Shown: positions 1-64,000 of the stretch, piece by piece | How the letters are laid out: each line of letters starts with the position of its first letter | How positions within the stretch are numbered: position 1 is the stretch's first letter | Assembly: GCA_021771815.1 (NCBI GenBank) | Contig: JAETOE010000013.1 | Location: 1 to 64,000, forward strand | Reading direction: 5' to 3' | DNA: 64,000 nt | Source of the DNA: Roseburia hominis | GTDB lineage: Bacteria > Bacillota > Clostridia > Lachnospirales > Lachnospiraceae | Translations under genes and position numbers: made by a program | The notes under the pieces: model-generated | Databases searched by the model: none | Seen by the model: the letters and a program-made list of their open reading frames with translations, nothing else | What the model was told of the DNA's origin: nothing

Positions 1-9
1 ACAGATAAA

Positions 10-34
10 AACGTGCCGTAAAACACAGCACGTT
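10..34. repeat. Inverted repeat AACGTGC-N11-GCACGTT near the window edge
   Basis: Perfect 7-bp arms read at 10-16 and 28-34; lies in sequence not homologous to the downstream helicase remnant. Confidence 0.5.
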
Positions 35-114
35 AAGATAGACAATATGAAGGAGATGCCGAATTCAATCTGCGGTAATACTGCCGTAGGTGGGAACTAT
101 AATTCGACGTGTGA

Positions 115-1653
115 CAGTTTAATGAGCAGGGCTTAAGGACGATTGCATTAAGCGGCGCTGACTCAGAGGAAACGAGAGCAGAAGCAATAGAACGTCTGGT
201 GATGGATGTACAGTCTGAGGAAGATGAGTATTTGGATTACATTATAACCGTTGATATTTTTTCGGAAGGTACAGATATTGTGGAAGTAAATCAGGTTATT
301 ATGCTTCGGCCAACACAGTCTCCGATTGTTTTTATTCAGCAGTTAGGACGTGGGCTTAGAAAAGCATCGGAGAAGGAATATGTTGTTATTCTTGATTTTA
401 TTGGTAACTACAAGAATAACTTTATGATTCCGATTGCCCTATCAGGAGACCGTAGTTATAACAAGGATAATATCAGAAGGTATCTGATGGAAGGTGGTCG
501 GGTGATTCCGGGTGCAAGTACCATTCACTTTGATGAGATTAGTAGAAAGCGCATTTTCGCAGCTGTGGATAATGCAAATTTCAGTGATATTAAGCTTATA
601 AAAGAAAATTACACCAATCTTAAAAACAAGCTCGGTAGAATTCCGAGATTAAAAGATTTTGATGATTATGGCGAGATGGATGTTCTGCGAATTTTTGATA
701 ATAACAGCTTGGGAAGCTATTATAAATTCCTTGTAAAGTATGAAAAGGAATATGAAATAAGATTGGCACCAGAAGAAGAAAAAGTTATTGAATTTGTGTC
801 TAAGAAGTTGGCTAGTGGTAAAAGAATTCAGGAACTACAACTTTTGAATAGAATGCTAACATACGCAAATAGAGTATTCTTATTTGCGGGATTGCAGGAA
901 GAACTCAGAGCGGACTATGGAATTCAGATGAACGAAGACCAAAAGGAAAACATTATTAATATCATGACAAATGAATTCCCAGCAGGTGCAAGTAAGAATA
1001 CATATGCAGAATGTATTTTTATTGAAGAAGATGATGGAGTTGGGACAGATTACCATGTTTCAAAATCGTTTGAAAAGATGTTAGCTAATAGGGAATTCTA
1101 TGAGATTTTGAGAGAACTTATTGAGTTTGGCATCAGTCGTTATGAGCGAGATTTTTCTGACACTTATAAGGGAACAGATTTTGTATTGTATCAGAAATAT
1201 ACATACGAAGATGAGTGTCGATTACTTAACTGGGAAACAAATGAAGTGCCGTTAAATATTGGTGGATATAAGTATGACAAGAAGACAAAGACGTTCCCAG
1301 TGTTTATTAATTATGATAAGTCTGAAGACATTAGTGATACGACCAAATACGAAGACCACTTTACAAGCAGCAATAGTTTGATTGCAATGTCTAAGTCCGG
1401 AAGAAGTATTTCATCGGAGGACGTGCAGAACTTTTTGCATGCTTCTGAACGTGGAATTCAGGTACATTTGTTTGTACGTAAAAATAAAGATGATAAGATT
1501 TCAAAAGAATTTTATTATTTGGGACAAATGCAAGCAAGTGGTAAGGTAAAAGAATTTATTATGCCGAATACGGACAAAACTGCTGTTGAGATTGAGTGGT
1601 TTTTGGACGTTCCGGTACGTGAAGATTTATACGAATATATTGTAAATGAGTAG
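115..1653 (+). pseudogene. 5'-truncated SF2 helicase, C-terminal helicase domain plus DUF3427-like region
   Basis: Open frame continues upstream of the listed GTG start to an in-frame TGA at 112-114 (QFNEQGLRTIALSGADSEETRAEAIERLVMD...). Contains TVDIFSEGTDIVEVNQVIMLRPTQSPIVFIQQLGRGLRK (motifs V/VI); Walker A/B motifs are absent. Confidence 0.75.
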
Positions 1654-1662
1654 AGGCGTGAT

Positions 1663-2064
1663 ATGAAAACAGTACGAGTAGTGGCAGCGGTTATAAAAGC
1701 AACAAATGAAGAAGGTGAACCAATGATCTTTGCAACGCAAAGAGGATATGGAGATTTTAAAGGTGGTTGGGAATTCCCTGGTGGGAAGATCGAAGAAGGT
1801 GAAACACCGCAGGAGGCTCTTGCTCGCGAGATAAAGGAGGAACTTGAAACGGAAATTGTAGTTGGAGAACTGATTGATACAATAGAATATGATTATCCAA
1901 CATTCCATCTTTCCATGGATTGCTTTTGGGCAGAGATTGTTTCGGGTGATTTAGTCCTTAAGGAGCATGAAGCAGCTAAGTGGTTGATGAAGAATGAACT
2001 GGATTCTGTGGAGTGGCTGCCTGCGGACATTATGCTGCTTGATAAGGTGCAATCAGAATTATAA
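1663..2064 (+). CDS. Nudix hydrolase, MutT-like (deoxy)nucleoside triphosphate pyrophosphohydrolase
   Basis: Nudix box GGKIEEGETPQEALAREIKEELE; begins 10 bp after the helicase stop. Confidence 0.9.
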   Translation: MKTVRVVAAVIKATNEEGEPMIFATQRGYGDFKGGWEFPGGKIEEGETPQEALAREIKEELETEIVVGELIDTIEYDYPTFHLSMDCFWAEIVSGDLVLKEHEAAKWLMKNELDSVEWLPADIMLLDKVQSEL

Positions 2065-2220
2065 AATGTATTGCAAATATAAAAAAGAACTTGACCGCTG
2101 AGTGGTAATGATTGCGTGTTTCCGGCGACCTGCCCTCTAAGCGCTTTTGTTCAATCGGAAGTTGTCATAGCGAAAATATATCATAGATGGGTTTAATTAA
2201 AAGGTCAGTTTTTCGTGACG

Positions 2221-2256
2221 AAGGAGAGCTCTTAAAAGCTCTCCTTTATTTTTATT
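2221..2256 (+). terminator. Rho-independent terminator for the Nudix gene, overlapping the lacI 3' end
   Basis: AAGGAGAGCT-CTTAAA-AGCTCTCCTT followed by TATTTTTATTT. Confidence 0.7.
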
Positions 2257-3251
2257 TCCAAATCCATATGTACCAGTGGTTGTTCCGGTAATTTGTTTGT
2301 CAGCAGATAATCCACGAGCAGTGAAAGGGAACGCGCTCCCTGTTCCTCGGGATGCTGGCAGATGGTTGCGGTGACGATTCCGGATTTCAACATCTCAAGC
2401 GTAGAAGGAACTGCATCGAACGTAATAACAACAGGTAGTTTTGACAGGGAACTGTTCTGGATGGCGCGGCATCCGCCGAAAACGCCCGCTGCGGTAAAGT
2501 AGAGCGCATTGATTTTAGGATGCTCCGATAACATGGCGGAGACAACGTCATAGCTTTGGTAGTCGTCATCATTGTTTTCGCGGATATCCATAATCTGGAC
2601 AGGAAGCTTGTTCGCCTTGACATAATCAGAAAAACCGTGGATACGCTCCTCATGGCAGAGAATGTTGTGTGAACCGGTGACAATGCCAAGCCGGATGATA
2701 CCGGAGGCTACCAATTGAAGCAGGTTCGCGGCAACCCTGCCGCATTTATGGTAATCGCTTCCGACATAAGCGATGCGCCTGGAATTCGGAATATCCGTAT
2801 TGACAGTAACACAGGGAATGCCCGCTTCCCATAATTCATCGATCTTAAGCGCGACCTCAGCGGCATTATACGGGGAGAGAATCAGGCCGTGAATCCCTTC
2901 CTCGCGAAGCATATCTATCCGCTTAAGCTGTGTATGTAAATCAAAGGGGATGCGGTGCAAAAGAACGGTACATCCGTAGATGGAAAGTTCCTCTAACTTT
3001 GCATTCAGACCGTCTACGACCTCATCAAAGAAAGGATTTTCTTCCCCGAAGAGAAGCACGCCGATGACATACTTTTTTTTCTGGGCGGCAAGAGCCATAC
3101 CGGCCTTATTTGGCTGGTAGTTTAAAAGACCTGCAATCTCTAAGACTTTTTTTTCCGTATCTGCATTTACAAACCCGCGGTGATTTAGAACACGGTCTAC
3201 AGTGCCGCGTGACACGCCCGCAAGCTCGGCGATTTCTTTTATTGTAGCCAT
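2232..3251 (-). CDS. LacI-family transcriptional regulator
   Basis: N-terminal HTH MATIKEIAELAGVSRGTVDRVLNHRGFVNADTEKKV plus periplasmic-binding-protein-like domain. Confidence 0.93.
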   Translation of the reverse strand: MATIKEIAELAGVSRGTVDRVLNHRGFVNADTEKKVLEIAGLLNYQPNKAGMALAAQKKKYVIGVLLFGEENPFFDEVVDGLNAKLEELSIYGCTVLLHRIPFDLHTQLKRIDMLREEGIHGLILSPYNAAEVALKIDELWEAGIPCVTVNTDIPNSRRIAYVGSDYHKCGRVAANLLQLVASGIIRLGIVTGSHNILCHEERIHGFSDYVKANKLPVQIMDIRENNDDDYQSYDVVSAMLSEHPKINALYFTAAGVFGGCRAIQNSSLSKLPVVITFDAVPSTLEMLKSGIVTATICQHPEEQGARSLSLLVDYLLTNKLPEQPLVHMDLEIKIKESF

Positions 3252-3293
3252 GAAAAAAATTCCTGCTTTCTTAAAATGTTCTGTATGCTTTTC

Positions 3294-3322
3294 ATTAAAA
3301 CATACCCATATGAAAATGTCAA
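3294..3322 (-). promoter_or_regulatory. Sigma-A-type promoter for the LacI regulator
   Basis: Minus strand TTGACA - 17 nt - TTTAAT (plus coordinates: TGTCAA 3317-3322, ATTAAA 3294-3299). Confidence 0.65.
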
Positions 3323-3380
3323 ACTATGTGCTCGGTAAAATATCACAAAAAGATGAAAGAAAAAATGTAAAAAACGTATA

Positions 3381-3409
3381 TTGCAAAAAAAAACATTTCA
3401 GTATATGAT
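3381..3409 (+). promoter_or_regulatory. Sigma-A-type promoter for xylB and downstream genes
   Basis: TTGCAA (3381-3386) - 17 nt - TATGAT (3404-3409). Confidence 0.7.
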
Positions 3410-3417
3410 AAACAAAA

Positions 3418-3431
3418 CGTGCACGAGCACG
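3418..3431. promoter_or_regulatory. Putative LacI-family operator
   Basis: CGTGC-A-CG-A-GCACG dyad with central CG, immediately downstream of the -10 box; core matches the site at 16801-16812. Confidence 0.65.
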
Positions 3432-3448
3432 GAAAGGAGAAGAGACAG

Positions 3449-4918
3449 ATGCTCTATATTGGAATTGACTTGGGAACTTCTGCAGTGAAGCTTCTTTTAA
3501 TGGGGGAGAACGGTGCGGTAAAGAACATTGTATCCAGAGAATATCCGCTTTATTTCCCGCATCCGGGGTGGTCGGAGCAGAATCCAAAAGATTGGTATAA
3601 CGAAACGATGCAGGGACTTATCGAACTGTTAGAGGGCTTTGATAAGAGCGAGGTGGCAGGTATCAGCTTTGGCGGACAGATGCATGGGCTTGTCATCTTA
3701 GACGAGAAGGATGAGGTGATCCGCCCGGCGATTTTATGGAATGATGGACGTACAATAGAGGAATGCGATTATTTGAACCATGAGATTGGGAAGGATAAGC
3801 TTTCTGCCTGTACTGCAAATATTTCATTTACCGGATTTACAGCGCCGAAACTTCTCTGGGTAGAGAAGAACGAGCCGGAGAATTTTGCTAAGATACATAA
3901 AATCATGCTTCCGAAGGACTATATTGCGTATCGTTTGACGGGTGTGCACTGTACGGACGTGTCGGATGCATCAGGTATGCTGCTTTTGGATGTGAAGAAC
4001 CGCTGCTGGTCGAAGGAAATGTGCGAAATCTGCCACATTTCAGAGGAGATGCTGCCAAAGCTTTACGAGAGCTATGAGTGTGTCGGATGTGTGCTGCCCG
4101 AGATTGCGTCAGAGCTTGGAATATCAGAAACAGTGAAGGTTGCTGCCGGAGCGGGGGATAATGCCGCGGCCGCAGTGGCGACAGGAACGGTCGGCGACGG
4201 AAACTGCAATATCTCACTTGGCACAAGCGGAACGATATTCATTTCATCGAAGACATTTGGCGTCGACGAAAATAATGCACTGCATGCATTCTGTGATGCG
4301 AACGGCGCTTACCATCTGATGGGATGTATGCTTTCTGCGGCATCCTGCAATAAGTGGTGGATGGATGAGATTATCGGCACAAAGGATTACGCGAAGGAAC
4401 AGGAGCAGATTGTAAAGCTTGGCGAAAATCATGTGTACTATCTGCCATATTTGATGGGAGAGCGCTCCCCTTACAACAATCCGAATGCCAGAGCGACATT
4501 TATCGGCATGACGATGGATACGACGCGCGCGGATATGACGCAGGCGGTACTGGAAGGAGTTGCGTTTGCGCTCAGAGATTCGTTTGAGGTCGCAAAATCA
4601 CTTGGCATGAGAATAGAACGCACGAAAATCTGCGGCGGCGGGGCAAAGAGCCCATTGTGGAAGCGCATTATTGCGAATGTACTGAATGTAAAGGTGGACG
4701 TACTGGAGACGGAGGAGGGTCCGTCATTAGGCGGTGCGATGCTGGCGGCAGTTGCATGCGGAGAATATGCATGTGTGGAAGAAGCGGCAGCAAAGATTGT
4801 AAAGGTTGTGGATACGGTAGAACCGGAACCCGGGCTTGCCGCAAAATATGAGGCGCGCTATCAGCAGTTTAAGAATATTTATCCTGCATGCAGAGAACTG
4901 TTTGATAAGATTGTCTGA
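3449..4918 (+). CDS. xylB: Xylulokinase (FGGY family)
   Basis: MLYIGIDLGTSAVKLLLM..., GGQMHGLVILD, ILWNDGRT; start moved to the ATG after the GGAAAGGAGAAGAG RBS. Confidence 0.9.
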   Translation: MLYIGIDLGTSAVKLLLMGENGAVKNIVSREYPLYFPHPGWSEQNPKDWYNETMQGLIELLEGFDKSEVAGISFGGQMHGLVILDEKDEVIRPAILWNDGRTIEECDYLNHEIGKDKLSACTANISFTGFTAPKLLWVEKNEPENFAKIHKIMLPKDYIAYRLTGVHCTDVSDASGMLLLDVKNRCWSKEMCEICHISEEMLPKLYESYECVGCVLPEIASELGISETVKVAAGAGDNAAAAVATGTVGDGNCNISLGTSGTIFISSKTFGVDENNALHAFCDANGAYHLMGCMLSAASCNKWWMDEIIGTKDYAKEQEQIVKLGENHVYYLPYLMGERSPYNNPNARATFIGMTMDTTRADMTQAVLEGVAFALRDSFEVAKSLGMRIERTKICGGGAKSPLWKRIIANVLNVKVDVLETEEGPSLGGAMLAAVACGEYACVEEAAAKIVKVVDTVEPEPGLAAKYEARYQQFKNIYPACRELFDKIV

Positions 4919-4961
4919 CAGATATGAAATTAGAAATTAGAAAAAGAAAGGGAGAGAGGTA

Positions 4962-5585
4962 ATGAAGATTTATGACGTGACGGATGAGCGTTTCCGCAAA
5001 TACGGGAAAATCGTTAAAAATATTGATTTTTCTACATTGGCGGAGGCAATGAAGGCGACTCCGGTACCGGAGGACGTCGTATATGAGCCGCAGATCGAGG
5101 AGTTTATGAAGCTTCCGGTGGCAGAGGAGATTCGTCGTGTATTCTATGGGGAGCTTCCCATACAGATCGGCTATTGCAACGGTCACAACACCAGGCTGAA
5201 CGCGGTGGAGTATCACAGAAGCTCCGAAATCAATGTGGCGGCGACTGATGCGGTGCTGCTGCTGGGCTTAGAGGCAGATGTGGAGGAAGATTTTTCTTAT
5301 GACACTGCAAAGATGGAGGCGTTTTTGGTTCCGGCAGGAACCGCAGTGGAATTATATGCGACGACACTCCATTATGCACCGTGCCATGTAAAAGAAGGCG
5401 GCTTTCAGGTGGCTGTTATTCTACCGGCAGGAACAAATTATCCGTTGGAGGAGACACATGCGAACGGTGAAGATGCACTGATCACCGCAAAAAATAAGTG
5501 GCTCATCGGACATGCCGAGGGCGGTCTGCCGGAGGGATGCTTTTTAGGCTTAAAGGGTAAGAATCTCGATATTACTGAGGCATAA
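4962..5585 (+). CDS. DUF4867-family protein, cupin-like
   Basis: Recognised family pattern QIGYCNGHNTRLNAVEYHRSSEINVAATDAVLLLG ... LHYAPCHV; His/Glu pattern resembles cupin metal ligands. Confidence 0.75.
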   Translation: MKIYDVTDERFRKYGKIVKNIDFSTLAEAMKATPVPEDVVYEPQIEEFMKLPVAEEIRRVFYGELPIQIGYCNGHNTRLNAVEYHRSSEINVAATDAVLLLGLEADVEEDFSYDTAKMEAFLVPAGTAVELYATTLHYAPCHVKEGGFQVAVILPAGTNYPLEETHANGEDALITAKNKWLIGHAEGGLPEGCFLGLKGKNLDITEA

Positions 5586-5711
5586 CTTGCTGTTAAGACA
5601 GCCGGTGTATGGGGCAGTAACCAAAATCCGCAGAAATTCCTGCAAATCGGGTTATGAGATGCAGAAAAAAATAAGATACAAAATATAAATGAAGAATCAG
5701 GAGGAAGTATC

Positions 5712-7196
5712 ATGAACAATATTCCAGAAGTAAAAGTAGGCATCGTAGCAGTCAGCCGGGATTGTTTCCCGGAGTCACTCTCCGTGAACCGCAGAAAGGC
5801 ATTGATAGAGGCGTATGCAAAGAAATACAGTGCAGCAGACATCTATGAATGTCCGGTCTGTATAGTGGAGAGCGAGATACATATGGTGCAGGCATTGGAG
5901 GATATCAAGGCGGCAGGATGTAACGCGCTCTGTGTATATTTAGGCAATTTCGGACCGGAAATCTCAGAGACATTGCTGGCAAAGCACTTTGACGGACCGA
6001 AGATGTTTGTGGCAGCGGCGGAGGAGACGCAGAATAATCTCATTCAGGGACGCGGCGACGCGTACTGCGGTATGTTAAACGCAAGCTACAACTTAAGACT
6101 GCGCAATGTGCACGCGTATATTCCGGAGTATCCGGTTGGCGACGCGGAGGATTGCGCCGACATGATTCACGAGTTTTTACCAATCGCAAGGACAATTGTC
6201 GGACTTTCTGAGCTTAAGATAATTTCCTTTGGACCAAGACCGCTTAATTTTTTGGCGTGCAACGCACCGATCAAGCAGCTCTATAATTTAGGCGTAGAGA
6301 TCGAGGAGAACTCCGAACTTGACCTTTTTGAAGCGTTCAACAAACATGCCAAAGATGCGAGAATCCCAGAGGTTGTAGCGGATATGGAGGCAGAGCTTGG
6401 CGCAGGCAACAAAAAGCCGGAAATTTTAGAGAAATTGGCGCAGTATGAGCTTACTTTATTAGACTGGGTAGAGGAGCACAGAGGTTACCGCAAATACGTT
6501 GCCATTGCAGGAAAATGCTGGCCGGCGTTTCAGACCCAGTTTGGATTTGTTCCATGTTATGTAAATAGCCGTCTGACCGGAAGAGGAATTCCGGTTTCCT
6601 GTGAGGTAGACATTTACGGAACCTTAAGCGAGTTCATCGGAACCTGCGTGAGTGAAGATGCGGTGACGCTGCTTGACATCAACAACTCTGTGCCGAAGGA
6701 TATGTACAAGGAGTCCATTGAGGGGAAATTTGACTATAAGCATACCGATACCTTTATGGGCTTCCACTGTGGAAATACCTGTTCTAAGAAGCTTTCAAGC
6801 TGTGAGATGAAGTATCAGATGATTATGGCAAGAAGCCTTCCGATTGAGGTGACAAACGGAACCTTAGAGGGAGATATCGCACCGGGGGATATCACATTCT
6901 TCCGCCTGCAGTCCACCGCAGACAGCCAGATCCGCGCATATGTGGCAGAGGGCGAGGTACTTCCGGTAGCGACACGTTCCTTCGGAGCCATCGGTGTATT
7001 CGCAATCAAAGAGATGGGCAGATTTTACCGCCATGTATTGATCGAGAAAAATTATCCGCATCACGGCGCAGTGGCATTCGGACATTACGGCAAGGCGCTC
7101 TTTGAGGTGTTTAAGTATCTTGGCGTGCCGATGGAGGATATCAACTACAATCAGCCGGCGTCACTGCCGTATAAGACGGAAAACCCGTTTGCATAA
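5712..7196 (+). CDS. L-fucose/L-arabinose isomerase-family protein
   Basis: Overall FucI/AraA-like length and motifs (GIVAVSRDCFPESLS, VEEHRGYRKYVAIAGKCWPAFQTQFG, GFHCGNT). Confidence 0.8.
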   Translation: MNNIPEVKVGIVAVSRDCFPESLSVNRRKALIEAYAKKYSAADIYECPVCIVESEIHMVQALEDIKAAGCNALCVYLGNFGPEISETLLAKHFDGPKMFVAAAEETQNNLIQGRGDAYCGMLNASYNLRLRNVHAYIPEYPVGDAEDCADMIHEFLPIARTIVGLSELKIISFGPRPLNFLACNAPIKQLYNLGVEIEENSELDLFEAFNKHAKDARIPEVVADMEAELGAGNKKPEILEKLAQYELTLLDWVEEHRGYRKYVAIAGKCWPAFQTQFGFVPCYVNSRLTGRGIPVSCEVDIYGTLSEFIGTCVSEDAVTLLDINNSVPKDMYKESIEGKFDYKHTDTFMGFHCGNTCSKKLSSCEMKYQMIMARSLPIEVTNGTLEGDIAPGDITFFRLQSTADSQIRAYVAEGEVLPVATRSFGAIGVFAIKEMGRFYRHVLIEKNYPHHGAVAFGHYGKALFEVFKYLGVPMEDINYNQPASLPYKTENPFA

Positions 7197-7266
7197 AGAG
7201 ATACTTTTGCTATCAAAGTATTTGGTGTATCACATTTCCGTAAAACAAATTACAAAAGCATTTTAA

Positions 7267-7357
7267 GCAAAATCCGAGAATTATAGAACCCGCTTCGGAA
7301 AGGATGTTCCTTGTCTCCTTTGCCGGCAAAGCGGGTTCATAAAATTTCGGATTTTGC
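7267..7357. repeat. Long nested inverted repeat between isomerase and esterase genes
   Basis: GCAAAATCCGA (7267-7277)/TCGGATTTTGC (7347-7357), GAACCCGCTT (7286-7295)/AAGCGGGTTC (7329-7338), AAAGGA (7299-7304)/TCCTTT (7316-7321). Confidence 0.8.
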
Positions 7358-7487
7358 GGGATGGGTTTTCTATATTTTCTCCCCGCATCTTCTTTATTTT
7401 TTCCCATTTTTTTTCTTATCGTTAGAAATACAATATAGGTAAAATGCCGGAGTGTGAAAAACGGCATAAAGTCTGGGGGAATTTCGA

Positions 7488-8402
7488 ATGGTTCACGAAA
7501 CAATTTATTTATATGAAGGACGTGCCGACGTGACATTGACAACGTATGTGCTGTCAGATTCCGGTGAGATGCTGGCAGGAAAAGGCCGTCCTGCGGTACT
7601 GATCTGTCCGGGCGGGGCATATCTGGCATGCTCTGACCGGGAGGCGGAACCGATAGCAATGGCGTTTGCCGTAATGGGGTACCATGCGTTTGTTCTGAGA
7701 TATTCTGTGTATGGAGGGGAAGCCTTTGATAATAAATTTGCCGGAATGACGCCAAGAGAGGAGTGCAGATATCCGGCGCCAATGCGCGAAATCGGACTGG
7801 CGATGCTTTCTATTAAAGAGCACGCAAAGCAATGGCTGGTAGACGCAGATAGAATCGCAATCTGCGGATTTTCTGCGGGGGCACACAACTGCGCGATGTA
7901 TGCGACACATTGGCATATGCCTGTGATAACGGACTATTTTGGAAGAGATAAAGACCTGTTTCGTCCGGCCGCATGCATTCTGGCATACTGTATCAGCGAC
8001 TATCTGTATATGAGAGAGCATGCCGACAGGCATAGCGGTGCAAAGGATTTGTTTGACGCTGCGAATTTGTCTTATCTGGGAAGGAAAGAAGTATCAGAAG
8101 AACAGCTTGCGGAGGTGAGTCCGGTCCGTTTTGTGACGGAAGAGATGCCGCCGACTTTTTTGTGGACAACCGCGGAGGATGAGGTGGTTCCGGTGCAGCA
8201 CAGCATTCGCATGGCACATGCATTGGCAGATAGCGGCGTACCCTTCGAACTTCATATTTTTGAAGAGGGAAGACACGGCTTAAGTCTGGCGACGCAGGCC
8301 TCGTCCGGCTGCAAGACGCAAATAAATAAGGATGCCGCAAAATGGATTGGATTGGCGGATGCCTGGCTTCACAAAAGGTTCGCCATAGAATTTGAAAATT
8401 AA
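7488..8402 (+). CDS. Alpha/beta hydrolase, acetyl-xylan-esterase-like
   Basis: Nucleophile elbow GFSAG, oxyanion motif CPGGAY, acid TTAEDEVVP, His EEGRHGLSL; genomic context. Confidence 0.8.
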   Translation: MVHETIYLYEGRADVTLTTYVLSDSGEMLAGKGRPAVLICPGGAYLACSDREAEPIAMAFAVMGYHAFVLRYSVYGGEAFDNKFAGMTPREECRYPAPMREIGLAMLSIKEHAKQWLVDADRIAICGFSAGAHNCAMYATHWHMPVITDYFGRDKDLFRPAACILAYCISDYLYMREHADRHSGAKDLFDAANLSYLGRKEVSEEQLAEVSPVRFVTEEMPPTFLWTTAEDEVVPVQHSIRMAHALADSGVPFELHIFEEGRHGLSLATQASSGCKTQINKDAAKWIGLADAWLHKRFAIEFEN

Positions 8403-8428
8403 ACACATAAAGGGAAGAGGAAAAAATT

Positions 8429-10288
8429 ATGGGAGAAATTCGATTGTCTGCACTGATTAGTGATGGAATGGTGTTACAGCGGGAAAGTGAAAATATTATC
8501 TGGGGATACGCCAAGGCGGGAAGAGACGTCCGCCTTTTTCTGGATGCGTATCAGACAGAGGCAAGGGCAGAGGAGGACGGATACTTCAAGCTTTGTCTGC
8601 CACCGATGCAGGCCGGCGGGCCGCGGGAGATCCGGATTGACGACGGAGAGAATACGATTACAATACAGGATGTGCTGTTTGGCGATGTTTTTTTGTTGGG
8701 CGGGCAGTCGAATATGGAGCTTCCGATTGCACGTGTGATGGAGCGCTTTGGCGAGGAACTTCTAAATACGCAGGAGGAAGATATTCGTATGTTCGAGGTG
8801 CCCAAAGAATATGCATTTGGGAAAATAAGAACAGAAGTTGAAACAGGGCGGTGGATAAAGGCAGCAAAAGATGAATTACAACTCTTTAGCGCGGCGGGAT
8901 ATTTTGCGGCAAAAGAACTCAAAGAACAGGAGCATGTGCCGATCGGATTACTGCAGACTGCGGTCGGCGGAACGCCGGTAAAAGCATGGTGCAGCGAAGA
9001 AACGGTGCGAAAACTGGGCTATGATGTAGAAGAATTAGCGGAGTGCAAACGGGAAGGTTATACGAAGCAGGTGGAGCAGGCAGAGGCAGAGCGTGCCAGG
9101 CTGTGGTGGGAGGAAGCTCTGGCAGGGTGCGATGGGAGAAGCGGAACGATAGAACTACCGGGATTCTTCTCCCAAACAGCCCTGAAAGGATTTAGCGGAG
9201 CAGTGACACTGCGCAAAAAAATCACACTGCCGGGAAATACCGATTGGATGGAAACGGACGCGACGCTCTATCTTGGGGCGCTCATTGACGCAGATTTTAC
9301 ATACGTAAACAATAGGAAGGTCGGAGGGACCGAATACCGCTATCCGCCGAGAATTTATGGAATTCCGAAGGGCACGCTGCACGAGGGCGGGAATGAAATA
9401 GAGGTAAAGACGCTGGTGTTTAACGGTGAGGGCTGTTTTATGCCGGGAAAAGAATATGAAATCTGTTACAGCGATAACGGAAGAAAAAGAATTCCTCTTG
9501 CGGGAACATGGGAGTATGAAATCATAAAAGAGATGCCCGAATTACCGGAAACTACCTTTTTCCAATATAAGGCGGCGGGGCTCTATCAGGGAATGCTGTA
9601 TCCGATTCGCAACTGGAGGATCAAAGGCTGCTTTTTCTATCAGGGGGAATCGAATACCGGAAGACCGGAGACTTACGAGGAGGAATTTACAGCGATGATT
9701 GCAGATTGGCGTACGCTCTGGGGCGATCCTAAGCTGCCATTTCTCTTTGTACAGCTTGCAGGCTTTGCAGATGGAAAGGAATATACGCAAGGAACAGACT
9801 GGGCAAGACTGCGGGAAGCGCAGCGCCGCACTGCAGAGCATGTGGAGCGCACGGCAATGGTGCAGGCCTACGATTTGGGAGAATACAACGACTTGCATCC
9901 GACGGATAAAAAATCGGTTGGAAAGCGGATCGCACTGACGGCGGAAAATCTGATTTACGGAAAAAATGTTGTTTGTCAGGGGGCAGGCGTAAAGGAAGTC
10001 AACCGGAGGAAGGAAACGGTGCAGGTGACGTTCGGGCCGGACGAGACGGTGCTCCATGTAGTAGAGAAAGAGGGCAAAAAGCAGGTCTGCGGCTTTTCAT
10101 GGATAAAAGAGGACGCAAGCCGGGTGGCAGCGGAAGCAAAGCTTACCGGAAGGTCTGCGGCAGAGTTAAAGATACCGAAGGAAACGCAGTACATCGGGAT
10201 TTCCTATGCATGGAATGACTGTCCGCTGGATGCGAATCTGTATAATGAGGCGGGTCTTCCGGTCGTGCCGTTTGAAATAATATTTTAG
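8429..10288 (+). CDS. Sialate O-acetylesterase (SASA)-domain protein, probable xylo-oligosaccharide esterase
   Basis: GGQSNMELPI block and NDLHPTDKKSVGKRIA (catalytic Asp/His block). Confidence 0.82.
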   Translation: MGEIRLSALISDGMVLQRESENIIWGYAKAGRDVRLFLDAYQTEARAEEDGYFKLCLPPMQAGGPREIRIDDGENTITIQDVLFGDVFLLGGQSNMELPIARVMERFGEELLNTQEEDIRMFEVPKEYAFGKIRTEVETGRWIKAAKDELQLFSAAGYFAAKELKEQEHVPIGLLQTAVGGTPVKAWCSEETVRKLGYDVEELAECKREGYTKQVEQAEAERARLWWEEALAGCDGRSGTIELPGFFSQTALKGFSGAVTLRKKITLPGNTDWMETDATLYLGALIDADFTYVNNRKVGGTEYRYPPRIYGIPKGTLHEGGNEIEVKTLVFNGEGCFMPGKEYEICYSDNGRKRIPLAGTWEYEIIKEMPELPETTFFQYKAAGLYQGMLYPIRNWRIKGCFFYQGESNTGRPETYEEEFTAMIADWRTLWGDPKLPFLFVQLAGFADGKEYTQGTDWARLREAQRRTAEHVERTAMVQAYDLGEYNDLHPTDKKSVGKRIALTAENLIYGKNVVCQGAGVKEVNRRKETVQVTFGPDETVLHVVEKEGKKQVCGFSWIKEDASRVAAEAKLTGRSAAELKIPKETQYIGISYAWNDCPLDANLYNEAGLPVVPFEIIF

Positions 10289-10324
10289 ATACAGACAGTC
10301 GGGCAATGAATGGAGAAGTGAGAA

Positions 10325-13306
10325 ATGTGGTTATTTGAAGAAGGAAGTGTATCTCCGTTTCTGGTCGAACCGGAGGCATACGAAGGTGTGAAGCGAATTG
10401 CAGATAAAGTGGCAGAAGATGTGCAAGCAGTCTGCGGCAAACGTCCCAACGTGCATATGGGCGCAGCAGGATGGACAAAAGCGCTGGTGCTGATGGCGAC
10501 CGTCGGACAAAGCAGACTGTTGGATGCCCTGGCCGTGCGGGGAATTATTGACGTATCTAAGGTGCAGGGAAAACGTGAGGTATATGGGATTCGTCTTCTG
10601 GAAAGCGCAAATGACGGTGAGCGGGGGAAGTGGCAGGAGATTCCGGAGCTTGCACAGACAGAGGAATTACTTATCATATACGGAAGCGACAAGAGGGGAA
10701 CTATCTACGGAATGTTTCATTTATCAGAAATGATAGGCGTCAGTCCGTTATGCTTCTGGGGAGATGCCGCACCGGTAAAAAGAAAAAGCATGCGGCTGGA
10801 TGCGTCGGCTGAGATGATCTCCAAAGAGCCATCCGTAAAGTACCGCGGATTTTTTATTAACGACGAATGGCCATGCTTCGGTAACTGGACATTTCATCAT
10901 TATGGCGGGTTTACGGCAGAGATGTACGACAAGGTCTTTGAATTATTGCTCCGCCTGAAAGGAAATTATCTGTGGCCTGCAATGTGGACGTCTTCTTTTG
11001 CACTGGACGGACCGGGAATGGAAAATGCCAGGCTGGCGGATGTTTATGGCGTTATTATGGGCAACTCCCATCATGAACCCGCATTGCGTGCAGGGGAGGA
11101 ATGGGATATCTATCGCGGCGGCGACAGTATTTATGGAAATGAGTGGAATTATGTCACGAATAAAGAGGGGCTTTTGCGATACTGGGAAGACGGATTAAAG
11201 CGAAGCGGAAAATTCGAGAGCATTATTACGGTGGGAATGCGCGGAGAGCGCGACAGCGAGATGCAAGGTACGCAGTCTCTGGAAGAAAATATTGAGATTT
11301 TAAAAGATATTATTACAAATCAAAAAAGGCTGGTTGAAAAGCAGGTGCACACAGGCGGAGAAAATCCGCCGCTTTTGCTTGCAATTTATAAGGAAGTGGA
11401 ACAATATTTTTATGGCAAAGACGGTGTCCCCGGACTGCGTGAATGGGAAGGAATAGAGGATATTATCTGGATGTTCTGCGAAGATAATTTCGGACATATG
11501 CGTTATCTTCCGGAAAAAGAATGGAAGGCACATCAGGGGGGATATGGCATGTACTTTCATCTGGATTACCATGGAGCGCCGATTTCCTACGAGTGGATTA
11601 ACAGCACGCCGCTCTCCGCGATATGGGAACAGATGACGCTCGCATACGAGTATGGGATTCGGGATGTATGGATGGTGAATGTGGGAGACCTAAAAGGAAA
11701 TGAGTATCCATTGTCCTATTTTATGGCGCTTGCTTATGATTTTGAGCGCTGGGGAAGCGCTGCGGTCAATACGACGCGGGAATTTACGGAACAGTGGATG
11801 CGTACCCAATTTGGCAGGGAACTTTCCGTGGAGCAGTGCGGACGTTTGACGAATGTGCTTATGGAAGCGGTGGCATTGATTGGCAGGCATCGGCCGGAGG
11901 CGCTTGATGGCAAGACTTACCATCCGTTCCATGAGCAGGAGGCGGATCGCATGCTGACGGAGGCGGAGCGTCTGTGGGAGGAACTTGGGAACTTGGCGGA
12001 CCAGTTGCCGGAGAACTGTATGAGCGGGTATTTCAGCATGATATATGATCCGCTTAAAATGGGATTGAATCTGATTAAGATGCAAATTTATGCAGGGAAA
12101 AATGCACATTATGCGCGCCAGGGCAAAAAAATTGCAAACGAGTATGCAAATCTGGTGGATGGATGCATCCGGGAAGACAAGAGGCTCATAAAACAGGCGA
12201 CAGAGCGCAGAAACGGAAAATGGTACGGTATGTACAGCGGAGCGCATGTCGGCTTTGTCAAATGGAATGAAGATGGATGCAGATATCCTCTCCGCACTTA
12301 CATCGAGCCATTTGAACGTCCGAGACTTGTTGTGTCACGTGCGGATGACGAATCTGTTCTGGTTAAAAATTACGGAAGCCGTGAAGCGCTGGAAATCTAT
12401 GATTTTATGGATGAAGGTGTAGAAGAGGTTGAGATCGAGCTTGCAAACGGAGGAAGCGGAAGCTTAAAATGTGAAATCATGGCGGAAGCGTGCGAATGGC
12501 TTGCATGGGAACTGCCTGAGCATGAGATTGTCTGTCAGGAAACGCTTCGGCTCTGCTGTATCCGGGCATTGCTGCCGGAAGAGGAGGCGGTATGCAATGT
12601 CAGAATCAGCGACGGAGATACGGAAGTGGAGATCCATGTGCATGGCAGGAAAAATAATACGGCAGGGATACCTGAGCGAACATTTCTTCCCAGAAATGGC
12701 AGGATTGTGATGTTGGCAGAGCATTATGCAAGAGCAGATAGATACGCGGGCGGCGAAGAGCCGGGAATCATTACATTAAGTGATTTTGGCCTGTGCAAAA
12801 GCGGCATAAAATGTAAGCCATTTACTTATGAGCTGGAGCATTCCGACTATCAGAGATTGCTGTCCGGTGACAATGCCGGCGTACATCTGCCCTGCGCTTC
12901 CTACTTCGTGTATGCCAAGGAAACGGGAATCTATATCATAGAGGTGTGGACTGCGCCGTCAAATCCTGTGAACGCAAAGCGGAATCTGCAGTTTGCAGTC
13001 AGAAACGCCGCAGATGATGATAATTGGAGCGTTGTGGATGTACTTCCGAAGGACTATAAGGGAGGAGAACCTGGCTGTAGAGCATGGTGTGCCGGAGTCA
13101 TTTCACAGATTCACAAGACAATATGCAGAATAAAACTGCGGCAGGGGATAAACGAAATACAGATTGGTCTGCTGGATGGTGTGCTGCTGCTTGAAAAGCT
13201 TATGGTTTATCCTGACGGGGAACAGATTCCGGAATCTGCAACGGGACCGAAGGAAAGCTGGTGCAGCGGTAATATAGAAGAGATGGAAAATACGGCGCTC
13301 CTATGA
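10325..13306 (+). CDS. Glycoside hydrolase family 115 (alpha-glucuronidase type)
   Basis: RGFFINDEWPCFGNWTFHHYGGFTAEMYDKVFELLLRLKGNYLWPAMWTSSFALDGPGMENARLADVYGVIMGNSHHEPALRAGEEW, characteristic of GH115. Confidence 0.9.
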   Translation: MWLFEEGSVSPFLVEPEAYEGVKRIADKVAEDVQAVCGKRPNVHMGAAGWTKALVLMATVGQSRLLDALAVRGIIDVSKVQGKREVYGIRLLESANDGERGKWQEIPELAQTEELLIIYGSDKRGTIYGMFHLSEMIGVSPLCFWGDAAPVKRKSMRLDASAEMISKEPSVKYRGFFINDEWPCFGNWTFHHYGGFTAEMYDKVFELLLRLKGNYLWPAMWTSSFALDGPGMENARLADVYGVIMGNSHHEPALRAGEEWDIYRGGDSIYGNEWNYVTNKEGLLRYWEDGLKRSGKFESIITVGMRGERDSEMQGTQSLEENIEILKDIITNQKRLVEKQVHTGGENPPLLLAIYKEVEQYFYGKDGVPGLREWEGIEDIIWMFCEDNFGHMRYLPEKEWKAHQGGYGMYFHLDYHGAPISYEWINSTPLSAIWEQMTLAYEYGIRDVWMVNVGDLKGNEYPLSYFMALAYDFERWGSAAVNTTREFTEQWMRTQFGRELSVEQCGRLTNVLMEAVALIGRHRPEALDGKTYHPFHEQEADRMLTEAERLWEELGNLADQLPENCMSGYFSMIYDPLKMGLNLIKMQIYAGKNAHYARQGKKIANEYANLVDGCIREDKRLIKQATERRNGKWYGMYSGAHVGFVKWNEDGCRYPLRTYIEPFERPRLVVSRADDESVLVKNYGSREALEIYDFMDEGVEEVEIELANGGSGSLKCEIMAEACEWLAWELPEHEIVCQETLRLCCIRALLPEEEAVCNVRISDGDTEVEIHVHGRKNNTAGIPERTFLPRNGRIVMLAEHYARADRYAGGEEPGIITLSDFGLCKSGIKCKPFTYELEHSDYQRLLSGDNAGVHLPCASYFVYAKETGIYIIEVWTAPSNPVNAKRNLQFAVRNAADDDNWSVVDVLPKDYKGGEPGCRAWCAGVISQIHKTICRIKLRQGINEIQIGLLDGVLLLEKLMVYPDGEQIPESATGPKESWCSGNIEEMENTALL

Positions 13307-13338
13307 TAAGATGAAGAAAACGAAAAAAGGAGAACGGC

Positions 13339-15117
13339 ATGCAAAGCTTATGGCAGAAATTTGAACATTTGCTCGATGATTATAAACTAAAGAAAAAACT
13401 GTTGATTATATACATATGCTGTGTGCTGATCCCTTTGGTCGTGACAGACAGCGTCGTGCTCTATATAGTGGTTCATTCCGAGCAGATAGAGAATCAGCAC
13501 GTTATGGAGAATGATGCAAGCGCAGTACAGTACAGTTTATCTAACATTATAGAGCGTGCAGCCGGCACGGCGAAAAACATCTACATGAATGAGTATGTGG
13601 AAAAGTTTCTTAACACAGAATATGAATCGGAACTGGATTATGTTGTTGCATATCATACGTTTATGAAAAATTCACTGTTTGACGGCAGTATCGGGCTGGA
13701 TAACATGCAGATCACAATCTATGCGGACAATGATACGGTTGTAAACGGCGGTGTATTTTGTAAGCTTTCTTCCATACGGGAAACGGAGTGGTACGAGTAT
13801 CTGCAGCAATCAGGTCAGGATTCCGTGCTGTATTTTTACTATGATGATTCAAAAAGCCCGGCAGTTGATGCAAAACGTAAGCTTTGCTTTATACGCAAAA
13901 TGGATTTTTTTGGTGCTGACAGCTGTGAAAAGGTAGTCCGGGTTGAGATCGATTACAGCAATCTTGTGCGGGTATTAAATAATATGAATTATGAGTCACG
14001 TGTGTACATATGCAAGGACGGTAAGATTTTGCTGTCAAACGATGGCTACAGCAATGTCGGGCAGGATTTTGCGGTATTTGAAAAACATGATGAGGTAGGT
14101 TATGAAAGGGAAATCAGCTACTATGGAGCGGTATGTCAGCTTTATATTTTAAGCGGAAAGAAAGGTGTTATAGAGTCAATAAGAGATAATATGCCGCTGA
14201 TTTTGCTGCTGGTATTAAGCAATACCGTGCTGCCTTGGATAATGATGAGCCAGATTAACCGTTCCATTATCATGCGCATGCAGGAATTAAGCCGTGCTTT
14301 TGAGAGTGTAGACAAGGATAGACTGATGGAGCTTAAAAGAGTGAGAGGGAAGGATGAAATCGGCAGCCTGATGCAGAATTATAATCGTATGGTGCGAAGG
14401 ACAAACGAACTGATACAGACGGTGTATAAGGAGAGGCTGCGGGAACAGGAGATGGATATTGCCAGGCAGAATGCGGAACTGCTGGCGCTGCACAGTCAGA
14501 TTAACCCGCATTTTCTGTTTAATGCGCTGGAAAGCATCCGAATGCACAGTATATTAAAGCAGGAGTATGAGACTGCCGATATGGTGGAGAAATTAGCCAT
14601 TATGGAGCGGCAGAATGTAGACTGGGGCAATGATATTGTGGAAATCAAGCGTGAGATAGAATTTGTAGAAGCCTATCTTGGCTTACAGAAGTACCGGTTC
14701 GGGGAGAGGCTTTCTTATGAATTAGACATTGACGCTGCGTGCATGGAACTTTATATACCAAAGCTTACGATTGTGACGTTCGTTGAGAACGCCTGCGTGC
14801 ACGGAATAGAGAGTAAAACTGCACCGGGATGGATTTTTGTGCGTGTTTTCAAGGAGGAACAGATGCTTTGTATTGAAATCGAAGACACCGGAGACGGACT
14901 TGACGAGGAACAGCTTGCGGCGCTTCGCCAACGGATGCAGGAAGCGAGCATTGAGAAATTAAAAGAAAAGGGGCGTGTGGGCATGTTGAACGCCTACCTG
15001 CGTCTTACGATGATGACAGAAAATAAGGCGCAATTTGTAATTGAAAGCGAAAAGGGTGCAGGCACAATGGTACAGATTCACATTCCGCTTGAAAAGCTTT
15101 CCGGAAATGTTGTGTAA
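13339..15117 (+). CDS. Sensor histidine kinase, YesM type (dCACHE-like/HAMP/His_kinase)
   Basis: Two TM segments, LHSQINPHFLFNALESIRMHS, VENACVHGIE N-box. Confidence 0.92.
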   Translation: MQSLWQKFEHLLDDYKLKKKLLIIYICCVLIPLVVTDSVVLYIVVHSEQIENQHVMENDASAVQYSLSNIIERAAGTAKNIYMNEYVEKFLNTEYESELDYVVAYHTFMKNSLFDGSIGLDNMQITIYADNDTVVNGGVFCKLSSIRETEWYEYLQQSGQDSVLYFYYDDSKSPAVDAKRKLCFIRKMDFFGADSCEKVVRVEIDYSNLVRVLNNMNYESRVYICKDGKILLSNDGYSNVGQDFAVFEKHDEVGYEREISYYGAVCQLYILSGKKGVIESIRDNMPLILLLVLSNTVLPWIMMSQINRSIIMRMQELSRAFESVDKDRLMELKRVRGKDEIGSLMQNYNRMVRRTNELIQTVYKERLREQEMDIARQNAELLALHSQINPHFLFNALESIRMHSILKQEYETADMVEKLAIMERQNVDWGNDIVEIKREIEFVEAYLGLQKYRFGERLSYELDIDAACMELYIPKLTIVTFVENACVHGIESKTAPGWIFVRVFKEEQMLCIEIEDTGDGLDEEQLAALRQRMQEASIEKLKEKGRVGMLNAYLRLTMMTENKAQFVIESEKGAGTMVQIHIPLEKLSGNVV

Positions 15118-15134
15118 AAGAAAGAGGTGTAAAG

Positions 15135-16724
15135 ATGCTTCAGGTTTTATTGGTGGACGACGAGCCGTTTATTGTGCAGGGATTATCCGTGCTTATTGAT
15201 TGGGAGAAAGAAGGGTATGAGATTGCGGCGACAGCGGCGGATGGAAGCGAAGCGCTGGAGTATTTAAAGGAGCATACGGTAGACCTTATTATTGCAGATA
15301 TCAAGATGCCGGTGCTGACCGGAATAGAATTGCTGCAAAAAATTCGGAGGGAAGAGATTTCTGACGCTTACTTTGTGATATTGAGCGGCTACAGTGATTT
15401 TGGCTATGCGCAGCAGGCGATTCGTTATACATGCATGGACTATGTGCTAAAGCCGGTAGAAAAAGAAGAATTGCTCGGTATTCTGCGCAAGGTGGCAAAA
15501 ATGTCGGAGAGCAGCATGCAAGATGCCCGGAACAAACAGAAGTTTGAGCAGGCGTATCTGGCAAGAAATGTGATGTCGCTCCTTTTCGGAAAGTCCGACG
15601 GGGTGAATTTGGATTACGTAAAGAATCATATGCAGTTGTCGGAAGGAGTACGCTATATTGATATTGAATTCTGTGAGACTATGGAGCTGGAGGAACAGGA
15701 GGAGGGAGAACTGCGGAAACTGCAGCGCCGCTTATATCAGGCATGTCAGGATTTCTTAAAGGAAGATGAAGGACACTGCATTTTTGATGTGTCACAGGAC
15801 GAAAAGAGTTATGATATCGGCTTTATCTATTGTGATTATATGGCGGCAAAGCAGGAATGCACCGAGGAAGAGTATCTGTGGGGATTTCATAAAAATTTGG
15901 AGACGGTGCTGCAGCATCCGGTGCGTATGCTGGTAGGGAAAAAGGTCGCGGATATCTCCGCGGTTGCGAAATCTTATAGCGCGTCCTGTGTCTTAAAATC
16001 GTTGGAGGCATTCCGCGAGAAAAAAGCGGTTTATTTTTATGAGGAGGAGGTGCAGATTAATCAGGGCGGTATCGTGCTCTGCAAACAGAGCCTTGATGCC
16101 TTGCTTGCGGCGATTGAACAGAACGGAAAAACAGAAATTCGCAAATGTGTGGATCAGCTCTACGAGGAGATGCGGCGGATGGGAGTTATCGGTGACACGA
16201 TGAACCTCAACATCAATTATCTTCTTTTTCAATTAATACACCTGGCGACAGAGCAGGATGATTGCGTAAATCAGGAGGAAATACTGCACTATATCAGTGA
16301 GAGCTCCTTTGAGGAAGGAATCCTGCGCGGAAGCCGGGCGCATCTTGCGAGATTTGCGATTGAATATGGGGACTATCTGACCCAGCTTCGGAAAAATGTG
16401 TCGCGTGGTGTGTTGGCGGAGATAGAGCGCGAAGTGCGTGAAAATTATGCGGAGAATTTAACCCTGCGTGAGTTGAGCCAGAAATATTATGTGAACAGCG
16501 CGTACCTGGGACAGCTGTTCCGCAAAAAGTACGGGATCTCCTTTAAAGAATACCTTAATAACTATCGTATGGAGCAGGCGGCGCAAAAGCTGCTTCGGAC
16601 GGATGATAAGATATACCAGATTGCACAGGAGGTTGGTTATAAAGACCTGGATTATTTTATTAACCGATTTATCGCAGCAAAAGGCTGCACACCTGCAAAA
16701 TTCCGCAAGCAGGGCGGAAAATAA
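15135..16724 (+). CDS. Response regulator with AraC-type HTH (YesN type)
   Basis: N-terminal REC (LLVDDEPFIVQGL...IADIKMPVLTG) and C-terminal AraC domain (YYVNSAYLGQLFRKKYGISFKEYLNNYRMEQA). Confidence 0.93.
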   Translation: MLQVLLVDDEPFIVQGLSVLIDWEKEGYEIAATAADGSEALEYLKEHTVDLIIADIKMPVLTGIELLQKIRREEISDAYFVILSGYSDFGYAQQAIRYTCMDYVLKPVEKEELLGILRKVAKMSESSMQDARNKQKFEQAYLARNVMSLLFGKSDGVNLDYVKNHMQLSEGVRYIDIEFCETMELEEQEEGELRKLQRRLYQACQDFLKEDEGHCIFDVSQDEKSYDIGFIYCDYMAAKQECTEEEYLWGFHKNLETVLQHPVRMLVGKKVADISAVAKSYSASCVLKSLEAFREKKAVYFYEEEVQINQGGIVLCKQSLDALLAAIEQNGKTEIRKCVDQLYEEMRRMGVIGDTMNLNINYLLFQLIHLATEQDDCVNQEEILHYISESSFEEGILRGSRAHLARFAIEYGDYLTQLRKNVSRGVLAEIEREVRENYAENLTLRELSQKYYVNSAYLGQLFRKKYGISFKEYLNNYRMEQAAQKLLRTDDKIYQIAQEVGYKDLDYFINRFIAAKGCTPAKFRKQGGK

Positions 16725-16732
16725 ATGATGTA

Positions 16733-16777
16733 CAGGGCAAAGTATAGTTTGGAATCTATACTTTGCCCTGTTTTTTT
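16733..16777 (+). terminator. Strong rho-independent terminator after the response regulator
   Basis: CAGGGCAAAGTATAG-TTTGGAAT-CTATACTTTGCCCTG followed by TTTTTTT. Confidence 0.92.
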
Positions 16778-16792
16778 ATATGCTTTCTCCGG

Positions 16793-16820
16793 TTGTTAAT
16801 GTGCGCGTGCACGGTAAAAT
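16793..16820 (+). promoter_or_regulatory. Promoter for the SBP/ABC operon with embedded LacI-type operator
   Basis: TTGTTA (16793-16798) - 16 nt - TAAAAT (16815-16820); spacer contains GTGC-G-CG-T-GCAC (16801-16812). Confidence 0.6.
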
Positions 16821-16878
16821 AGAATTATCAAATCAAGCAGGAATTGACTTGATGAATAAAAAAAGGGAGGAAGTATTT

Positions 16879-18579
16879 GTGAAGGCAAAAAGAGTAATGT
16901 CAGCATTGCTGGTGTCAGCAATGACAGCGTCCATGTTTACGGGATGCGGTGATGGAACAACGGGGGCAGATTCCGCAAGCGTAGGGGATACGCAGAGCAG
17001 TGAAAATGAGGAGGGGGTAAAGGAATTTACAGCATTCTTTGCAGTTCCCGGTACAGAAATCAATGATGATAATGAGATTCAGGAGAAAATCGCAGAGATT
17101 ACCGGGGTGAAGGTGAAGGAGACATGGCTGACCGGTCAGAAAGCACAGGAAGCGGTTGGTACATTAATCGCCGGCGGCGAGTATCCGGACTTTATCGATG
17201 GCGGTGATGGAATGGCGCAGCTCTATGATGCAGGTGCATTGATTCCACTGGATGATTATATTGATAAATATCCCAATATTAAGGAATTCCTGACAGAGCA
17301 GGAATGGGATAAATTACGTCAGGATGATGGACATATTTATTGGATCCAGCAGTTCGGCAATATCTACGGCGACGAAAAAGCGACCACACACAATGACGAG
17401 GCATTCTGGATTCAGACGCGTGTCCTTGAGTGGGCAGGCTATCCCGAAGTACATACCATGGATCAGTATTTTGATTTGATTGAAGCGTACAATGAAGCAA
17501 ATCCGACGATGGAAGACGGGACAGAAAATATTCCATATACGATTCTTTGTGATGACTGGCGTTATTTCTGTCTGGAAAACGCACCGGAGTTTCTGGATGG
17601 ATACCCGAACGATGGATCTGTCATTGTAGATCCAAAAGAGCTTAAGGTTATTGACTACAATACGACTCCGACAGCAAAACGTTATTTCCAGAAATTGAAT
17701 GAGGAGTACCAGAAAGGAATTGTAGATTCGGAATCCTTTACACAGACCTATGACGAGTATATTGCAAAGCTTTCTACCGGGCGCGTTCTGGGTATGATAG
17801 ACCAATGGTGGGATTTTGCATATACCGCAGGCGATTCTTTAAAGCAGCAGGGCTTAGATAAACAGGGCTGCGCTTATGTTCCGCTTCCGATCACAATTGA
17901 AGAGGGAATGCAGAATCAGTGGCACAACTCCGGCGGAGTTCTTAATGTTGCAAGCGGCCTTGGAATTTCCGTAGATTGCGACGATGTCGAGGGTGCATTA
18001 CAGTTTGTGGATGATCTGCTCGGACAGGAAGTGCACGATCTGCGTTTCTGGGGAGTAGAAGGCGAAGATTATTTAACAGATGAGAACGGCGAATATTATC
18101 GTACAGATGAAATGAGAACGAATGCGTCCGACACAGCATATAAGGCATCTCACCTTTGTACATACTCTTATTTCCCGCAGTATTCAGGAACAAGCCGTGA
18201 CGGAGTAAACGCAATGAAACCCGAGTATCAGGCAAAAGAATTCTACGACAGCTTATGTACAAATGTACAGGAATGCTTTAAAGCATACGGTGCAGAGACT
18301 TATGTAGATATGCTTGGAACAAGCGAGGCGCCGGGGCCGTGGTATCCGATGTATTCCCACTCTAATAACATGACGACCGAAACAGAAGGCGGTCTTGCAT
18401 GGACAAAAATGGGTGAAGTAAAACATGAATACTTACCACAGGTGGTTATGGCTGCAGACTTTGAAAGTGCATGGGCAGATTACATGGAGATATATGATTC
18501 ATGCAATCCACAGGCGTTTATCGACGAAATGCAGGCGGAATTAGACCGCAGAATGGAAGAAGCGGCAAAATATGAGTAA
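16879..18579 (+). CDS. Extracellular solute-binding lipoprotein, CUT1-type oligosaccharide ABC transporter (SBP1)
   Basis: GTG start after GGGAGG RBS; VKAKRVMSALLVSAMTASMFTGC lipobox; LipO-like SBP fold pattern. Confidence 0.88.
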   Translation: MKAKRVMSALLVSAMTASMFTGCGDGTTGADSASVGDTQSSENEEGVKEFTAFFAVPGTEINDDNEIQEKIAEITGVKVKETWLTGQKAQEAVGTLIAGGEYPDFIDGGDGMAQLYDAGALIPLDDYIDKYPNIKEFLTEQEWDKLRQDDGHIYWIQQFGNIYGDEKATTHNDEAFWIQTRVLEWAGYPEVHTMDQYFDLIEAYNEANPTMEDGTENIPYTILCDDWRYFCLENAPEFLDGYPNDGSVIVDPKELKVIDYNTTPTAKRYFQKLNEEYQKGIVDSESFTQTYDEYIAKLSTGRVLGMIDQWWDFAYTAGDSLKQQGLDKQGCAYVPLPITIEEGMQNQWHNSGGVLNVASGLGISVDCDDVEGALQFVDDLLGQEVHDLRFWGVEGEDYLTDENGEYYRTDEMRTNASDTAYKASHLCTYSYFPQYSGTSRDGVNAMKPEYQAKEFYDSLCTNVQECFKAYGAETYVDMLGTSEAPGPWYPMYSHSNNMTTETEGGLAWTKMGEVKHEYLPQVVMAADFESAWADYMEIYDSCNPQAFIDEMQAELDRRMEEAAKYE

Positions 18580-18596
18580 CCAATAAATATACTTGG

Positions 18597-18648
18597 AACA
18601 GGCAGATGCATATACCGCGGATGGTGGCAGTATCATCTGCCTGTTTTT
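18597..18648 (+). terminator. Intra-operon stem-loop with short T tract between SBP1 and permease (attenuator-like)
   Basis: AACAGGCAGATG (18597-18608) / CATCTGCCTGTT (18634-18645) followed by TTT within a 5-T run. Confidence 0.7.
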
Positions 18649-18674
18649 GGGAAAATGGAAGGATGGAGGTAGCT

Positions 18675-19631
18675 ATGGCTTCTTTAGCAGGTAAGAAAAA
18701 GAACAAAATAAAAGAGCCGGAAATAAAAATAACATGGAAGGAAATAAAGCGTCAGAAGGTACTTCTGTTTTGGGCGGCATTGATTGTTGTCTATGGAATT
18801 ATTTTCTATTATTTGCCTTTGGGCGGCTGGCTGATGGCGTTTGAGAATTATAAACCGAAAGCCGGTTTGCTTCATTCTGAGTTTGTAGGACTTGCAAAAT
18901 TCAGGCAGTTGTTTTCTGACGCGGCTTTTTTAAAGGTAATCCGCAATACGCTGGCAATGGGAGTCATTAATCTGGTAGTTACCTTTGTAATGGCAATTGT
19001 TTTTGCAATTTTATTGAACGAGGTGAAGTCGAAGGGCGGCAAAAAGACCGTACAGACAATATCGTATCTGCCGCACTTTTTATCATGGATCATTGTTACC
19101 GGAATTTTGCATGATGCATTGTCTACTACCGGTATTATCAATGAGTTGTTATTAAAATTTGGAATATTAGATCAGCCGTTGAACTTTTTCGCACATCCGG
19201 AATTTTTCTGGCCGATTGTAGCCTTTGCGAATGTCTGGAAGGAAACAGGCTGGAATGCGATTATTTATTTGTCCGCAATTACGGCGATTGATCCGTCTCT
19301 CTATGAGGCTGCAAATATTGACGGAGCAGGCAGATGGGCAAGAATTAAATACGTGACATTGCCGGGAATTAAGCCGACAATTATGATTTTGCTTTTGATG
19401 AATGTCGGAAATGTTTTAAATGCAGGATTTGAGATTCAATATTTGTTAGGAAACGGATTGGTACAAAGCGTTTCCCAGACAATTGATATCTATGTGCTGA
19501 AATGGGGAATCAGTCAGAATGACTTTTCCATTGGTACCGCGGCCGGAATTTTCAAGAGTCTGGTCAGCATCATATTAATTGTTATTGCAAATCAGATTGC
19601 AAAGCGCAATGGGGATGAACGGCTGTTTTAG
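18675..19631 (+). CDS. ABC transporter permease (LplB-like)
   Basis: Multiple TM helices and EAA-like loop YEAANIDGAGRWARIKYVTLP; ATG after GGAGGT RBS. Confidence 0.92.
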   Translation: MASLAGKKKNKIKEPEIKITWKEIKRQKVLLFWAALIVVYGIIFYYLPLGGWLMAFENYKPKAGLLHSEFVGLAKFRQLFSDAAFLKVIRNTLAMGVINLVVTFVMAIVFAILLNEVKSKGGKKTVQTISYLPHFLSWIIVTGILHDALSTTGIINELLLKFGILDQPLNFFAHPEFFWPIVAFANVWKETGWNAIIYLSAITAIDPSLYEAANIDGAGRWARIKYVTLPGIKPTIMILLLMNVGNVLNAGFEIQYLLGNGLVQSVSQTIDIYVLKWGISQNDFSIGTAAGIFKSLVSIILIVIANQIAKRNGDERLF

Positions 19632-19661
19632 CGGAAGTGGGATATCAGTTTGGAGGTTGGC

Positions 19662-20564
19662 ATGAAGAAATATAGAGAAAGAAAAAGAAAGACGTCAATT
19701 TGGGATAGAGTGTTTGTGGTTTGTAATACCATATTTATGATCGCGTTTGTAATTATTACCCTTTATCCGGTTTTGAATACACTTGCAATATCGTTCAATG
19801 ATGGAACGGACGCATTGCGTGGAGGAATTTATTTAATTCCCAGAAAATTTACATTAAAAAACTATGTAACGGTACTGCAAAAGAATAATTTGATTACCGG
19901 GGCGTACATTACAGTGGCAAGAACGGTGATCGGAACCTTTCTTTCGCTTGTTGTAAATGCGATTCTGGCATTTATCGTGAGCAGAAAACGCTTTTTGTTT
20001 AAAAAGCAATTGTCTCTTTTCTGGGTAATCACGATGTATGTAAACGGAGGAATGATTCCGACCTTCCTGCTATATAAGGGATTGGGACTTACGAACAGCT
20101 TCTGGGTATACGTCATTCCGGGAATGGTCAGTGCATTTAATATGTTGGTAATCCGCACTTATATGAATGGCATTCCTGACAGTCTGGAAGAGTCGGCGCA
20201 ATTAGATGGCGCCGGTTATACGACTATTTTTGCAAAAATCATATCGCCATTATGTAAACCTGTTTATGCGACGGTAGCGTTGTTCGTGGCGGTGGGACAA
20301 TGGAATTCATGGTTTGATGCAATGCTTTACAATCGTATGAGTGATAATCTCACAACGCTGCAGTATGAGTTGATGAAGCTGTTGTCCTCTGTTACAAATC
20401 AGGGAACGTCCGCTGAGGTAATGAAAAATGCAGCGGGTGCGGTAACGCCTGCTTCCGTACGTGCGGCAGCAACCATTCTTACGATGCTGCCGATCGTCTG
20501 CCTGTACCCGTTTTTACAGAGATATTTTGTAACAGGTCTTACCATCGGCGGTGTAAAGGAATGA
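19662..20564 (+). CDS. ABC transporter permease (MalG/YtcP-like)
   Basis: EAA-like loop EESAQLDGAGYTTIFAKIISPL; RBS TTTGGAGGTTGG. Confidence 0.92.
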   Translation: MKKYRERKRKTSIWDRVFVVCNTIFMIAFVIITLYPVLNTLAISFNDGTDALRGGIYLIPRKFTLKNYVTVLQKNNLITGAYITVARTVIGTFLSLVVNAILAFIVSRKRFLFKKQLSLFWVITMYVNGGMIPTFLLYKGLGLTNSFWVYVIPGMVSAFNMLVIRTYMNGIPDSLEESAQLDGAGYTTIFAKIISPLCKPVYATVALFVAVGQWNSWFDAMLYNRMSDNLTTLQYELMKLLSSVTNQGTSAEVMKNAAGAVTPASVRAAATILTMLPIVCLYPFLQRYFVTGLTIGGVKE

Positions 20565-20602
20565 AAAGGTATAGGTAATGTGGAAAATTCGAGAGGTAAT
20601 AT

Positions 20603-21754
20603 ATGGGAGAGGGCGCATTTAAGACGGGAATATATCGCAATGCTTTTGCGGATGCAGGATATTCCGCCGTGGAAATTCAAAAGAGAAAAGATGAAATTTT
20701 TCAGACTCTGTTTTATGGCAGCGAGAAAGAAAGACTCTATCATCCGGTGGGCGATGATATGGGATATATGGAGGATACCGGAAACCATGATGCGCGCACG
20801 GAGGGAATGTCTTATGGCATGATGATGTGCGTACAGATGGACAAAAAGGAAGAGTTCGACCGCTTATGGAAATGGGCGAGAACTTACATGTATTTGACAG
20901 AGGGCGAAAACGAGGGATATTTTGCATGGTCCTGTCAGCTAGACGGAACAAAAAACTCCTATGGCGCGGCGCCGGACGGGGAAGAATTTTTTGCGATGGC
21001 ACTATTTTTTGCGGCGCATCGATGGGGAAACGGAAGCGGGATTTTCGATTATGAGAAAGAGGCGAAGGAGCTGCTTCATACGTGCATTCACAAAGGAGAG
21101 AACAATACTCCCGGACGCGCCATGTGGGATGCGGATAATAAGCTTATCCGGTTTATCACGGATGTGGATTTCTCAGACCCGTCCTATCATCTGCCGCACT
21201 TTTACGAATTGTTCGGCAGATGGGCGTATGAGGAGGACCGGCCGTTCTTTCTGGAGGCGGCAAAGGCAAGCAGGGAGTATTTAAAAACCGCCTGCCATCC
21301 GGTGACCGGACTGTGTGCAGAGTATGCCTATTACGATGGAAGTCCCTATACGGAAGGAAGAGAAATATGGGGAGGAAGGCATGACTGGTATTACAGCGAC
21401 GCGTACCGCACGATTGGAAATATTGCGCTGGACTACGCGTGGTTTGCCGCGGATGGCTGGGCTGTTTTGGAAGCGGACCGATTGCAGCGTTTTTTTTGCG
21501 AGACCTTGAAGGAGACGGAGCGGGAAGGAATTTATACGGTGGATGGAAGGGTTCTTGAAGGAAAAGCACTGCATCCGGTAGCGATCATTGCCGTAAATGC
21601 GCAGGCGAGCCTGATAACAGAGAGCGCGAACGCTAAAGCGTGCCTGAAAAAATTCTGGGAGACACCTCTTCGGAGCGGAGACAGACGGTATTATGATAAT
21701 TGCCTGTATTTCTTTGCATTTTTAGCGTTAAGCGGAAGCTATCGAATATATTAA
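20603..21754 (+). CDS. Glycoside hydrolase family 8, reducing-end xylose-releasing exo-oligoxylanase-like
   Basis: DARTEGMSYGMMMCVQMDKKEEFDRLWKWARTYM, PDGEEFFAMALFFAAHRWG; cytoplasmic (no signal peptide). Confidence 0.88.
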   Translation: MGEGAFKTGIYRNAFADAGYSAVEIQKRKDEIFQTLFYGSEKERLYHPVGDDMGYMEDTGNHDARTEGMSYGMMMCVQMDKKEEFDRLWKWARTYMYLTEGENEGYFAWSCQLDGTKNSYGAAPDGEEFFAMALFFAAHRWGNGSGIFDYEKEAKELLHTCIHKGENNTPGRAMWDADNKLIRFITDVDFSDPSYHLPHFYELFGRWAYEEDRPFFLEAAKASREYLKTACHPVTGLCAEYAYYDGSPYTEGREIWGGRHDWYYSDAYRTIGNIALDYAWFAADGWAVLEADRLQRFFCETLKETEREGIYTVDGRVLEGKALHPVAIIAVNAQASLITESANAKACLKKFWETPLRSGDRRYYDNCLYFFAFLALSGSYRIY

Positions 21755-21779
21755 GGAATGGAAAAGAGAGGAAAATAAC

Positions 21780-23327
21780 ATGTATTATGTAAAAAATCCT
21801 ATTCTTCCGGGTTTTTGTCCGGACCCGTCGATTTGCAGAGTCGGTGGGGACTATTATCTGGCTGTATCGAGTTTTTCATATTTCCCGGGCGTGCCGTTAT
21901 TCCACAGCAAGGATCTTGCACATTGGGAGCAGATAGGGAATGTCTTAGAGCGCGCATCGCAGCTTCCGCTCGCCGGAAGCGGGCATTCGCAGGGAATTTA
22001 TGCGCCCACGATACGCTATTATGACGGCACATTTTATATGATTACGACCAATGTTTCTGCAGGCGGAAACTTTATCGTTACCGCAGCAAATCCCGCTGGA
22101 CCGTGGTCGGATCCGTATTGGCTGGGGGAGGAAGCGCAGGGAATTGATCCGAGCTTATTTTTTGACGATGACGGAACCTGTTATTATATTGGCACCAGAC
22201 CAAATCAAAAGGGTGTGCGTTACAACGGGGATTGGGAAATTTGGGTTCAACAGTTAGACTTATCTGTAATGCGTCTGGTTGGTGACAGTAAAAAAGTGTG
22301 GAAAGGGGCAGGACATCATGTCATCTGGCCGGAGGGCCCCCATCTTTATAAGAAAGACGGTTATTACTATCTGATGCATGCAGAGGGCGGAACTGCCGAT
22401 AATCATGCGGTTGCAATTGCGCGGAGCAAAGAATTGTGGGGACCATATGAGGGATGCCCGAACAATCCGATTTTTACGCACCGCCATCTGGGCGCGGAAT
22501 ATCCGATTACCGCAGTCGGACACGGAGATTTGGTCGCAGATGAGAATGACAACTGGTATATGGTGATGTTAGGAAGCAGACGCTGCGGGGGGCATGTGAA
22601 TACCGGCAGAGATACCTATCTGGCAAAAGTGACATGGGAGAACGGCTGGCCTGTTGTAAATAAAGGGATCGGAAGGCTCGAAGAGCTGGTGGAACTGCCG
22701 GGCGAGGCGGTGTATCTTATGCCGGAGGAAAAATCGTGGCACTTTTACAGAGACGAACTGCCGAAGTGCTTTCTGACGCTGCGCGGCAGAGAACAGATAT
22801 ACAGCCTTATGCCGTCAGAGGGCAGACTGCGTTTATATACGGCAGCAGATTCTCTGAAGGATTGTGGTACTCCTGCATATGTGGCGGTACGGCAGCAGGA
22901 ATATGAGTATCGCGTGGCGGCACTTATGGAGTTTACACAGGGAGCAGACCATGAAGAGGCTGGTATTGCAGTGCTTTGCGATGAAAAAAATCATATGCGT
23001 CTGGTAAAGCGTTATAGGAACGGAGAGCCGGAAGTTTTACTGATGCTTTATGAAAAAGGGAAAGAGCGTGCCTTGGCAAGCCAGAAAGTGGCAGAGGGCA
23101 GGCTGGAACTGAATATGGTGTGCCACGGACAAAAGAGTGACTGGTATGTTGTACAGGAGAACGGCGCCACAATATGTCTTGCGGCAGGAGTTGACATGCG
23201 GATGTTAAGCACAGAGTGTACCGGCGGTTTTACCGGTTGCACATTGGGAATGTATGCTTCGGCAAATGGTAAGACAGAACAGCATTATGCAGATTTTTTC
23301 TGGTTCTGCTGTGAGGAGATACGGTAG
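21780..23327 (+). CDS. Glycoside hydrolase family 43 (beta-xylosidase/arabinofuranosidase) with C-terminal beta-sandwich
   Basis: NPILPGFCPDPSICRVGGDYYLAVSSFSYFPGVPLFHSKDL; C-terminal ConA-like region. Confidence 0.92.
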   Translation: MYYVKNPILPGFCPDPSICRVGGDYYLAVSSFSYFPGVPLFHSKDLAHWEQIGNVLERASQLPLAGSGHSQGIYAPTIRYYDGTFYMITTNVSAGGNFIVTAANPAGPWSDPYWLGEEAQGIDPSLFFDDDGTCYYIGTRPNQKGVRYNGDWEIWVQQLDLSVMRLVGDSKKVWKGAGHHVIWPEGPHLYKKDGYYYLMHAEGGTADNHAVAIARSKELWGPYEGCPNNPIFTHRHLGAEYPITAVGHGDLVADENDNWYMVMLGSRRCGGHVNTGRDTYLAKVTWENGWPVVNKGIGRLEELVELPGEAVYLMPEEKSWHFYRDELPKCFLTLRGREQIYSLMPSEGRLRLYTAADSLKDCGTPAYVAVRQQEYEYRVAALMEFTQGADHEEAGIAVLCDEKNHMRLVKRYRNGEPEVLLMLYEKGKERALASQKVAEGRLELNMVCHGQKSDWYVVQENGATICLAAGVDMRMLSTECTGGFTGCTLGMYASANGKTEQHYADFFWFCCEEIR

Positions 23328-23369
23328 AGGGACGGTATCTGCCGGGAAGGATATCTGACAGGAAATCAG

Positions 23370-23398
23370 TTGCCGGGAAAATAAGAACCCCTTATAAT
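23370..23398 (+). promoter_or_regulatory. Internal promoter upstream of the second SBP
   Basis: TTGCCG (23370-23375) - 17 nt - TATAAT (23393-23398); the listed ORF start at 23397 overlaps the -10, so translation more likely starts at 23424. Confidence 0.55.
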
Positions 23399-23423
23399 GG
23401 AAAATGAAAAGGGGGGAAGTGTC

Positions 23424-25085
23424 ATGTATAAACGGATAAAAAATGCACTGGGCTTATTGTTGGTTTCCGGTATGCTGATAATCGTAATTTTTCAGGAAAA
23501 CGGATATATTAAAGCGCAGGAGACGAAAGAGTTTACAGCTTTTTTTGCCGTGCCGGGAAACACAAAGGACGACTACAATGAGGTACAGGAGCTGATTGCG
23601 GATATCACGGGCGCAAAATGTCAGGAGATATGGCTTGTGGGGCAGACACAGGAGGAAGCGATTGCATCTTATATTGCAAGTGGAGAATACCCGGATTTTA
23701 TTTCGGGGTGCGCGACATTGTATGATGCAGGTGCATTAATTCCGATTGATGAGTATTGGGATAACTATCCGAATATCCGCAGCTATATGTCAGATGGTGA
23801 GTGGGACAGACTGCGGCAGGCAGATGGACATATTTATTGGATTCCTCAGTTTGGTATTGTCAAAGGAGAAGCGACAGAGGTCGTACATGAAGGGGAGGCA
23901 TTCTGGATACAGACGCGCGTTTTAAAGTGGGCAGGCTACCCGAAGATAAGTACAGTCGAGGAGTATTTTGCATTGATTGAAGCATACATGGAGGCAAATC
24001 CCTGCATGGAGAGCGGAGAGGAAAATATTCCGTTTACGATTCTTTGCGATGATTGGCGATATTTTTGTTTGGAAAATCCACCGCAGTTTTTAGACGGCTA
24101 CCCGAATGACGGAAGCTGTGAGGTGGAGCCGGAGACATTGACAGTGATTGACTACAATGTGACGCCTACAGCCAAGCGTTATTTTTCAATTTTGAATGAA
24201 GCGTATCACGCAGGGATGATTGATCCGGAATCCTTTACGCAGACCTACAGCGAGTATTTAGAAAAGCTTGCGTCCGGCCGAGTGCTTGGAATGGTGGATC
24301 AGTGGTGGCAGTTCTCCTATGATGTGAACGATTCGTTAGCGCGCATGTCGACGCAGGGGTGCAGTTATGTACCGCTGCCGGTTACGATAGAGACCGGAAT
24401 AAAGAATCAGTGGCATGTGAAGCGTGGTAACGATACTGATATTGCAACAGGACTTGCAATTACAACAGGCTGTGAAGATATCGCAGGGGCATTGCAGTTC
24501 GTAAATGATTTATTGGACGATGAGGTGTTGAAGCTGAGGTTTTGGGGCGTAGAAGGCGTTGATTATGAGGTGGATGAGAACGGCGTTTTTTATCGGACAG
24601 AGGAACAGCGCCTTAATTCGCAAAAGAACGATTATATGGCGTCACATTTTTGCTTCTATCCTTATTTTCCAAGGCTGGAGGGGATCTTAGAGGATGGTAA
24701 GAATGCCTTTTCGCCGGAATACCAGCCGGAGGAATTTTTAACTGATCTGCCGGACGATATCGAAGAGTGCTTTGCGGCATATGGATGTCAGAATTATGTG
24801 GATATGCTGGGTACGAACGAGCCGCCCGGAGCATGGTATCCGATGTATTCACATTCCGATACATTGACATCGGAGCAGGAGGCAGGACGTGTATGGCGTG
24901 CCATGACAGAGGTAAAGCAGGAATATCTGCCGATGGTGATAATGACAGATAACTTTGAAGAAATGTGGGAACAGTATATGCAAAGCTATGAGGCGTGTCA
25001 TCCGGAAATCTTTTTTGAGGAAATGCAAAGAGAGGTAGATCGCAGAGTAGCTATTGCGGATGAGGTATCCCCTTATGAGGAATGA
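23424..25085 (+). CDS. Second extracellular solute-binding protein, paralog of SBP1, no lipobox
   Basis: Extensive similarity to SBP1 (EFTAFFAVPG, ILCDDWRYFCLEN, DGYPNDGS, YVDMLGT, WYPMYSHS); N-terminus MYKRIKNALGLLLVSGMLIIVIFQENGYIKAQ has no Cys. Confidence 0.88.
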   Translation: MYKRIKNALGLLLVSGMLIIVIFQENGYIKAQETKEFTAFFAVPGNTKDDYNEVQELIADITGAKCQEIWLVGQTQEEAIASYIASGEYPDFISGCATLYDAGALIPIDEYWDNYPNIRSYMSDGEWDRLRQADGHIYWIPQFGIVKGEATEVVHEGEAFWIQTRVLKWAGYPKISTVEEYFALIEAYMEANPCMESGEENIPFTILCDDWRYFCLENPPQFLDGYPNDGSCEVEPETLTVIDYNVTPTAKRYFSILNEAYHAGMIDPESFTQTYSEYLEKLASGRVLGMVDQWWQFSYDVNDSLARMSTQGCSYVPLPVTIETGIKNQWHVKRGNDTDIATGLAITTGCEDIAGALQFVNDLLDDEVLKLRFWGVEGVDYEVDENGVFYRTEEQRLNSQKNDYMASHFCFYPYFPRLEGILEDGKNAFSPEYQPEEFLTDLPDDIEECFAAYGCQNYVDMLGTNEPPGAWYPMYSHSDTLTSEQEAGRVWRAMTEVKQEYLPMVIMTDNFEEMWEQYMQSYEACHPEIFFEEMQREVDRRVAIADEVSPYEE

Positions 25086-25101
25086 TAAGGAGCTTGAATA
25101 G

Positions 25102-27243
25102 ATGAATAGACAGGAAGCAAGAAAAAGAGCAGAAGCATTGGTAGGTCAGATGACACTTGAGGAGCGGGCAAGCCAGCTTAGATATGATGCGCCGCCAATC
25201 CGCAGACTCGGCATACCGGCATATAACTGGTGGAATGAGGCTTTGCATGGTGTGGCGCGTGCAGGACAGGCAACAGTATTTCCACAGGCAATCGGCATGG
25301 CAGCAACATTTGATGCGGATTTGCTGGAACAGATCGGAAATGCAGTGGCAACGGAGGGCAGGGCAAAGTATAATGCGTATGCGGCGTGTGACGACAGAGA
25401 TATTTATAAAGGGCTGACCTTCTGGGCGCCAAATGTGAATATTTTCAGAGATCCGCGCTGGGGCAGAGGACACGAGACATATGGAGAGGATCCTTATCTG
25501 ACAAGCCGCCTTGGGGTGATGTATGTGAAGGGGCTGCAGGGCACGGGTGAGACGATGAAGGCGGCTGCCTGCGCGAAACATTTTGCAGTGCATTCAGGAC
25601 CGGAGGCGCTTCGCCATGAATTTGATGCAAAGGCAAGCAAAAAGGACATGAATGAGACATATCTGCCGGCATTTGAGGCATTGGTAAAAGAGGCGGATGT
25701 AGAGGCGGTTATGGGGGCTTACAACCGTACGAACGGTGAGCCGTGCTGCGGCAGTAAGACGTTGATTGCGGATATACTGCGCGGCGAATGGGGCTTTCAG
25801 GGACATTTTGTGTCGGATTGCTGGGCATTACGGGATTTTCATGAGAATCATATGGTCACACGCACGGCGGAGGAATCGGCTGCGATGGCAATTAATGCGG
25901 GATGTGATTTAAATTGTGGTGTGACCTATTTACATATTTTAAAGGCATATGAGGAGGGACTTGTAACTGAGGAGACGATTACCGAGGCGGCAGTACGTCT
26001 CTATACAACGAGATATCTGTTAGGCTTGCTGGACGGCTGCGAATACGATACGATTCCTTATGACAAGGTGGAGTGCAGGGAGCATCTGGCATTGGCAAAA
26101 AAAGCAGCCGAGGAGAGCTTCGTTTTACTCAAAAACGATGGCATTTTACCACTTCATAAGGATAAGCAAAAGACGATTGGAATCATAGGCCCGAATGCGA
26201 ACAGCAGGGCGGCATTGATTGGTAACTATCATGGAACTGCATCTGATTATGTGACAATTCAGGAGGGAATCCTGCGCTATGTCGGGGAAGATGTGCGCGT
26301 ACTGACCTCCATTGGGTGTGAATTGTTCCGCGACCGCACGGAGTCGATTGCCATGCAGCGTGACCGTCTGATGGAGGCGCGGATTGTGGCAGAGCAGAGT
26401 GATGTTGTTTTATTATGCCTGGGATTGGATGAGACTCTGGAGGGAGAGGAAGGAGACGCCGGAAACAGCTATGCCTCCGGAGATAAGGAAAGCCTGCTCC
26501 TGCCGGAAGTGCAGCGTCTTTTGATGGAGACCGTCGCTGCGACAGGAAAGCCGGTCGTGCTCTGCATGATGGCCGGAAGTGATATAGACCTTTCTTATGC
26601 AAGAGAGCATTTTAATGCGATTCTTCAGATGTGGTATCCGGGATCACAGGGTGGCAATGCGGCTGCGCGAATTCTTTTTGGAGAAGTGTCTCCGTCCGGG
26701 AAGCTTCCGGTGACGTTCTATGAGACCCTGGAGGAACTGCCGGAGTTTACGGATTATTCTATGGAAGGAAGAACTTACCGCTATATGAAGAATGCCGCAC
26801 AGTATCCGTTTGGCTTTGGACTGACCTATGGAAAGGGGCGTGTAGTGGATGCCAGGTTGGAGAAACGCGATTCTGGTCGTTCAGTGAAAATGACCGGCAC
26901 TGTGTCAGCGGCTGAGTCTGAGTATGTGATGTGCGCAACGGTGAAGAATGAGAGTGATGTGGATATCGAGGAAGTTCTTCAGATATATGTAAAGAAAATG
27001 GATTCCGCCTATGATACATTGCATCCGTCTCTCTGTGCGTTTACACGTGTTGCGCTCACGGCGGGGGAAGAAAAAAAAGTTGGCGTTGTGCTGCCGGAGT
27101 CTGCATTTACAGTTGTGGATGAGGACGGAAGGCGTTTTAAGGACGGAAGACGTTTTAAATTTTATGCAGGCTTCTCTCAACCGGATGCAAAGAGTGTGGA
27201 ACTGACGGGAAGCGCACCGGTGGAAGCAGAGATAGAAATATAA
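25102..27243 (+). CDS. Glycoside hydrolase family 3, beta-xylosidase-like
   Basis: RLGIPAYNWWNEALHGVARAGQATVFPQAIGMAATFD, MGAYNRTNGEPCCGS, VSDCWALRDF nucleophile region. Confidence 0.92.
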   Translation: MNRQEARKRAEALVGQMTLEERASQLRYDAPPIRRLGIPAYNWWNEALHGVARAGQATVFPQAIGMAATFDADLLEQIGNAVATEGRAKYNAYAACDDRDIYKGLTFWAPNVNIFRDPRWGRGHETYGEDPYLTSRLGVMYVKGLQGTGETMKAAACAKHFAVHSGPEALRHEFDAKASKKDMNETYLPAFEALVKEADVEAVMGAYNRTNGEPCCGSKTLIADILRGEWGFQGHFVSDCWALRDFHENHMVTRTAEESAAMAINAGCDLNCGVTYLHILKAYEEGLVTEETITEAAVRLYTTRYLLGLLDGCEYDTIPYDKVECREHLALAKKAAEESFVLLKNDGILPLHKDKQKTIGIIGPNANSRAALIGNYHGTASDYVTIQEGILRYVGEDVRVLTSIGCELFRDRTESIAMQRDRLMEARIVAEQSDVVLLCLGLDETLEGEEGDAGNSYASGDKESLLLPEVQRLLMETVAATGKPVVLCMMAGSDIDLSYAREHFNAILQMWYPGSQGGNAAARILFGEVSPSGKLPVTFYETLEELPEFTDYSMEGRTYRYMKNAAQYPFGFGLTYGKGRVVDARLEKRDSGRSVKMTGTVSAAESEYVMCATVKNESDVDIEEVLQIYVKKMDSAYDTLHPSLCAFTRVALTAGEEKKVGVVLPESAFTVVDEDGRRFKDGRRFKFYAGFSQPDAKSVELTGSAPVEAEIEI

Positions 27244-27277
27244 ATGAAATGCATTGGGCTATGAAGAAATAGTTGGC

Positions 27278-27309
27278 GGCACTCAGACTTATGGTCTGAG
27301 TGCCTTTTT
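27278..27309 (+). terminator. Rho-independent terminator at the end of the xylan locus
   Basis: GGCACTCAGAC-TTATG-GTCTGAGTGCC-TTTTT, perfect 11-bp stem. Confidence 0.93.
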
Positions 27310-27474
27310 GACTGGTGAAAACTGGGAAAATATGATAAAATATGATAAAATTATAAGAGGGTATGTCGACTTATAAATTGTATATGATAATGAGAAAATA
27401 TATATGCCGAAGACATAAATAATGACAGAATCAGCAATCTGTGATAATATTTTTTAGGATAGGGGGGTATTTTT

Positions 27475-29697
27475 ATGAATCAGCAACATATTGGAGATAA
27501 TTTATTTGAAGATATCTTGAGTTTGTTAGATCATCCTGAAGATAACGAGTTAGATATTGTCAGCCAGATTGCCCAAAAGCAGCAAAATCAAGCATATTCT
27601 GTAAAGATGGAAACTGCTATGAAAATGATCAGCTTTATGGATGAAATGCCGGGTGGATTTTTAATATATCATGCGGAGCACGATGAAAAAATAATTTATG
27701 CAAATAAAGCGTTGCTTCGAATCTTTCAGTGCAGTTCTATTCAGGAATTTCAGAAATTAACCGGTAATTCTTTTCGGGGAATCGTACATCCGGAAGATCT
27801 TGACAGAGTGGAGACAAGCATATGGGAACAGATTGCTGCAAGTAAATATGATTTTGATTATGTCGAATATCGTATTATTCGTAAGGATGGAACCATCGGC
27901 TGGATCGAAGACTATGGTCATTTTGTCAAAACAGACGCTGTAGGAGGAATATTTTATGTGTTTATCGGCGATGCGACTCAAAAGCATCATCGACAGCAAA
28001 TGGAAAGGAATGCCCTCATAGATGCCCAGAAGCGGGAATCTGAAAGATTAAAAGATATAATTAAAAACTATGATAAAGAGAAAAAGCTGATTCATCAGGA
28101 AAATTTGCGGCGTCTTGAGGTCATTGAGGGGCTTGGCGTGAATTATGATACAATCTTATACACGAATCTGGACACAGAAAAAGTCCTTCCTTATCGCCTT
28201 AGCGATAGAATTGCGCAACAGTTTGATTATGAAAATAAACCTTGTGAATTCCTGCAGTTTGTGCGTGGTTATGTAAATACATGGGTGCATCCTGACGATC
28301 GTCAGCGTGTTTTAGACGTCGTTTCCCCAGATTATATTCGTGAAAAGCTGGCGGATAAAAAAACATACTATGTGAACTATAGGATTTCTGTAGAAAACAC
28401 AGTTCAATTTTTACAGCTTCGGATTATAGAGGTCGGAGATGGAGATCATATTTCTCAGGTCGTCATGGGATGTCGGCGGATTGATGAAGAAATTCTTCGG
28501 GAAATGGAGCAGAAGCAGCTACTTGAGGATGCGCTGAATCGGGCCAATGCCGCAATTGTTGCCAAAAATACTTTTTTGTCCAACATGTCTCACGATATGC
28601 GCACGCCGTTGAATGCTATTTTCGGGTTTGCATCCATTGCGAAAGCCAATATTGATGATCAGCAGCTTACCAGAAGTTATCTTGATCGGATTGAAGAGTC
28701 CGGTCACCAGCTTTTGGAATTGATTGAAAAGGTTTTGGAAATTGCATGGATGGAATCCGAGGATGTACATTTTGCAGAAACAAAATGTAATATAGTTGAT
28801 ATTATCAAGGAAGTATACGATTCGTTACGTCCGGCAACAATTGACAAAAATATTTCTTTTTCACTGGAATGTACAGAATTAAAACATCCATATGTCTATA
28901 GTGATCCTGATAAACTGCGTCAGCTTATCAGGTATCTTACAAATAATGCAATCAGATACAATAAAAACGACGGAAAAATTAGCCTTACCATTAAAGAATC
29001 GGATGAAATATCAGAGGACTTTTCCATCTATCAAATTGTAATTCAGGATAGCGGTATTGGAATTAGCCAGGATTTTCTTGAACATATTTTTGACCCTTTT
29101 GAACGTGAAAATAATACGACCCAGAGTCAGGTGTTTGGAGTTGGTCTTGGTCTTACGATTGCTAAAAATATCGCTAACAGAATGGGCGGGGATATTGAAG
29201 TTAGCAGTACTTTGGGTAAGGGGAGTACGTTTACCGTTACTCTTCGTCTGCGCATACAGACCGATTCAGGTATAGACGAGAAGCAATCAGATAATTTATA
29301 TGCCAATTTGCCAGGGAAAAGAATTTTGCTTGTGGAGGATAACGAAATTAATCTGGAAATTGAGAAAGAAATTCTTCAGGGAATTGGTTTTGTGCTTGAA
29401 ACTGCAATAAACGGAAGTATTGCCGTTGACAAGCTCAAGCATGCTAAGCCAGGATACTTTTCATTGGTATTAATGGATATCCAAATGCCCGTTATGAACG
29501 GATACGAGGCGTCAAAAGCAATTAGAAAATTGGAAGACCCTGCTATGTCTAAAATCCCTATTATTGCATTGTCAGCGAATGCTTTTGAAAGTGATAAGCA
29601 GATGTCTTTAGAAAGCGGGATGAATGAGCATTTAACGAAGCCTATTGATGTCCCACTGCTGCTGAATACGATATCACAATTTTTAACAAGCGCATGA
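27475..29697 (+). CDS. PAS-domain hybrid sensor histidine kinase with C-terminal receiver
   Basis: PAS-like sensor, NTFLSNMSHDMRTPLNAIFGF H-box, GVGLGLTIAKNIA, REC ILLVEDNEINLEI...LVLMDIQMPVMNG. Confidence 0.92.
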   Translation: MNQQHIGDNLFEDILSLLDHPEDNELDIVSQIAQKQQNQAYSVKMETAMKMISFMDEMPGGFLIYHAEHDEKIIYANKALLRIFQCSSIQEFQKLTGNSFRGIVHPEDLDRVETSIWEQIAASKYDFDYVEYRIIRKDGTIGWIEDYGHFVKTDAVGGIFYVFIGDATQKHHRQQMERNALIDAQKRESERLKDIIKNYDKEKKLIHQENLRRLEVIEGLGVNYDTILYTNLDTEKVLPYRLSDRIAQQFDYENKPCEFLQFVRGYVNTWVHPDDRQRVLDVVSPDYIREKLADKKTYYVNYRISVENTVQFLQLRIIEVGDGDHISQVVMGCRRIDEEILREMEQKQLLEDALNRANAAIVAKNTFLSNMSHDMRTPLNAIFGFASIAKANIDDQQLTRSYLDRIEESGHQLLELIEKVLEIAWMESEDVHFAETKCNIVDIIKEVYDSLRPATIDKNISFSLECTELKHPYVYSDPDKLRQLIRYLTNNAIRYNKNDGKISLTIKESDEISEDFSIYQIVIQDSGIGISQDFLEHIFDPFERENNTTQSQVFGVGLGLTIAKNIANRMGGDIEVSSTLGKGSTFTVTLRLRIQTDSGIDEKQSDNLYANLPGKRILLVEDNEINLEIEKEILQGIGFVLETAINGSIAVDKLKHAKPGYFSLVLMDIQMPVMNGYEASKAIRKLEDPAMSKIPIIALSANAFESDKQMSLESGMNEHLTKPIDVPLLLNTISQFLTSA

Positions 29698-29714
29698 TGC
29701 GCCTTCTGAATGTG

Positions 29715-29741
29715 AATCGGGCAGACATTGTCTGCCCGATT
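29715..29741 (+). terminator. Hairpin after the hybrid kinase, weak T tract
   Basis: AATCGGGCAGAC-ATT-GTCTGCCCGATT, then TGACG. Confidence 0.6.
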
Positions 29742-29813
29742 TGACGATAGGTACTCTTATCAACTCTATTGTGTTGTAATATTTTTTCCTTATTTATAAA
29801 AGAGAGTGTACAT

Positions 29814-30548
29814 ATGGATATTAGATTACTGCGATACTTTTTGACCGTGGCAAAAGAACAGAATTTTACGAAAGCCGCAGGACAATTGAATATTACACAG
29901 CCGACACTTTCAAGGCAGCTTGCTGCGTTGGAGGAGGAACTTGGAACGGCTCTTTTTATAAGGGGAAGTCGCAGCATTACGCTTACGGAGGCGGGAATAT
30001 TATTAAAACGAAGGGCGTTAGAAATCATTGATCTGGAAGAAAAAATGCTGGATGAGCTGAAGGTGAAAGATGAACTGATAGAAGGTACTATTACAATTGG
30101 CTGTGGAGAGTTTGCTGCTGTTGAAACATTAGCAGAAATTTGTAAGGCATATAAGCAAAAATACCCAATGGTGCAGATCGCGTTGCATACGGCAACGGCG
30201 GATGCGGTATATGAAATGATGAATCAGGGTTTGGTGGACATTGGATTATTTTTGGAACCGATCAATACAGAAGGAATGGATTATATCAGAATCATGGAAA
30301 GCGACCATTGGGTTGTTGGCATGAAGCCGGATGATGCATTGGCGGACAAAGAATATATTACAAAAGAGGATCTTCTGGATAAACCACTCATTCTTCCTCG
30401 GAGACTGAATGTACAGAGCGAGTTCGCAAACTGGTTTGGTAAGGATTTTAATAAGCTTCATGTCTCTTTTACCAGTAATCTTGGAACGAATGCCGGGGTT
30501 ATGGCAATGAATAGATTTATAGAAGAAATCAATGCTTTTGAGGCATAG
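29814..30548 (+). CDS. LysR-family regulator, shortened effector domain
   Basis: MDIRLLRYFLTVAKEQNFTKAAGQLNITQPTLSRQLAALEEELG; protein of about 244 aa ending ...NLGTNAGVMAMNRFIEEINAFEA. Confidence 0.85.
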   Translation: MDIRLLRYFLTVAKEQNFTKAAGQLNITQPTLSRQLAALEEELGTALFIRGSRSITLTEAGILLKRRALEIIDLEEKMLDELKVKDELIEGTITIGCGEFAAVETLAEICKAYKQKYPMVQIALHTATADAVYEMMNQGLVDIGLFLEPINTEGMDYIRIMESDHWVVGMKPDDALADKEYITKEDLLDKPLILPRRLNVQSEFANWFGKDFNKLHVSFTSNLGTNAGVMAMNRFIEEINAFEA

Positions 30549-30600
30549 AAAGTGATTTAATATGGGTATTAGACATAATTAGGTAATGAGGAATATAATC

Positions 30601-30642
30601 AATGTGTAAGGTGTGAATGATACATACTTTACACATTTTTTA
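30601..30642 (+). terminator. Hairpin with T tract between LysR and flavodoxin
   Basis: AATGTGTAA (30601-30609)/TTACACATT (30629-30637) followed by Ts. Confidence 0.6.
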
Positions 30643-30708
30643 TTCATGACAATAGAAAGTTCGCAATGTGTGCTTTCGATCGTGAGAATGAGATAAGGAG
30701 GAATACTT

Positions 30709-31182
30709 ATGGGTAAGAAATTAGTGGCATATTTTAGCGCCAGTGGAACAACAAGAAAAATAGCAGAGATGATTGCGCAGGCAGCAGAGGCGGATTTGTA
30801 CGAAATTACGCCGAAACAACCATATTCAAAGGCAGATTTAAACTGGATGGATAAAAAGTCCAGAAGCAGTGTTGAGATGAGTGATAAAAAATTCAGACCC
30901 CAAATAACGGATACGGATGCACAAATTGACGTATATGATGAGGTAATCTTAGGGTTTCCGATCTGGTGGTATGTAGCGCCTACAATTATAAATTCGTTTT
31001 TGGAAAGCTATGACTTTTCAGGTAAAAAGATTGTGTTGTTTGCAACTTCTGGCGGGAGCGGATTTGGAAATACCGTAAGTGAGCTTAAGCCTTCTGCACC
31101 TGATGCTGTGATAGTAGAAGGTAAAGTGTTTAATAAGGCTGCCAAGCAGGAAATTGCAGAGTGGGTGAAACGTATTTTGTAA
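30709..31182 (+). CDS. Flavodoxin (cytosolic)
   Basis: LVAYFSASGTTRKIAEMIA FMN-phosphate loop; LGFPIWWYVAPTIINSFLESYDFSGKKIVLFATSGGSG. Confidence 0.92.
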   Translation: MGKKLVAYFSASGTTRKIAEMIAQAAEADLYEITPKQPYSKADLNWMDKKSRSSVEMSDKKFRPQITDTDAQIDVYDEVILGFPIWWYVAPTIINSFLESYDFSGKKIVLFATSGGSGFGNTVSELKPSAPDAVIVEGKVFNKAAKQEIAEWVKRIL

Positions 31183-31221
31183 GCAGGAATTTAAATTAGT
31201 TTAGTGAGGAAGGTGGATGAA

Positions 31222-32034
31222 ATGAAAAGGATTGTACAAACAGCAGGAAAAAATGCTCTCAAAGAGTTTGCGCCGGAATTTGCGCATTTTAATGATGATG
31301 TTCTTTTTGGTGAGAACTGGAATAATCAGGATATTGATCTGAAGACCAGAAGTATCATAACAGTGGTTGCACTAATGGCTTCCGGGATAACGGATACGTC
31401 TTTGGTATATCATTTACAGAATGCAAAGGAGCACGGTGTGACGCAAAAGGAAATTGCGGCAATTATTACACATGCGGCATTCTATGCGGGCTGGCCAAAA
31501 GGCTGGGCAGTATTTAATCTGGCAAAGGAAGTATGGCAGCCAAAGGAGGGAGATTTGCCATATGAGGATGAAGGCATGAGAGCACATGCGAAATCTATGG
31601 TATTCCCGATAGGTCAGCCAAATGATGCATTTGCAAAATATTTTGTGGGACGAAGCTATCTTGCGCCGATATCAACAGATCAGGTTGGCATTTTCAACGT
31701 AACTTTTGAACCCGGGTGCAGAAATAACTGGCATATCCATCATGCCAAAAGCGGTGGCGGACAGATTTTAGTGTGCGTGGCCGGACGTGGGTTTTATCAG
31801 GAGGAAGGCAAGGAAGCAGTAGAAATGAAACCGGGTGACTGTATAAATATTCCTGCTGAAGTGAAGCACTGGCATGGAGCGGCTCCGGATGAGTGGTTTT
31901 CTCATCTGGCAATCGAGGTGCCTGGAGCGGATTGTTCCAATGAATGGTGTGAGGCAGTATCAGAAAAAGAGTACGCCGGGTTAATTGATAAAAAACCGGA
32001 GCAGGGTGTTGTTTTGCCGGATGAAAAGAAATAA
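31222..32034 (+). CDS. Carboxymuconolactone decarboxylase-family / cupin fusion protein
   Basis: CMD motif (DLKTRSIITVVALMASG...EIAAIITHAAFYAGWPKGWAVFN) followed by cupin (GCRNNWHIHHAKSGGGQILVCVAGRGFYQEEGK). Confidence 0.9.
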   Translation: MKRIVQTAGKNALKEFAPEFAHFNDDVLFGENWNNQDIDLKTRSIITVVALMASGITDTSLVYHLQNAKEHGVTQKEIAAIITHAAFYAGWPKGWAVFNLAKEVWQPKEGDLPYEDEGMRAHAKSMVFPIGQPNDAFAKYFVGRSYLAPISTDQVGIFNVTFEPGCRNNWHIHHAKSGGGQILVCVAGRGFYQEEGKEAVEMKPGDCINIPAEVKHWHGAAPDEWFSHLAIEVPGADCSNEWCEAVSEKEYAGLIDKKPEQGVVLPDEKK

Positions 32035-32089
32035 CAGGAAATTTGTATTCACGTTCCTGTATATGGTGGAAAGATGTAGAGGTGACATA

Positions 32090-32761
32090 ATGAAGAAATA
32101 TTTGTCGATTATTTTGGGAATTATCCTCACTGCATGTTTGGTTGCATGCGGTAGTTCTGACAAGGAGTCAGTAGACGATAAGAAAGAAGACGTAATTGGC
32201 AATCAGGAAGTATCTGATACTGAGGAACAAGGGACATCAACAGAAAATCAACCGATAGAGATCGATGCGAATTCCGGGCAGGAAATTGAAGAAAGGGTTG
32301 CTGTTGTGTATTTTTCGGGAACGGGAAATACAAGAGAAGCTGCAAATTTATTGGCAAAGGAAACTAACGCTGATATTTTTGAAATTATTCCAGAGGATAT
32401 ATATACTGAGGATGATTTAAACTATAACGATGATAATTGCAGGGCAAATCAGGAAATGAATGATGATTCGGCAAGACCCGCTATTAGCAATGATCTAAGC
32501 GCCGTATCGGAATATGATGTTATTTATCTGGGATATCCAATTTGGTGGGGAACAGCGCCCCGAATCATACAGACATTCATAGAAAGCTATGATATCAGCG
32601 GAGCAACGGTCTATATGTTTTGTACTTCTGGAGGCAGCGGTATTGAAAATAGTATATCGGATTTGCAGCAACTTTATACGAATGTAAATATTGTTGATGG
32701 AAAAAGATTGAATGATGCAACTGAGCCGGATATAAGAGGATGGATAGAAAGTTTCAATTAA
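32090..32761 (+). CDS. Flavodoxin-domain lipoprotein
   Basis: MKKYLSIILGIILTACLVACGSS signal peptide with lipobox, acidic linker, then flavodoxin domain AVVYFSGTGNTREAANLLA ... LGYPIWWGTAPRIIQTFIESYD. Confidence 0.9.
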   Translation: MKKYLSIILGIILTACLVACGSSDKESVDDKKEDVIGNQEVSDTEEQGTSTENQPIEIDANSGQEIEERVAVVYFSGTGNTREAANLLAKETNADIFEIIPEDIYTEDDLNYNDDNCRANQEMNDDSARPAISNDLSAVSEYDVIYLGYPIWWGTAPRIIQTFIESYDISGATVYMFCTSGGSGIENSISDLQQLYTNVNIVDGKRLNDATEPDIRGWIESFN

Positions 32762-32800
32762 GAAATGTGCGATAAAGTAAAATACTAAAATATCCTTAAC

Positions 32801-32838
32801 AAAAAATAGTTATGGGTTCGGGTCCATAGCTATTTTTT
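32801..32838 (+). terminator. Rho-independent terminator after the flavodoxin cluster
   Basis: AAAAAATAGTTATGG ... CCATAGCTATTTTTT. Confidence 0.85.
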
Positions 32839-32931
32839 GATATAATTAATTAGGCCGCTGACTAGGATAAGTAGTATAATTATGTTGTTGAAAGACAGAA
32901 AAATCCGGGAAACCGATAAGGAGCAGCAACT

Positions 32932-33504
32932 ATGTTGAACAGAGAAGACATGCTGGAACTCACCCGCAGGATGACGGTAAAGCGCTCGTCCATCACGAGA
33001 ATTGCGGGTGCATATATGGACAGGGACGGGGAGATCGACGGAAGCTTCAACACGAACTTCCTGAATCTGTCCGCGTCGGAACGGGAGAAGAATCTGGCGA
33101 TTGCAAAGACGATTCCTTTCGCAGAGACCAATGTGCAGCTTAAGGAATATTCTTTTGGGAATACGAAAGAGGCGCAGGGTATGCGGCAGCTTCTGACAGG
33201 GATGAAGGAATGCGGTTTAAAAAACGATGCGCTCATGTACACCTTTTATGAACTGGTGGCGGAACGGTACGAACCAGGCAGGGAATATGCGATATATGTG
33301 TTCCACGACCGCTATGACATCCCTGTAAAGGCTGCGGATAAGGCGCGCGTGGGAGAATCGGAGGAGGTCTACGAGTATCTGATCTGCGCAATCTGTCCGC
33401 TTGTGGGCGAGTATGAGCCGGGGAAACCGGAATGTGGCTTTCTCTTTCCGTCGTTTTCGGACAGGAGCAGTGATGACGCGCATTTGGCGGTATACCGGGA
33501 ATGA
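32932..33504 (+). pseudogene. DUF4317-family protein, C-terminally truncated
   Basis: N-terminal half characteristic of DUF4317 (MTVKRSSITRIAGAYMDRDGE..., VFHDRYDIPVK, YEYLICAICPL, GFLFPSFSDRSSD), then stops at 191 aa. Confidence 0.65.
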
Positions 33505-33632
33505 GGACAGGGTATGCGCACGGTGAACCAGGCAGATTCACTATTTTAAAGATTGGAAACGATAAAATGAAATTTGAAAAAAGCAACTTAAAAGGCGGAT
33601 GGATCTGCAAAAAAATTTCCCTTTGACCATGT

Positions 33633-33667
33633 AGTAACTCTATGGATTTGCAGTAACTCTATGGATT
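33633..33667. repeat. Direct repeat AGTAACTCTATGGATT x2, 19-bp period
   Basis: Identical 16-mers at 33633-33648 and 33652-33667 upstream of the 7TM hybrid kinase. Confidence 0.9.
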
Positions 33668-33756
33668 ATAGTAGACAAAATGCTGGTAAATTGGTACTAT
33701 ATGGATAGAGCATCTGAAAATTTATGCATGGCTGTGTACAGAGATGAAGGGGTTTT

Positions 33757-36627
33757 ATGGTAAACGTTCTTGTAATTATAGAATTATTTACGATTATTAT
33801 GGAGTTTTCCTGTCTGGCGCTTCTGTTGAGCGGGGATGCATCCAGAGAACAAAAGCTGATGAGTTATTTTATAGGCGGAGCGTTGATACAGAATGCGGGT
33901 TACGTTCTGGAATTGATGGCGCCTACAGTGGAGGCGGCGCTTGTTGCTGCCAAGATGCAGTATCTCGGCTCGACGTTTGTTCCGATTTGTTACTGCTGGT
34001 TCATGTACGGGTACTGTTATGAAAAGGCGCCCGGGAAGCTGTTAAGACCGCTGACTTATATCGATACCGCGTTGTTGCTGGTTATTTATACAAATGAATG
34101 GCATCATCTGTATTACCGCGAAGCAGCATGGCGTTATACGCAGACCGGACACGGTTATCTGGATATTACATATGGACCGTTCTATTATGTTTTCATGCTG
34201 TGCGGCTGCGCGATACCGTACTTGCTGTCTATTTATGTGTTGTGCCGCGCGACTATCCGTAGTTCTGCGCATGCTGCGAGCCGAAAGTACAAGGCCATAA
34301 TTGCGCTGTCGCTGCTTCCGGTCGTAGCGCTGATATGTTATGCCACTAAAGTGATAGGCGTCTTTGATTTTACGCCTGCGGTTATGGGAATCGTTCTGTC
34401 GGTGGTCGCCATATTGATCTGGAGCAGACGGAATTATGATTTCGGCGGTCTAGCTTCAAAGGTTGTCCTGCATGATATGATGGACGGCGTGATCGTATTT
34501 GACGATCAGAGACGGATCGTCAGCTACAATCCGGCTGCGGAGGCGGTATTTCCTGAACTGCCCGGCTGTACGACGGGGGATGACATTGAGAGCCTTAGGG
34601 ATTTTGATGAAATTTTGCTGAACAATGACGGAAAAGGTGAATTTGAAAGGAATAACCGTATCTATGAGTGTCATGTAAAGCAGATTATTGATAAGAACGA
34701 AGAGGTTCAGGGCTATGTCATTTTGATTTTGGATATGACCGAAATGAGGAGTTATGCGGAAGAGATACAGCTTGCAAGAGAGCAGGCGGAGAAGGCAAAC
34801 AAAGCAAAGAGCGAATTTCTTGCCAATATGTCTCATGAGATCCGCACGCCGATGAATGCGATCACCGGTCTTAGTGATATTATCATGGAGGAGAGTTGGG
34901 GACGCGCCGTGTATACTTATGCGTGCGATATCAAGGAAGCGGCGCAGAGTCTGCTTACCATTATAAACGACATTCTTGACCTGTCCAAGATCGAGGCGGG
35001 AAGGATGGAACTGGTGACGGAAGATTACTACGTGAAGAGCGTTGTGAGCGAAGTCGTGAACATGATGGGAGTCGAGGCGTCCAGACGGGGAATTTTGATG
35101 AAGTATTCCTACGATATGGCGATTCCGTGCCAGTATCACGGTGATAAGGGCAGGATCAAACAGATATTGATCAACCTTTTGAACAATGCGCTAAAGTTCA
35201 CAAAAGAAGGGTATGTGATGATTTCCGTGAGAGGCATGCCTGCGGATACACCGGATACAGAATGGCTGGTTTTTGATATCGAGGACACCGGCTGCGGCAT
35301 TAAGGAAGAGAATCTCGAAAAGATTTTTGCGGATTTCGTTCAGGTGGATTCCGCGAAGAACCGCAGCGCCGAGGGAACCGGACTCGGACTTTCCATCACA
35401 AAGCATCTGACAGAGATGATGGGCGGAAAGATAGAAGTAAAGAGTGTGTTCGAACAGGGCACGACCTTTACCGTGACGATTCCGCAGCCGATTGTGGACA
35501 GACGGACGCTGAACGAGATGCCTACTGTTTTGCACAGGGAACAGGAGAAGGTCAGAATGTTTGTTGCGGAGGGCTATAAAGTACTGGTTGTCGATGATAA
35601 CCGGATCAACCGCAGTGTTGTCATCAACCTTCTGAAAAATTATGGTTTTAAGGTCAAAGAGGCGGCAAGCGGAAGAGAAGCCATCGAACTTGTGCGAGAG
35701 GAAGTATTCCATATCATTTTTATGGATCATATGATGCCGGAGATGGATGGTATCGAGGCGGTTCAAATCATCCGCACCGAGTGCGGTGAGAACGGTAGAA
35801 CACCGATCATCATTGCGCTTACGGCAAATGCGATGGACGGCGTGAGGGAGAAGTTCCTACAGAATGGATTTCAGGATTTTGTCGCAAAGCCGATCGATAG
35901 GAAGTGTCTGCATCAGACGCTTGAAAGGTGGATTCCCAAAGAATGCAGGAAGGAGCAGACGGCGCAGGATGGCGGCAGAAACCATTTGCGCAGGAATAAC
36001 CAGCTTTCTGAATATAGTATCGAGGGAATTGATCTGCACGAGGTCAGGGAGCATTATTCCGGCAGCGATGCAGATTATAGAGAACTTCTGAGCCTGTATA
36101 TGGTGGATGGCAGGCGTAAGCAGAAGTTATTGCAGGAACTTTTGGAGAAGGAGAATTACAAGGATTACGAGATCGAGGTGCATGGGCTCAAGAGCGCGTC
36201 GGCGAATATCGGGGCGATGGAACTGTCGGCGGCTGCCAAGGCACATGAGATGGCGGCGTCAAGAGGCGATACCGCATATATTCGGGAACATTTCGAAGGA
36301 CTGCTTTCCGCTTATGAGAGCCAGCTAAGGCATATTCAGGAGTTTCTTGAACAGACGGTGGATGCGGACGCAGGAGCAGAGGAACAGGAGGTCTGTGAGA
36401 TCGACAGGAAAGACCTGATAGAAGTAATCAGCCAGGCGCTGGATAAGCTCTCGCATTTTCGCTCAAAGGAATGCGCCGAGCGGCTGGAGGGGCTGCAGAA
36501 GTACCGAATGGAGGAAGATGTCAGGCAAAAGCTGGGGGAGATACAGGAACATCTCAAGTTATATGAGGATGATAAAGCAGAGCAATTATTGCAGGAACTG
36601 TTGAATTGGCTGAAAGAGGAGGAATAA
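33757..36627 (+). CDS. 7TM hybrid sensor histidine kinase (7TM-PAS-HisKA-HATPase-REC-HPt)
   Basis: Seven predicted hydrophobic segments, KSEFLANMSHEIRTPMNAITG, GTGLGLSITKHL, REC IIFMDHMMPEMDG, HPt LLQELLEKENYKDYEIEVHGLKSASANIGAMELS. Confidence 0.93.
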   Translation: MVNVLVIIELFTIIMEFSCLALLLSGDASREQKLMSYFIGGALIQNAGYVLELMAPTVEAALVAAKMQYLGSTFVPICYCWFMYGYCYEKAPGKLLRPLTYIDTALLLVIYTNEWHHLYYREAAWRYTQTGHGYLDITYGPFYYVFMLCGCAIPYLLSIYVLCRATIRSSAHAASRKYKAIIALSLLPVVALICYATKVIGVFDFTPAVMGIVLSVVAILIWSRRNYDFGGLASKVVLHDMMDGVIVFDDQRRIVSYNPAAEAVFPELPGCTTGDDIESLRDFDEILLNNDGKGEFERNNRIYECHVKQIIDKNEEVQGYVILILDMTEMRSYAEEIQLAREQAEKANKAKSEFLANMSHEIRTPMNAITGLSDIIMEESWGRAVYTYACDIKEAAQSLLTIINDILDLSKIEAGRMELVTEDYYVKSVVSEVVNMMGVEASRRGILMKYSYDMAIPCQYHGDKGRIKQILINLLNNALKFTKEGYVMISVRGMPADTPDTEWLVFDIEDTGCGIKEENLEKIFADFVQVDSAKNRSAEGTGLGLSITKHLTEMMGGKIEVKSVFEQGTTFTVTIPQPIVDRRTLNEMPTVLHREQEKVRMFVAEGYKVLVVDDNRINRSVVINLLKNYGFKVKEAASGREAIELVREEVFHIIFMDHMMPEMDGIEAVQIIRTECGENGRTPIIIALTANAMDGVREKFLQNGFQDFVAKPIDRKCLHQTLERWIPKECRKEQTAQDGGRNHLRRNNQLSEYSIEGIDLHEVREHYSGSDADYRELLSLYMVDGRRKQKLLQELLEKENYKDYEIEVHGLKSASANIGAMELSAAAKAHEMAASRGDTAYIREHFEGLLSAYESQLRHIQEFLEQTVDADAGAEEQEVCEIDRKDLIEVISQALDKLSHFRSKECAERLEGLQKYRMEEDVRQKLGEIQEHLKLYEDDKAEQLLQELLNWLKEEE

Positions 36628-36633
36628 TACAAA

Positions 36634-37014
36634 ATGAGTAACAAACCCCGTATATTGGCGGTAGATGATAATGCAATCAGTCTTAAGGCGATCGATCAGG
36701 CGCTTCAGAGCGGGTATGAAGTGATTCCCGTAAATTCGGGAGATCGCGCCATACGTTATCTTATGTCTGAGAAACCGGATCTGGTCTTGCTGGATGTACA
36801 GATGGCGGACAAGGATGGGATCGAGACATTAAGGGAACTTCGCACGATGAAGAATGGCGAAGATCTTCCGGTCATTATGCTTACATCCCAAAACGACAAA
36901 GACACCGTACTTCAAAGCTCTAAGCTTGGAATTGATGATTATGTGTTGAAGCCGTTCGACTCTAATAAATTGCTGGCGCGTGTGGACCAGACACTGAAGA
37001 ATGCGGGGAAATAG
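36634..37014 (+). CDS. Single-domain CheY-like response regulator
   Basis: RILAVDDNAISL ... LVLLDVQMADKDG ... VIMLTSQND ... DYVLKPF; 7 nt after the kinase stop. Confidence 0.93.
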   Translation: MSNKPRILAVDDNAISLKAIDQALQSGYEVIPVNSGDRAIRYLMSEKPDLVLLDVQMADKDGIETLRELRTMKNGEDLPVIMLTSQNDKDTVLQSSKLGIDDYVLKPFDSNKLLARVDQTLKNAGK

Positions 37015-37063
37015 GAGGATGGACAAGTAAGTAATCAATGAGGAGAAGTCCGAAGGAATGATT

Positions 37064-37089
37064 GCCGCCTTGCAGTGTGGTAAGGCGGC
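37064..37089. repeat. GC-rich stem-loop GCCGCCTT-N10-AAGGCGGC
   Basis: Perfect 8-bp arms after the CheY gene, no T tract. Confidence 0.6.
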
Positions 37090-37168
37090 GCATTAATTGA
37101 CAAAAAAAGCAGGATAAAGGAATCTGGTGTCGCAAGGGCAGCAGGACTTTGAAAACTGGAAATATCGT

Positions 37169-37199
37169 AAAAACATCCCGAAAATCGGGATGTTTTTTT
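37169..37199 (+). terminator. Rho-independent terminator
   Basis: AAAAACATCCCGA-AAA-TCGGGATGTTTTTTT. Confidence 0.9.
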
Positions 37200-37460
37200 G
37201 TTGAGGCTGTCCAGTTCTATTTTAGCACGCCAACGCATAGCTATGAACTATTTGATACGGAAAGCGGCGCTGTAGTTGTTTTTTATGGAGAAATTTTAAG
37301 AAAATTTTTGTGGCATTTTATGAATAGAGAATTTGACTTTTGGCCATAATCTAGTATGATGGAACAACGAATGCGAAAGCATTTCTGTTCTGTAATGCGT
37401 CATGGCGGACGACGTCATGCGCTTTATATAGATCGTATCATTCTTGAGGAAAGGAGCAAA

Positions 37461-38330
37461 ATGAAGCAAAAAATATTGGACGTGACAGTGCTGTGCATTT
37501 TCTGCATTTGTCTCAGTGTTACGGCCAACATTGAGGAAAAGAGTGCCGGACCAGCCTGCGCCAAAGTGCAGGAGGGAAGCGACAAGTCACTGGCAGACCA
37601 AAATGCGCTGCCGGTTGCGGGCGTAAGCCGTGCTTTATCCGCTTATTCATTTACGACAGAATCGGATGAGAAAACAGGAATTTCGAAAAAACAGATAACA
37701 TTGGTAGCAACAGCCGAAAATAAGGACGGTGACGAAGCAGTCACAAGACAAGATAGAGAGGAAGAGAAAGAAACCGTAAGCGAGACGATTCCGGCGGGGT
37801 TGGCAGCGCCTGCCACAAAGACCACTGCGGACGAGACGATTCCGGCAGGGATGGCAGAGCCCGCGGTAAAGAACACCGCAGACGAGACGGTTCCGCCAGA
37901 GCTGGCGGAGCCTGCGGTAAAGATCGTCGGGGACGAGGCGGCGGAAGCGCTCGGCCGAAGGACGTGCAATCGTTGGGATATCACGCTTTCACAGGAGGAG
38001 ATCGACCTTCTGGCAAAAATCGTCTGGCTTGAATCCCGCGGGGAACCCGTCGAGGGACAGGAAGCCGTGGTGGAGGTCGTTTTTAACCGGATGACCTCCG
38101 GTAAATACCCGACCACCGTATATGAGGTGCTTAGTCAGGGAAATCCCGTACAGTTCTGTTCGTGGAAGGACAAGGATCGTGCAGAACCTACGGAAAAAGA
38201 ATATCAATCCATCCAGAATGTACTGGATGGAAAAACAAGCATATTAAGAAATGATACACTATACTTTTCCACGGAGCCGCTCACGTCGCGCATTGACAGG
38301 CAGATCGGCGGACATAGCTTCTGTTACTAG
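37461..38330 (+). CDS. Cell wall hydrolase (SleB / Hydrolase_2 domain) with repeat linker
   Basis: LLAKIVWLESRGEPVEGQEAVVEVVFNRMTSGKYPTTVYEVLSQ...QFCSW; N-terminal membrane segment. Confidence 0.9.
   Translation: MKQKILDVTVLCIFCICLSVTANIEEKSAGPACAKVQEGSDKSLADQNALPVAGVSRALSAYSFTTESDEKTGISKKQITLVATAENKDGDEAVTRQDREEEKETVSETIPAGLAAPATKTTADETIPAGMAEPAVKNTADETVPPELAEPAVKIVGDEAAEALGRRTCNRWDITLSQEEIDLLAKIVWLESRGEPVEGQEAVVEVVFNRMTSGKYPTTVYEVLSQGNPVQFCSWKDKDRAEPTEKEYQSIQNVLDGKTSILRNDTLYFSTEPLTSRIDRQIGGHSFCY
37782..37934 (+). repeat. Three tandem 51-bp coding repeats in the SleB-like gene
   Basis: ETIPAGLAAPATKTTAD / ETIPAGMAEPAVKNTAD / ETVPPELAEPAVKIVGD. Confidence 0.9.
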
Positions 38331-38361
38331 AAGTGTTGGCTGGAATGGCGAAGAGGGAAAG

Positions 38362-38408
38362 AAAGCAGACAGACATCAGTCCATTGACCGATGTCTGTCT
38401 GCTTTTTT
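38362..38408. terminator. Bidirectional terminator between SleB-like and AraC genes
   Basis: AAAGCAGACAGACATC (38362-38377)/GATGTCTGTCTGCTTT (38390-38405), perfect 16-bp arms, T tract. Confidence 0.88.
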
Positions 38409-39269
38409 GCCGTTTCTGTATTCATACGGCGTACAGCCCACAATTTTCTTGAACTGGCGGTTAAAGTTGGACAGGTTGGTATAGCCGCAGTCCAAAGAGA
38501 TGTCGGATATCATCTTGTCTGTTTCCGAGAGCGCTTCGCAGGCGGCGTTGATCCGAAGCTGTGTCAGGTGTTCGATCGCGCTCACACCGACGGCGTTCTT
38601 AAAGCTGCTCATAAAATAACTCTTGCTCAGATGCAGGAGTCCGGCAAGCTGATCGATGGAAAGATCTTCGTGGAAATTCGCGGACATATATTCCAGGACC
38701 GGGCGGATTCGTTCGCTGCAGCTTTGTTCGGCATCCTGACGACAGATGATGGCGTCGCTTGTTTCCAGAAGCCAGAATAGCCGCAGCAGTTCACTTTTGA
38801 GCAAAAGATCCTGTCTCGACCGGTTCGTCTTCGCGCAGCGGAAAATCAGATCCGCCGATTTCATGAATTCGGGATAGGTGTCTGCCCCGGGGCGGATCGG
38901 TATCTGAATCCTGATGCTGCCGTTTATGAGGGGGTAGATACATTCGGCAGTGCATCTGTCGTTGCTGCCCATGCCAAGCATTGCGGGGTGAAATACAAGC
39001 GCGTCATAGATGAGTTCGTCCGCTCCGTCCGGGTATGCCGCGTGGAGCATATTCGGGGGCAGAATCACCAAATCCCCTTCCCTTGCGGTGAATTTGTCGT
39101 CGCCGCAAATAAATTCGCCGCTTCCGCGCAGAATGCAGTCGATTTCAAATTCGTTGTGCCAGTGCATCGGTACGTTTGCGAAATATTCCGGGAGACGGCA
39201 TTCATAATAGCTGTACGGTACGAGCGTCGTGCTGTGCTGTTTCTTTTCCCTTGCTGCCGGATGGTGCAT
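38376..39269 (-). CDS. AraC-family regulator with N-terminal cupin
   Basis: Cupin-like N-term (MHWHNEFEIDCILRGSGEFICGDDKF) and two HTH (LAGLLHLSKSYFMSSFKNAVGVSAIEHL; ISLDCGYTNLSNFNRQFKKIVGCTPYEYR). Confidence 0.93.
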   Translation of the reverse strand: MHHPAAREKKQHSTTLVPYSYYECRLPEYFANVPMHWHNEFEIDCILRGSGEFICGDDKFTAREGDLVILPPNMLHAAYPDGADELIYDALVFHPAMLGMGSNDRCTAECIYPLINGSIRIQIPIRPGADTYPEFMKSADLIFRCAKTNRSRQDLLLKSELLRLFWLLETSDAIICRQDAEQSCSERIRPVLEYMSANFHEDLSIDQLAGLLHLSKSYFMSSFKNAVGVSAIEHLTQLRINAACEALSETDKMISDISLDCGYTNLSNFNRQFKKIVGCTPYEYRNGKKADRHRSMD

Positions 39270-39381
39270 GGTGGCTTATCCCTCCCCTAAAGTAGGATAG
39301 TATTATTTATCAGTAACATTTCAGTAGTTATTTCCATGGTATAAATGCTATAATGTCTTATAACGTCGATAGACATTATAA

Positions 39382-39478
39382 GCGCCAAAGCGCGCATGGA
39401 TCGCTCACGGCGAATGTCATGTGCAAAGCGGCGCCAAGTGCGCATCGGTCGCCCACGGCGAATGCCAAGTGCGGGGCA
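39382..39478. repeat. Two imperfect ~48-bp tandem repeats upstream of GH31
   Basis: Unit 39382-39430 and 39431-39478 share GCGCCAA..GCGCAT.G.TCGC.CACGGCGAATG.CA.GTGC. Confidence 0.85.
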
Positions 39479-39540
39479 TATGGTATTATATCATCATAGG
39501 GCATTTACTTCAAGCAGTCACAAGGAGGGTAAGAGAAATC

Positions 39541-41565
39541 ATGAGATTTGAGAACGATCACGGGGCATTGGTTTTTTATCATCAGGGGGAAACGGTACGA
39601 ATCGAAGCGTGGGGGAAGGATGCATTGCGTGTGCGTTCCACCATGTTTTCCCAATTTACGGGAAATGACTGGGCGCTGACCGAGGAAGTGGCAGACAGCC
39701 AGGCAACCGTTACAATCGAGGAGGAGCCGCACTGGGTCGGAGACGGCACGACGGACACAAGAGAGATTGCTGCGATCACGAACGGGCGTATCAGGGCAGT
39801 CGTAAATTTTGTCGGCATTATTTCTTATTATAAAGATGATAAATTGGTACTGCGCGAATATTTCCGCTCGTACGACGGAACGCTCTCAAAGGAGAGCAGA
39901 TGTCTTAAGGTAGTCAACCGCGAGTGGAAGGGTATCATCGGGGGCAGCGACTATTCGTTGAATCTGAAATTTGAGAGCAGCAGGGACGAGAAGATTTTCG
40001 GAATGGGACAGTACCAGCAGGCGGATATGGACTTAAAGGGCTGCGTGCTTGAGCTTGCACAGCGCAATTCCCAGATTTCCGTGCCGTTTGCCGTATCGTC
40101 TCTCGGTTATGGATTTCTGTGGAATAATCCGGCGGTGGGACGCGTCACCTTCGGCAAAAACTATTCCGAGTGGATTGCAAGATCGACGAAGGAGATGGAC
40201 TACTGGATCACCGCGGCGGATACGCCCAAGGAGATTCTTGCCAATTACACGGCGGTGACGGGACACGCGGAAATGTTTCCGGAAGATTTGATGGGTTTGT
40301 GGCAGTGTAAGCTGCGCTACAGGACGCAGGATGAGGTATTGACGGTCGCGAGACAGTATCAGAAGGAAGGTATCAAGATCGACCAGATCGTCATTGATTT
40401 TTTTCATTGGACGGTGCAGGGCGATTGGAAGTTTGATGAGAAATACTGGCCCGACCCGAAGGCGATGGTAGATGAACTTCATGCGATGGGAATCAAGGTC
40501 ATCGTGTCCGTGTGGCCGTCGGTTGACCGCAAGAGTGAGAATTTCTGGCCGATGATGGAAAAGGGGCTGCTCATTAAGACGGAGCGCGGCGCCGCCCAGA
40601 CGTACGATTATCAGGGAGACTGCGTGGAGATTGACCCGTTCAACCCTAAGACGCGGCAGTATGTATGGGAAGTGTGCAAGAAAAATTATTACGATTTCGG
40701 CATAGATGCGTTCTGGCTTGACAACTCCGAGCCGGATTACGGCGTCTATGATTTTGAAAATTACCGTTACTGCGACGGTCCGGCGCTCCAGATCAGCAAT
40801 ATTTATCCGCAGATGTACAGCCGCGTATTTTATGATGAGATGAGCAGACTTGGGAATGGTCCGGTCGTGAATCTGCTCCGCTGTGCGTGGGCAGGCTCCC
40901 AGAAGTACGGCAATGTGGTCTGGTCGGGCGACGTGCCGAGTACCTTTGAGGCTTTTGCAGATCAGTTGCAGTGCGGTCTTAACATGGGACTTGCGGGTAT
41001 TCCATGGTGGACGACTGATGTAGGAGGATTTATGACGGATGACGTAGGCGATCCTGATTTCCGTCAGCTTTTGATCCGGTGGTATCAGTTCGCAGTCTAC
41101 TCCGCAGTGCTTCGTATGCATGGCGACCGCGGCCCGTACAATATTCCGGCGTTGGATGAGCGGGACTGGGGCGGCGGATATCTGCACACAGGTCAGCCGA
41201 ACGAGCTTTGGAGCTACGGTGAGGACAATTATGCGATCATGAAGAAGTACTACGATATCCGTATTTCCATGCATGATTACATAAAGAAATTATATGAGGA
41301 AGCGCACGTGAACGGCTCTCCGCTGATTCGCGCCATGTTCTATGAGTTCCCTCGGGACGGCAGGTGCTGGGAGCTTCAGGATCAGTATATGTTCGGCGAC
41401 AAATATCTGGTCGCACCGATTCTGCATCTGAATCAGTTCGAGCGCGAGGTATATTTGCCCGAGGGCAGATGGAAGCTTACTTCCACCGGGGAGACCTACG
41501 ACGGAAGCTGCACCGTCACAGTGGCTGCACCGATTGAGTATATGCCGGTATTTGAGAGAATGTAG
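39541..41565 (+). CDS. Glycoside hydrolase family 31 (alpha-xylosidase/alpha-glucosidase-like)
   Basis: DQIVIDFFHWTVQGDWKFDEKYWPDPKAMVDELHAMGIKVIVSVWPSVD, FWLDNSEPDYG, WSGDVPSTFEA, WWTTDVGGF; start at ATG after AAGGAGGGTAAGAG. Confidence 0.92.
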   Translation: MRFENDHGALVFYHQGETVRIEAWGKDALRVRSTMFSQFTGNDWALTEEVADSQATVTIEEEPHWVGDGTTDTREIAAITNGRIRAVVNFVGIISYYKDDKLVLREYFRSYDGTLSKESRCLKVVNREWKGIIGGSDYSLNLKFESSRDEKIFGMGQYQQADMDLKGCVLELAQRNSQISVPFAVSSLGYGFLWNNPAVGRVTFGKNYSEWIARSTKEMDYWITAADTPKEILANYTAVTGHAEMFPEDLMGLWQCKLRYRTQDEVLTVARQYQKEGIKIDQIVIDFFHWTVQGDWKFDEKYWPDPKAMVDELHAMGIKVIVSVWPSVDRKSENFWPMMEKGLLIKTERGAAQTYDYQGDCVEIDPFNPKTRQYVWEVCKKNYYDFGIDAFWLDNSEPDYGVYDFENYRYCDGPALQISNIYPQMYSRVFYDEMSRLGNGPVVNLLRCAWAGSQKYGNVVWSGDVPSTFEAFADQLQCGLNMGLAGIPWWTTDVGGFMTDDVGDPDFRQLLIRWYQFAVYSAVLRMHGDRGPYNIPALDERDWGGGYLHTGQPNELWSYGEDNYAIMKKYYDIRISMHDYIKKLYEEAHVNGSPLIRAMFYEFPRDGRCWELQDQYMFGDKYLVAPILHLNQFEREVYLPEGRWKLTSTGETYDGSCTVTVAAPIEYMPVFERM

Positions 41566-41569
41566 GGCT

Positions 41570-42538
41570 ATGAGGGCGGAATTACTGGAAACGCTGCGGG
41601 AAATCACCCCGGAGGAACAGCGTATTATAGACGGAAAGAATGAAATCGAGCGGGAGCTATACGTCAGCAGCGAAGAGAATACCTTTGACGCGAAAAAGCT
41701 TCTGGAAAAAGGAAAGCTGATTACGGTCCGCCCACACACGCGGTTCGTGCATTTTCCGGCGCACACGCACAATTACGTGGAAGTAATCTATATGTGCGCG
41801 GGCAGTACGAGGCATATCGTAAACGGCAATGAAGTCCTGCTGCAGCAGGGCGAATTGCTGTTTTTGAACCAGCATGCCGTGCAGGAGATTTATCCGGCGG
41901 GGAAGGAGGATATCGCTGTCAATTTCATTATCCTGCCGGAATTTTTTGACGACGCGCTGCGCATGATGGAGGCGGAGGAAAATATGCTGCGCAGGTTCGT
42001 GATCGACTGCCTGCGCGGAAACAGCCAGTCGGCGGCGTATCTGCATTTCAAGGTGGCTGACGTTCTCCCGGTGCAGAATCTGGTGGAAAATCTGATCTGG
42101 ACGATCCGAAATAAGCAGCCGAATAAGCGGAGCATCAATCAGGTCACGATGGGGCTTTTATTTCTGCAGCTTGTGAACCATATTGACCGTGTGGAGACAG
42201 ACGGCGGCGACGAGAGCGGACGGCTGATCATGACGGTTCTTAGCTATATTGAGGAGCATTACCGTGACGGCGAACTGTCGGAGCTTGCGGGGGAGCTGCA
42301 CTACGATCTTTACTGGCTGTCGCGCGAGATCAAGCGGCGCACCGGAGCAACCTACACCGAGCTTGTGCAGGAGAAACGGCTCTCGCAGGCGGCGTATCTG
42401 CTCACAAATACGGCGATGTCCGTGATGGATATCGGGCTTGCGGTGGGATATGAGAATATGAGTTATTTTCACCGAATTTTCCAGAAGAAGTACGGTACGA
42501 CACCGCGGAAGTACCGGGTGAGGGAGACGGGGGAGTAA
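41570..42538 (+). CDS. AraC-family regulator with cupin domain, probable rhamnose-related regulator
   Basis: FVHFPAHTHNYVEVIYMCAGSTRHIVNGNEVLLQQGELLFL; C-terminal HTH IGLAVGYENMSYFHRIFQKKYGTTPRKYR. Confidence 0.9.
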   Translation: MRAELLETLREITPEEQRIIDGKNEIERELYVSSEENTFDAKKLLEKGKLITVRPHTRFVHFPAHTHNYVEVIYMCAGSTRHIVNGNEVLLQQGELLFLNQHAVQEIYPAGKEDIAVNFIILPEFFDDALRMMEAEENMLRRFVIDCLRGNSQSAAYLHFKVADVLPVQNLVENLIWTIRNKQPNKRSINQVTMGLLFLQLVNHIDRVETDGGDESGRLIMTVLSYIEEHYRDGELSELAGELHYDLYWLSREIKRRTGATYTELVQEKRLSQAAYLLTNTAMSVMDIGLAVGYENMSYFHRIFQKKYGTTPRKYRVRETGE

Positions 42539-42554
42539 GAATATGTTGCAAATC

Positions 42555-42588
42555 AGGACACTTTTTTACACAAAAAGTGTCCTTTTTT
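42555..42588 (+). terminator. Rho-independent terminator between AraC and rhaB
   Basis: AGGACACTTTTT-TACAC-AAAAAGTGTCCT followed by Ts. Confidence 0.88.
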
Positions 42589-42683
42589 ATTGCCTCATTT
42601 TCCGCTATCCTATAGACATACAAAGAGAGAACAACATCCTGCGAAAATATCGCAGGAGCCGGAAACAGGAAAGGAATGGGGAT

Positions 42684-44081
42684 ATGCAGACATATTATCT
42701 TGCGGTGGACATCGGGGCGTCCAGCGGCAGGCACATCTTAGGACATCTTTCTGACGGGAAAATGGTGCTTGAGGAGATACATCGTTTCCCGAACGGTATG
42801 ACGGAGCGCGACGGCGCGCTGTGCTGGGATGTGGACGCGCTTTTTGCGGAGATTATCGCCGGAATGAAGAAATGCAAAGAGGCGGGGAAGATTCCGGCGG
42901 CGATGGGAATTGATACATGGGCGGTCGATTTCGTGCTGCTGGATGGGGAGGATAGGCGCATTGGAAATGCGGTCGGCTATCGTGACAAGCGTACGAGCGG
43001 AATCGACACGGAACTATATAAGACCGTCAGCGAGACGGAGCTTTACGGCAGGACCGGAATCCAGAAGCAGATTTTCAATACGATCTATCAGCTGGCGGCG
43101 GTGCAGAAACAGCATCCGGAATATCTGGCGAGAGCGAAGAGCCTTCTGATGATTCCCGAGTATTTCAATTTCCTTTTGACAGGGAAGAAGGCGGCAGAGT
43201 ACACGAACGCGACGACGACGCAGCTCGTCGATCCGGATACAAAGGACTGGGATGTTACGCTGATGAAGCGGCTGGGCTACCCGGTGCATATTTTTCAGAA
43301 AATCCATAAGCCGGGCACGGCGCTCGGAAATCTGACGGAAGAAATCAAAAAGGAGGTCGGTTTCGACTGCAAGGTTATGCTTCCGGCGACGCACGATACG
43401 GGGTCCGCGGTGCTGGCGGTGCCGACCGACAAAGAGGATGCGATCTATATCAGTTCCGGCACATGGTCTTTGATGGGGACGGAGCGCAGGACTGCGGATT
43501 GCAGCGAGGCGAGCCGCGTACACAATTTTACCAGTGAGGGCGGCTACGATTACCGTTTCCGCTATCTGAAAAATATCATGGGGCTGTGGATGATCCAGTC
43601 GGTGAGAAAGGAGCTTGCGCCGGGGCAGGGCTTTGGAGAAATCTGTGAGTCGGCGGCGCAGGCGAAAATCGCATCGCTGGTAGACTGCAACGACGACCGT
43701 TTTCTTGCGCCGGACAATATGACGAAGGAAGTGCAGAAAGCGTGTGAGGAGACAGGGCAGCAGGTGCCGCAGGGAATCGCGGAGGTCGCAGCGGTCATTT
43801 ACAATAGCCTTGCGGAATGCTATGCTAAGACGATTGTAGAAATCGAGGAGATGACAGGCGCAAAGTACGACAGCATTCATATAGTCGGCGGCGGAGCGAA
43901 TGCCGCGTACTTAAATGAACTGACGGCGAAGGCAACCGGGCGGACGGTGTACGCCGGACCGACGGAGGCGACCGCCATCGGGAATCTGGCGGCGCAGATG
44001 CTCGCGGACGATGTGTTTAAAGATCTGTGGGCGGCACGGAAATGTATTTTTGATTCGTTTGAGATCAAGATTTGGAGGTAA
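42684..44081 (+). CDS. rhaB: Rhamnulokinase
   Basis: YYLAVDIGASSGRHILG, IHRFPNGM, WDVDALFAEI, SSGTWSLMGTE, VGGGANAAYLNELTAKATG. Confidence 0.93.
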   Translation: MQTYYLAVDIGASSGRHILGHLSDGKMVLEEIHRFPNGMTERDGALCWDVDALFAEIIAGMKKCKEAGKIPAAMGIDTWAVDFVLLDGEDRRIGNAVGYRDKRTSGIDTELYKTVSETELYGRTGIQKQIFNTIYQLAAVQKQHPEYLARAKSLLMIPEYFNFLLTGKKAAEYTNATTTQLVDPDTKDWDVTLMKRLGYPVHIFQKIHKPGTALGNLTEEIKKEVGFDCKVMLPATHDTGSAVLAVPTDKEDAIYISSGTWSLMGTERRTADCSEASRVHNFTSEGGYDYRFRYLKNIMGLWMIQSVRKELAPGQGFGEICESAAQAKIASLVDCNDDRFLAPDNMTKEVQKACEETGQQVPQGIAEVAAVIYNSLAECYAKTIVEIEEMTGAKYDSIHIVGGGANAAYLNELTAKATGRTVYAGPTEATAIGNLAAQMLADDVFKDLWAARKCIFDSFEIKIWR

Positions 44082-44083
44082 AT

Positions 44084-45340
44084 ATGACACAGAAAGAGAG
44101 ATACGAAGCGGCAAAGGAAATGTATGCAAAGCTTGGCGTCGATACGGACGCGGCGATTGCAAAGTTAAAGGAAATTCCGGTTTCCTTGCACTGCTGGCAG
44201 GGGGATGACGTGATCGGTTTCGACCATGACGGACCGCTCACCGGAGGCATCCAGACGACCGGAAATTATCCGGGCAAGGCGAAGACGCCGGAGGAATTGA
44301 TGCAGGATATCGACGAGGTGCTCGCGCTTACGCCGGGAAAGAAAAAGCTGAACCTTCACGCATGCTACGCGATTTTTGAGGACGGTGAATTTGTTGACCG
44401 CGATAAGATCGAGCCGAAGCATTTTGCGAAATGGGTGGAATTTGCAAAGGCGCGGAACATGGGGATCGATTTCAATCCGACGTTCTTCTCGCATGACAAG
44501 GTGAAGGACGGACTTACCTTATCCAGTCCCGACGAGGAGACGAGGCGCTTCTGGATCGAGCACGGCAAGGCGTGCATCCGTATTTCCGAATATTTTGCAA
44601 AAGAGACGGGTGTTCCCTGCGTCATGAATATCTGGACGGGGGACGGTGCGAAGGATATTCCGGCGGATCGTCTTGGACCGAGGGAGCGCTATAAGAGCGC
44701 GATCGAGGAGATTATCGCAGAGCCGCACGATTCGAAGCTTGTAAAGCCGTGTGTGGAATCGAAGGTGTTCGGTATCGGCGTGGAGTCCTACACCGTGGGA
44801 AGCGCAGAGTTCGCGCTTTCCTTTGCGGCGACGCATGAGGGCTGCCTGCCGTTAATGGATAACGGTCATTATCATCCGACCGAGGTGGTTTCCGATAAGA
44901 TTCCGGCGCTGCTCGCCTTTTTCCCGGAAATCGCGCTTCATATTACGCGTCCGGTGCGTTGGGATTCCGACCATGTCGTGCTCTTTGACGACGAGACGAG
45001 GGAGATGGCAAAAGAAATCGTAAGATGCGGCGCGATTGACCGCGTCAATATGGCGCTTGATTATTTTGATGCGAGCATCAACCGTATTTCTGCGTGGACG
45101 GTCGGCTTTAGAAGCTGGCAGAAGGCGCTTCTGTCCGCTCTTTGCTCGCCGGATGAGGATTTAAGGAAGCTGCAGGATGCGGCGGATTGGACAGAGCTTA
45201 TGGTGCGTCAGGAGCAGATGAAGATGATGCCGTTCGGCGACGTGTGGGAGGAGTACTGTGTGCAGTGCGGCACTTCGGCAGACGCATGGTTCGACGAGGT
45301 AATGCGCTACGAGACGGAGGTACTTGCAAAGCGCGCGTAA
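44084..45340 (+). CDS. rhaA: L-rhamnose isomerase
   Basis: SLHCWQGDDVIGFDHDGPLTGGIQTTGNYPGKAKTPEELMQDIDEVL; ATG after TTTGGAGGTAAAT. Confidence 0.96.
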   Translation: MTQKERYEAAKEMYAKLGVDTDAAIAKLKEIPVSLHCWQGDDVIGFDHDGPLTGGIQTTGNYPGKAKTPEELMQDIDEVLALTPGKKKLNLHACYAIFEDGEFVDRDKIEPKHFAKWVEFAKARNMGIDFNPTFFSHDKVKDGLTLSSPDEETRRFWIEHGKACIRISEYFAKETGVPCVMNIWTGDGAKDIPADRLGPRERYKSAIEEIIAEPHDSKLVKPCVESKVFGIGVESYTVGSAEFALSFAATHEGCLPLMDNGHYHPTEVVSDKIPALLAFFPEIALHITRPVRWDSDHVVLFDDETREMAKEIVRCGAIDRVNMALDYFDASINRISAWTVGFRSWQKALLSALCSPDEDLRKLQDAADWTELMVRQEQMKMMPFGDVWEEYCVQCGTSADAWFDEVMRYETEVLAKRA

Positions 45341-45366
45341 CTTGAAAAAATGCAGGACATACATAA

Positions 45367-45411
45367 GCGGTCTGCGGATGTATTCAAATGTGCGTCGGCT
45401 GCGCAGACCGC
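45367..45411. repeat. Intercistronic stem-loop between rhaA and rhaD
   Basis: GCGGTCTGCG (45367-45376)/CGCAGACCGC (45402-45411), no T tract. Confidence 0.75.
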
Positions 45412-45456
45412 AAAAGTGTGAAAAGTGCTGTGAAGAAATAAACGGAGGAAACAGAA

Positions 45457-46281
45457 ATGAAAATTTTGGATGCAGAATTTGTACAGGGATTTATACGTAT
45501 GGCGAACGACGGATGGGAGCAGGGCTGGCATGAGAGAAATGGGGGAAATTTATCCTACCGCATCAAGCCGGAGGAAGTGGAATCCGTAAAGGAGAACTTC
45601 AAGCCGAAGGAGTGGCAGCCGATCGGCACGAGCGTCCCGAAGCTTGCGAACGAATATTTTCTTGTGACCGGGAGCGGTAAATATTTCCGCAACGTCATCA
45701 TCAAGCCGGAGGATTCCATCTGCATCATCGAGGTGGACGGGAAAGGAGAGAATTACAGGATCGTATGGGGGCTGGTAAATGGCGGAAGACCGACTTCAGA
45801 GCTTCCGTCCCACCTGATGAATCACGAGGTAAAAATGGTTGCGTCGAACGGAGCGCACCGCGTGATCTATCATGCGCACACCACGAATGTGATCGCGCTG
45901 ACCTTTGTCCTGCCGCTCGAGGATAAGGTGTTTACAAGAGAACTCTGGGAGATGGCGACGGAGTGTCCGGTGGTATTTCCGGACGGCATCGGCGTTGTGC
46001 CGTGGATGGTGCCGGGTGGCAGGGAGATCGCCGTCGCAACCAGCGAACTGATGAAGAAGTATGATGTTGCGATCTGGGCGCACCACGGAATGTTTGCGTC
46101 CGGCGAGGACTTCGATCTGACCTTCGGACTGATGCACACGGTAGAGAAATCCGCAGAGATTCTTGTAAAGATGCTGTCTATGCAGCCGGATAAGCGACAG
46201 ACCATCACCCCGCAGAACTTCCGCGATCTGGCAGGAGATTTTAAGGTGGCGCTGCCGGAAGAGTTTTTATATGAGAAGTAA
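45457..46281 (+). CDS. rhaD: Rhamnulose-1-phosphate aldolase
   Basis: Class II aldolase pattern WHERNGGNLSYR, FLVTGSGKYFRN, SNGAHRVIYHAHTTNVIAL, WAHHGMFASG. Confidence 0.94.
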   Translation: MKILDAEFVQGFIRMANDGWEQGWHERNGGNLSYRIKPEEVESVKENFKPKEWQPIGTSVPKLANEYFLVTGSGKYFRNVIIKPEDSICIIEVDGKGENYRIVWGLVNGGRPTSELPSHLMNHEVKMVASNGAHRVIYHAHTTNVIALTFVLPLEDKVFTRELWEMATECPVVFPDGIGVVPWMVPGGREIAVATSELMKKYDVAIWAHHGMFASGEDFDLTFGLMHTVEKSAEILVKMLSMQPDKRQTITPQNFRDLAGDFKVALPEEFLYEK

Positions 46282-46313
46282 TTAAAAAAATATTATACAA
46301 GGAGGATAATATA

Positions 46314-47462
46314 ATGGCAAACAGATTTGTGTTGAACGAGACATCCTATCATGGAGCAGGTGCAATCGCGGCGATTGCAGACGAGGCAAAGGGCAGGGGC
46401 TACGGCAAGGCGTTCGTTTGCTCCGATCCCGATCTGGTAAAGTTCGGCGTGACAAAGAAGGTGCTCGATGTGCTTGACGGCGCAGGGTTATCTTATGAGC
46501 TTTATTCCAATATCAAGCCGAATCCGACGATCGAGAATGTGCAGACAGGCGTGGAGGCGTACAAGAAGTCCGGTGCAGACTACATTATCGCGATCGGCGG
46601 CGGTTCTTCCATGGATACGGCAAAGGCGGTCGGCATTATCATCAACAATCCGGATTTTGCGGATGTCAGAAGTTTAGAGGGCGTTGCTCCGACGAAGAAT
46701 AAGAGCGTTCCGATTTTTGCAGTGCCGACGACCGCCGGAACCGCAGCGGAGGTTACGATCAATTATGTGATCACAGACGCCGAGAAGAATCGTAAGATGG
46801 TATGTGTAGACCCGAAGGATATTCCGGTGATCGCTTTCGTTGACCCGGATATGATGTCCTCCATGCCGAAGGGACTTACCGCAGCGACCGGCATGGATGC
46901 GCTGACACACGCGATTGAGGGTTACATCACCGCAGGCGCATGGGAGTTGTCCGACATGTTCCACTTAAAGGCAATCGAGATCATTTCAAGAAGCCTGCGC
47001 GGCGCAGTTGCAAATACGCCGGAGGGCAGAGAGGATATGGCGCTCGGTCAGTATGTTGCGGGAATGGGATTTTCCAATGTAGGACTTGGTATCGTGCACT
47101 CCATGGCACACCCGCTTGGAGCGCTTTACGATACGCCGCACGGTGTTGCCAATGCGATCATTCTTCCGACGGTCATGGAGTACAATGCTCCGGCGACTGG
47201 CGAGAAGTACCGCGAGATCGCAAGAGCCATGGGCGTTTCGGGAGTGGATGGAATGAGCCAGGAAGAGTACAGAAAGGCTGCAATCGACGCGGTAAAGAAG
47301 CTCTCCGTGGACGTCGGCATCCCGGCAGACTTAAAGGAAATTGTGAAGAAAGAGGATATTCCGTTCCTCGCACAGTCCGCATACGACGATGCCTGCAGGC
47401 CGGGAAATCCGCGCGAGACGAGCGTAGAGGATATTACGAAGCTGTATGAATCGCTGATTTAA
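46314..47462 (+). CDS. fucO: Lactaldehyde reductase (iron-containing alcohol dehydrogenase)
   Basis: GGGSSMDTAKAVGI, PTTAGTAAEVT, GMDALTHAIEGYIT, GIVHSMAHPLGALYDTPHG. Confidence 0.94.
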   Translation: MANRFVLNETSYHGAGAIAAIADEAKGRGYGKAFVCSDPDLVKFGVTKKVLDVLDGAGLSYELYSNIKPNPTIENVQTGVEAYKKSGADYIIAIGGGSSMDTAKAVGIIINNPDFADVRSLEGVAPTKNKSVPIFAVPTTAGTAAEVTINYVITDAEKNRKMVCVDPKDIPVIAFVDPDMMSSMPKGLTAATGMDALTHAIEGYITAGAWELSDMFHLKAIEIISRSLRGAVANTPEGREDMALGQYVAGMGFSNVGLGIVHSMAHPLGALYDTPHGVANAIILPTVMEYNAPATGEKYREIARAMGVSGVDGMSQEEYRKAAIDAVKKLSVDVGIPADLKEIVKKEDIPFLAQSAYDDACRPGNPRETSVEDITKLYESLI

Positions 47463-47605
47463 GCATACTGGAAATATCTACTTGTAGATTCCTCCGAATA
47501 CCTTTGTTAAAATGCATTTGTGACATAGATGAAACAATTTTGTAACAAATAAGTAACAAAATGCCATCATCTGGAAAAACAAAGGATTTGGAGGATTACT
47601 ACATA

Positions 47606-48973
47606 ATGAAGAAGAGAATGACGATACTGACACTGCTTCTTGCGGGGAGCATCACATTTGGCGCGATGGGAATGTCGTCCGTACAGGCGGCGCAGACAGG
47701 CGCGCAGCCGGCAGTACAGGGAACGGCACAGCCGGGCGGACAGGTGACGGCAGGTGTGACAGAGGCGCTTGCGGAAATGCTCGTGGAAAATGAGGTTCTT
47801 TCGATCGCAGGGCGTGTGGCAGAGGAGGCGGACACTCTTATGGACGCGGCGAAGGAGCGGAAGCTTGCGGCAGAGGAAGCCGCAGAGGTGGAGGCGCATG
47901 AGGTTCCGGTCGTGGAATCGGAATTTGCTGACATTGCAATCGCACAGGTAAATAATTATGTCAATGTGCGTTCGGAGCCGAATACGGAGAGTGAGATTCT
48001 CGGAAAGCTTTATGATGATTGCGCCGCGACGGTGCTTGAGGCGACGGAGGACGGCTGGTATAAGGTCGAATCAGGAAATGTGACGGGCTATGTCAAGGCG
48101 GAATATGTCGTGGTCGGAGATGAAGAACTTGCGCGAACGGTCGGTACGCGCCTTGCGACGGTGAACACGACGACCCTGTTCGTGCGCACGGAGCCGACGA
48201 CGGAGGCGAAGGTACTTACGATGCTGCCGGACGGTGACGACGTGGTTGTAACGGACGAATCCACAGAGGGATGGGCGAAGGTGTCCACAGAGGACGGTGA
48301 CGGTTATGTGTCGCTGGAGTATGTGGGCTTATCTACGGAGTATAATTACGCGGAGTCCAGAGAGGAAGAAGAGGCAAGACTGGCGCGCGAGGCGGCGGAG
48401 CGTGAGGCGGCAGCCAGAGCAGCGGAAGAGGCAAGACGCGCAAGAGAGGCGGAAGAAGCGGCGAAGCGTGCAAGAGAAGCGGAGCAGGCGGCAAAAAGCG
48501 CGCAGCAGAGCGCAGCGGGAGGCGGGAGCAGTTCTTCCGGCAGCACGGGAGGCGGGAGCAGTTCTTCCGCGAACGCGGGGAGCAGCGGTTCTTCTGGAAA
48601 TGCGGGAAGCGGCAGTCCGTCGTCTGTGTCAAACGGACAGGCAGTCGTCAACTACGCGATGCAGTTTCTGGGAAATCCATACGTTTACGGGGGCAACAGC
48701 TTAACGAACGGAACGGATTGCTCCGGTTTTGTGAAGGGTGTCTATGCGGCGTTCGGAATCAACCTGCCGCGTACCTCCGCAGAGCAGCGTCATGCGGGCT
48801 ACGGCGTGAGTCTTTCCGATATCCAGCCGGGGGACCTCGTCTGCTACAGCGGGCATATCGGTATCTACACGGGAAATAATACGATTATCCACGCCAGCAA
48901 TGAGAGGACGGGAATCACCCTGACTTCTCCGGTGACCTACCGGCAGGTACTTGCTGTGCGGAGAATTTTCTAA
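47606..48973 (+). CDS. SH3-domain NlpC/P60 peptidoglycan hydrolase
   Basis: Signal peptide, two SH3_3-like repeats (NYVNVRSEPNTESEILGKLYD; TTLFVRTEPTTEAKVLTMLPD), Ala/Glu/Arg coiled-coil, Gly/Ser linker, NlpC domain NGTDCSGFVKGVYAAFG...GHIGIYTG. Confidence 0.93.
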   Translation: MKKRMTILTLLLAGSITFGAMGMSSVQAAQTGAQPAVQGTAQPGGQVTAGVTEALAEMLVENEVLSIAGRVAEEADTLMDAAKERKLAAEEAAEVEAHEVPVVESEFADIAIAQVNNYVNVRSEPNTESEILGKLYDDCAATVLEATEDGWYKVESGNVTGYVKAEYVVVGDEELARTVGTRLATVNTTTLFVRTEPTTEAKVLTMLPDGDDVVVTDESTEGWAKVSTEDGDGYVSLEYVGLSTEYNYAESREEEEARLAREAAEREAAARAAEEARRAREAEEAAKRAREAEQAAKSAQQSAAGGGSSSSGSTGGGSSSSANAGSSGSSGNAGSGSPSSVSNGQAVVNYAMQFLGNPYVYGGNSLTNGTDCSGFVKGVYAAFGINLPRTSAEQRHAGYGVSLSDIQPGDLVCYSGHIGIYTGNNTIIHASNERTGITLTSPVTYRQVLAVRRIF

Positions 48974-48988
48974 AATTTATATATAATG

Positions 48989-49030
48989 AAAAACGAACCG
49001 TGCAAAGATAAAAGGCACGGTTCGTTTTTT
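48989..49030. terminator. Bidirectional terminator between the convergent NlpC and ABC-F genes
   Basis: AAAAACGAACCGTGC (48989-49003)/GCACGGTTCGTTTTTT (49015-49030). Confidence 0.9.
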
Positions 49031-49091
49031 GTGACATCGCAGACAGTGCAGGATGCCTGCGGTGTCAAACCGGTATAGCCGGGAGGCGTTT

Positions 49092-50732
49092 TTAGTTATC
49101 GCTCTCATCATCCGCAGACATCGAGTACACCTGACGCTTTCTTGCCATCTCATCGTTCTCAAGGTATTCATCATAGGTAGAAACCTTGTCGATGAAGGTG
49201 CCGTCCGGTAGAAATTCGATGATACGGTTCGCCGTTGTCTGTACGACCTGGTGGTCACGGGAGGCGAAGAGCACCACGCCCGGGAACTTGATAAGACCGT
49301 TGTTCAGCGCCGTGATGGACTCCATGTCGAGGTGGTCGGTCGGCTCGTCAAGGATGAGCACATTGCTTCCCATAATCATCATGCGGGAGAGCAGGACACG
49401 CACCTTCTCGCCGCCGGAGAGGACACGCATCTTCTTTGTACCGTCTTCCCCGGCGAAGAGCATACGCCCTAAGAAACCGCGCACGTAAGTCGCATCCTTG
49501 ATTTCGGAGAACTGGGTCAGCCAGTCTACGATCAGAAGGTCGGTGTCAAAAATTTCGGTGTTGTCCTTCGGGAAATAGGACTGGCTCGTTGTCACGCCCC
49601 ACTTGAAAGTGCCGGAATCCGGCTCCAGTTCACCGGAGAGAATCTTAAAGAGGGTCGTTTTGGCGAGTTCATTGCCGCCGACGAAGGCAATCTTGTCATC
49701 GTGCCCGACGATGAAGGACACATTATCTAAAATCTTAACTCCGTCGATGGTCTTCGTCAGACCTTCCACGGTGAGCACCTCATTGCCGATCTCGCGGTTT
49801 GGACGGAAATCGATGTACGGATATTTCCGGCTGGACGGACGAATCTCGTCGAGCTGGATTTTCTCTAAGGCACGCTTTCTTGAGGTCGCCTGCTTGGATT
49901 TGGAAGCGTTTGCGGAGAAGCGGGAGATGAACTCCTGCAATTCCTTGATCTTCTCCTCCTTCTTCTTGTTGGCTTCTTTCATCTGTTTTACAAGAAGCTG
50001 GCTCGACTCATACCAGAAATCGTAGTTTCCGGCGTAGAGCTGAATCTTGCCGTAGTCGATGTCCGCGATGTTGGTGCAGACCTTATTTAAGAAATAGCGG
50101 TCGTGGGAGACTACGATGACGGTATTCTCGAAATTGATGAGAAACTCCTCGAGCCAGCTGATCGCGTCTAAGTCAAGATGGTTGGTCGGCTCGTCTAAAA
50201 GCAGGATGTCCGGGTTGCCGAACAGCGCCTGTGCGAGCAGGACTTTGACCTTAAGCGCGCTTGGCATGTCAGCCATCAGCGTGTAGTGATCCTCGGTCGG
50301 GATGCCCAGACCGTTTAGCATGGTCGCGGCGTCGGACTCGGCATTCCAGCCGTCCATGTCTGCGAACTCCGCCTCAAGCTCGCTCGCGCGGATGCCGTCC
50401 TCGTCCGTGAAGTCCTCCTTCATGTAGATCGCATCCTTCTCCTTCATGATATCGTAGAGGCGCTTATTTCCCATGATGACCGTATCAAGCACCGTGTACT
50501 CATCATATTTGAAGTGATCCTGCTGTAAGAAGGAAAGACGCTGTCCCGGCGTGATGATGACCTCGCCGTTCGTCGGCTCGAGCTGACCGGACAAAATCTT
50601 TAGGAACGTAGATTTTCCCGCGCCGTTGGCTCCAATCAGACCATAGCAGCAGCCTTCTGTGAATTTGATATTAACGTCCTCAAAGAGGGCTTTTTTACCG
50701 ATTCGTAAAGTGACATTACTTGTACTGATCAT
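49092..50732 (-). CDS. ABC-F family ATPase
   Basis: Two ABC domains with GANGAGKSTFLKIL and LSGGEKVRVLLSRMM, LLLDEPTNHLDLDAISWLE, no TM domains, charged interdomain linker. The second Walker A reads GGNELAKTTLFKIL. Confidence 0.95.
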   Translation of the reverse strand: MISTSNVTLRIGKKALFEDVNIKFTEGCCYGLIGANGAGKSTFLKILSGQLEPTNGEVIITPGQRLSFLQQDHFKYDEYTVLDTVIMGNKRLYDIMKEKDAIYMKEDFTDEDGIRASELEAEFADMDGWNAESDAATMLNGLGIPTEDHYTLMADMPSALKVKVLLAQALFGNPDILLLDEPTNHLDLDAISWLEEFLINFENTVIVVSHDRYFLNKVCTNIADIDYGKIQLYAGNYDFWYESSQLLVKQMKEANKKKEEKIKELQEFISRFSANASKSKQATSRKRALEKIQLDEIRPSSRKYPYIDFRPNREIGNEVLTVEGLTKTIDGVKILDNVSFIVGHDDKIAFVGGNELAKTTLFKILSGELEPDSGTFKWGVTTSQSYFPKDNTEIFDTDLLIVDWLTQFSEIKDATYVRGFLGRMLFAGEDGTKKMRVLSGGEKVRVLLSRMMIMGSNVLILDEPTDHLDMESITALNNGLIKFPGVVLFASRDHQVVQTTANRIIEFLPDGTFIDKVSTYDEYLENDEMARKRQVYSMSADDESDN

Positions 50733-50834
50733 TGTAACACCTCAATTTAATTAGATTTTCTGATAAACATACAGATTTTATTATACATAAAAATACCGGA
50801 TTTTCAAGGAAAAATGATTTGTGCGACATTTTAG

Positions 50835-50862
50835 TTGGCATTTGTTAAAAATTTGTTATAAT
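50835..50862 (+). promoter_or_regulatory. Sigma-A-type promoter of the GGDEF/EAL gene
   Basis: TTGGCA - 16 nt - TATAAT. Confidence 0.55.
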
Positions 50863-50903
50863 GTAGAACAGAGAGGTCTGGTAGAACAGAGGAGATTACA
50901 GGT

Positions 50904-53900
50904 ATGGGATACGGGGAAATGGAGCAGAGTATGGAAGGCGCAGATTTGGGAAAAAAGAACGATTTGATTTATGAATTGCCGGTCGGGGCGGCAGTCGCGC
51001 GCGGCGGGCATGAGCTTTATCTTGAGATTGTGAACCGGGAATTCTTAAAAGCAACGGGATATTTCGCAGATGGCATTGCGGAGAGGAAACGTCCGTTCGT
51101 TGATTACATATACGAGGCGGATGTAGGAATATTTGAGGATGCGATTGAGAAATGCCGCGAGAACAGGGAGATACAGTCGTTGGAACTTCGGGTGCGCACG
51201 AAGGACGGCGGCGTGTGCTGGGAGATGCTGCAGTGCAGGCTGTACTGCTACCGGGATGCGGTTCCTTACTACATATTGATAAGCTGGGATATACATACGA
51301 GGAAGGGGCTCGAGGAGGAACTTCGTCTGATGGATGAGCAGTACCGTATGCTGGAGGAGGTTACGGACGAATTTCCCTTTGACTTTGACGTGGTGAAGAA
51401 ACGTTTCCGTGTGCCGCAGAAGTACCGTGTGAACGGGAAAGTCGATTCGGACCGGAAATATATGAGCTTTGAGGAAATGCTCGCCGATGTTTATGAAGAG
51501 GATCGCGAGGAATGTGCCCAGGCAATTCTTCTTGCATCAAAGGAGAAGCGGACGGGCACGATTGATTACCGGATGAATTTAGCGCCAGAGGGAGAGAAAA
51601 CGGACTATTCCTGGTACCGGACAGTCTACCGGAGCATTGTAGGCGATGACGGACAGATTATCCGTATTATCGGCCGCAGTTATGATGTGAGCAAGGACAG
51701 GAAGATTCAGGAGCAGCTTCTGGAGGAAATGCGGCTTGACCCGATGACGCGTGTTTTAAATAAGGTGGCGGCGGGTGAAGAAGTGGACCGTATTCTTACG
51801 CAGGAGCCGCAGGGGACGCACGTATTACTTCTGATCGATATCGATGATTTTAAGCAGATCAACGACACCTTCGGACATACGGTCGGTGACACCGTGATTT
51901 CGGACGTCGCAGATGTGATACGCCAGCAATTCGGGGAGAACGATCTTGTGGCGCGCATGGGAGGCGACGAGTTTCTGGCGTTTATGAGGAATACGACGCG
52001 CGCGGAGGCGGAGCGCAAAGCGGAGCAGTTGTGCGGGGAGTCGGCAAAGCGTCTCATCGGCGATGACGCGATCGTGAACGTGACGCTCAGTATCGGTCTT
52101 GCCGTGTCGGGTGAGGACGGAGACGATTATGAGACGCTGTTTACCATGGCGGACCGCGCGATGTACGATACGAAGCGGGACGGAAAGAACGGGTTTGCAT
52201 TTGCAAGGAAGGATTCCTACGCGGACGGTGACGGCAGAAGACGTCAGAAAAACGCGGAGGTGGAGCAGAATGCAGGCAGGGAGGTCGACAAGGAATTTCT
52301 CAATTTTGCGTTCAGTCTGCTGTCTCACGCGAGGGATATCAACGGTTCTCTAAATGTTCTGATCGAACAGATCGGTAAGAAATACGGGCTGGATTTCGTT
52401 GCCGTGTTCGAGGGCAGGGAAGAGGGCACGGAAATGGTGCTCATGAATTCGTGGAATCGTTCCGGCAGAATCTACGAGCATCATTTGTTCCAGCAGGGCG
52501 TATGTATCCCGGAAGAGGTGCAGATGGGGCAGTTCGTCTCTGTCAGTGAAGATGTGCTTGCAGGAGACGGCAGGCAGTTCGGTGAACTGTGGAGAGGAAG
52601 CGATGAGGGAACAAGACATCTTGGCGGGGTCAAGTTTGAATTTTCCGGAAACCGGATGGGATGGATGTGCGTCGGAGTGCGCCGTGAAGGAGAGGGATTT
52701 CACTCGGACGAGGCAAGCACATTCTGTGAGCTTGGCAGAGTCGTGGGCGTTTTCGTGTCCCTGCGGAGCAAGTTGAGCGACGATCAGCGCGAGATACAGC
52801 ATCTGCAGAATCAGGATATGCTGACAGGGCTTTACAATCTTGAAGCGTTCAGAGAGCGCACGAAACGGCGCATGAAAAGAGGCGAACTTGCGGAGAACAA
52901 AGAGGATGGCGCGCGCAGGGTCTATGCGCTGGTGCATCTTGACGTCAATAATTTTTCTTATGTCAATGAGAATTTTGGGCAGCAGGTCGGCGACAGTATC
53001 TTAAGAGAGCTTGCAAAGCTTATCGACAGCCAGGAGCATGTTGTGGAGGCGTGCCGTATGTACTCGGATTATTTCGTGGAACTGGTGTGCGGCAGCAGCG
53101 AAAAGGAAATCTATAATAAGGTGCTTGAGGAGAATGCGGCGTTCGAGGAGCAGCAGAAGATCCGGTATCCGGCGAGCATGATGCGTCTGTCGGCAGGCAT
53201 TTGTTTTGTGCGGGATCATAAGGAGTCGTTCGACACGATCATAGAGGGTGCGAATCTTGCCAGAAAGCAGGCGAAGGAACAGAAGATCGGCGCTGTCGTA
53301 TACCGTGAGTCAATGCGCAGGAACCGTGATAATGAGATTCATATTACCGGAAGATTCTACGGCGCGCTGCAGAAGGGAGAGCTTGAACTGTTCCTGCAGC
53401 CGAAGTTCCTGTTGGAGGAACGCAGGATTTACGGCGCGGAGGCACTGGCGAGGTGGAGGCTGGAATCGGGGGAGGTGATTTCTCCGGGGGATTTTATCCC
53501 TCCGCTTGAAAACGTGGGCTATGTCGTCGATCTGGATTTCTACATATTAGAACAGCTCCTGCGCGTAATGCGGCGCTGGAAGGAATCGGGAAGAAAGCTG
53601 TTCACGATTTCCACGAATTTTTCGCGCAGGAATTTCGAAAACGGCGGCGAGGAGTTCATAAAGCGGCTCGAGGAGACGATGCAGAGGTATCAGATCGAGC
53701 GCAGATACATAGAAATAGAGGTGACGGAGAGCGTGGTCGTCGAGAACCTTGACTGCTTAAAGGAATGCCTTGGCAAGTTGGAGAAGCTTGGCTACCGGAT
53801 CGCTATCGACGATTTCGGTACGGGGTATTCATCCTTAAGCGTCCTGCTTGAGATCCCTGCAAATGCCGTGAAGATAGACAAGAGCTTCACGGACCGGATC

Positions 53901-54095
53901 AACCTCGTGGAACAGCGGGAGTTCGTCTCGCGGATGGGACAGTTTATTTTGACGGCAAAGGACGAGGTCATTTTCGAGGGAATCGAGGAGGAAGCACAGC
54001 GGCAGTTCCTCATCGGATGCGGTTTCCGCTACGGGCAGGGGTATTATTTTGACAGACCGTTGTCGTTGGAGGAATTTGAGAGGAAGTACATTTGA
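50904..54095 (+). CDS. PAS-GGDEF-(second, degenerate GGDEF)-EAL protein
   Basis: First domain ARMGGDEFLAF; second domain VEACRMYSDYFVELV in the GGDEF position; EAL domain EALARWR, IEVTESVV, IAIDDFGTGYSSL, VKIDKSF, YGQGYYFDRPL. Confidence 0.92.
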   Translation: MGYGEMEQSMEGADLGKKNDLIYELPVGAAVARGGHELYLEIVNREFLKATGYFADGIAERKRPFVDYIYEADVGIFEDAIEKCRENREIQSLELRVRTKDGGVCWEMLQCRLYCYRDAVPYYILISWDIHTRKGLEEELRLMDEQYRMLEEVTDEFPFDFDVVKKRFRVPQKYRVNGKVDSDRKYMSFEEMLADVYEEDREECAQAILLASKEKRTGTIDYRMNLAPEGEKTDYSWYRTVYRSIVGDDGQIIRIIGRSYDVSKDRKIQEQLLEEMRLDPMTRVLNKVAAGEEVDRILTQEPQGTHVLLLIDIDDFKQINDTFGHTVGDTVISDVADVIRQQFGENDLVARMGGDEFLAFMRNTTRAEAERKAEQLCGESAKRLIGDDAIVNVTLSIGLAVSGEDGDDYETLFTMADRAMYDTKRDGKNGFAFARKDSYADGDGRRRQKNAEVEQNAGREVDKEFLNFAFSLLSHARDINGSLNVLIEQIGKKYGLDFVAVFEGREEGTEMVLMNSWNRSGRIYEHHLFQQGVCIPEEVQMGQFVSVSEDVLAGDGRQFGELWRGSDEGTRHLGGVKFEFSGNRMGWMCVGVRREGEGFHSDEASTFCELGRVVGVFVSLRSKLSDDQREIQHLQNQDMLTGLYNLEAFRERTKRRMKRGELAENKEDGARRVYALVHLDVNNFSYVNENFGQQVGDSILRELAKLIDSQEHVVEACRMYSDYFVELVCGSSEKEIYNKVLEENAAFEEQQKIRYPASMMRLSAGICFVRDHKESFDTIIEGANLARKQAKEQKIGAVVYRESMRRNRDNEIHITGRFYGALQKGELELFLQPKFLLEERRIYGAEALARWRLESGEVISPGDFIPPLENVGYVVDLDFYILEQLLRVMRRWKESGRKLFTISTNFSRRNFENGGEEFIKRLEETMQRYQIERRYIEIEVTESVVVENLDCLKECLGKLEKLGYRIAIDDFGTGYSSLSVLLEIPANAVKIDKSFTDRINLVEQREFVSRMGQFILTAKDEVIFEGIEEEAQRQFLIGCGFRYGQGYYFDRPLSLEEFERKYI

Positions 54096-54137
54096 AAAAT
54101 TTTTAAAATTGCACCTGTTTTCGTACAGTCAGAAACC

Positions 54138-54166
54138 TTTACAATCGACAAATTAAATGCTAAAAT
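54138..54166 (+). promoter_or_regulatory. Sigma-A-type promoter of the PFOR gene
   Basis: TTTACA - 17 nt - TAAAAT. Confidence 0.55.
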
Positions 54167-54220
54167 TAGTATTAAGTCGGTAATATGACACTCTATTTTA
54201 AGATTTAAGGAGGAATAATA

Positions 54221-57200
54221 ATGTCCAGAGCAAAACAGTCAATGGACGGTAATACAGCGGCAGCTCATGTAGCTTATGCGTTTACAGATGTTGCAGCTAT
54301 TTACCCAATTACACCATCCAGCCCGATGGCAGATACCGTAGATCAGTGGTCTGCAGCAGGACAGGAGAATATTTTTGGCAATCAGGTCAAGGTTGTTGAG
54401 ATGGAGTCTGAGGCAGGTGCAGCAGGCGCCGTTCACGGTTCCCTTGCAGCAGGTGCGCTTACTACGACTTTTACAGCATCTCAGGGTCTGTTACTTATGA
54501 TCCCTAATATGTACAAAATCGCGGGCGAGCAGCTTCCGTGTGTATTTGATGTATCCGCACGTACTGTAGCTACCCAGTCTTTAAATATTTTCGGTGATCA
54601 CAGTGACGTATATGCCTGCCGTCAGACCGGTTTCGCTATGTTATGTGAGACGAACCCGCAGGAAGTTATGGACTTAAGCCCGGTTGCTCATCTTGCAACG
54701 ATCGAGGGTAAGGTTCCGTTCATCAACTTCTTCGACGGATTCCGTACTTCCCATGAGATCCAGAAGATCGAGAAGTGGGATTACGCAGATCTTAAGGAAA
54801 TGTGCAACATGGATGCAGTCGCTGCTTTCCGTGCGCATGCGCTGAACCCGGAGCATCCGGCTATGCGCGGTTCCCACGAGAACGGAGACGTTTTCTTCCA
54901 GCATCGTGAGGCTTGCAACACAGCTTATAATGAGCTGCCGGCAATCGTTGAGAAGTACATGAAGAAAGTCAACGAGAAGTTAGGCACGAATTACGATTTA
55001 TTCAACTACTACGGAGCACCGGACGCAGAGCGCGTGATCGTAGCTATGGGTTCCATCAACGACGTAGCGGAGGAAGTGATCGATTACTTAACAGCTAAGG
55101 GCGAGAAAGTTGGACTTGTTAAGGTTCGTCTGTACCGTCCGTGGGTATCTGAAGCATTCTTAAAGGTTCTTCCGAAGACAGTTAAGAAGGTTGCTGTTCT
55201 TGACAGAACAAAGGAGCCGGGCGCACTTGGCGATCCGTTATATCTGGATGTTGCCACCACGCTTCGTGAGGCAGGTCTTGATACAATTGTATTGACAGGC
55301 GGACGTTACGGATTAGGTTCCAAGGATACACCTCCTTCAAGTGTATTCGCTGTATATAAAGAGCTGGAGAACGACGCTCCGAAGGCACGCTTTACGATCG
55401 GTATCGTAGATGATGTGACGAACTTAAGCTTACCGGAGGTTAAGCCGGCGCCGATCACATCTGCACCGGGTACGGTAGAGTGTAAGTTCTGGGGTCTTGG
55501 CGGAGACGGTACCGTAGGTGCGAACAAGAACTCCACGAAGATCATCGGTGACCACACCGACAAGTACATCCAGGCATACTTCCAGTATGACTCCAAGAAG
55601 ACCGGCGGTGTAACCATTTCCCACTTAAGATTTGGTGATAAGCCGATCAGAAGCCCGTACTACATTAATCAGGCTGACTTTGTTGCATGTCACAACCCAT
55701 CCTATGTGACCAAGGGATTTAAGATGGTTCAGGATGTAAAGCCGGGCGGAGTATTCATGATCAACTGCCAGTGGTCTGATGAAGAGTTAGAGCATCACTT
55801 GAATGCAGAGGCTAAGAAATATATTGCTGACAACAACATTCAGTTATATACGATCAACGCGATCGACAAGGCAATCGAGATCGGTATGGGTAAGCGTACC
55901 AACACGATCTTGCAGTCCGCATTCTTCAAGCTTGCGAACGTTATGCCGATCGAGCAGGCGGTAGACTTCATGAAGCAGGCTGCTAAGAAGTCCTACGGCA
56001 AGAAGGGTGACGCTGTTGTAGAGATGAACTACAAGGCAATCGACGCCGGTGTAGATGCCGTGCATAAGGTAGAGATTCCGGCTTCCTGGTCGAATCCTGC
56101 AGCAGATCCGGCTCCTGCAGAATTAAAGGGTCTTCCGAAGACTGTGAAGATGGTCAAGGATTTAATGGAGCCGATTTCCTTAATGGATGGCGATTCTCTT
56201 CCGGTATCCGCATTCATGGGCAATCCGGACGGACAGTTCGAGCACGGCGCAGCAGCATACGAGAAGCGCGGTACAGCCGTTACCGTTCCGACATGGGATG
56301 CAGAGAAGTGCATTCAGTGTAACCAGTGTGCATTTGTATGTTCTCATGCAACCATCCGCCCGTTTATGTTAAGCGAGGACGAGGTGAAGGCAGCTCCGGA
56401 GCAGATCAAGCTTGCGGACATGAAGCCGAAGGCTGGCGAGTACAAGTACACTATGAGCGTATCTCCGTTAGACTGTATGGGATGCGGCGAGTGTATTACC
56501 GTATGTCCGGTAGGCGCAATCGAGATGGTTCCGCAGGAGTCCCAGGCAGCAGAGCAGCCGGTATTCGATTACTTAGTAGCAAACGTTGGCAAGAAACCGG
56601 GTATGCCGGCAGACAACACGGTAAAGGGTTCTCAGTTCAACCAGCCGTTGCTTGAGTTCTCCGGTTCCTGTGCAGGATGTGCCGAGACATCTTACGCTCG
56701 TCTGATTACACAGTTATTCGGTGAGCATATGTACATCAGTAATGCAACTGGATGTTCTTCCATCTGGGGTGGTCCGGCTGCTACATCACCATACACGGTA
56801 AATAAGGATTCCAAGAAGGGACCGGCGTGGGCGAACTCCTTATTCGAGGATAACGCTGAGCATGGTCTTGGTATGGAAATCGGTCAGAGAGTTCTGCGTG
56901 AGCAGGCGGTCGCTTCGGCAGAGAAGTGTGCAACATCTGACAAGGCAAGCGCAGAGTTAAAGGCAGCGTTTGACAAGTTTGTAGAGACGAAGAACGATAC
57001 AAAGGCAAATACACCTGCAACGGAAGCTCTTGTAGCAGAGTTGGAGAAGGCTGCAGCAGCCGGATGCCCGGATGCAAAGGCAGCATTAGAGAAGAAGGAT
57101 TACCTTGCGAAGAAGTCCGTATGGATCTTCGGTGGTGACGGATGGGCATACGATATCGGATTCGGCGGTCTGGATCATGTACTTGCTTCCGGCGAGAACG

Positions 57201-57766
57201 TAAACGTTATGGTATTCGATACCGAGATGTACTCCAATACCGGCGGTCAGGCTTCTAAGGCTTCCAATATCGGTGAGGTCTGCCAGTTCGCAGCAGCAGG
57301 TAAGGAAGTTGGCAAGAAGAGCCTTGCAGAGATCGCTATGAGCTATGGCTATGTATATGTAGCACAGATCGCTCTCGGCGCTAACATGGCTCAGGCTGTT
57401 AAGGTATTAGCTGAGGCTGAAGCTTACAACGGTCCGTCCCTGATTATCGGATATGCTCCGTGTGAGCTGCACGGTGTTAAGGGTGGTATGAATCATTGCC
57501 AGGATGAGATGAAGAAAGCGGTAGCGGCAGGTTACTGGAACCTCTTCTCCTTCAATCCGCAGCTTAAGGCAGAGGGTAAGAATCCGTTCACATTGACCTC
57601 TAAGCCGGGCGACGGTTCTTATCAGGATTTCCTGAACAACGAGACACGTTACAGCCGTCTGACCAGAGCATTCCCGGAGAGAGCTGAGAAGTTGTTCAAG
57701 GCTTCCGAGGAGGCGGCTAAGGCACGTTATGAGCACTTAGAGAGATTGGTAGAGTTGTACAAATAA
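54221..57766 (+). CDS. nifJ: Pyruvate:ferredoxin (flavodoxin) oxidoreductase
   Basis: [31 protein letters not shown]-type N-term (here [14 protein letters not shown]), two CxxCxxC clusters ([26 protein letters not shown]), TPP site [40 protein letters not shown]. Confidence 0.97.
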   Translation: [1181 protein letters not shown]

Positions 57767-57811
57767 TATCATGTAAATAAGTGGGCCGGGCACGGAGTGC
57801 CAGGATGAAAT

Positions 57812-57856
57812 AAAAAGAGTCGGATTCCGTGCTTGCACGGGAGTCTGGCTCTTTTT
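57812..57856 (+). terminator. Rho-independent terminator after PFOR
   Basis: AAAAAGAG.CGGATTCCGTGC-TT-GCACGGGAGTC..CTCTTTTT, long imperfect stem. Confidence 0.85.
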
Positions 57857-57964
57857 ATTTTAGACGTGGATAGGAAGTATCCGGCGAGTGGTGCGCGTGC
57901 AAGGTTCAGTTTATGGAAGAGTTAGAGAAGTATAGGCAGCCGCATATATTATAGAGGAATCCAA

Positions 57965-58486
57965 ATGTCACGGAATGGGAAAAAGATGCAGATAAAGTTA
58001 GAGAAAGAGGACGAACGCAGATTTCGCGAGATTCTAACGGAGGTGTGCAGAAATTCAAGGCTGCTTTCTTCGGAGCATTTTATTCAACACGGAACGACAA
58101 GCGTCTTTCGACACAGTGTTGCCGTCGCATATGTAAGCTTCTATATTGCGAGAAAGTATCATATCAGAGTAAGGGAGAAGGCGCTGATTCGCGGTGCCCT
58201 GCTGCACGATTATTTTCTGTATGACTGGCATGAGAAAGACGCATCCCACAAATGGCATGGATTTTTCCATGCCAGGAAGGCGCTTCGGAATGCGATGGAG
58301 GACTTTGAACTGAGCGAGATCGAACAGGACACAATCGCGCGCCATATGTTTCCGCTGAATCCGATCCCGCCGCGCCATAGGGAAGCGTGGATTGTGTGCC
58401 TTGCGGATAAAATATGCTCCGGCGGAGAGACAGCGGATGGATTTTTGAATTGGCTGGATGGGATTATGAGTATGATTTTGAGCTAA
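57965..58486 (+). CDS. HD-domain phosphohydrolase
   Basis: TSVFRHSVAVAYVSFYIARKY...RGALLHDYFLYDWH HD motif. Confidence 0.9.
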   Translation: MSRNGKKMQIKLEKEDERRFREILTEVCRNSRLLSSEHFIQHGTTSVFRHSVAVAYVSFYIARKYHIRVREKALIRGALLHDYFLYDWHEKDASHKWHGFFHARKALRNAMEDFELSEIEQDTIARHMFPLNPIPPRHREAWIVCLADKICSGGETADGFLNWLDGIMSMILS

Positions 58487-58493
58487 TAGCTTT

Positions 58494-59288
58494 TTGCTGT
58501 ACGGATATGACGTGATTCTTATTGAGCAGCTTAATTTAATGGAAGGGCAGGATATGGCGCTTCTTATTGATACCGGCTTTGGCGCCGGGAATCTCAGAGG
58601 GTTTGTGGAAAAATTAACGAATAAACCTATTATTGTGGCAAATACGCATTTTCATCCCGATCATGCGGCGGGAAACGGAGAATTTGAACGGGCATATATG
58701 AGCGAGGGCGCCAGGTGGGATGCGCCGTCCGTATATAATTCCGGGGCGGTTCCGTTTGATATTACAAAGCTTCCACACGCGGATTATGAGAAAATATATG
58801 TGGGAGAAGGGGATAGAATCGAATTGGGCGGCCGCACGATAGAGGTTCTCGACGTATTGCCGGCGCACTGTAACAGCAGTCTTTTCTTTTTTGACAGAGC
58901 ACACAGAATGTTCTTCTGCGGGGACGAGCTGGAGGCCGCACAGGTGAATCTGTTTGATAATTCAAAGAATCCGGGGGCGCCGTATGACGGAGAAGAACGC
59001 CTGCAGAATTTCAAAAAGAATTGTGAGCGAATACAGAGCTTAAGCCCGGAATTTGATTTCCTTTTGCCAAATCATAACGGAGCTCCGATCGCGAAAAGTT
59101 ATATAGAGGATTATATCGGACTTGTAGATGCAATTTTTGCAGGAAAGGCGGTCGTGGAGGAGAAGCTGAATCATCCGTACATAGAGATGGATGAGCAGGC
59201 TGCAAAATTGTGCAGAGTCCGCTGGAAATGGGCAAGTATTTTTATTTACAGGGATGTGATACGAAGCTTGTACGGAAAAGCGCGATAG
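58494..59288 (+). CDS. MBL-fold metallohydrolase, weak 5' end
   Basis: LLIDTGFG, THFHPDHAAGN, FFCGDELEAA, NHNGAPI; TTG start with no clear RBS 8 nt after the HD stop. Confidence 0.8.
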   Translation: MLYGYDVILIEQLNLMEGQDMALLIDTGFGAGNLRGFVEKLTNKPIIVANTHFHPDHAAGNGEFERAYMSEGARWDAPSVYNSGAVPFDITKLPHADYEKIYVGEGDRIELGGRTIEVLDVLPAHCNSSLFFFDRAHRMFFCGDELEAAQVNLFDNSKNPGAPYDGEERLQNFKKNCERIQSLSPEFDFLLPNHNGAPIAKSYIEDYIGLVDAIFAGKAVVEEKLNHPYIEMDEQAAKLCRVRWKWASIFIYRDVIRSLYGKAR

Positions 59289-59347
59289 GAGCCTGTGCTA
59301 TGAAAAAAGAAGAAAATGGAAAGCTTACAATATAAGTAAAAAGAGTG

Positions 59348-59387
59348 ACAGGGCGTGCGTACTGTTTGTGCAGTACACACGCCCTGT
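59348..59387 (-). terminator. Stem-loop terminator of the ABC exporter pair
   Basis: ACAGGGCGTGCGTACTG-TTTGTG-CAGTACACACGCCCTGT; minus strand continues CACTCTTTTT. Confidence 0.7.
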
Positions 59388-59396
59388 TTGTGCGTT

Positions 59397-61331
59397 CTAA
59401 CCTTCGGCTAAATTCCCGGTATACAACTGATAATACTTTCCACGCTTTTCAATCAACTGGTCGTGGCTGCCGCGCTCAATGACGCGTCCCTGCTCCAGGA
59501 CAATGATACAGTCGCTGTTGCGGACCGTCGAGAGACGGTGGGCGATCACGAAAGTGGTGCGTCCCGCCATCAGTTTATCCATGCCGTCCTGTACGATCTT
59601 CTCGGTCCGGGTATCAATGGAGCTGGTCGCTTCATCGAGAATCAGTACAGGCGGATCGGCAATCGCGGCGCGCGCGATAGCAAGAAGCTGCCGCTGTCCC
59701 TGGCTTAGGTTCGCACCGTCCCCGGTCAGCATTGTCTGATAGCCGTCAGGGAGCTGCTGGATGAAGGTATCGGCGTTCGCGAGCTTTGCCGCTGCGATAA
59801 CTTCCTCGTCTGTAGCGTCCAGCTTGCCGTAACGGATATTGTCCATAACGGTCGCGGTGAAAAGGTGGGTATCCTGCAGCACGATGCCGAGCGAGTGGCG
59901 CAGATCAGCTTTTCGAATTTTGTTGATGTTGATGCCGTCGTAGCGTATCTTGCCGTCCTGAATATCGTAGAAACGGTTAATAAGGTTCGTGATGGTCGTT
60001 TTTCCGGCGCCCGTGCTTCCGACGAATGCGATCTTCTGCCCCGGTGTGGCGTAGAGATCGACATTGTGCAGAACGATTTTCTCCGGCACATAACCGAAGT
60101 CCACATCATCGAACACGACGTCCCCCTTCAGTTCGATATAATCAACACTTCCGTCAGCCTGATGCGTGTGTTTCCATGCCCACATACCGGTGCGCTCCGC
60201 AGTCTCCGTGAGCCTGCCGTTTTCCCATTTCGCGCGGACCAAGGTGACATAGCCCGCATCGGTTTCAGGCTCCTCGTCTAAGAGCGCGAAGATTCGCTCC
60301 GATCCTGCAAGCGCCATGACGATATTATTGAGCTGCATGGAGAGCTGGTTGATCGGCTGACCGAAGCTCTTGTTGTAAGTCAGGAAGCTTGCAAGCTTTC
60401 CGAGAGTAAAGCCGCCGTAGCCGCCGAGGGCAAGGATGCCGCCGACGATGGAGCAGAGCACATAACTGATATTTCCGATCTGCGCGTTGACCGGCATCAG
60501 GATATTTCCGAACTTGTTGGCGTTGTTGGCACTGTCAAAAAGCTGATCGTTGATGCGGTTGAAATCCGCGATGCTTTCCTCCTCATGCGTAAAGACCTTC
60601 ACGACCTTCTGACCGTTCATCATTTCCTCGATAAAGCCGTTGACTGCGGCGATATCCTTTTGCTGCGCAATGAAGTAGCGGGCGCTTAAGGCGCCGATTT
60701 TCTTCGTTGCAAACAGCGTAAGACCAACCATCAGCAGCGTGACGACGGTCAGCGGAATATTAAGGAGCAGCATACTGACAAAAACGCTGACAATCGTGAT
60801 GATACTGTTCAAAAACTGCGGAATACTCTGGCTGATCATCTGACGGAGCGTATCAATGTCGTTGGTATAGGTTGACATAATGTCGCCGTGCGAATGTGTG
60901 TCAAAATAGCGGATCGGCAGTGATTCCATGTGGGTGAACATATCGTTGCGCAGATTTCTCAAAGTTCCCTGCGTGACATTTACCATGATCCGGCTATAAA
61001 TATAGGAAGCGAGCGCGCCAAGCAGGTAAAAGCAGGCAACGCGAAGTATCGCGTGCGCCAGACCGGAAAAGTCGGGGTTCGCCTGCGACATCAGCGGCAC
61101 GATATACCCGTCGATCAGTGTCTGCATGAACCAGGTTCCCTGTACATTGGCAAGTACGGTAATAAAAATACAGATCACAACGATAATACAGTGAACCGCA
61201 TAGTTTTTCATAACATAGGAGAGAAGCCGGAAGAATAGCTTCCCGGGGTTCTTGACGCCTGGCTTCGGGCCTCTCGGACCGTGCCCGCCGGGACCATGGA
61301 CCGGTTTTACGTTCTTTTCATTCTGTGGCAT
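59397..61331 (-). CDS. ABC exporter subunit, TMD-NBD (heterodimer partner)
   Basis: GSTGAGKTTITNLINRFYD, LSQGQRQLLAIARAAIADPPVLILDEATSSID. Confidence 0.95.
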   Translation of the reverse strand: MPQNEKNVKPVHGPGGHGPRGPKPGVKNPGKLFFRLLSYVMKNYAVHCIIVVICIFITVLANVQGTWFMQTLIDGYIVPLMSQANPDFSGLAHAILRVACFYLLGALASYIYSRIMVNVTQGTLRNLRNDMFTHMESLPIRYFDTHSHGDIMSTYTNDIDTLRQMISQSIPQFLNSIITIVSVFVSMLLLNIPLTVVTLLMVGLTLFATKKIGALSARYFIAQQKDIAAVNGFIEEMMNGQKVVKVFTHEEESIADFNRINDQLFDSANNANKFGNILMPVNAQIGNISYVLCSIVGGILALGGYGGFTLGKLASFLTYNKSFGQPINQLSMQLNNIVMALAGSERIFALLDEEPETDAGYVTLVRAKWENGRLTETAERTGMWAWKHTHQADGSVDYIELKGDVVFDDVDFGYVPEKIVLHNVDLYATPGQKIAFVGSTGAGKTTITNLINRFYDIQDGKIRYDGININKIRKADLRHSLGIVLQDTHLFTATVMDNIRYGKLDATDEEVIAAAKLANADTFIQQLPDGYQTMLTGDGANLSQGQRQLLAIARAAIADPPVLILDEATSSIDTRTEKIVQDGMDKLMAGRTTFVIAHRLSTVRNSDCIIVLEQGRVIERGSHDQLIEKRGKYYQLYTGNLAEG

Positions 61332-63088
61332 CAGGCAGCACCTCCTTCGTCAAAATCTCCGCCGCCTCCCGTCTGGGATTCGTATACCTCGCGGTAAATT
61401 GCGTTTGTCGCAAGCAGTTCCTCGTGTGTTCCGAAGCCGTCGAGCGTACCGTTGTTTAAGACAATGATGCGGTCGGCGTCCTGCACGGAGGAAATGCGCT
61501 GTGCGATAATGAGCTTCGTCGTGCCGGGAATCTCCGTGAGGAATGCCTGACGGATCTTCGCATCGGTCGCGGTATCGACGGCGCTCGTGCTGTCGTCTAA
61601 GATCAGGATCTTCGGCTTCTTAAGCAGCGCGCGGGCAATACACAGACGCTGCTTCTGCCCGCCGGAAACATTGGTTCCGCCCTGCTCGATATATGTATTG
61701 TAGCCGTCCGGGAAACGCTCGATGAATTCATCCGCGCACGCGAGCGCACAGGCATGGCGGCATTCCTCGTCCGTGGCATTTTTATCGCCCCAGCGGAGAT
61801 TTTCATAGATCGTGCCGGAAAACAGAACGTTGTTCTGCAGTACGACGGACACCTCGTTGCGCAGCGTGTCGAGATCGTAGGAGCGGACGTCCTTGCCGCC
61901 GACGCAGACCGCGCCGTCGGACACATCGTAGAGACGGCTGATTAAGTTGACGAGGGAAGACTTCGAACTTCCGGTTCCGCCGATAATGCCGATCGTCTCG
62001 CCGGATTTGATAGACAGGCTGATATCGTCTAAGACCGGCTTCGCGGAAGTCGGATTGTAGCGGAAGGTCACATGGTCGAAGGTGATGCTGCCGTCCGGGA
62101 CGTCGTAGTCCGGCGCGTCGGGGTTGGTGATATCGCTCTGTTCGCTTAAGACCTCGCAGATACGCTTGGCGCTTGCGGCGCTCATTGTCAGCATGACGAA
62201 GACCATGGAGAGCATCATCAGGCTCATCATGATATTCATACAGTAGGTGAGCAGGCTCATCAGAGCTCCGGTCGTGAGCGTGCTCCCAACGATCATCTTC
62301 GCGCCGAGCCAGCTTATACATAAAATACAGCTGTAGACGGTAATCTGCATCACCGGGTTGTTAAATGCAAGAATACCTTCCGCCTTTACGAACATATTGT
62401 AAATATTCTGGCTTGCCCTTTTAAACTTGCGATTCTCGTGATCCTCACGAACATACGCCTTGACAACGCGGATCGCGGAAACATTTTCCTGCACGGAAGC
62501 GTTCAAATCGTCGTATTTCGGAAAAACTTCCATAAAGTAATGATGCGCGCGCACCGTGATAAAGGCGAGAATGACGCCGAGCACGATGACTGCGACAAGA
62601 TAGATGCAGGCGAGTCTTGCGCTGATAAAAAATGCCATGCACATTGCGCAGATGAGGCTGATCGGCGCGCGGACACACATGCGCAGAAGCATCTGGTATG
62701 CATTCTGGAGGTTCGTTACGTCGGTCGTCAGTCTGGTGACAAGTCCTGCGGTGCTGAATTTGTCGATGTTGGAAAAGGAAAACGTCTGTATATTTTCGTA
62801 CATTGCACGGCGCAGGTTGCGTGCAAATCCGGCAGACGCCCTGGCTCCGTATTTTCCTCCCATCACGCCGCAGAAAAGAGAAAAGCAGGCTGCGACAACC
62901 ATCCATGCGCCCATCACATAGATATGGCGGATGTTGCCGGCATCTACGCCGTCGTCGATGATGGACGCCATCATAAGAGGGATAATGGTTTCCATAAATA
63001 CTTCTAAAATCATGAAAACAGGAGTAAGAAGCGAAGCTTTTTTGAATTCTTTGATCTGTGATCCCAAAGTTTTTAGCATAAACATCAC
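61331..63088 (-). CDS. ABC exporter subunit, TMD-NBD (heterodimer partner)
   Basis: GGTGSSKSSLVNLISRLYD, VSGGQKQRLCIARALLKKPKILILDDSTSAVD; stop and start overlap with the partner gene. Confidence 0.95.
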   Translation of the reverse strand: MMFMLKTLGSQIKEFKKASLLTPVFMILEVFMETIIPLMMASIIDDGVDAGNIRHIYVMGAWMVVAACFSLFCGVMGGKYGARASAGFARNLRRAMYENIQTFSFSNIDKFSTAGLVTRLTTDVTNLQNAYQMLLRMCVRAPISLICAMCMAFFISARLACIYLVAVIVLGVILAFITVRAHHYFMEVFPKYDDLNASVQENVSAIRVVKAYVREDHENRKFKRASQNIYNMFVKAEGILAFNNPVMQITVYSCILCISWLGAKMIVGSTLTTGALMSLLTYCMNIMMSLMMLSMVFVMLTMSAASAKRICEVLSEQSDITNPDAPDYDVPDGSITFDHVTFRYNPTSAKPVLDDISLSIKSGETIGIIGGTGSSKSSLVNLISRLYDVSDGAVCVGGKDVRSYDLDTLRNEVSVVLQNNVLFSGTIYENLRWGDKNATDEECRHACALACADEFIERFPDGYNTYIEQGGTNVSGGQKQRLCIARALLKKPKILILDDSTSAVDTATDAKIRQAFLTEIPGTTKLIIAQRISSVQDADRIIVLNNGTLDGFGTHEELLATNAIYREVYESQTGGGGDFDEGGAA

Positions 63089-63115
63089 ATCCTTTTAAAA
63101 TAATATTGATTTTTA

Positions 63116-63135
63116 ATTGTTAGTGTGCTAACAAT
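63116..63135. promoter_or_regulatory. Putative MarR operator
   Basis: ATTGTTAG-TGTG-CTAACAAT perfect dyad between divergent exporter and MarR genes. Confidence 0.7.
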
Positions 63136-63230
63136 AATGTTATACGATTAAAAAAAATATGTCAACGATAACTTTAAACAGGTTTTTGAGATAACTTTGT
63201 GCATTTTTACAGTGGTGGGAAAAGGAGTGG

Positions 63231-63722
63231 ATGAATATGAACAGAATTGGACGGGATGACACGGTCGGGTATAAAATACGGCTGATTCATAACCGGATTC
63301 ACTGGCATATGGAGACGAGAAGGAAGCAGAACAGCGATGATCTTACCAGGATGCAGCGCTGGACGCTGGGCTTCTTAAAGGATCACATCGGGCAGGATGT
63401 GTATCAGCGCGATATTGAGGAAGCGTTCTCCGTTTCACGGGCGACAACGTCGAATATGCTCTCCGTCATGGAACGGAAAGGGCTGATCGAGCGTGTGTCC
63501 GTGGAACACGATGCACGTTTGAAAAAGCTGGTGCTCACAAGACGGGCGGAGGAGATGATGGAGCGCGTCGATGAGGATATACGGAATATGGAAGCGCGTC
63601 TGACGGAGGGGATGACAGAAGAGGAGGTCGCGGTATTGAAGCGGTATCTCGATCAGATGCTGCACAATCTTGGGGAGGAACCGGATGGACACACAAGATG
63701 TTGTGGTGGGAAGGACAAGTAA
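63231..63722 (+). CDS. MarR-family transcriptional regulator
   Basis: wHTH DVYQRDIEEAFSVSRATTSNMLSVMERKGLIERVSVEHDARLKKLVLT; divergent to the ABC exporter. Confidence 0.93.
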   Translation: MNMNRIGRDDTVGYKIRLIHNRIHWHMETRRKQNSDDLTRMQRWTLGFLKDHIGQDVYQRDIEEAFSVSRATTSNMLSVMERKGLIERVSVEHDARLKKLVLTRRAEEMMERVDEDIRNMEARLTEGMTEEEVAVLKRYLDQMLHNLGEEPDGHTRCCGGKDK

Positions 63723-63824
63723 AAAACAGACAAAGAAATAGGGAAAAATTTGGTGATAATGGACAGGCATGGCGTATTTGCTGGGGTTGATGCGTCATAT
63801 CTGTCCTTTTTTGTATAAAAATAA

Positions 63825-63871
63825 CCACATAATCTTGTGAAATGCATTGACAAAAACACAAGATATGGTAT
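63825..63871 (+). promoter_or_regulatory. Putative tandem NrdR boxes overlapping the nrdD promoter
   Basis: CCACATAATCTTGTGA (63825-63840) and ACACAAGATATGGTAT (63856-63871), start-to-start 31 bp; TTGACA at 63847-63852 with TATGCT at 63869-63874. Confidence 0.6.
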
Positions 63872-63933
63872 GCTATAGAAGCAAGTAATGAGAGACATCC
63901 ATTGCGAACAGAGATGAGAAGGGATTATTAATT

Positions 63934-64000
63934 ATGAAGATTATTAAGAGAAGCGGCAGTGAGGATGTGTTTGATCTCGAGAAGATCGAGGCGGCAATCC
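63934..64000 (+). CDS. nrdD: Anaerobic ribonucleoside-triphosphate reductase, 5' end (ATP-cone), cut by window edge
   Basis: MKIIKRSGSEDVFDLEKIEAAI, typical ATP-cone start; upstream NrdR-like boxes. Confidence 0.75.
   Translation, partial: MKIIKRSGSEDVFDLEKIEAAI

Follow-up and report, generated by a model that had tools for sequence, protein, structure and literature searches.

LacI-family pentose regulons are a well-known type, of which the regulon predicted here for Roseburia hominis is a further example, sound and coherent. Its nearest functional parallel is in our analysis XynR of Anaerocellum (Caldicellulosiruptor) bescii, also a member of the LacI family, which has an operator in the gap that separates its gene from xylB, and which controls xylan transporters and xylan enzymes alongside a second regulator, as parallels the Roseburia case (PMC12285236). 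However, the XynR operators are cre-like, e.g. AATCGAAATCGCTTACAATT, whereas the Roseburia operator is GTGCNCGNGCAC and does not fit the cre-like core (…AAANCGCTTWC…) of Table 1 in that study, and the XynR paper names no transaldolase/transketolase operon, unlike the Roseburia regulon (PMC12285236). The XylR regulons of Firmicutes control xylB and XylA-II of the PF02952 type, enzymes shared with Roseburia, but XylR is a ROK-family protein that is unrelated to LacI and has a different operator (PMC2873477); the regulator adjacent to xylB here belongs to the LacI family and not to ROK.

In Roseburia intestinalis XB6B4, the locus gpPUL Ros-5 is given by gene content, with no operator or regulon named in the text consulted, and is assigned to xylan and arabinogalactan; its description lists GH3, GH8, GH43, GH115 and ABC transporters, and an HK, an AraC-type RR and LacI in one locus, all as here, with GH2, GH42 and GH53 as extras (PMC5320581). 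The Cphy2742 LacI/GalR regulon of Clostridium phytofermentans, a plant-fermenting relative, was predicted from motifs located at transcription starts or 3′ of them, but differs in its galacturonate/pectin targets and its cre-like operator (PMC5171806). The Roseburia half-sites (GTGC/GCAC) are also distinct from those (GAAA/TTTC) of the B. subtilis type cre consensus recognized by CcpA, TGAAAGCGCTTTCA (PMC5171806). No description of the motif or of the regulon in Lachnospiraceae was found in the open-access literature searched.

Regulator, predicted operators and promoters in the window

The window is the whole stretch of 64,000 nucleotides analysed here (positions 1 to 64,000, forward strand, of contig JAETOE010000013.1 in assembly GCA_021771815.1; the genome is 3.74 Mb), and its features are collected in Table 1.

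Table 1. Features of the xylB and SBP/ABC loci in the 64-kb window
Feature	Position	Strand	Remarks
LacI-family regulator, recognition helix SRGTVDRVLN	2232–3251	−	LacI HTH and Peripla_BP_4 domain
Weak second site GTGCTCGGTAAA	3328–3339	.	One half and centre, 3 mismatches; adjoins lacI promoter
xylB promoter: TTGCAA (3381–3386), 17-bp spacer, TATGAT (3404–3409)	3381–3409	+	Layout kept in relatives
Putative LacI-type operator GTGCACGAGCAC, 9 bp 3′ of xylB −10	3419–3430	.	Kept in 32/34 xylB-adjacent LacI loci
xylB, xylulokinase	3449–4918	+	TIGR01312, 576 bits (cut-off 380)
PF02952 sugar isomerase	5712–7196	+	Profile match
YesM-like kinase	13339–15117	+	
YesN-like AraC-type response regulator	15135–16724	+	
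Intrinsic terminator 3′ of yesN	16732–16771	+	16-bp stem, −27.2 kcal/mol, z −7.6
Direct repeat TATACTT (16757–16763) / TATGCTT (16779–16785), 22-bp period, 5′ of −35	16757–16785	+	Candidate YesN site
SBP operon promoter: TTGTTA (16793–16798), 16-bp spacer, TAAAAT (16815–16820)	16793–16820	+	Core kept in relatives
Putative LacI-type operator GTGCGCGTGCAC in −35/−10 spacer of SBP/ABC promoter	16801–16812	.	Exact motif match; 1-mismatch counterparts in G046, G004, G047
SBP lipoprotein (16879–18579) and two ABC permeases, transporter behind SBP promoter	16879–20564	+	
GH8, GH43, putative second SBP, GH3 downstream of transporter	20603–27243	+	

The regulator has the composition of a LacI-family protein, with an N-terminal HTH (PF00356, 53.7 bits) and a periplasmic-binding-protein-like ligand domain (PF13407, 132.9 bits), both above cut-off. 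The ligand domain is nearest by sequence to monosaccharide-binding proteins, including 5xsj/5xss, which we take to be the Clostridium xylose sensor XylFII. Ten LacI-type HTH matches were counted in the genome. The recognition helix is identical in every orthologue in which it was read, and differs from the helices of the four paralogues, out of nine, that could be read. The isomerase has only a sub-threshold match to sulfoquinovose isomerase in NCBIfam, and, since a classical XylA did not turn up in the genome, is probably the working xylose isomerase, of the XylA-II type. In C. acetobutylicum, XylA-II, which likewise belongs to PF02952, has been shown by experiment to be a xylose isomerase (PMC2873477). 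Given xylB, this isomerase and the missing classical XylA, xylose is the likeliest effector, judging by neighbouring genes and domain similarity. A DUF4867 protein (PF16161, 4962–5585) lies between xylB and the isomerase gene; it is present in several relatives and missing from others.

Exact matches to GTGCNCGNGCAC occur twice in the window, against a chance expectation of 0.07 (100 dinucleotide shuffles), and none of the 100 shuffles reaches two. Both operator sequences and their positions in the original prediction were borne out, including the placement of the second copy between TTGTTA and TAAAAT; what had been called the same 12-bp operator is, however, a shared motif and not an identical 12-mer, as the copies agree at 10 of 12 positions. 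Outside these two sites CGTGCACG occurs once, at 14796, as had been claimed. Two-mismatch matches are at background level (24 observed, 23.7 expected), so only near-exact sites were counted and the looser ones were disregarded. The weak second site beside the lacI promoter is possibly, at low confidence, an autoregulatory half-site; a similar half-site is also seen in L024–L026.

The strong terminator predicted upstream of the SBP promoter is real. The promoter itself, with a sigma-70 match of 9/12, by itself scores no better than shuffles, but its core is kept in relatives. Spacing suggests that the genes from 20603 to 27243 are probably in one transcription unit with the SBP/ABC genes. The protein encoded at 23397–25085 has no Pfam match at 0.001 but shares 61% identity with the SBP of 16879–18579; on this likeness it is taken as the second solute-binding protein of the cluster.

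Distribution in the genome and conservation with the regulator

Five exact sites are present in the genome, and the reversed-pattern control gave none. Contrary to a random scatter in coding regions, three of the five are located in promoters, namely those of xylB/isomerase, the SBP/ABC transporter and a transaldolase operon on another contig, C59, all of which precede pentose genes. The raw count is unremarkable because a rough base-composition estimate gives 2.8, and the case rests on promoter position, gene function and conservation rather than on the number of sites. The third promoter site is outside the window, at C59:1764 (within 1763–1776 of L007, G000:C59), directly 5′ of the transaldolase gene; the gene order there is presumably araA, the site, a transaldolase/fructose-6-phosphate-aldolase-like gene, transketolase subunits, an AraD-like epimerase and a GalM-like mutarotase. 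A distal variant, GTGCACATGCAC, in which CA replaces the central CG, is found 89 bp 5′ of the proximal site (C59 1674–1687), and is also kept in G053, G046 and G052. The two remaining exact sites, presumably within recN and pyrC, were rejected as operators, since both fall within reading frames and neither has the A that follows GTGC in 30 of 34 xylB sites. When one mismatch was allowed in a 14-bp form, 30 sites were found in the genome (13 in the reversed control), of which 26 are in ORFs and were rejected for that reason, and the other four are promoter sites (xylB, SBP and two at C59).

In a sample of 60 genomes of the genus, the LacI orthologue was found in 23, including the genome of the window. 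Of the 19 examined genomes with LacI, 18 have a site with at most one mismatch in the 400 bp that precede xylB; of the 11 without LacI, one does. For the proximal promoter of the transaldolase gene, the corresponding numbers are 11 of 16 and none of 14. Fisher tests that ignore relatedness gave P = 4e-6 (xylB) and 8e-5 (transaldolase), values that overstate independence because the genomes are related. The lone LacI-less genome with a xylB site (G001) has it at −34, close to a contig edge, and could have lost its LacI gene from view at that edge; its transaldolase gene has a distant one-mismatch match at −242, outside the proximal promoter.

Over the genus and the sampled Lachnospiraceae, 34 LacI orthologues adjoin xylB, and a search of the 500 bp upstream of lacI placed a site between the two genes in 32 of them (31 exact, one with a mismatch). 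No site is present at the four LacI loci that are not close to xylB or to the isomerase gene. Oriented to the neighbouring catabolic gene, the 34 aligned sites give YGTGCACGNGCACR with an invariant central CG, and most of them follow a TATGAT-like −10 at a distance of about 10 bp. The site is an even palindrome with a central CG upstream of sugar-utilisation genes, which is the form that LacI-family regulators typically bind (PMC4052901), and, as in a local pathway regulon, it is common to promoters of functionally linked genes and conserved together with the regulator.

The SBP promoter among relatives

SBP orthologues were found in 11 sampled relatives, making 12 loci with the window, each with YesN immediately 5′ of SBP. 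A CTCCGGTTGTT-like block and GGTAAAATAG recur in the aligned promoters whether LacI is present or not, and the spacer varies. The spacers form a graded series: nothing operator-like is seen in G052, G026, G034, G016 and G014 (the promoter of G010 is unrelated), a degraded version is present in G019, copies with one mismatch occupy the same promoter position in G004, G047 and G046, all of which have LacI, and the match is exact in the window. The one-mismatch copies carry different bases at the free positions, and in G046 the sole change in a nearly identical promoter falls within the operator. Three relatives with LacI as well as SBP lack the site (G052, G026 and G010), as do three without LacI.

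Because the spacer operator is exact, mismatched or missing while the promoter core and YesN are constant, it seems to have been added, in a lineage-specific way, to a promoter that was already tied to YesN; the alternative history is that it was lost in several lineages. A TATNNTT direct repeat with a 22-bp period is kept just 5′ of the −35 in eight of nine promoters examined, again with or without LacI, and is a candidate YesN site, although its conservation may have another cause because the first copy overlaps the terminator stem. So, the YesM/YesN pair that was suggested as a second layer of control has gained indirect support from this repeat and from the constant neighbourhood of YesN, while YesN action at the promoter is inferred. 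Returning to lineage-specific gain, we read the SBP promoter, with middling confidence, as a two-input gate in evolution: an ancestral YesM/YesN-activated promoter, with direct repeats 5′ of its −35, would have gained a LacI operator in one lineage, in the free spacer between the conserved −35 and −10. If true, the transporter would answer both to an intracellular pentose repressor and to an extracellular oligosaccharide sensor.

Alternative explanations and predicted regulation

The palindrome at 16801–16812 very probably serves as operator for the LacI-family regulator of 2232–3251, which would be a local repressor for a pentose, most likely xylose. By the distribution of its sites, the conserved core of the predicted regulon is xylB/isomerase and the transaldolase–transketolase operon outside the window, and the SBP copy is a lineage-specific extension. 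The claim that one LacI regulator serves both the catabolic and the transport operons is well supported by the co-occurrence of sites and orthologue, the promoter positions and the invariant helix. Counted against it are the three SBP promoters without a site despite LacI, the location of the sole G046 change inside the operator, and the absence of the transaldolase site from five of the 16 genomes with LacI.

These absences, together with a promoter core and YesN adjacency that are kept without the operator, are what would be expected if the xylB and transaldolase sites were real operators and the SBP copy a chance match, with the transporter under YesM/YesN alone. We regard this as improbable, as an exact match at 10 specified bases is not readily expected in an AT-rich promoter when the figure for the whole window is 0.07, the mismatched copies of G046, G004 and G047 keep the position but not the free bases, and the site at 16801 has, on its minus strand, the preferred A after GTGC. 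Binding by another regulator, e.g. CcpA or a LacI-family paralogue, is less probable still: the number of LacI-type HTH matches in the genome leaves room for it, but site presence tracks the orthologue of the xylB-adjacent LacI, the half-sites are unlike cre, and the paralogues that could be read carry different recognition helices. That every match is a chance recurrence of a GC-rich palindrome is hardly credible. The exact count is near its base-composition estimate, two exact sites are in coding DNA, and the many matches in GC-rich relatives (34 in G001) look like an effect of base composition; against this, the sites keep their promoter positions from genus to genus in intergenic DNA that is otherwise different, and in practice this footprint refutes the chance reading.

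Under regulation by the xylB-adjacent LacI protein, the CG-centred even palindrome would be the binding site of a dimer. The site positions predict repression by exclusion or roadblock: at the SBP promoter the bound repressor would fill the −35/−10 spacer and exclude RNA polymerase, and at xylB and the transaldolase operon, where the site follows closely on the −10, it would stop initiation or promoter escape. Release of the repressor by intracellular pentose, probably D-xylose, would open uptake, xylulose formation and the pentose-phosphate steps together, and the YesM/YesN system would probably activate the SBP promoter in addition; binding, repression, effector and YesN action are all read from sequence here. 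The predicted regulon would tie the uptake of xylan sugars to an XylA-II-type xylose pathway and a transaldolase/transketolase step, and its clear operator makes it open to testing as a pentose regulon in a major family of gut fibre degraders. For genetic work on Roseburia-like bacteria it supplies a candidate operator–repressor pair, and it exemplifies the apparent addition of a LacI operator to a two-component-linked promoter.

In the lacI–xylB intergenic regions of relatives (L046–L063, L225, L232, L237), a second site near the lacI start is present in 18 loci, and could possibly serve autoregulation or looping. In 10 of these its distance to the xylB-proximal site is 122–128 bp, and the spacings show weak helical phasing (Rayleigh P = 0.006–0.018). 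DNA looping is not claimed, as the spacing clusters perhaps come from common ancestry and, taken by themselves, the five distinct spacing classes do not reach significance. In L028, L029 and L030, more distant LacI orthologues (49%) have GTGCACGTGCCC-like sites upstream of the LacI gene, which apparently adjoins a sugar ABC transporter gene and does not have xylB as its neighbour.
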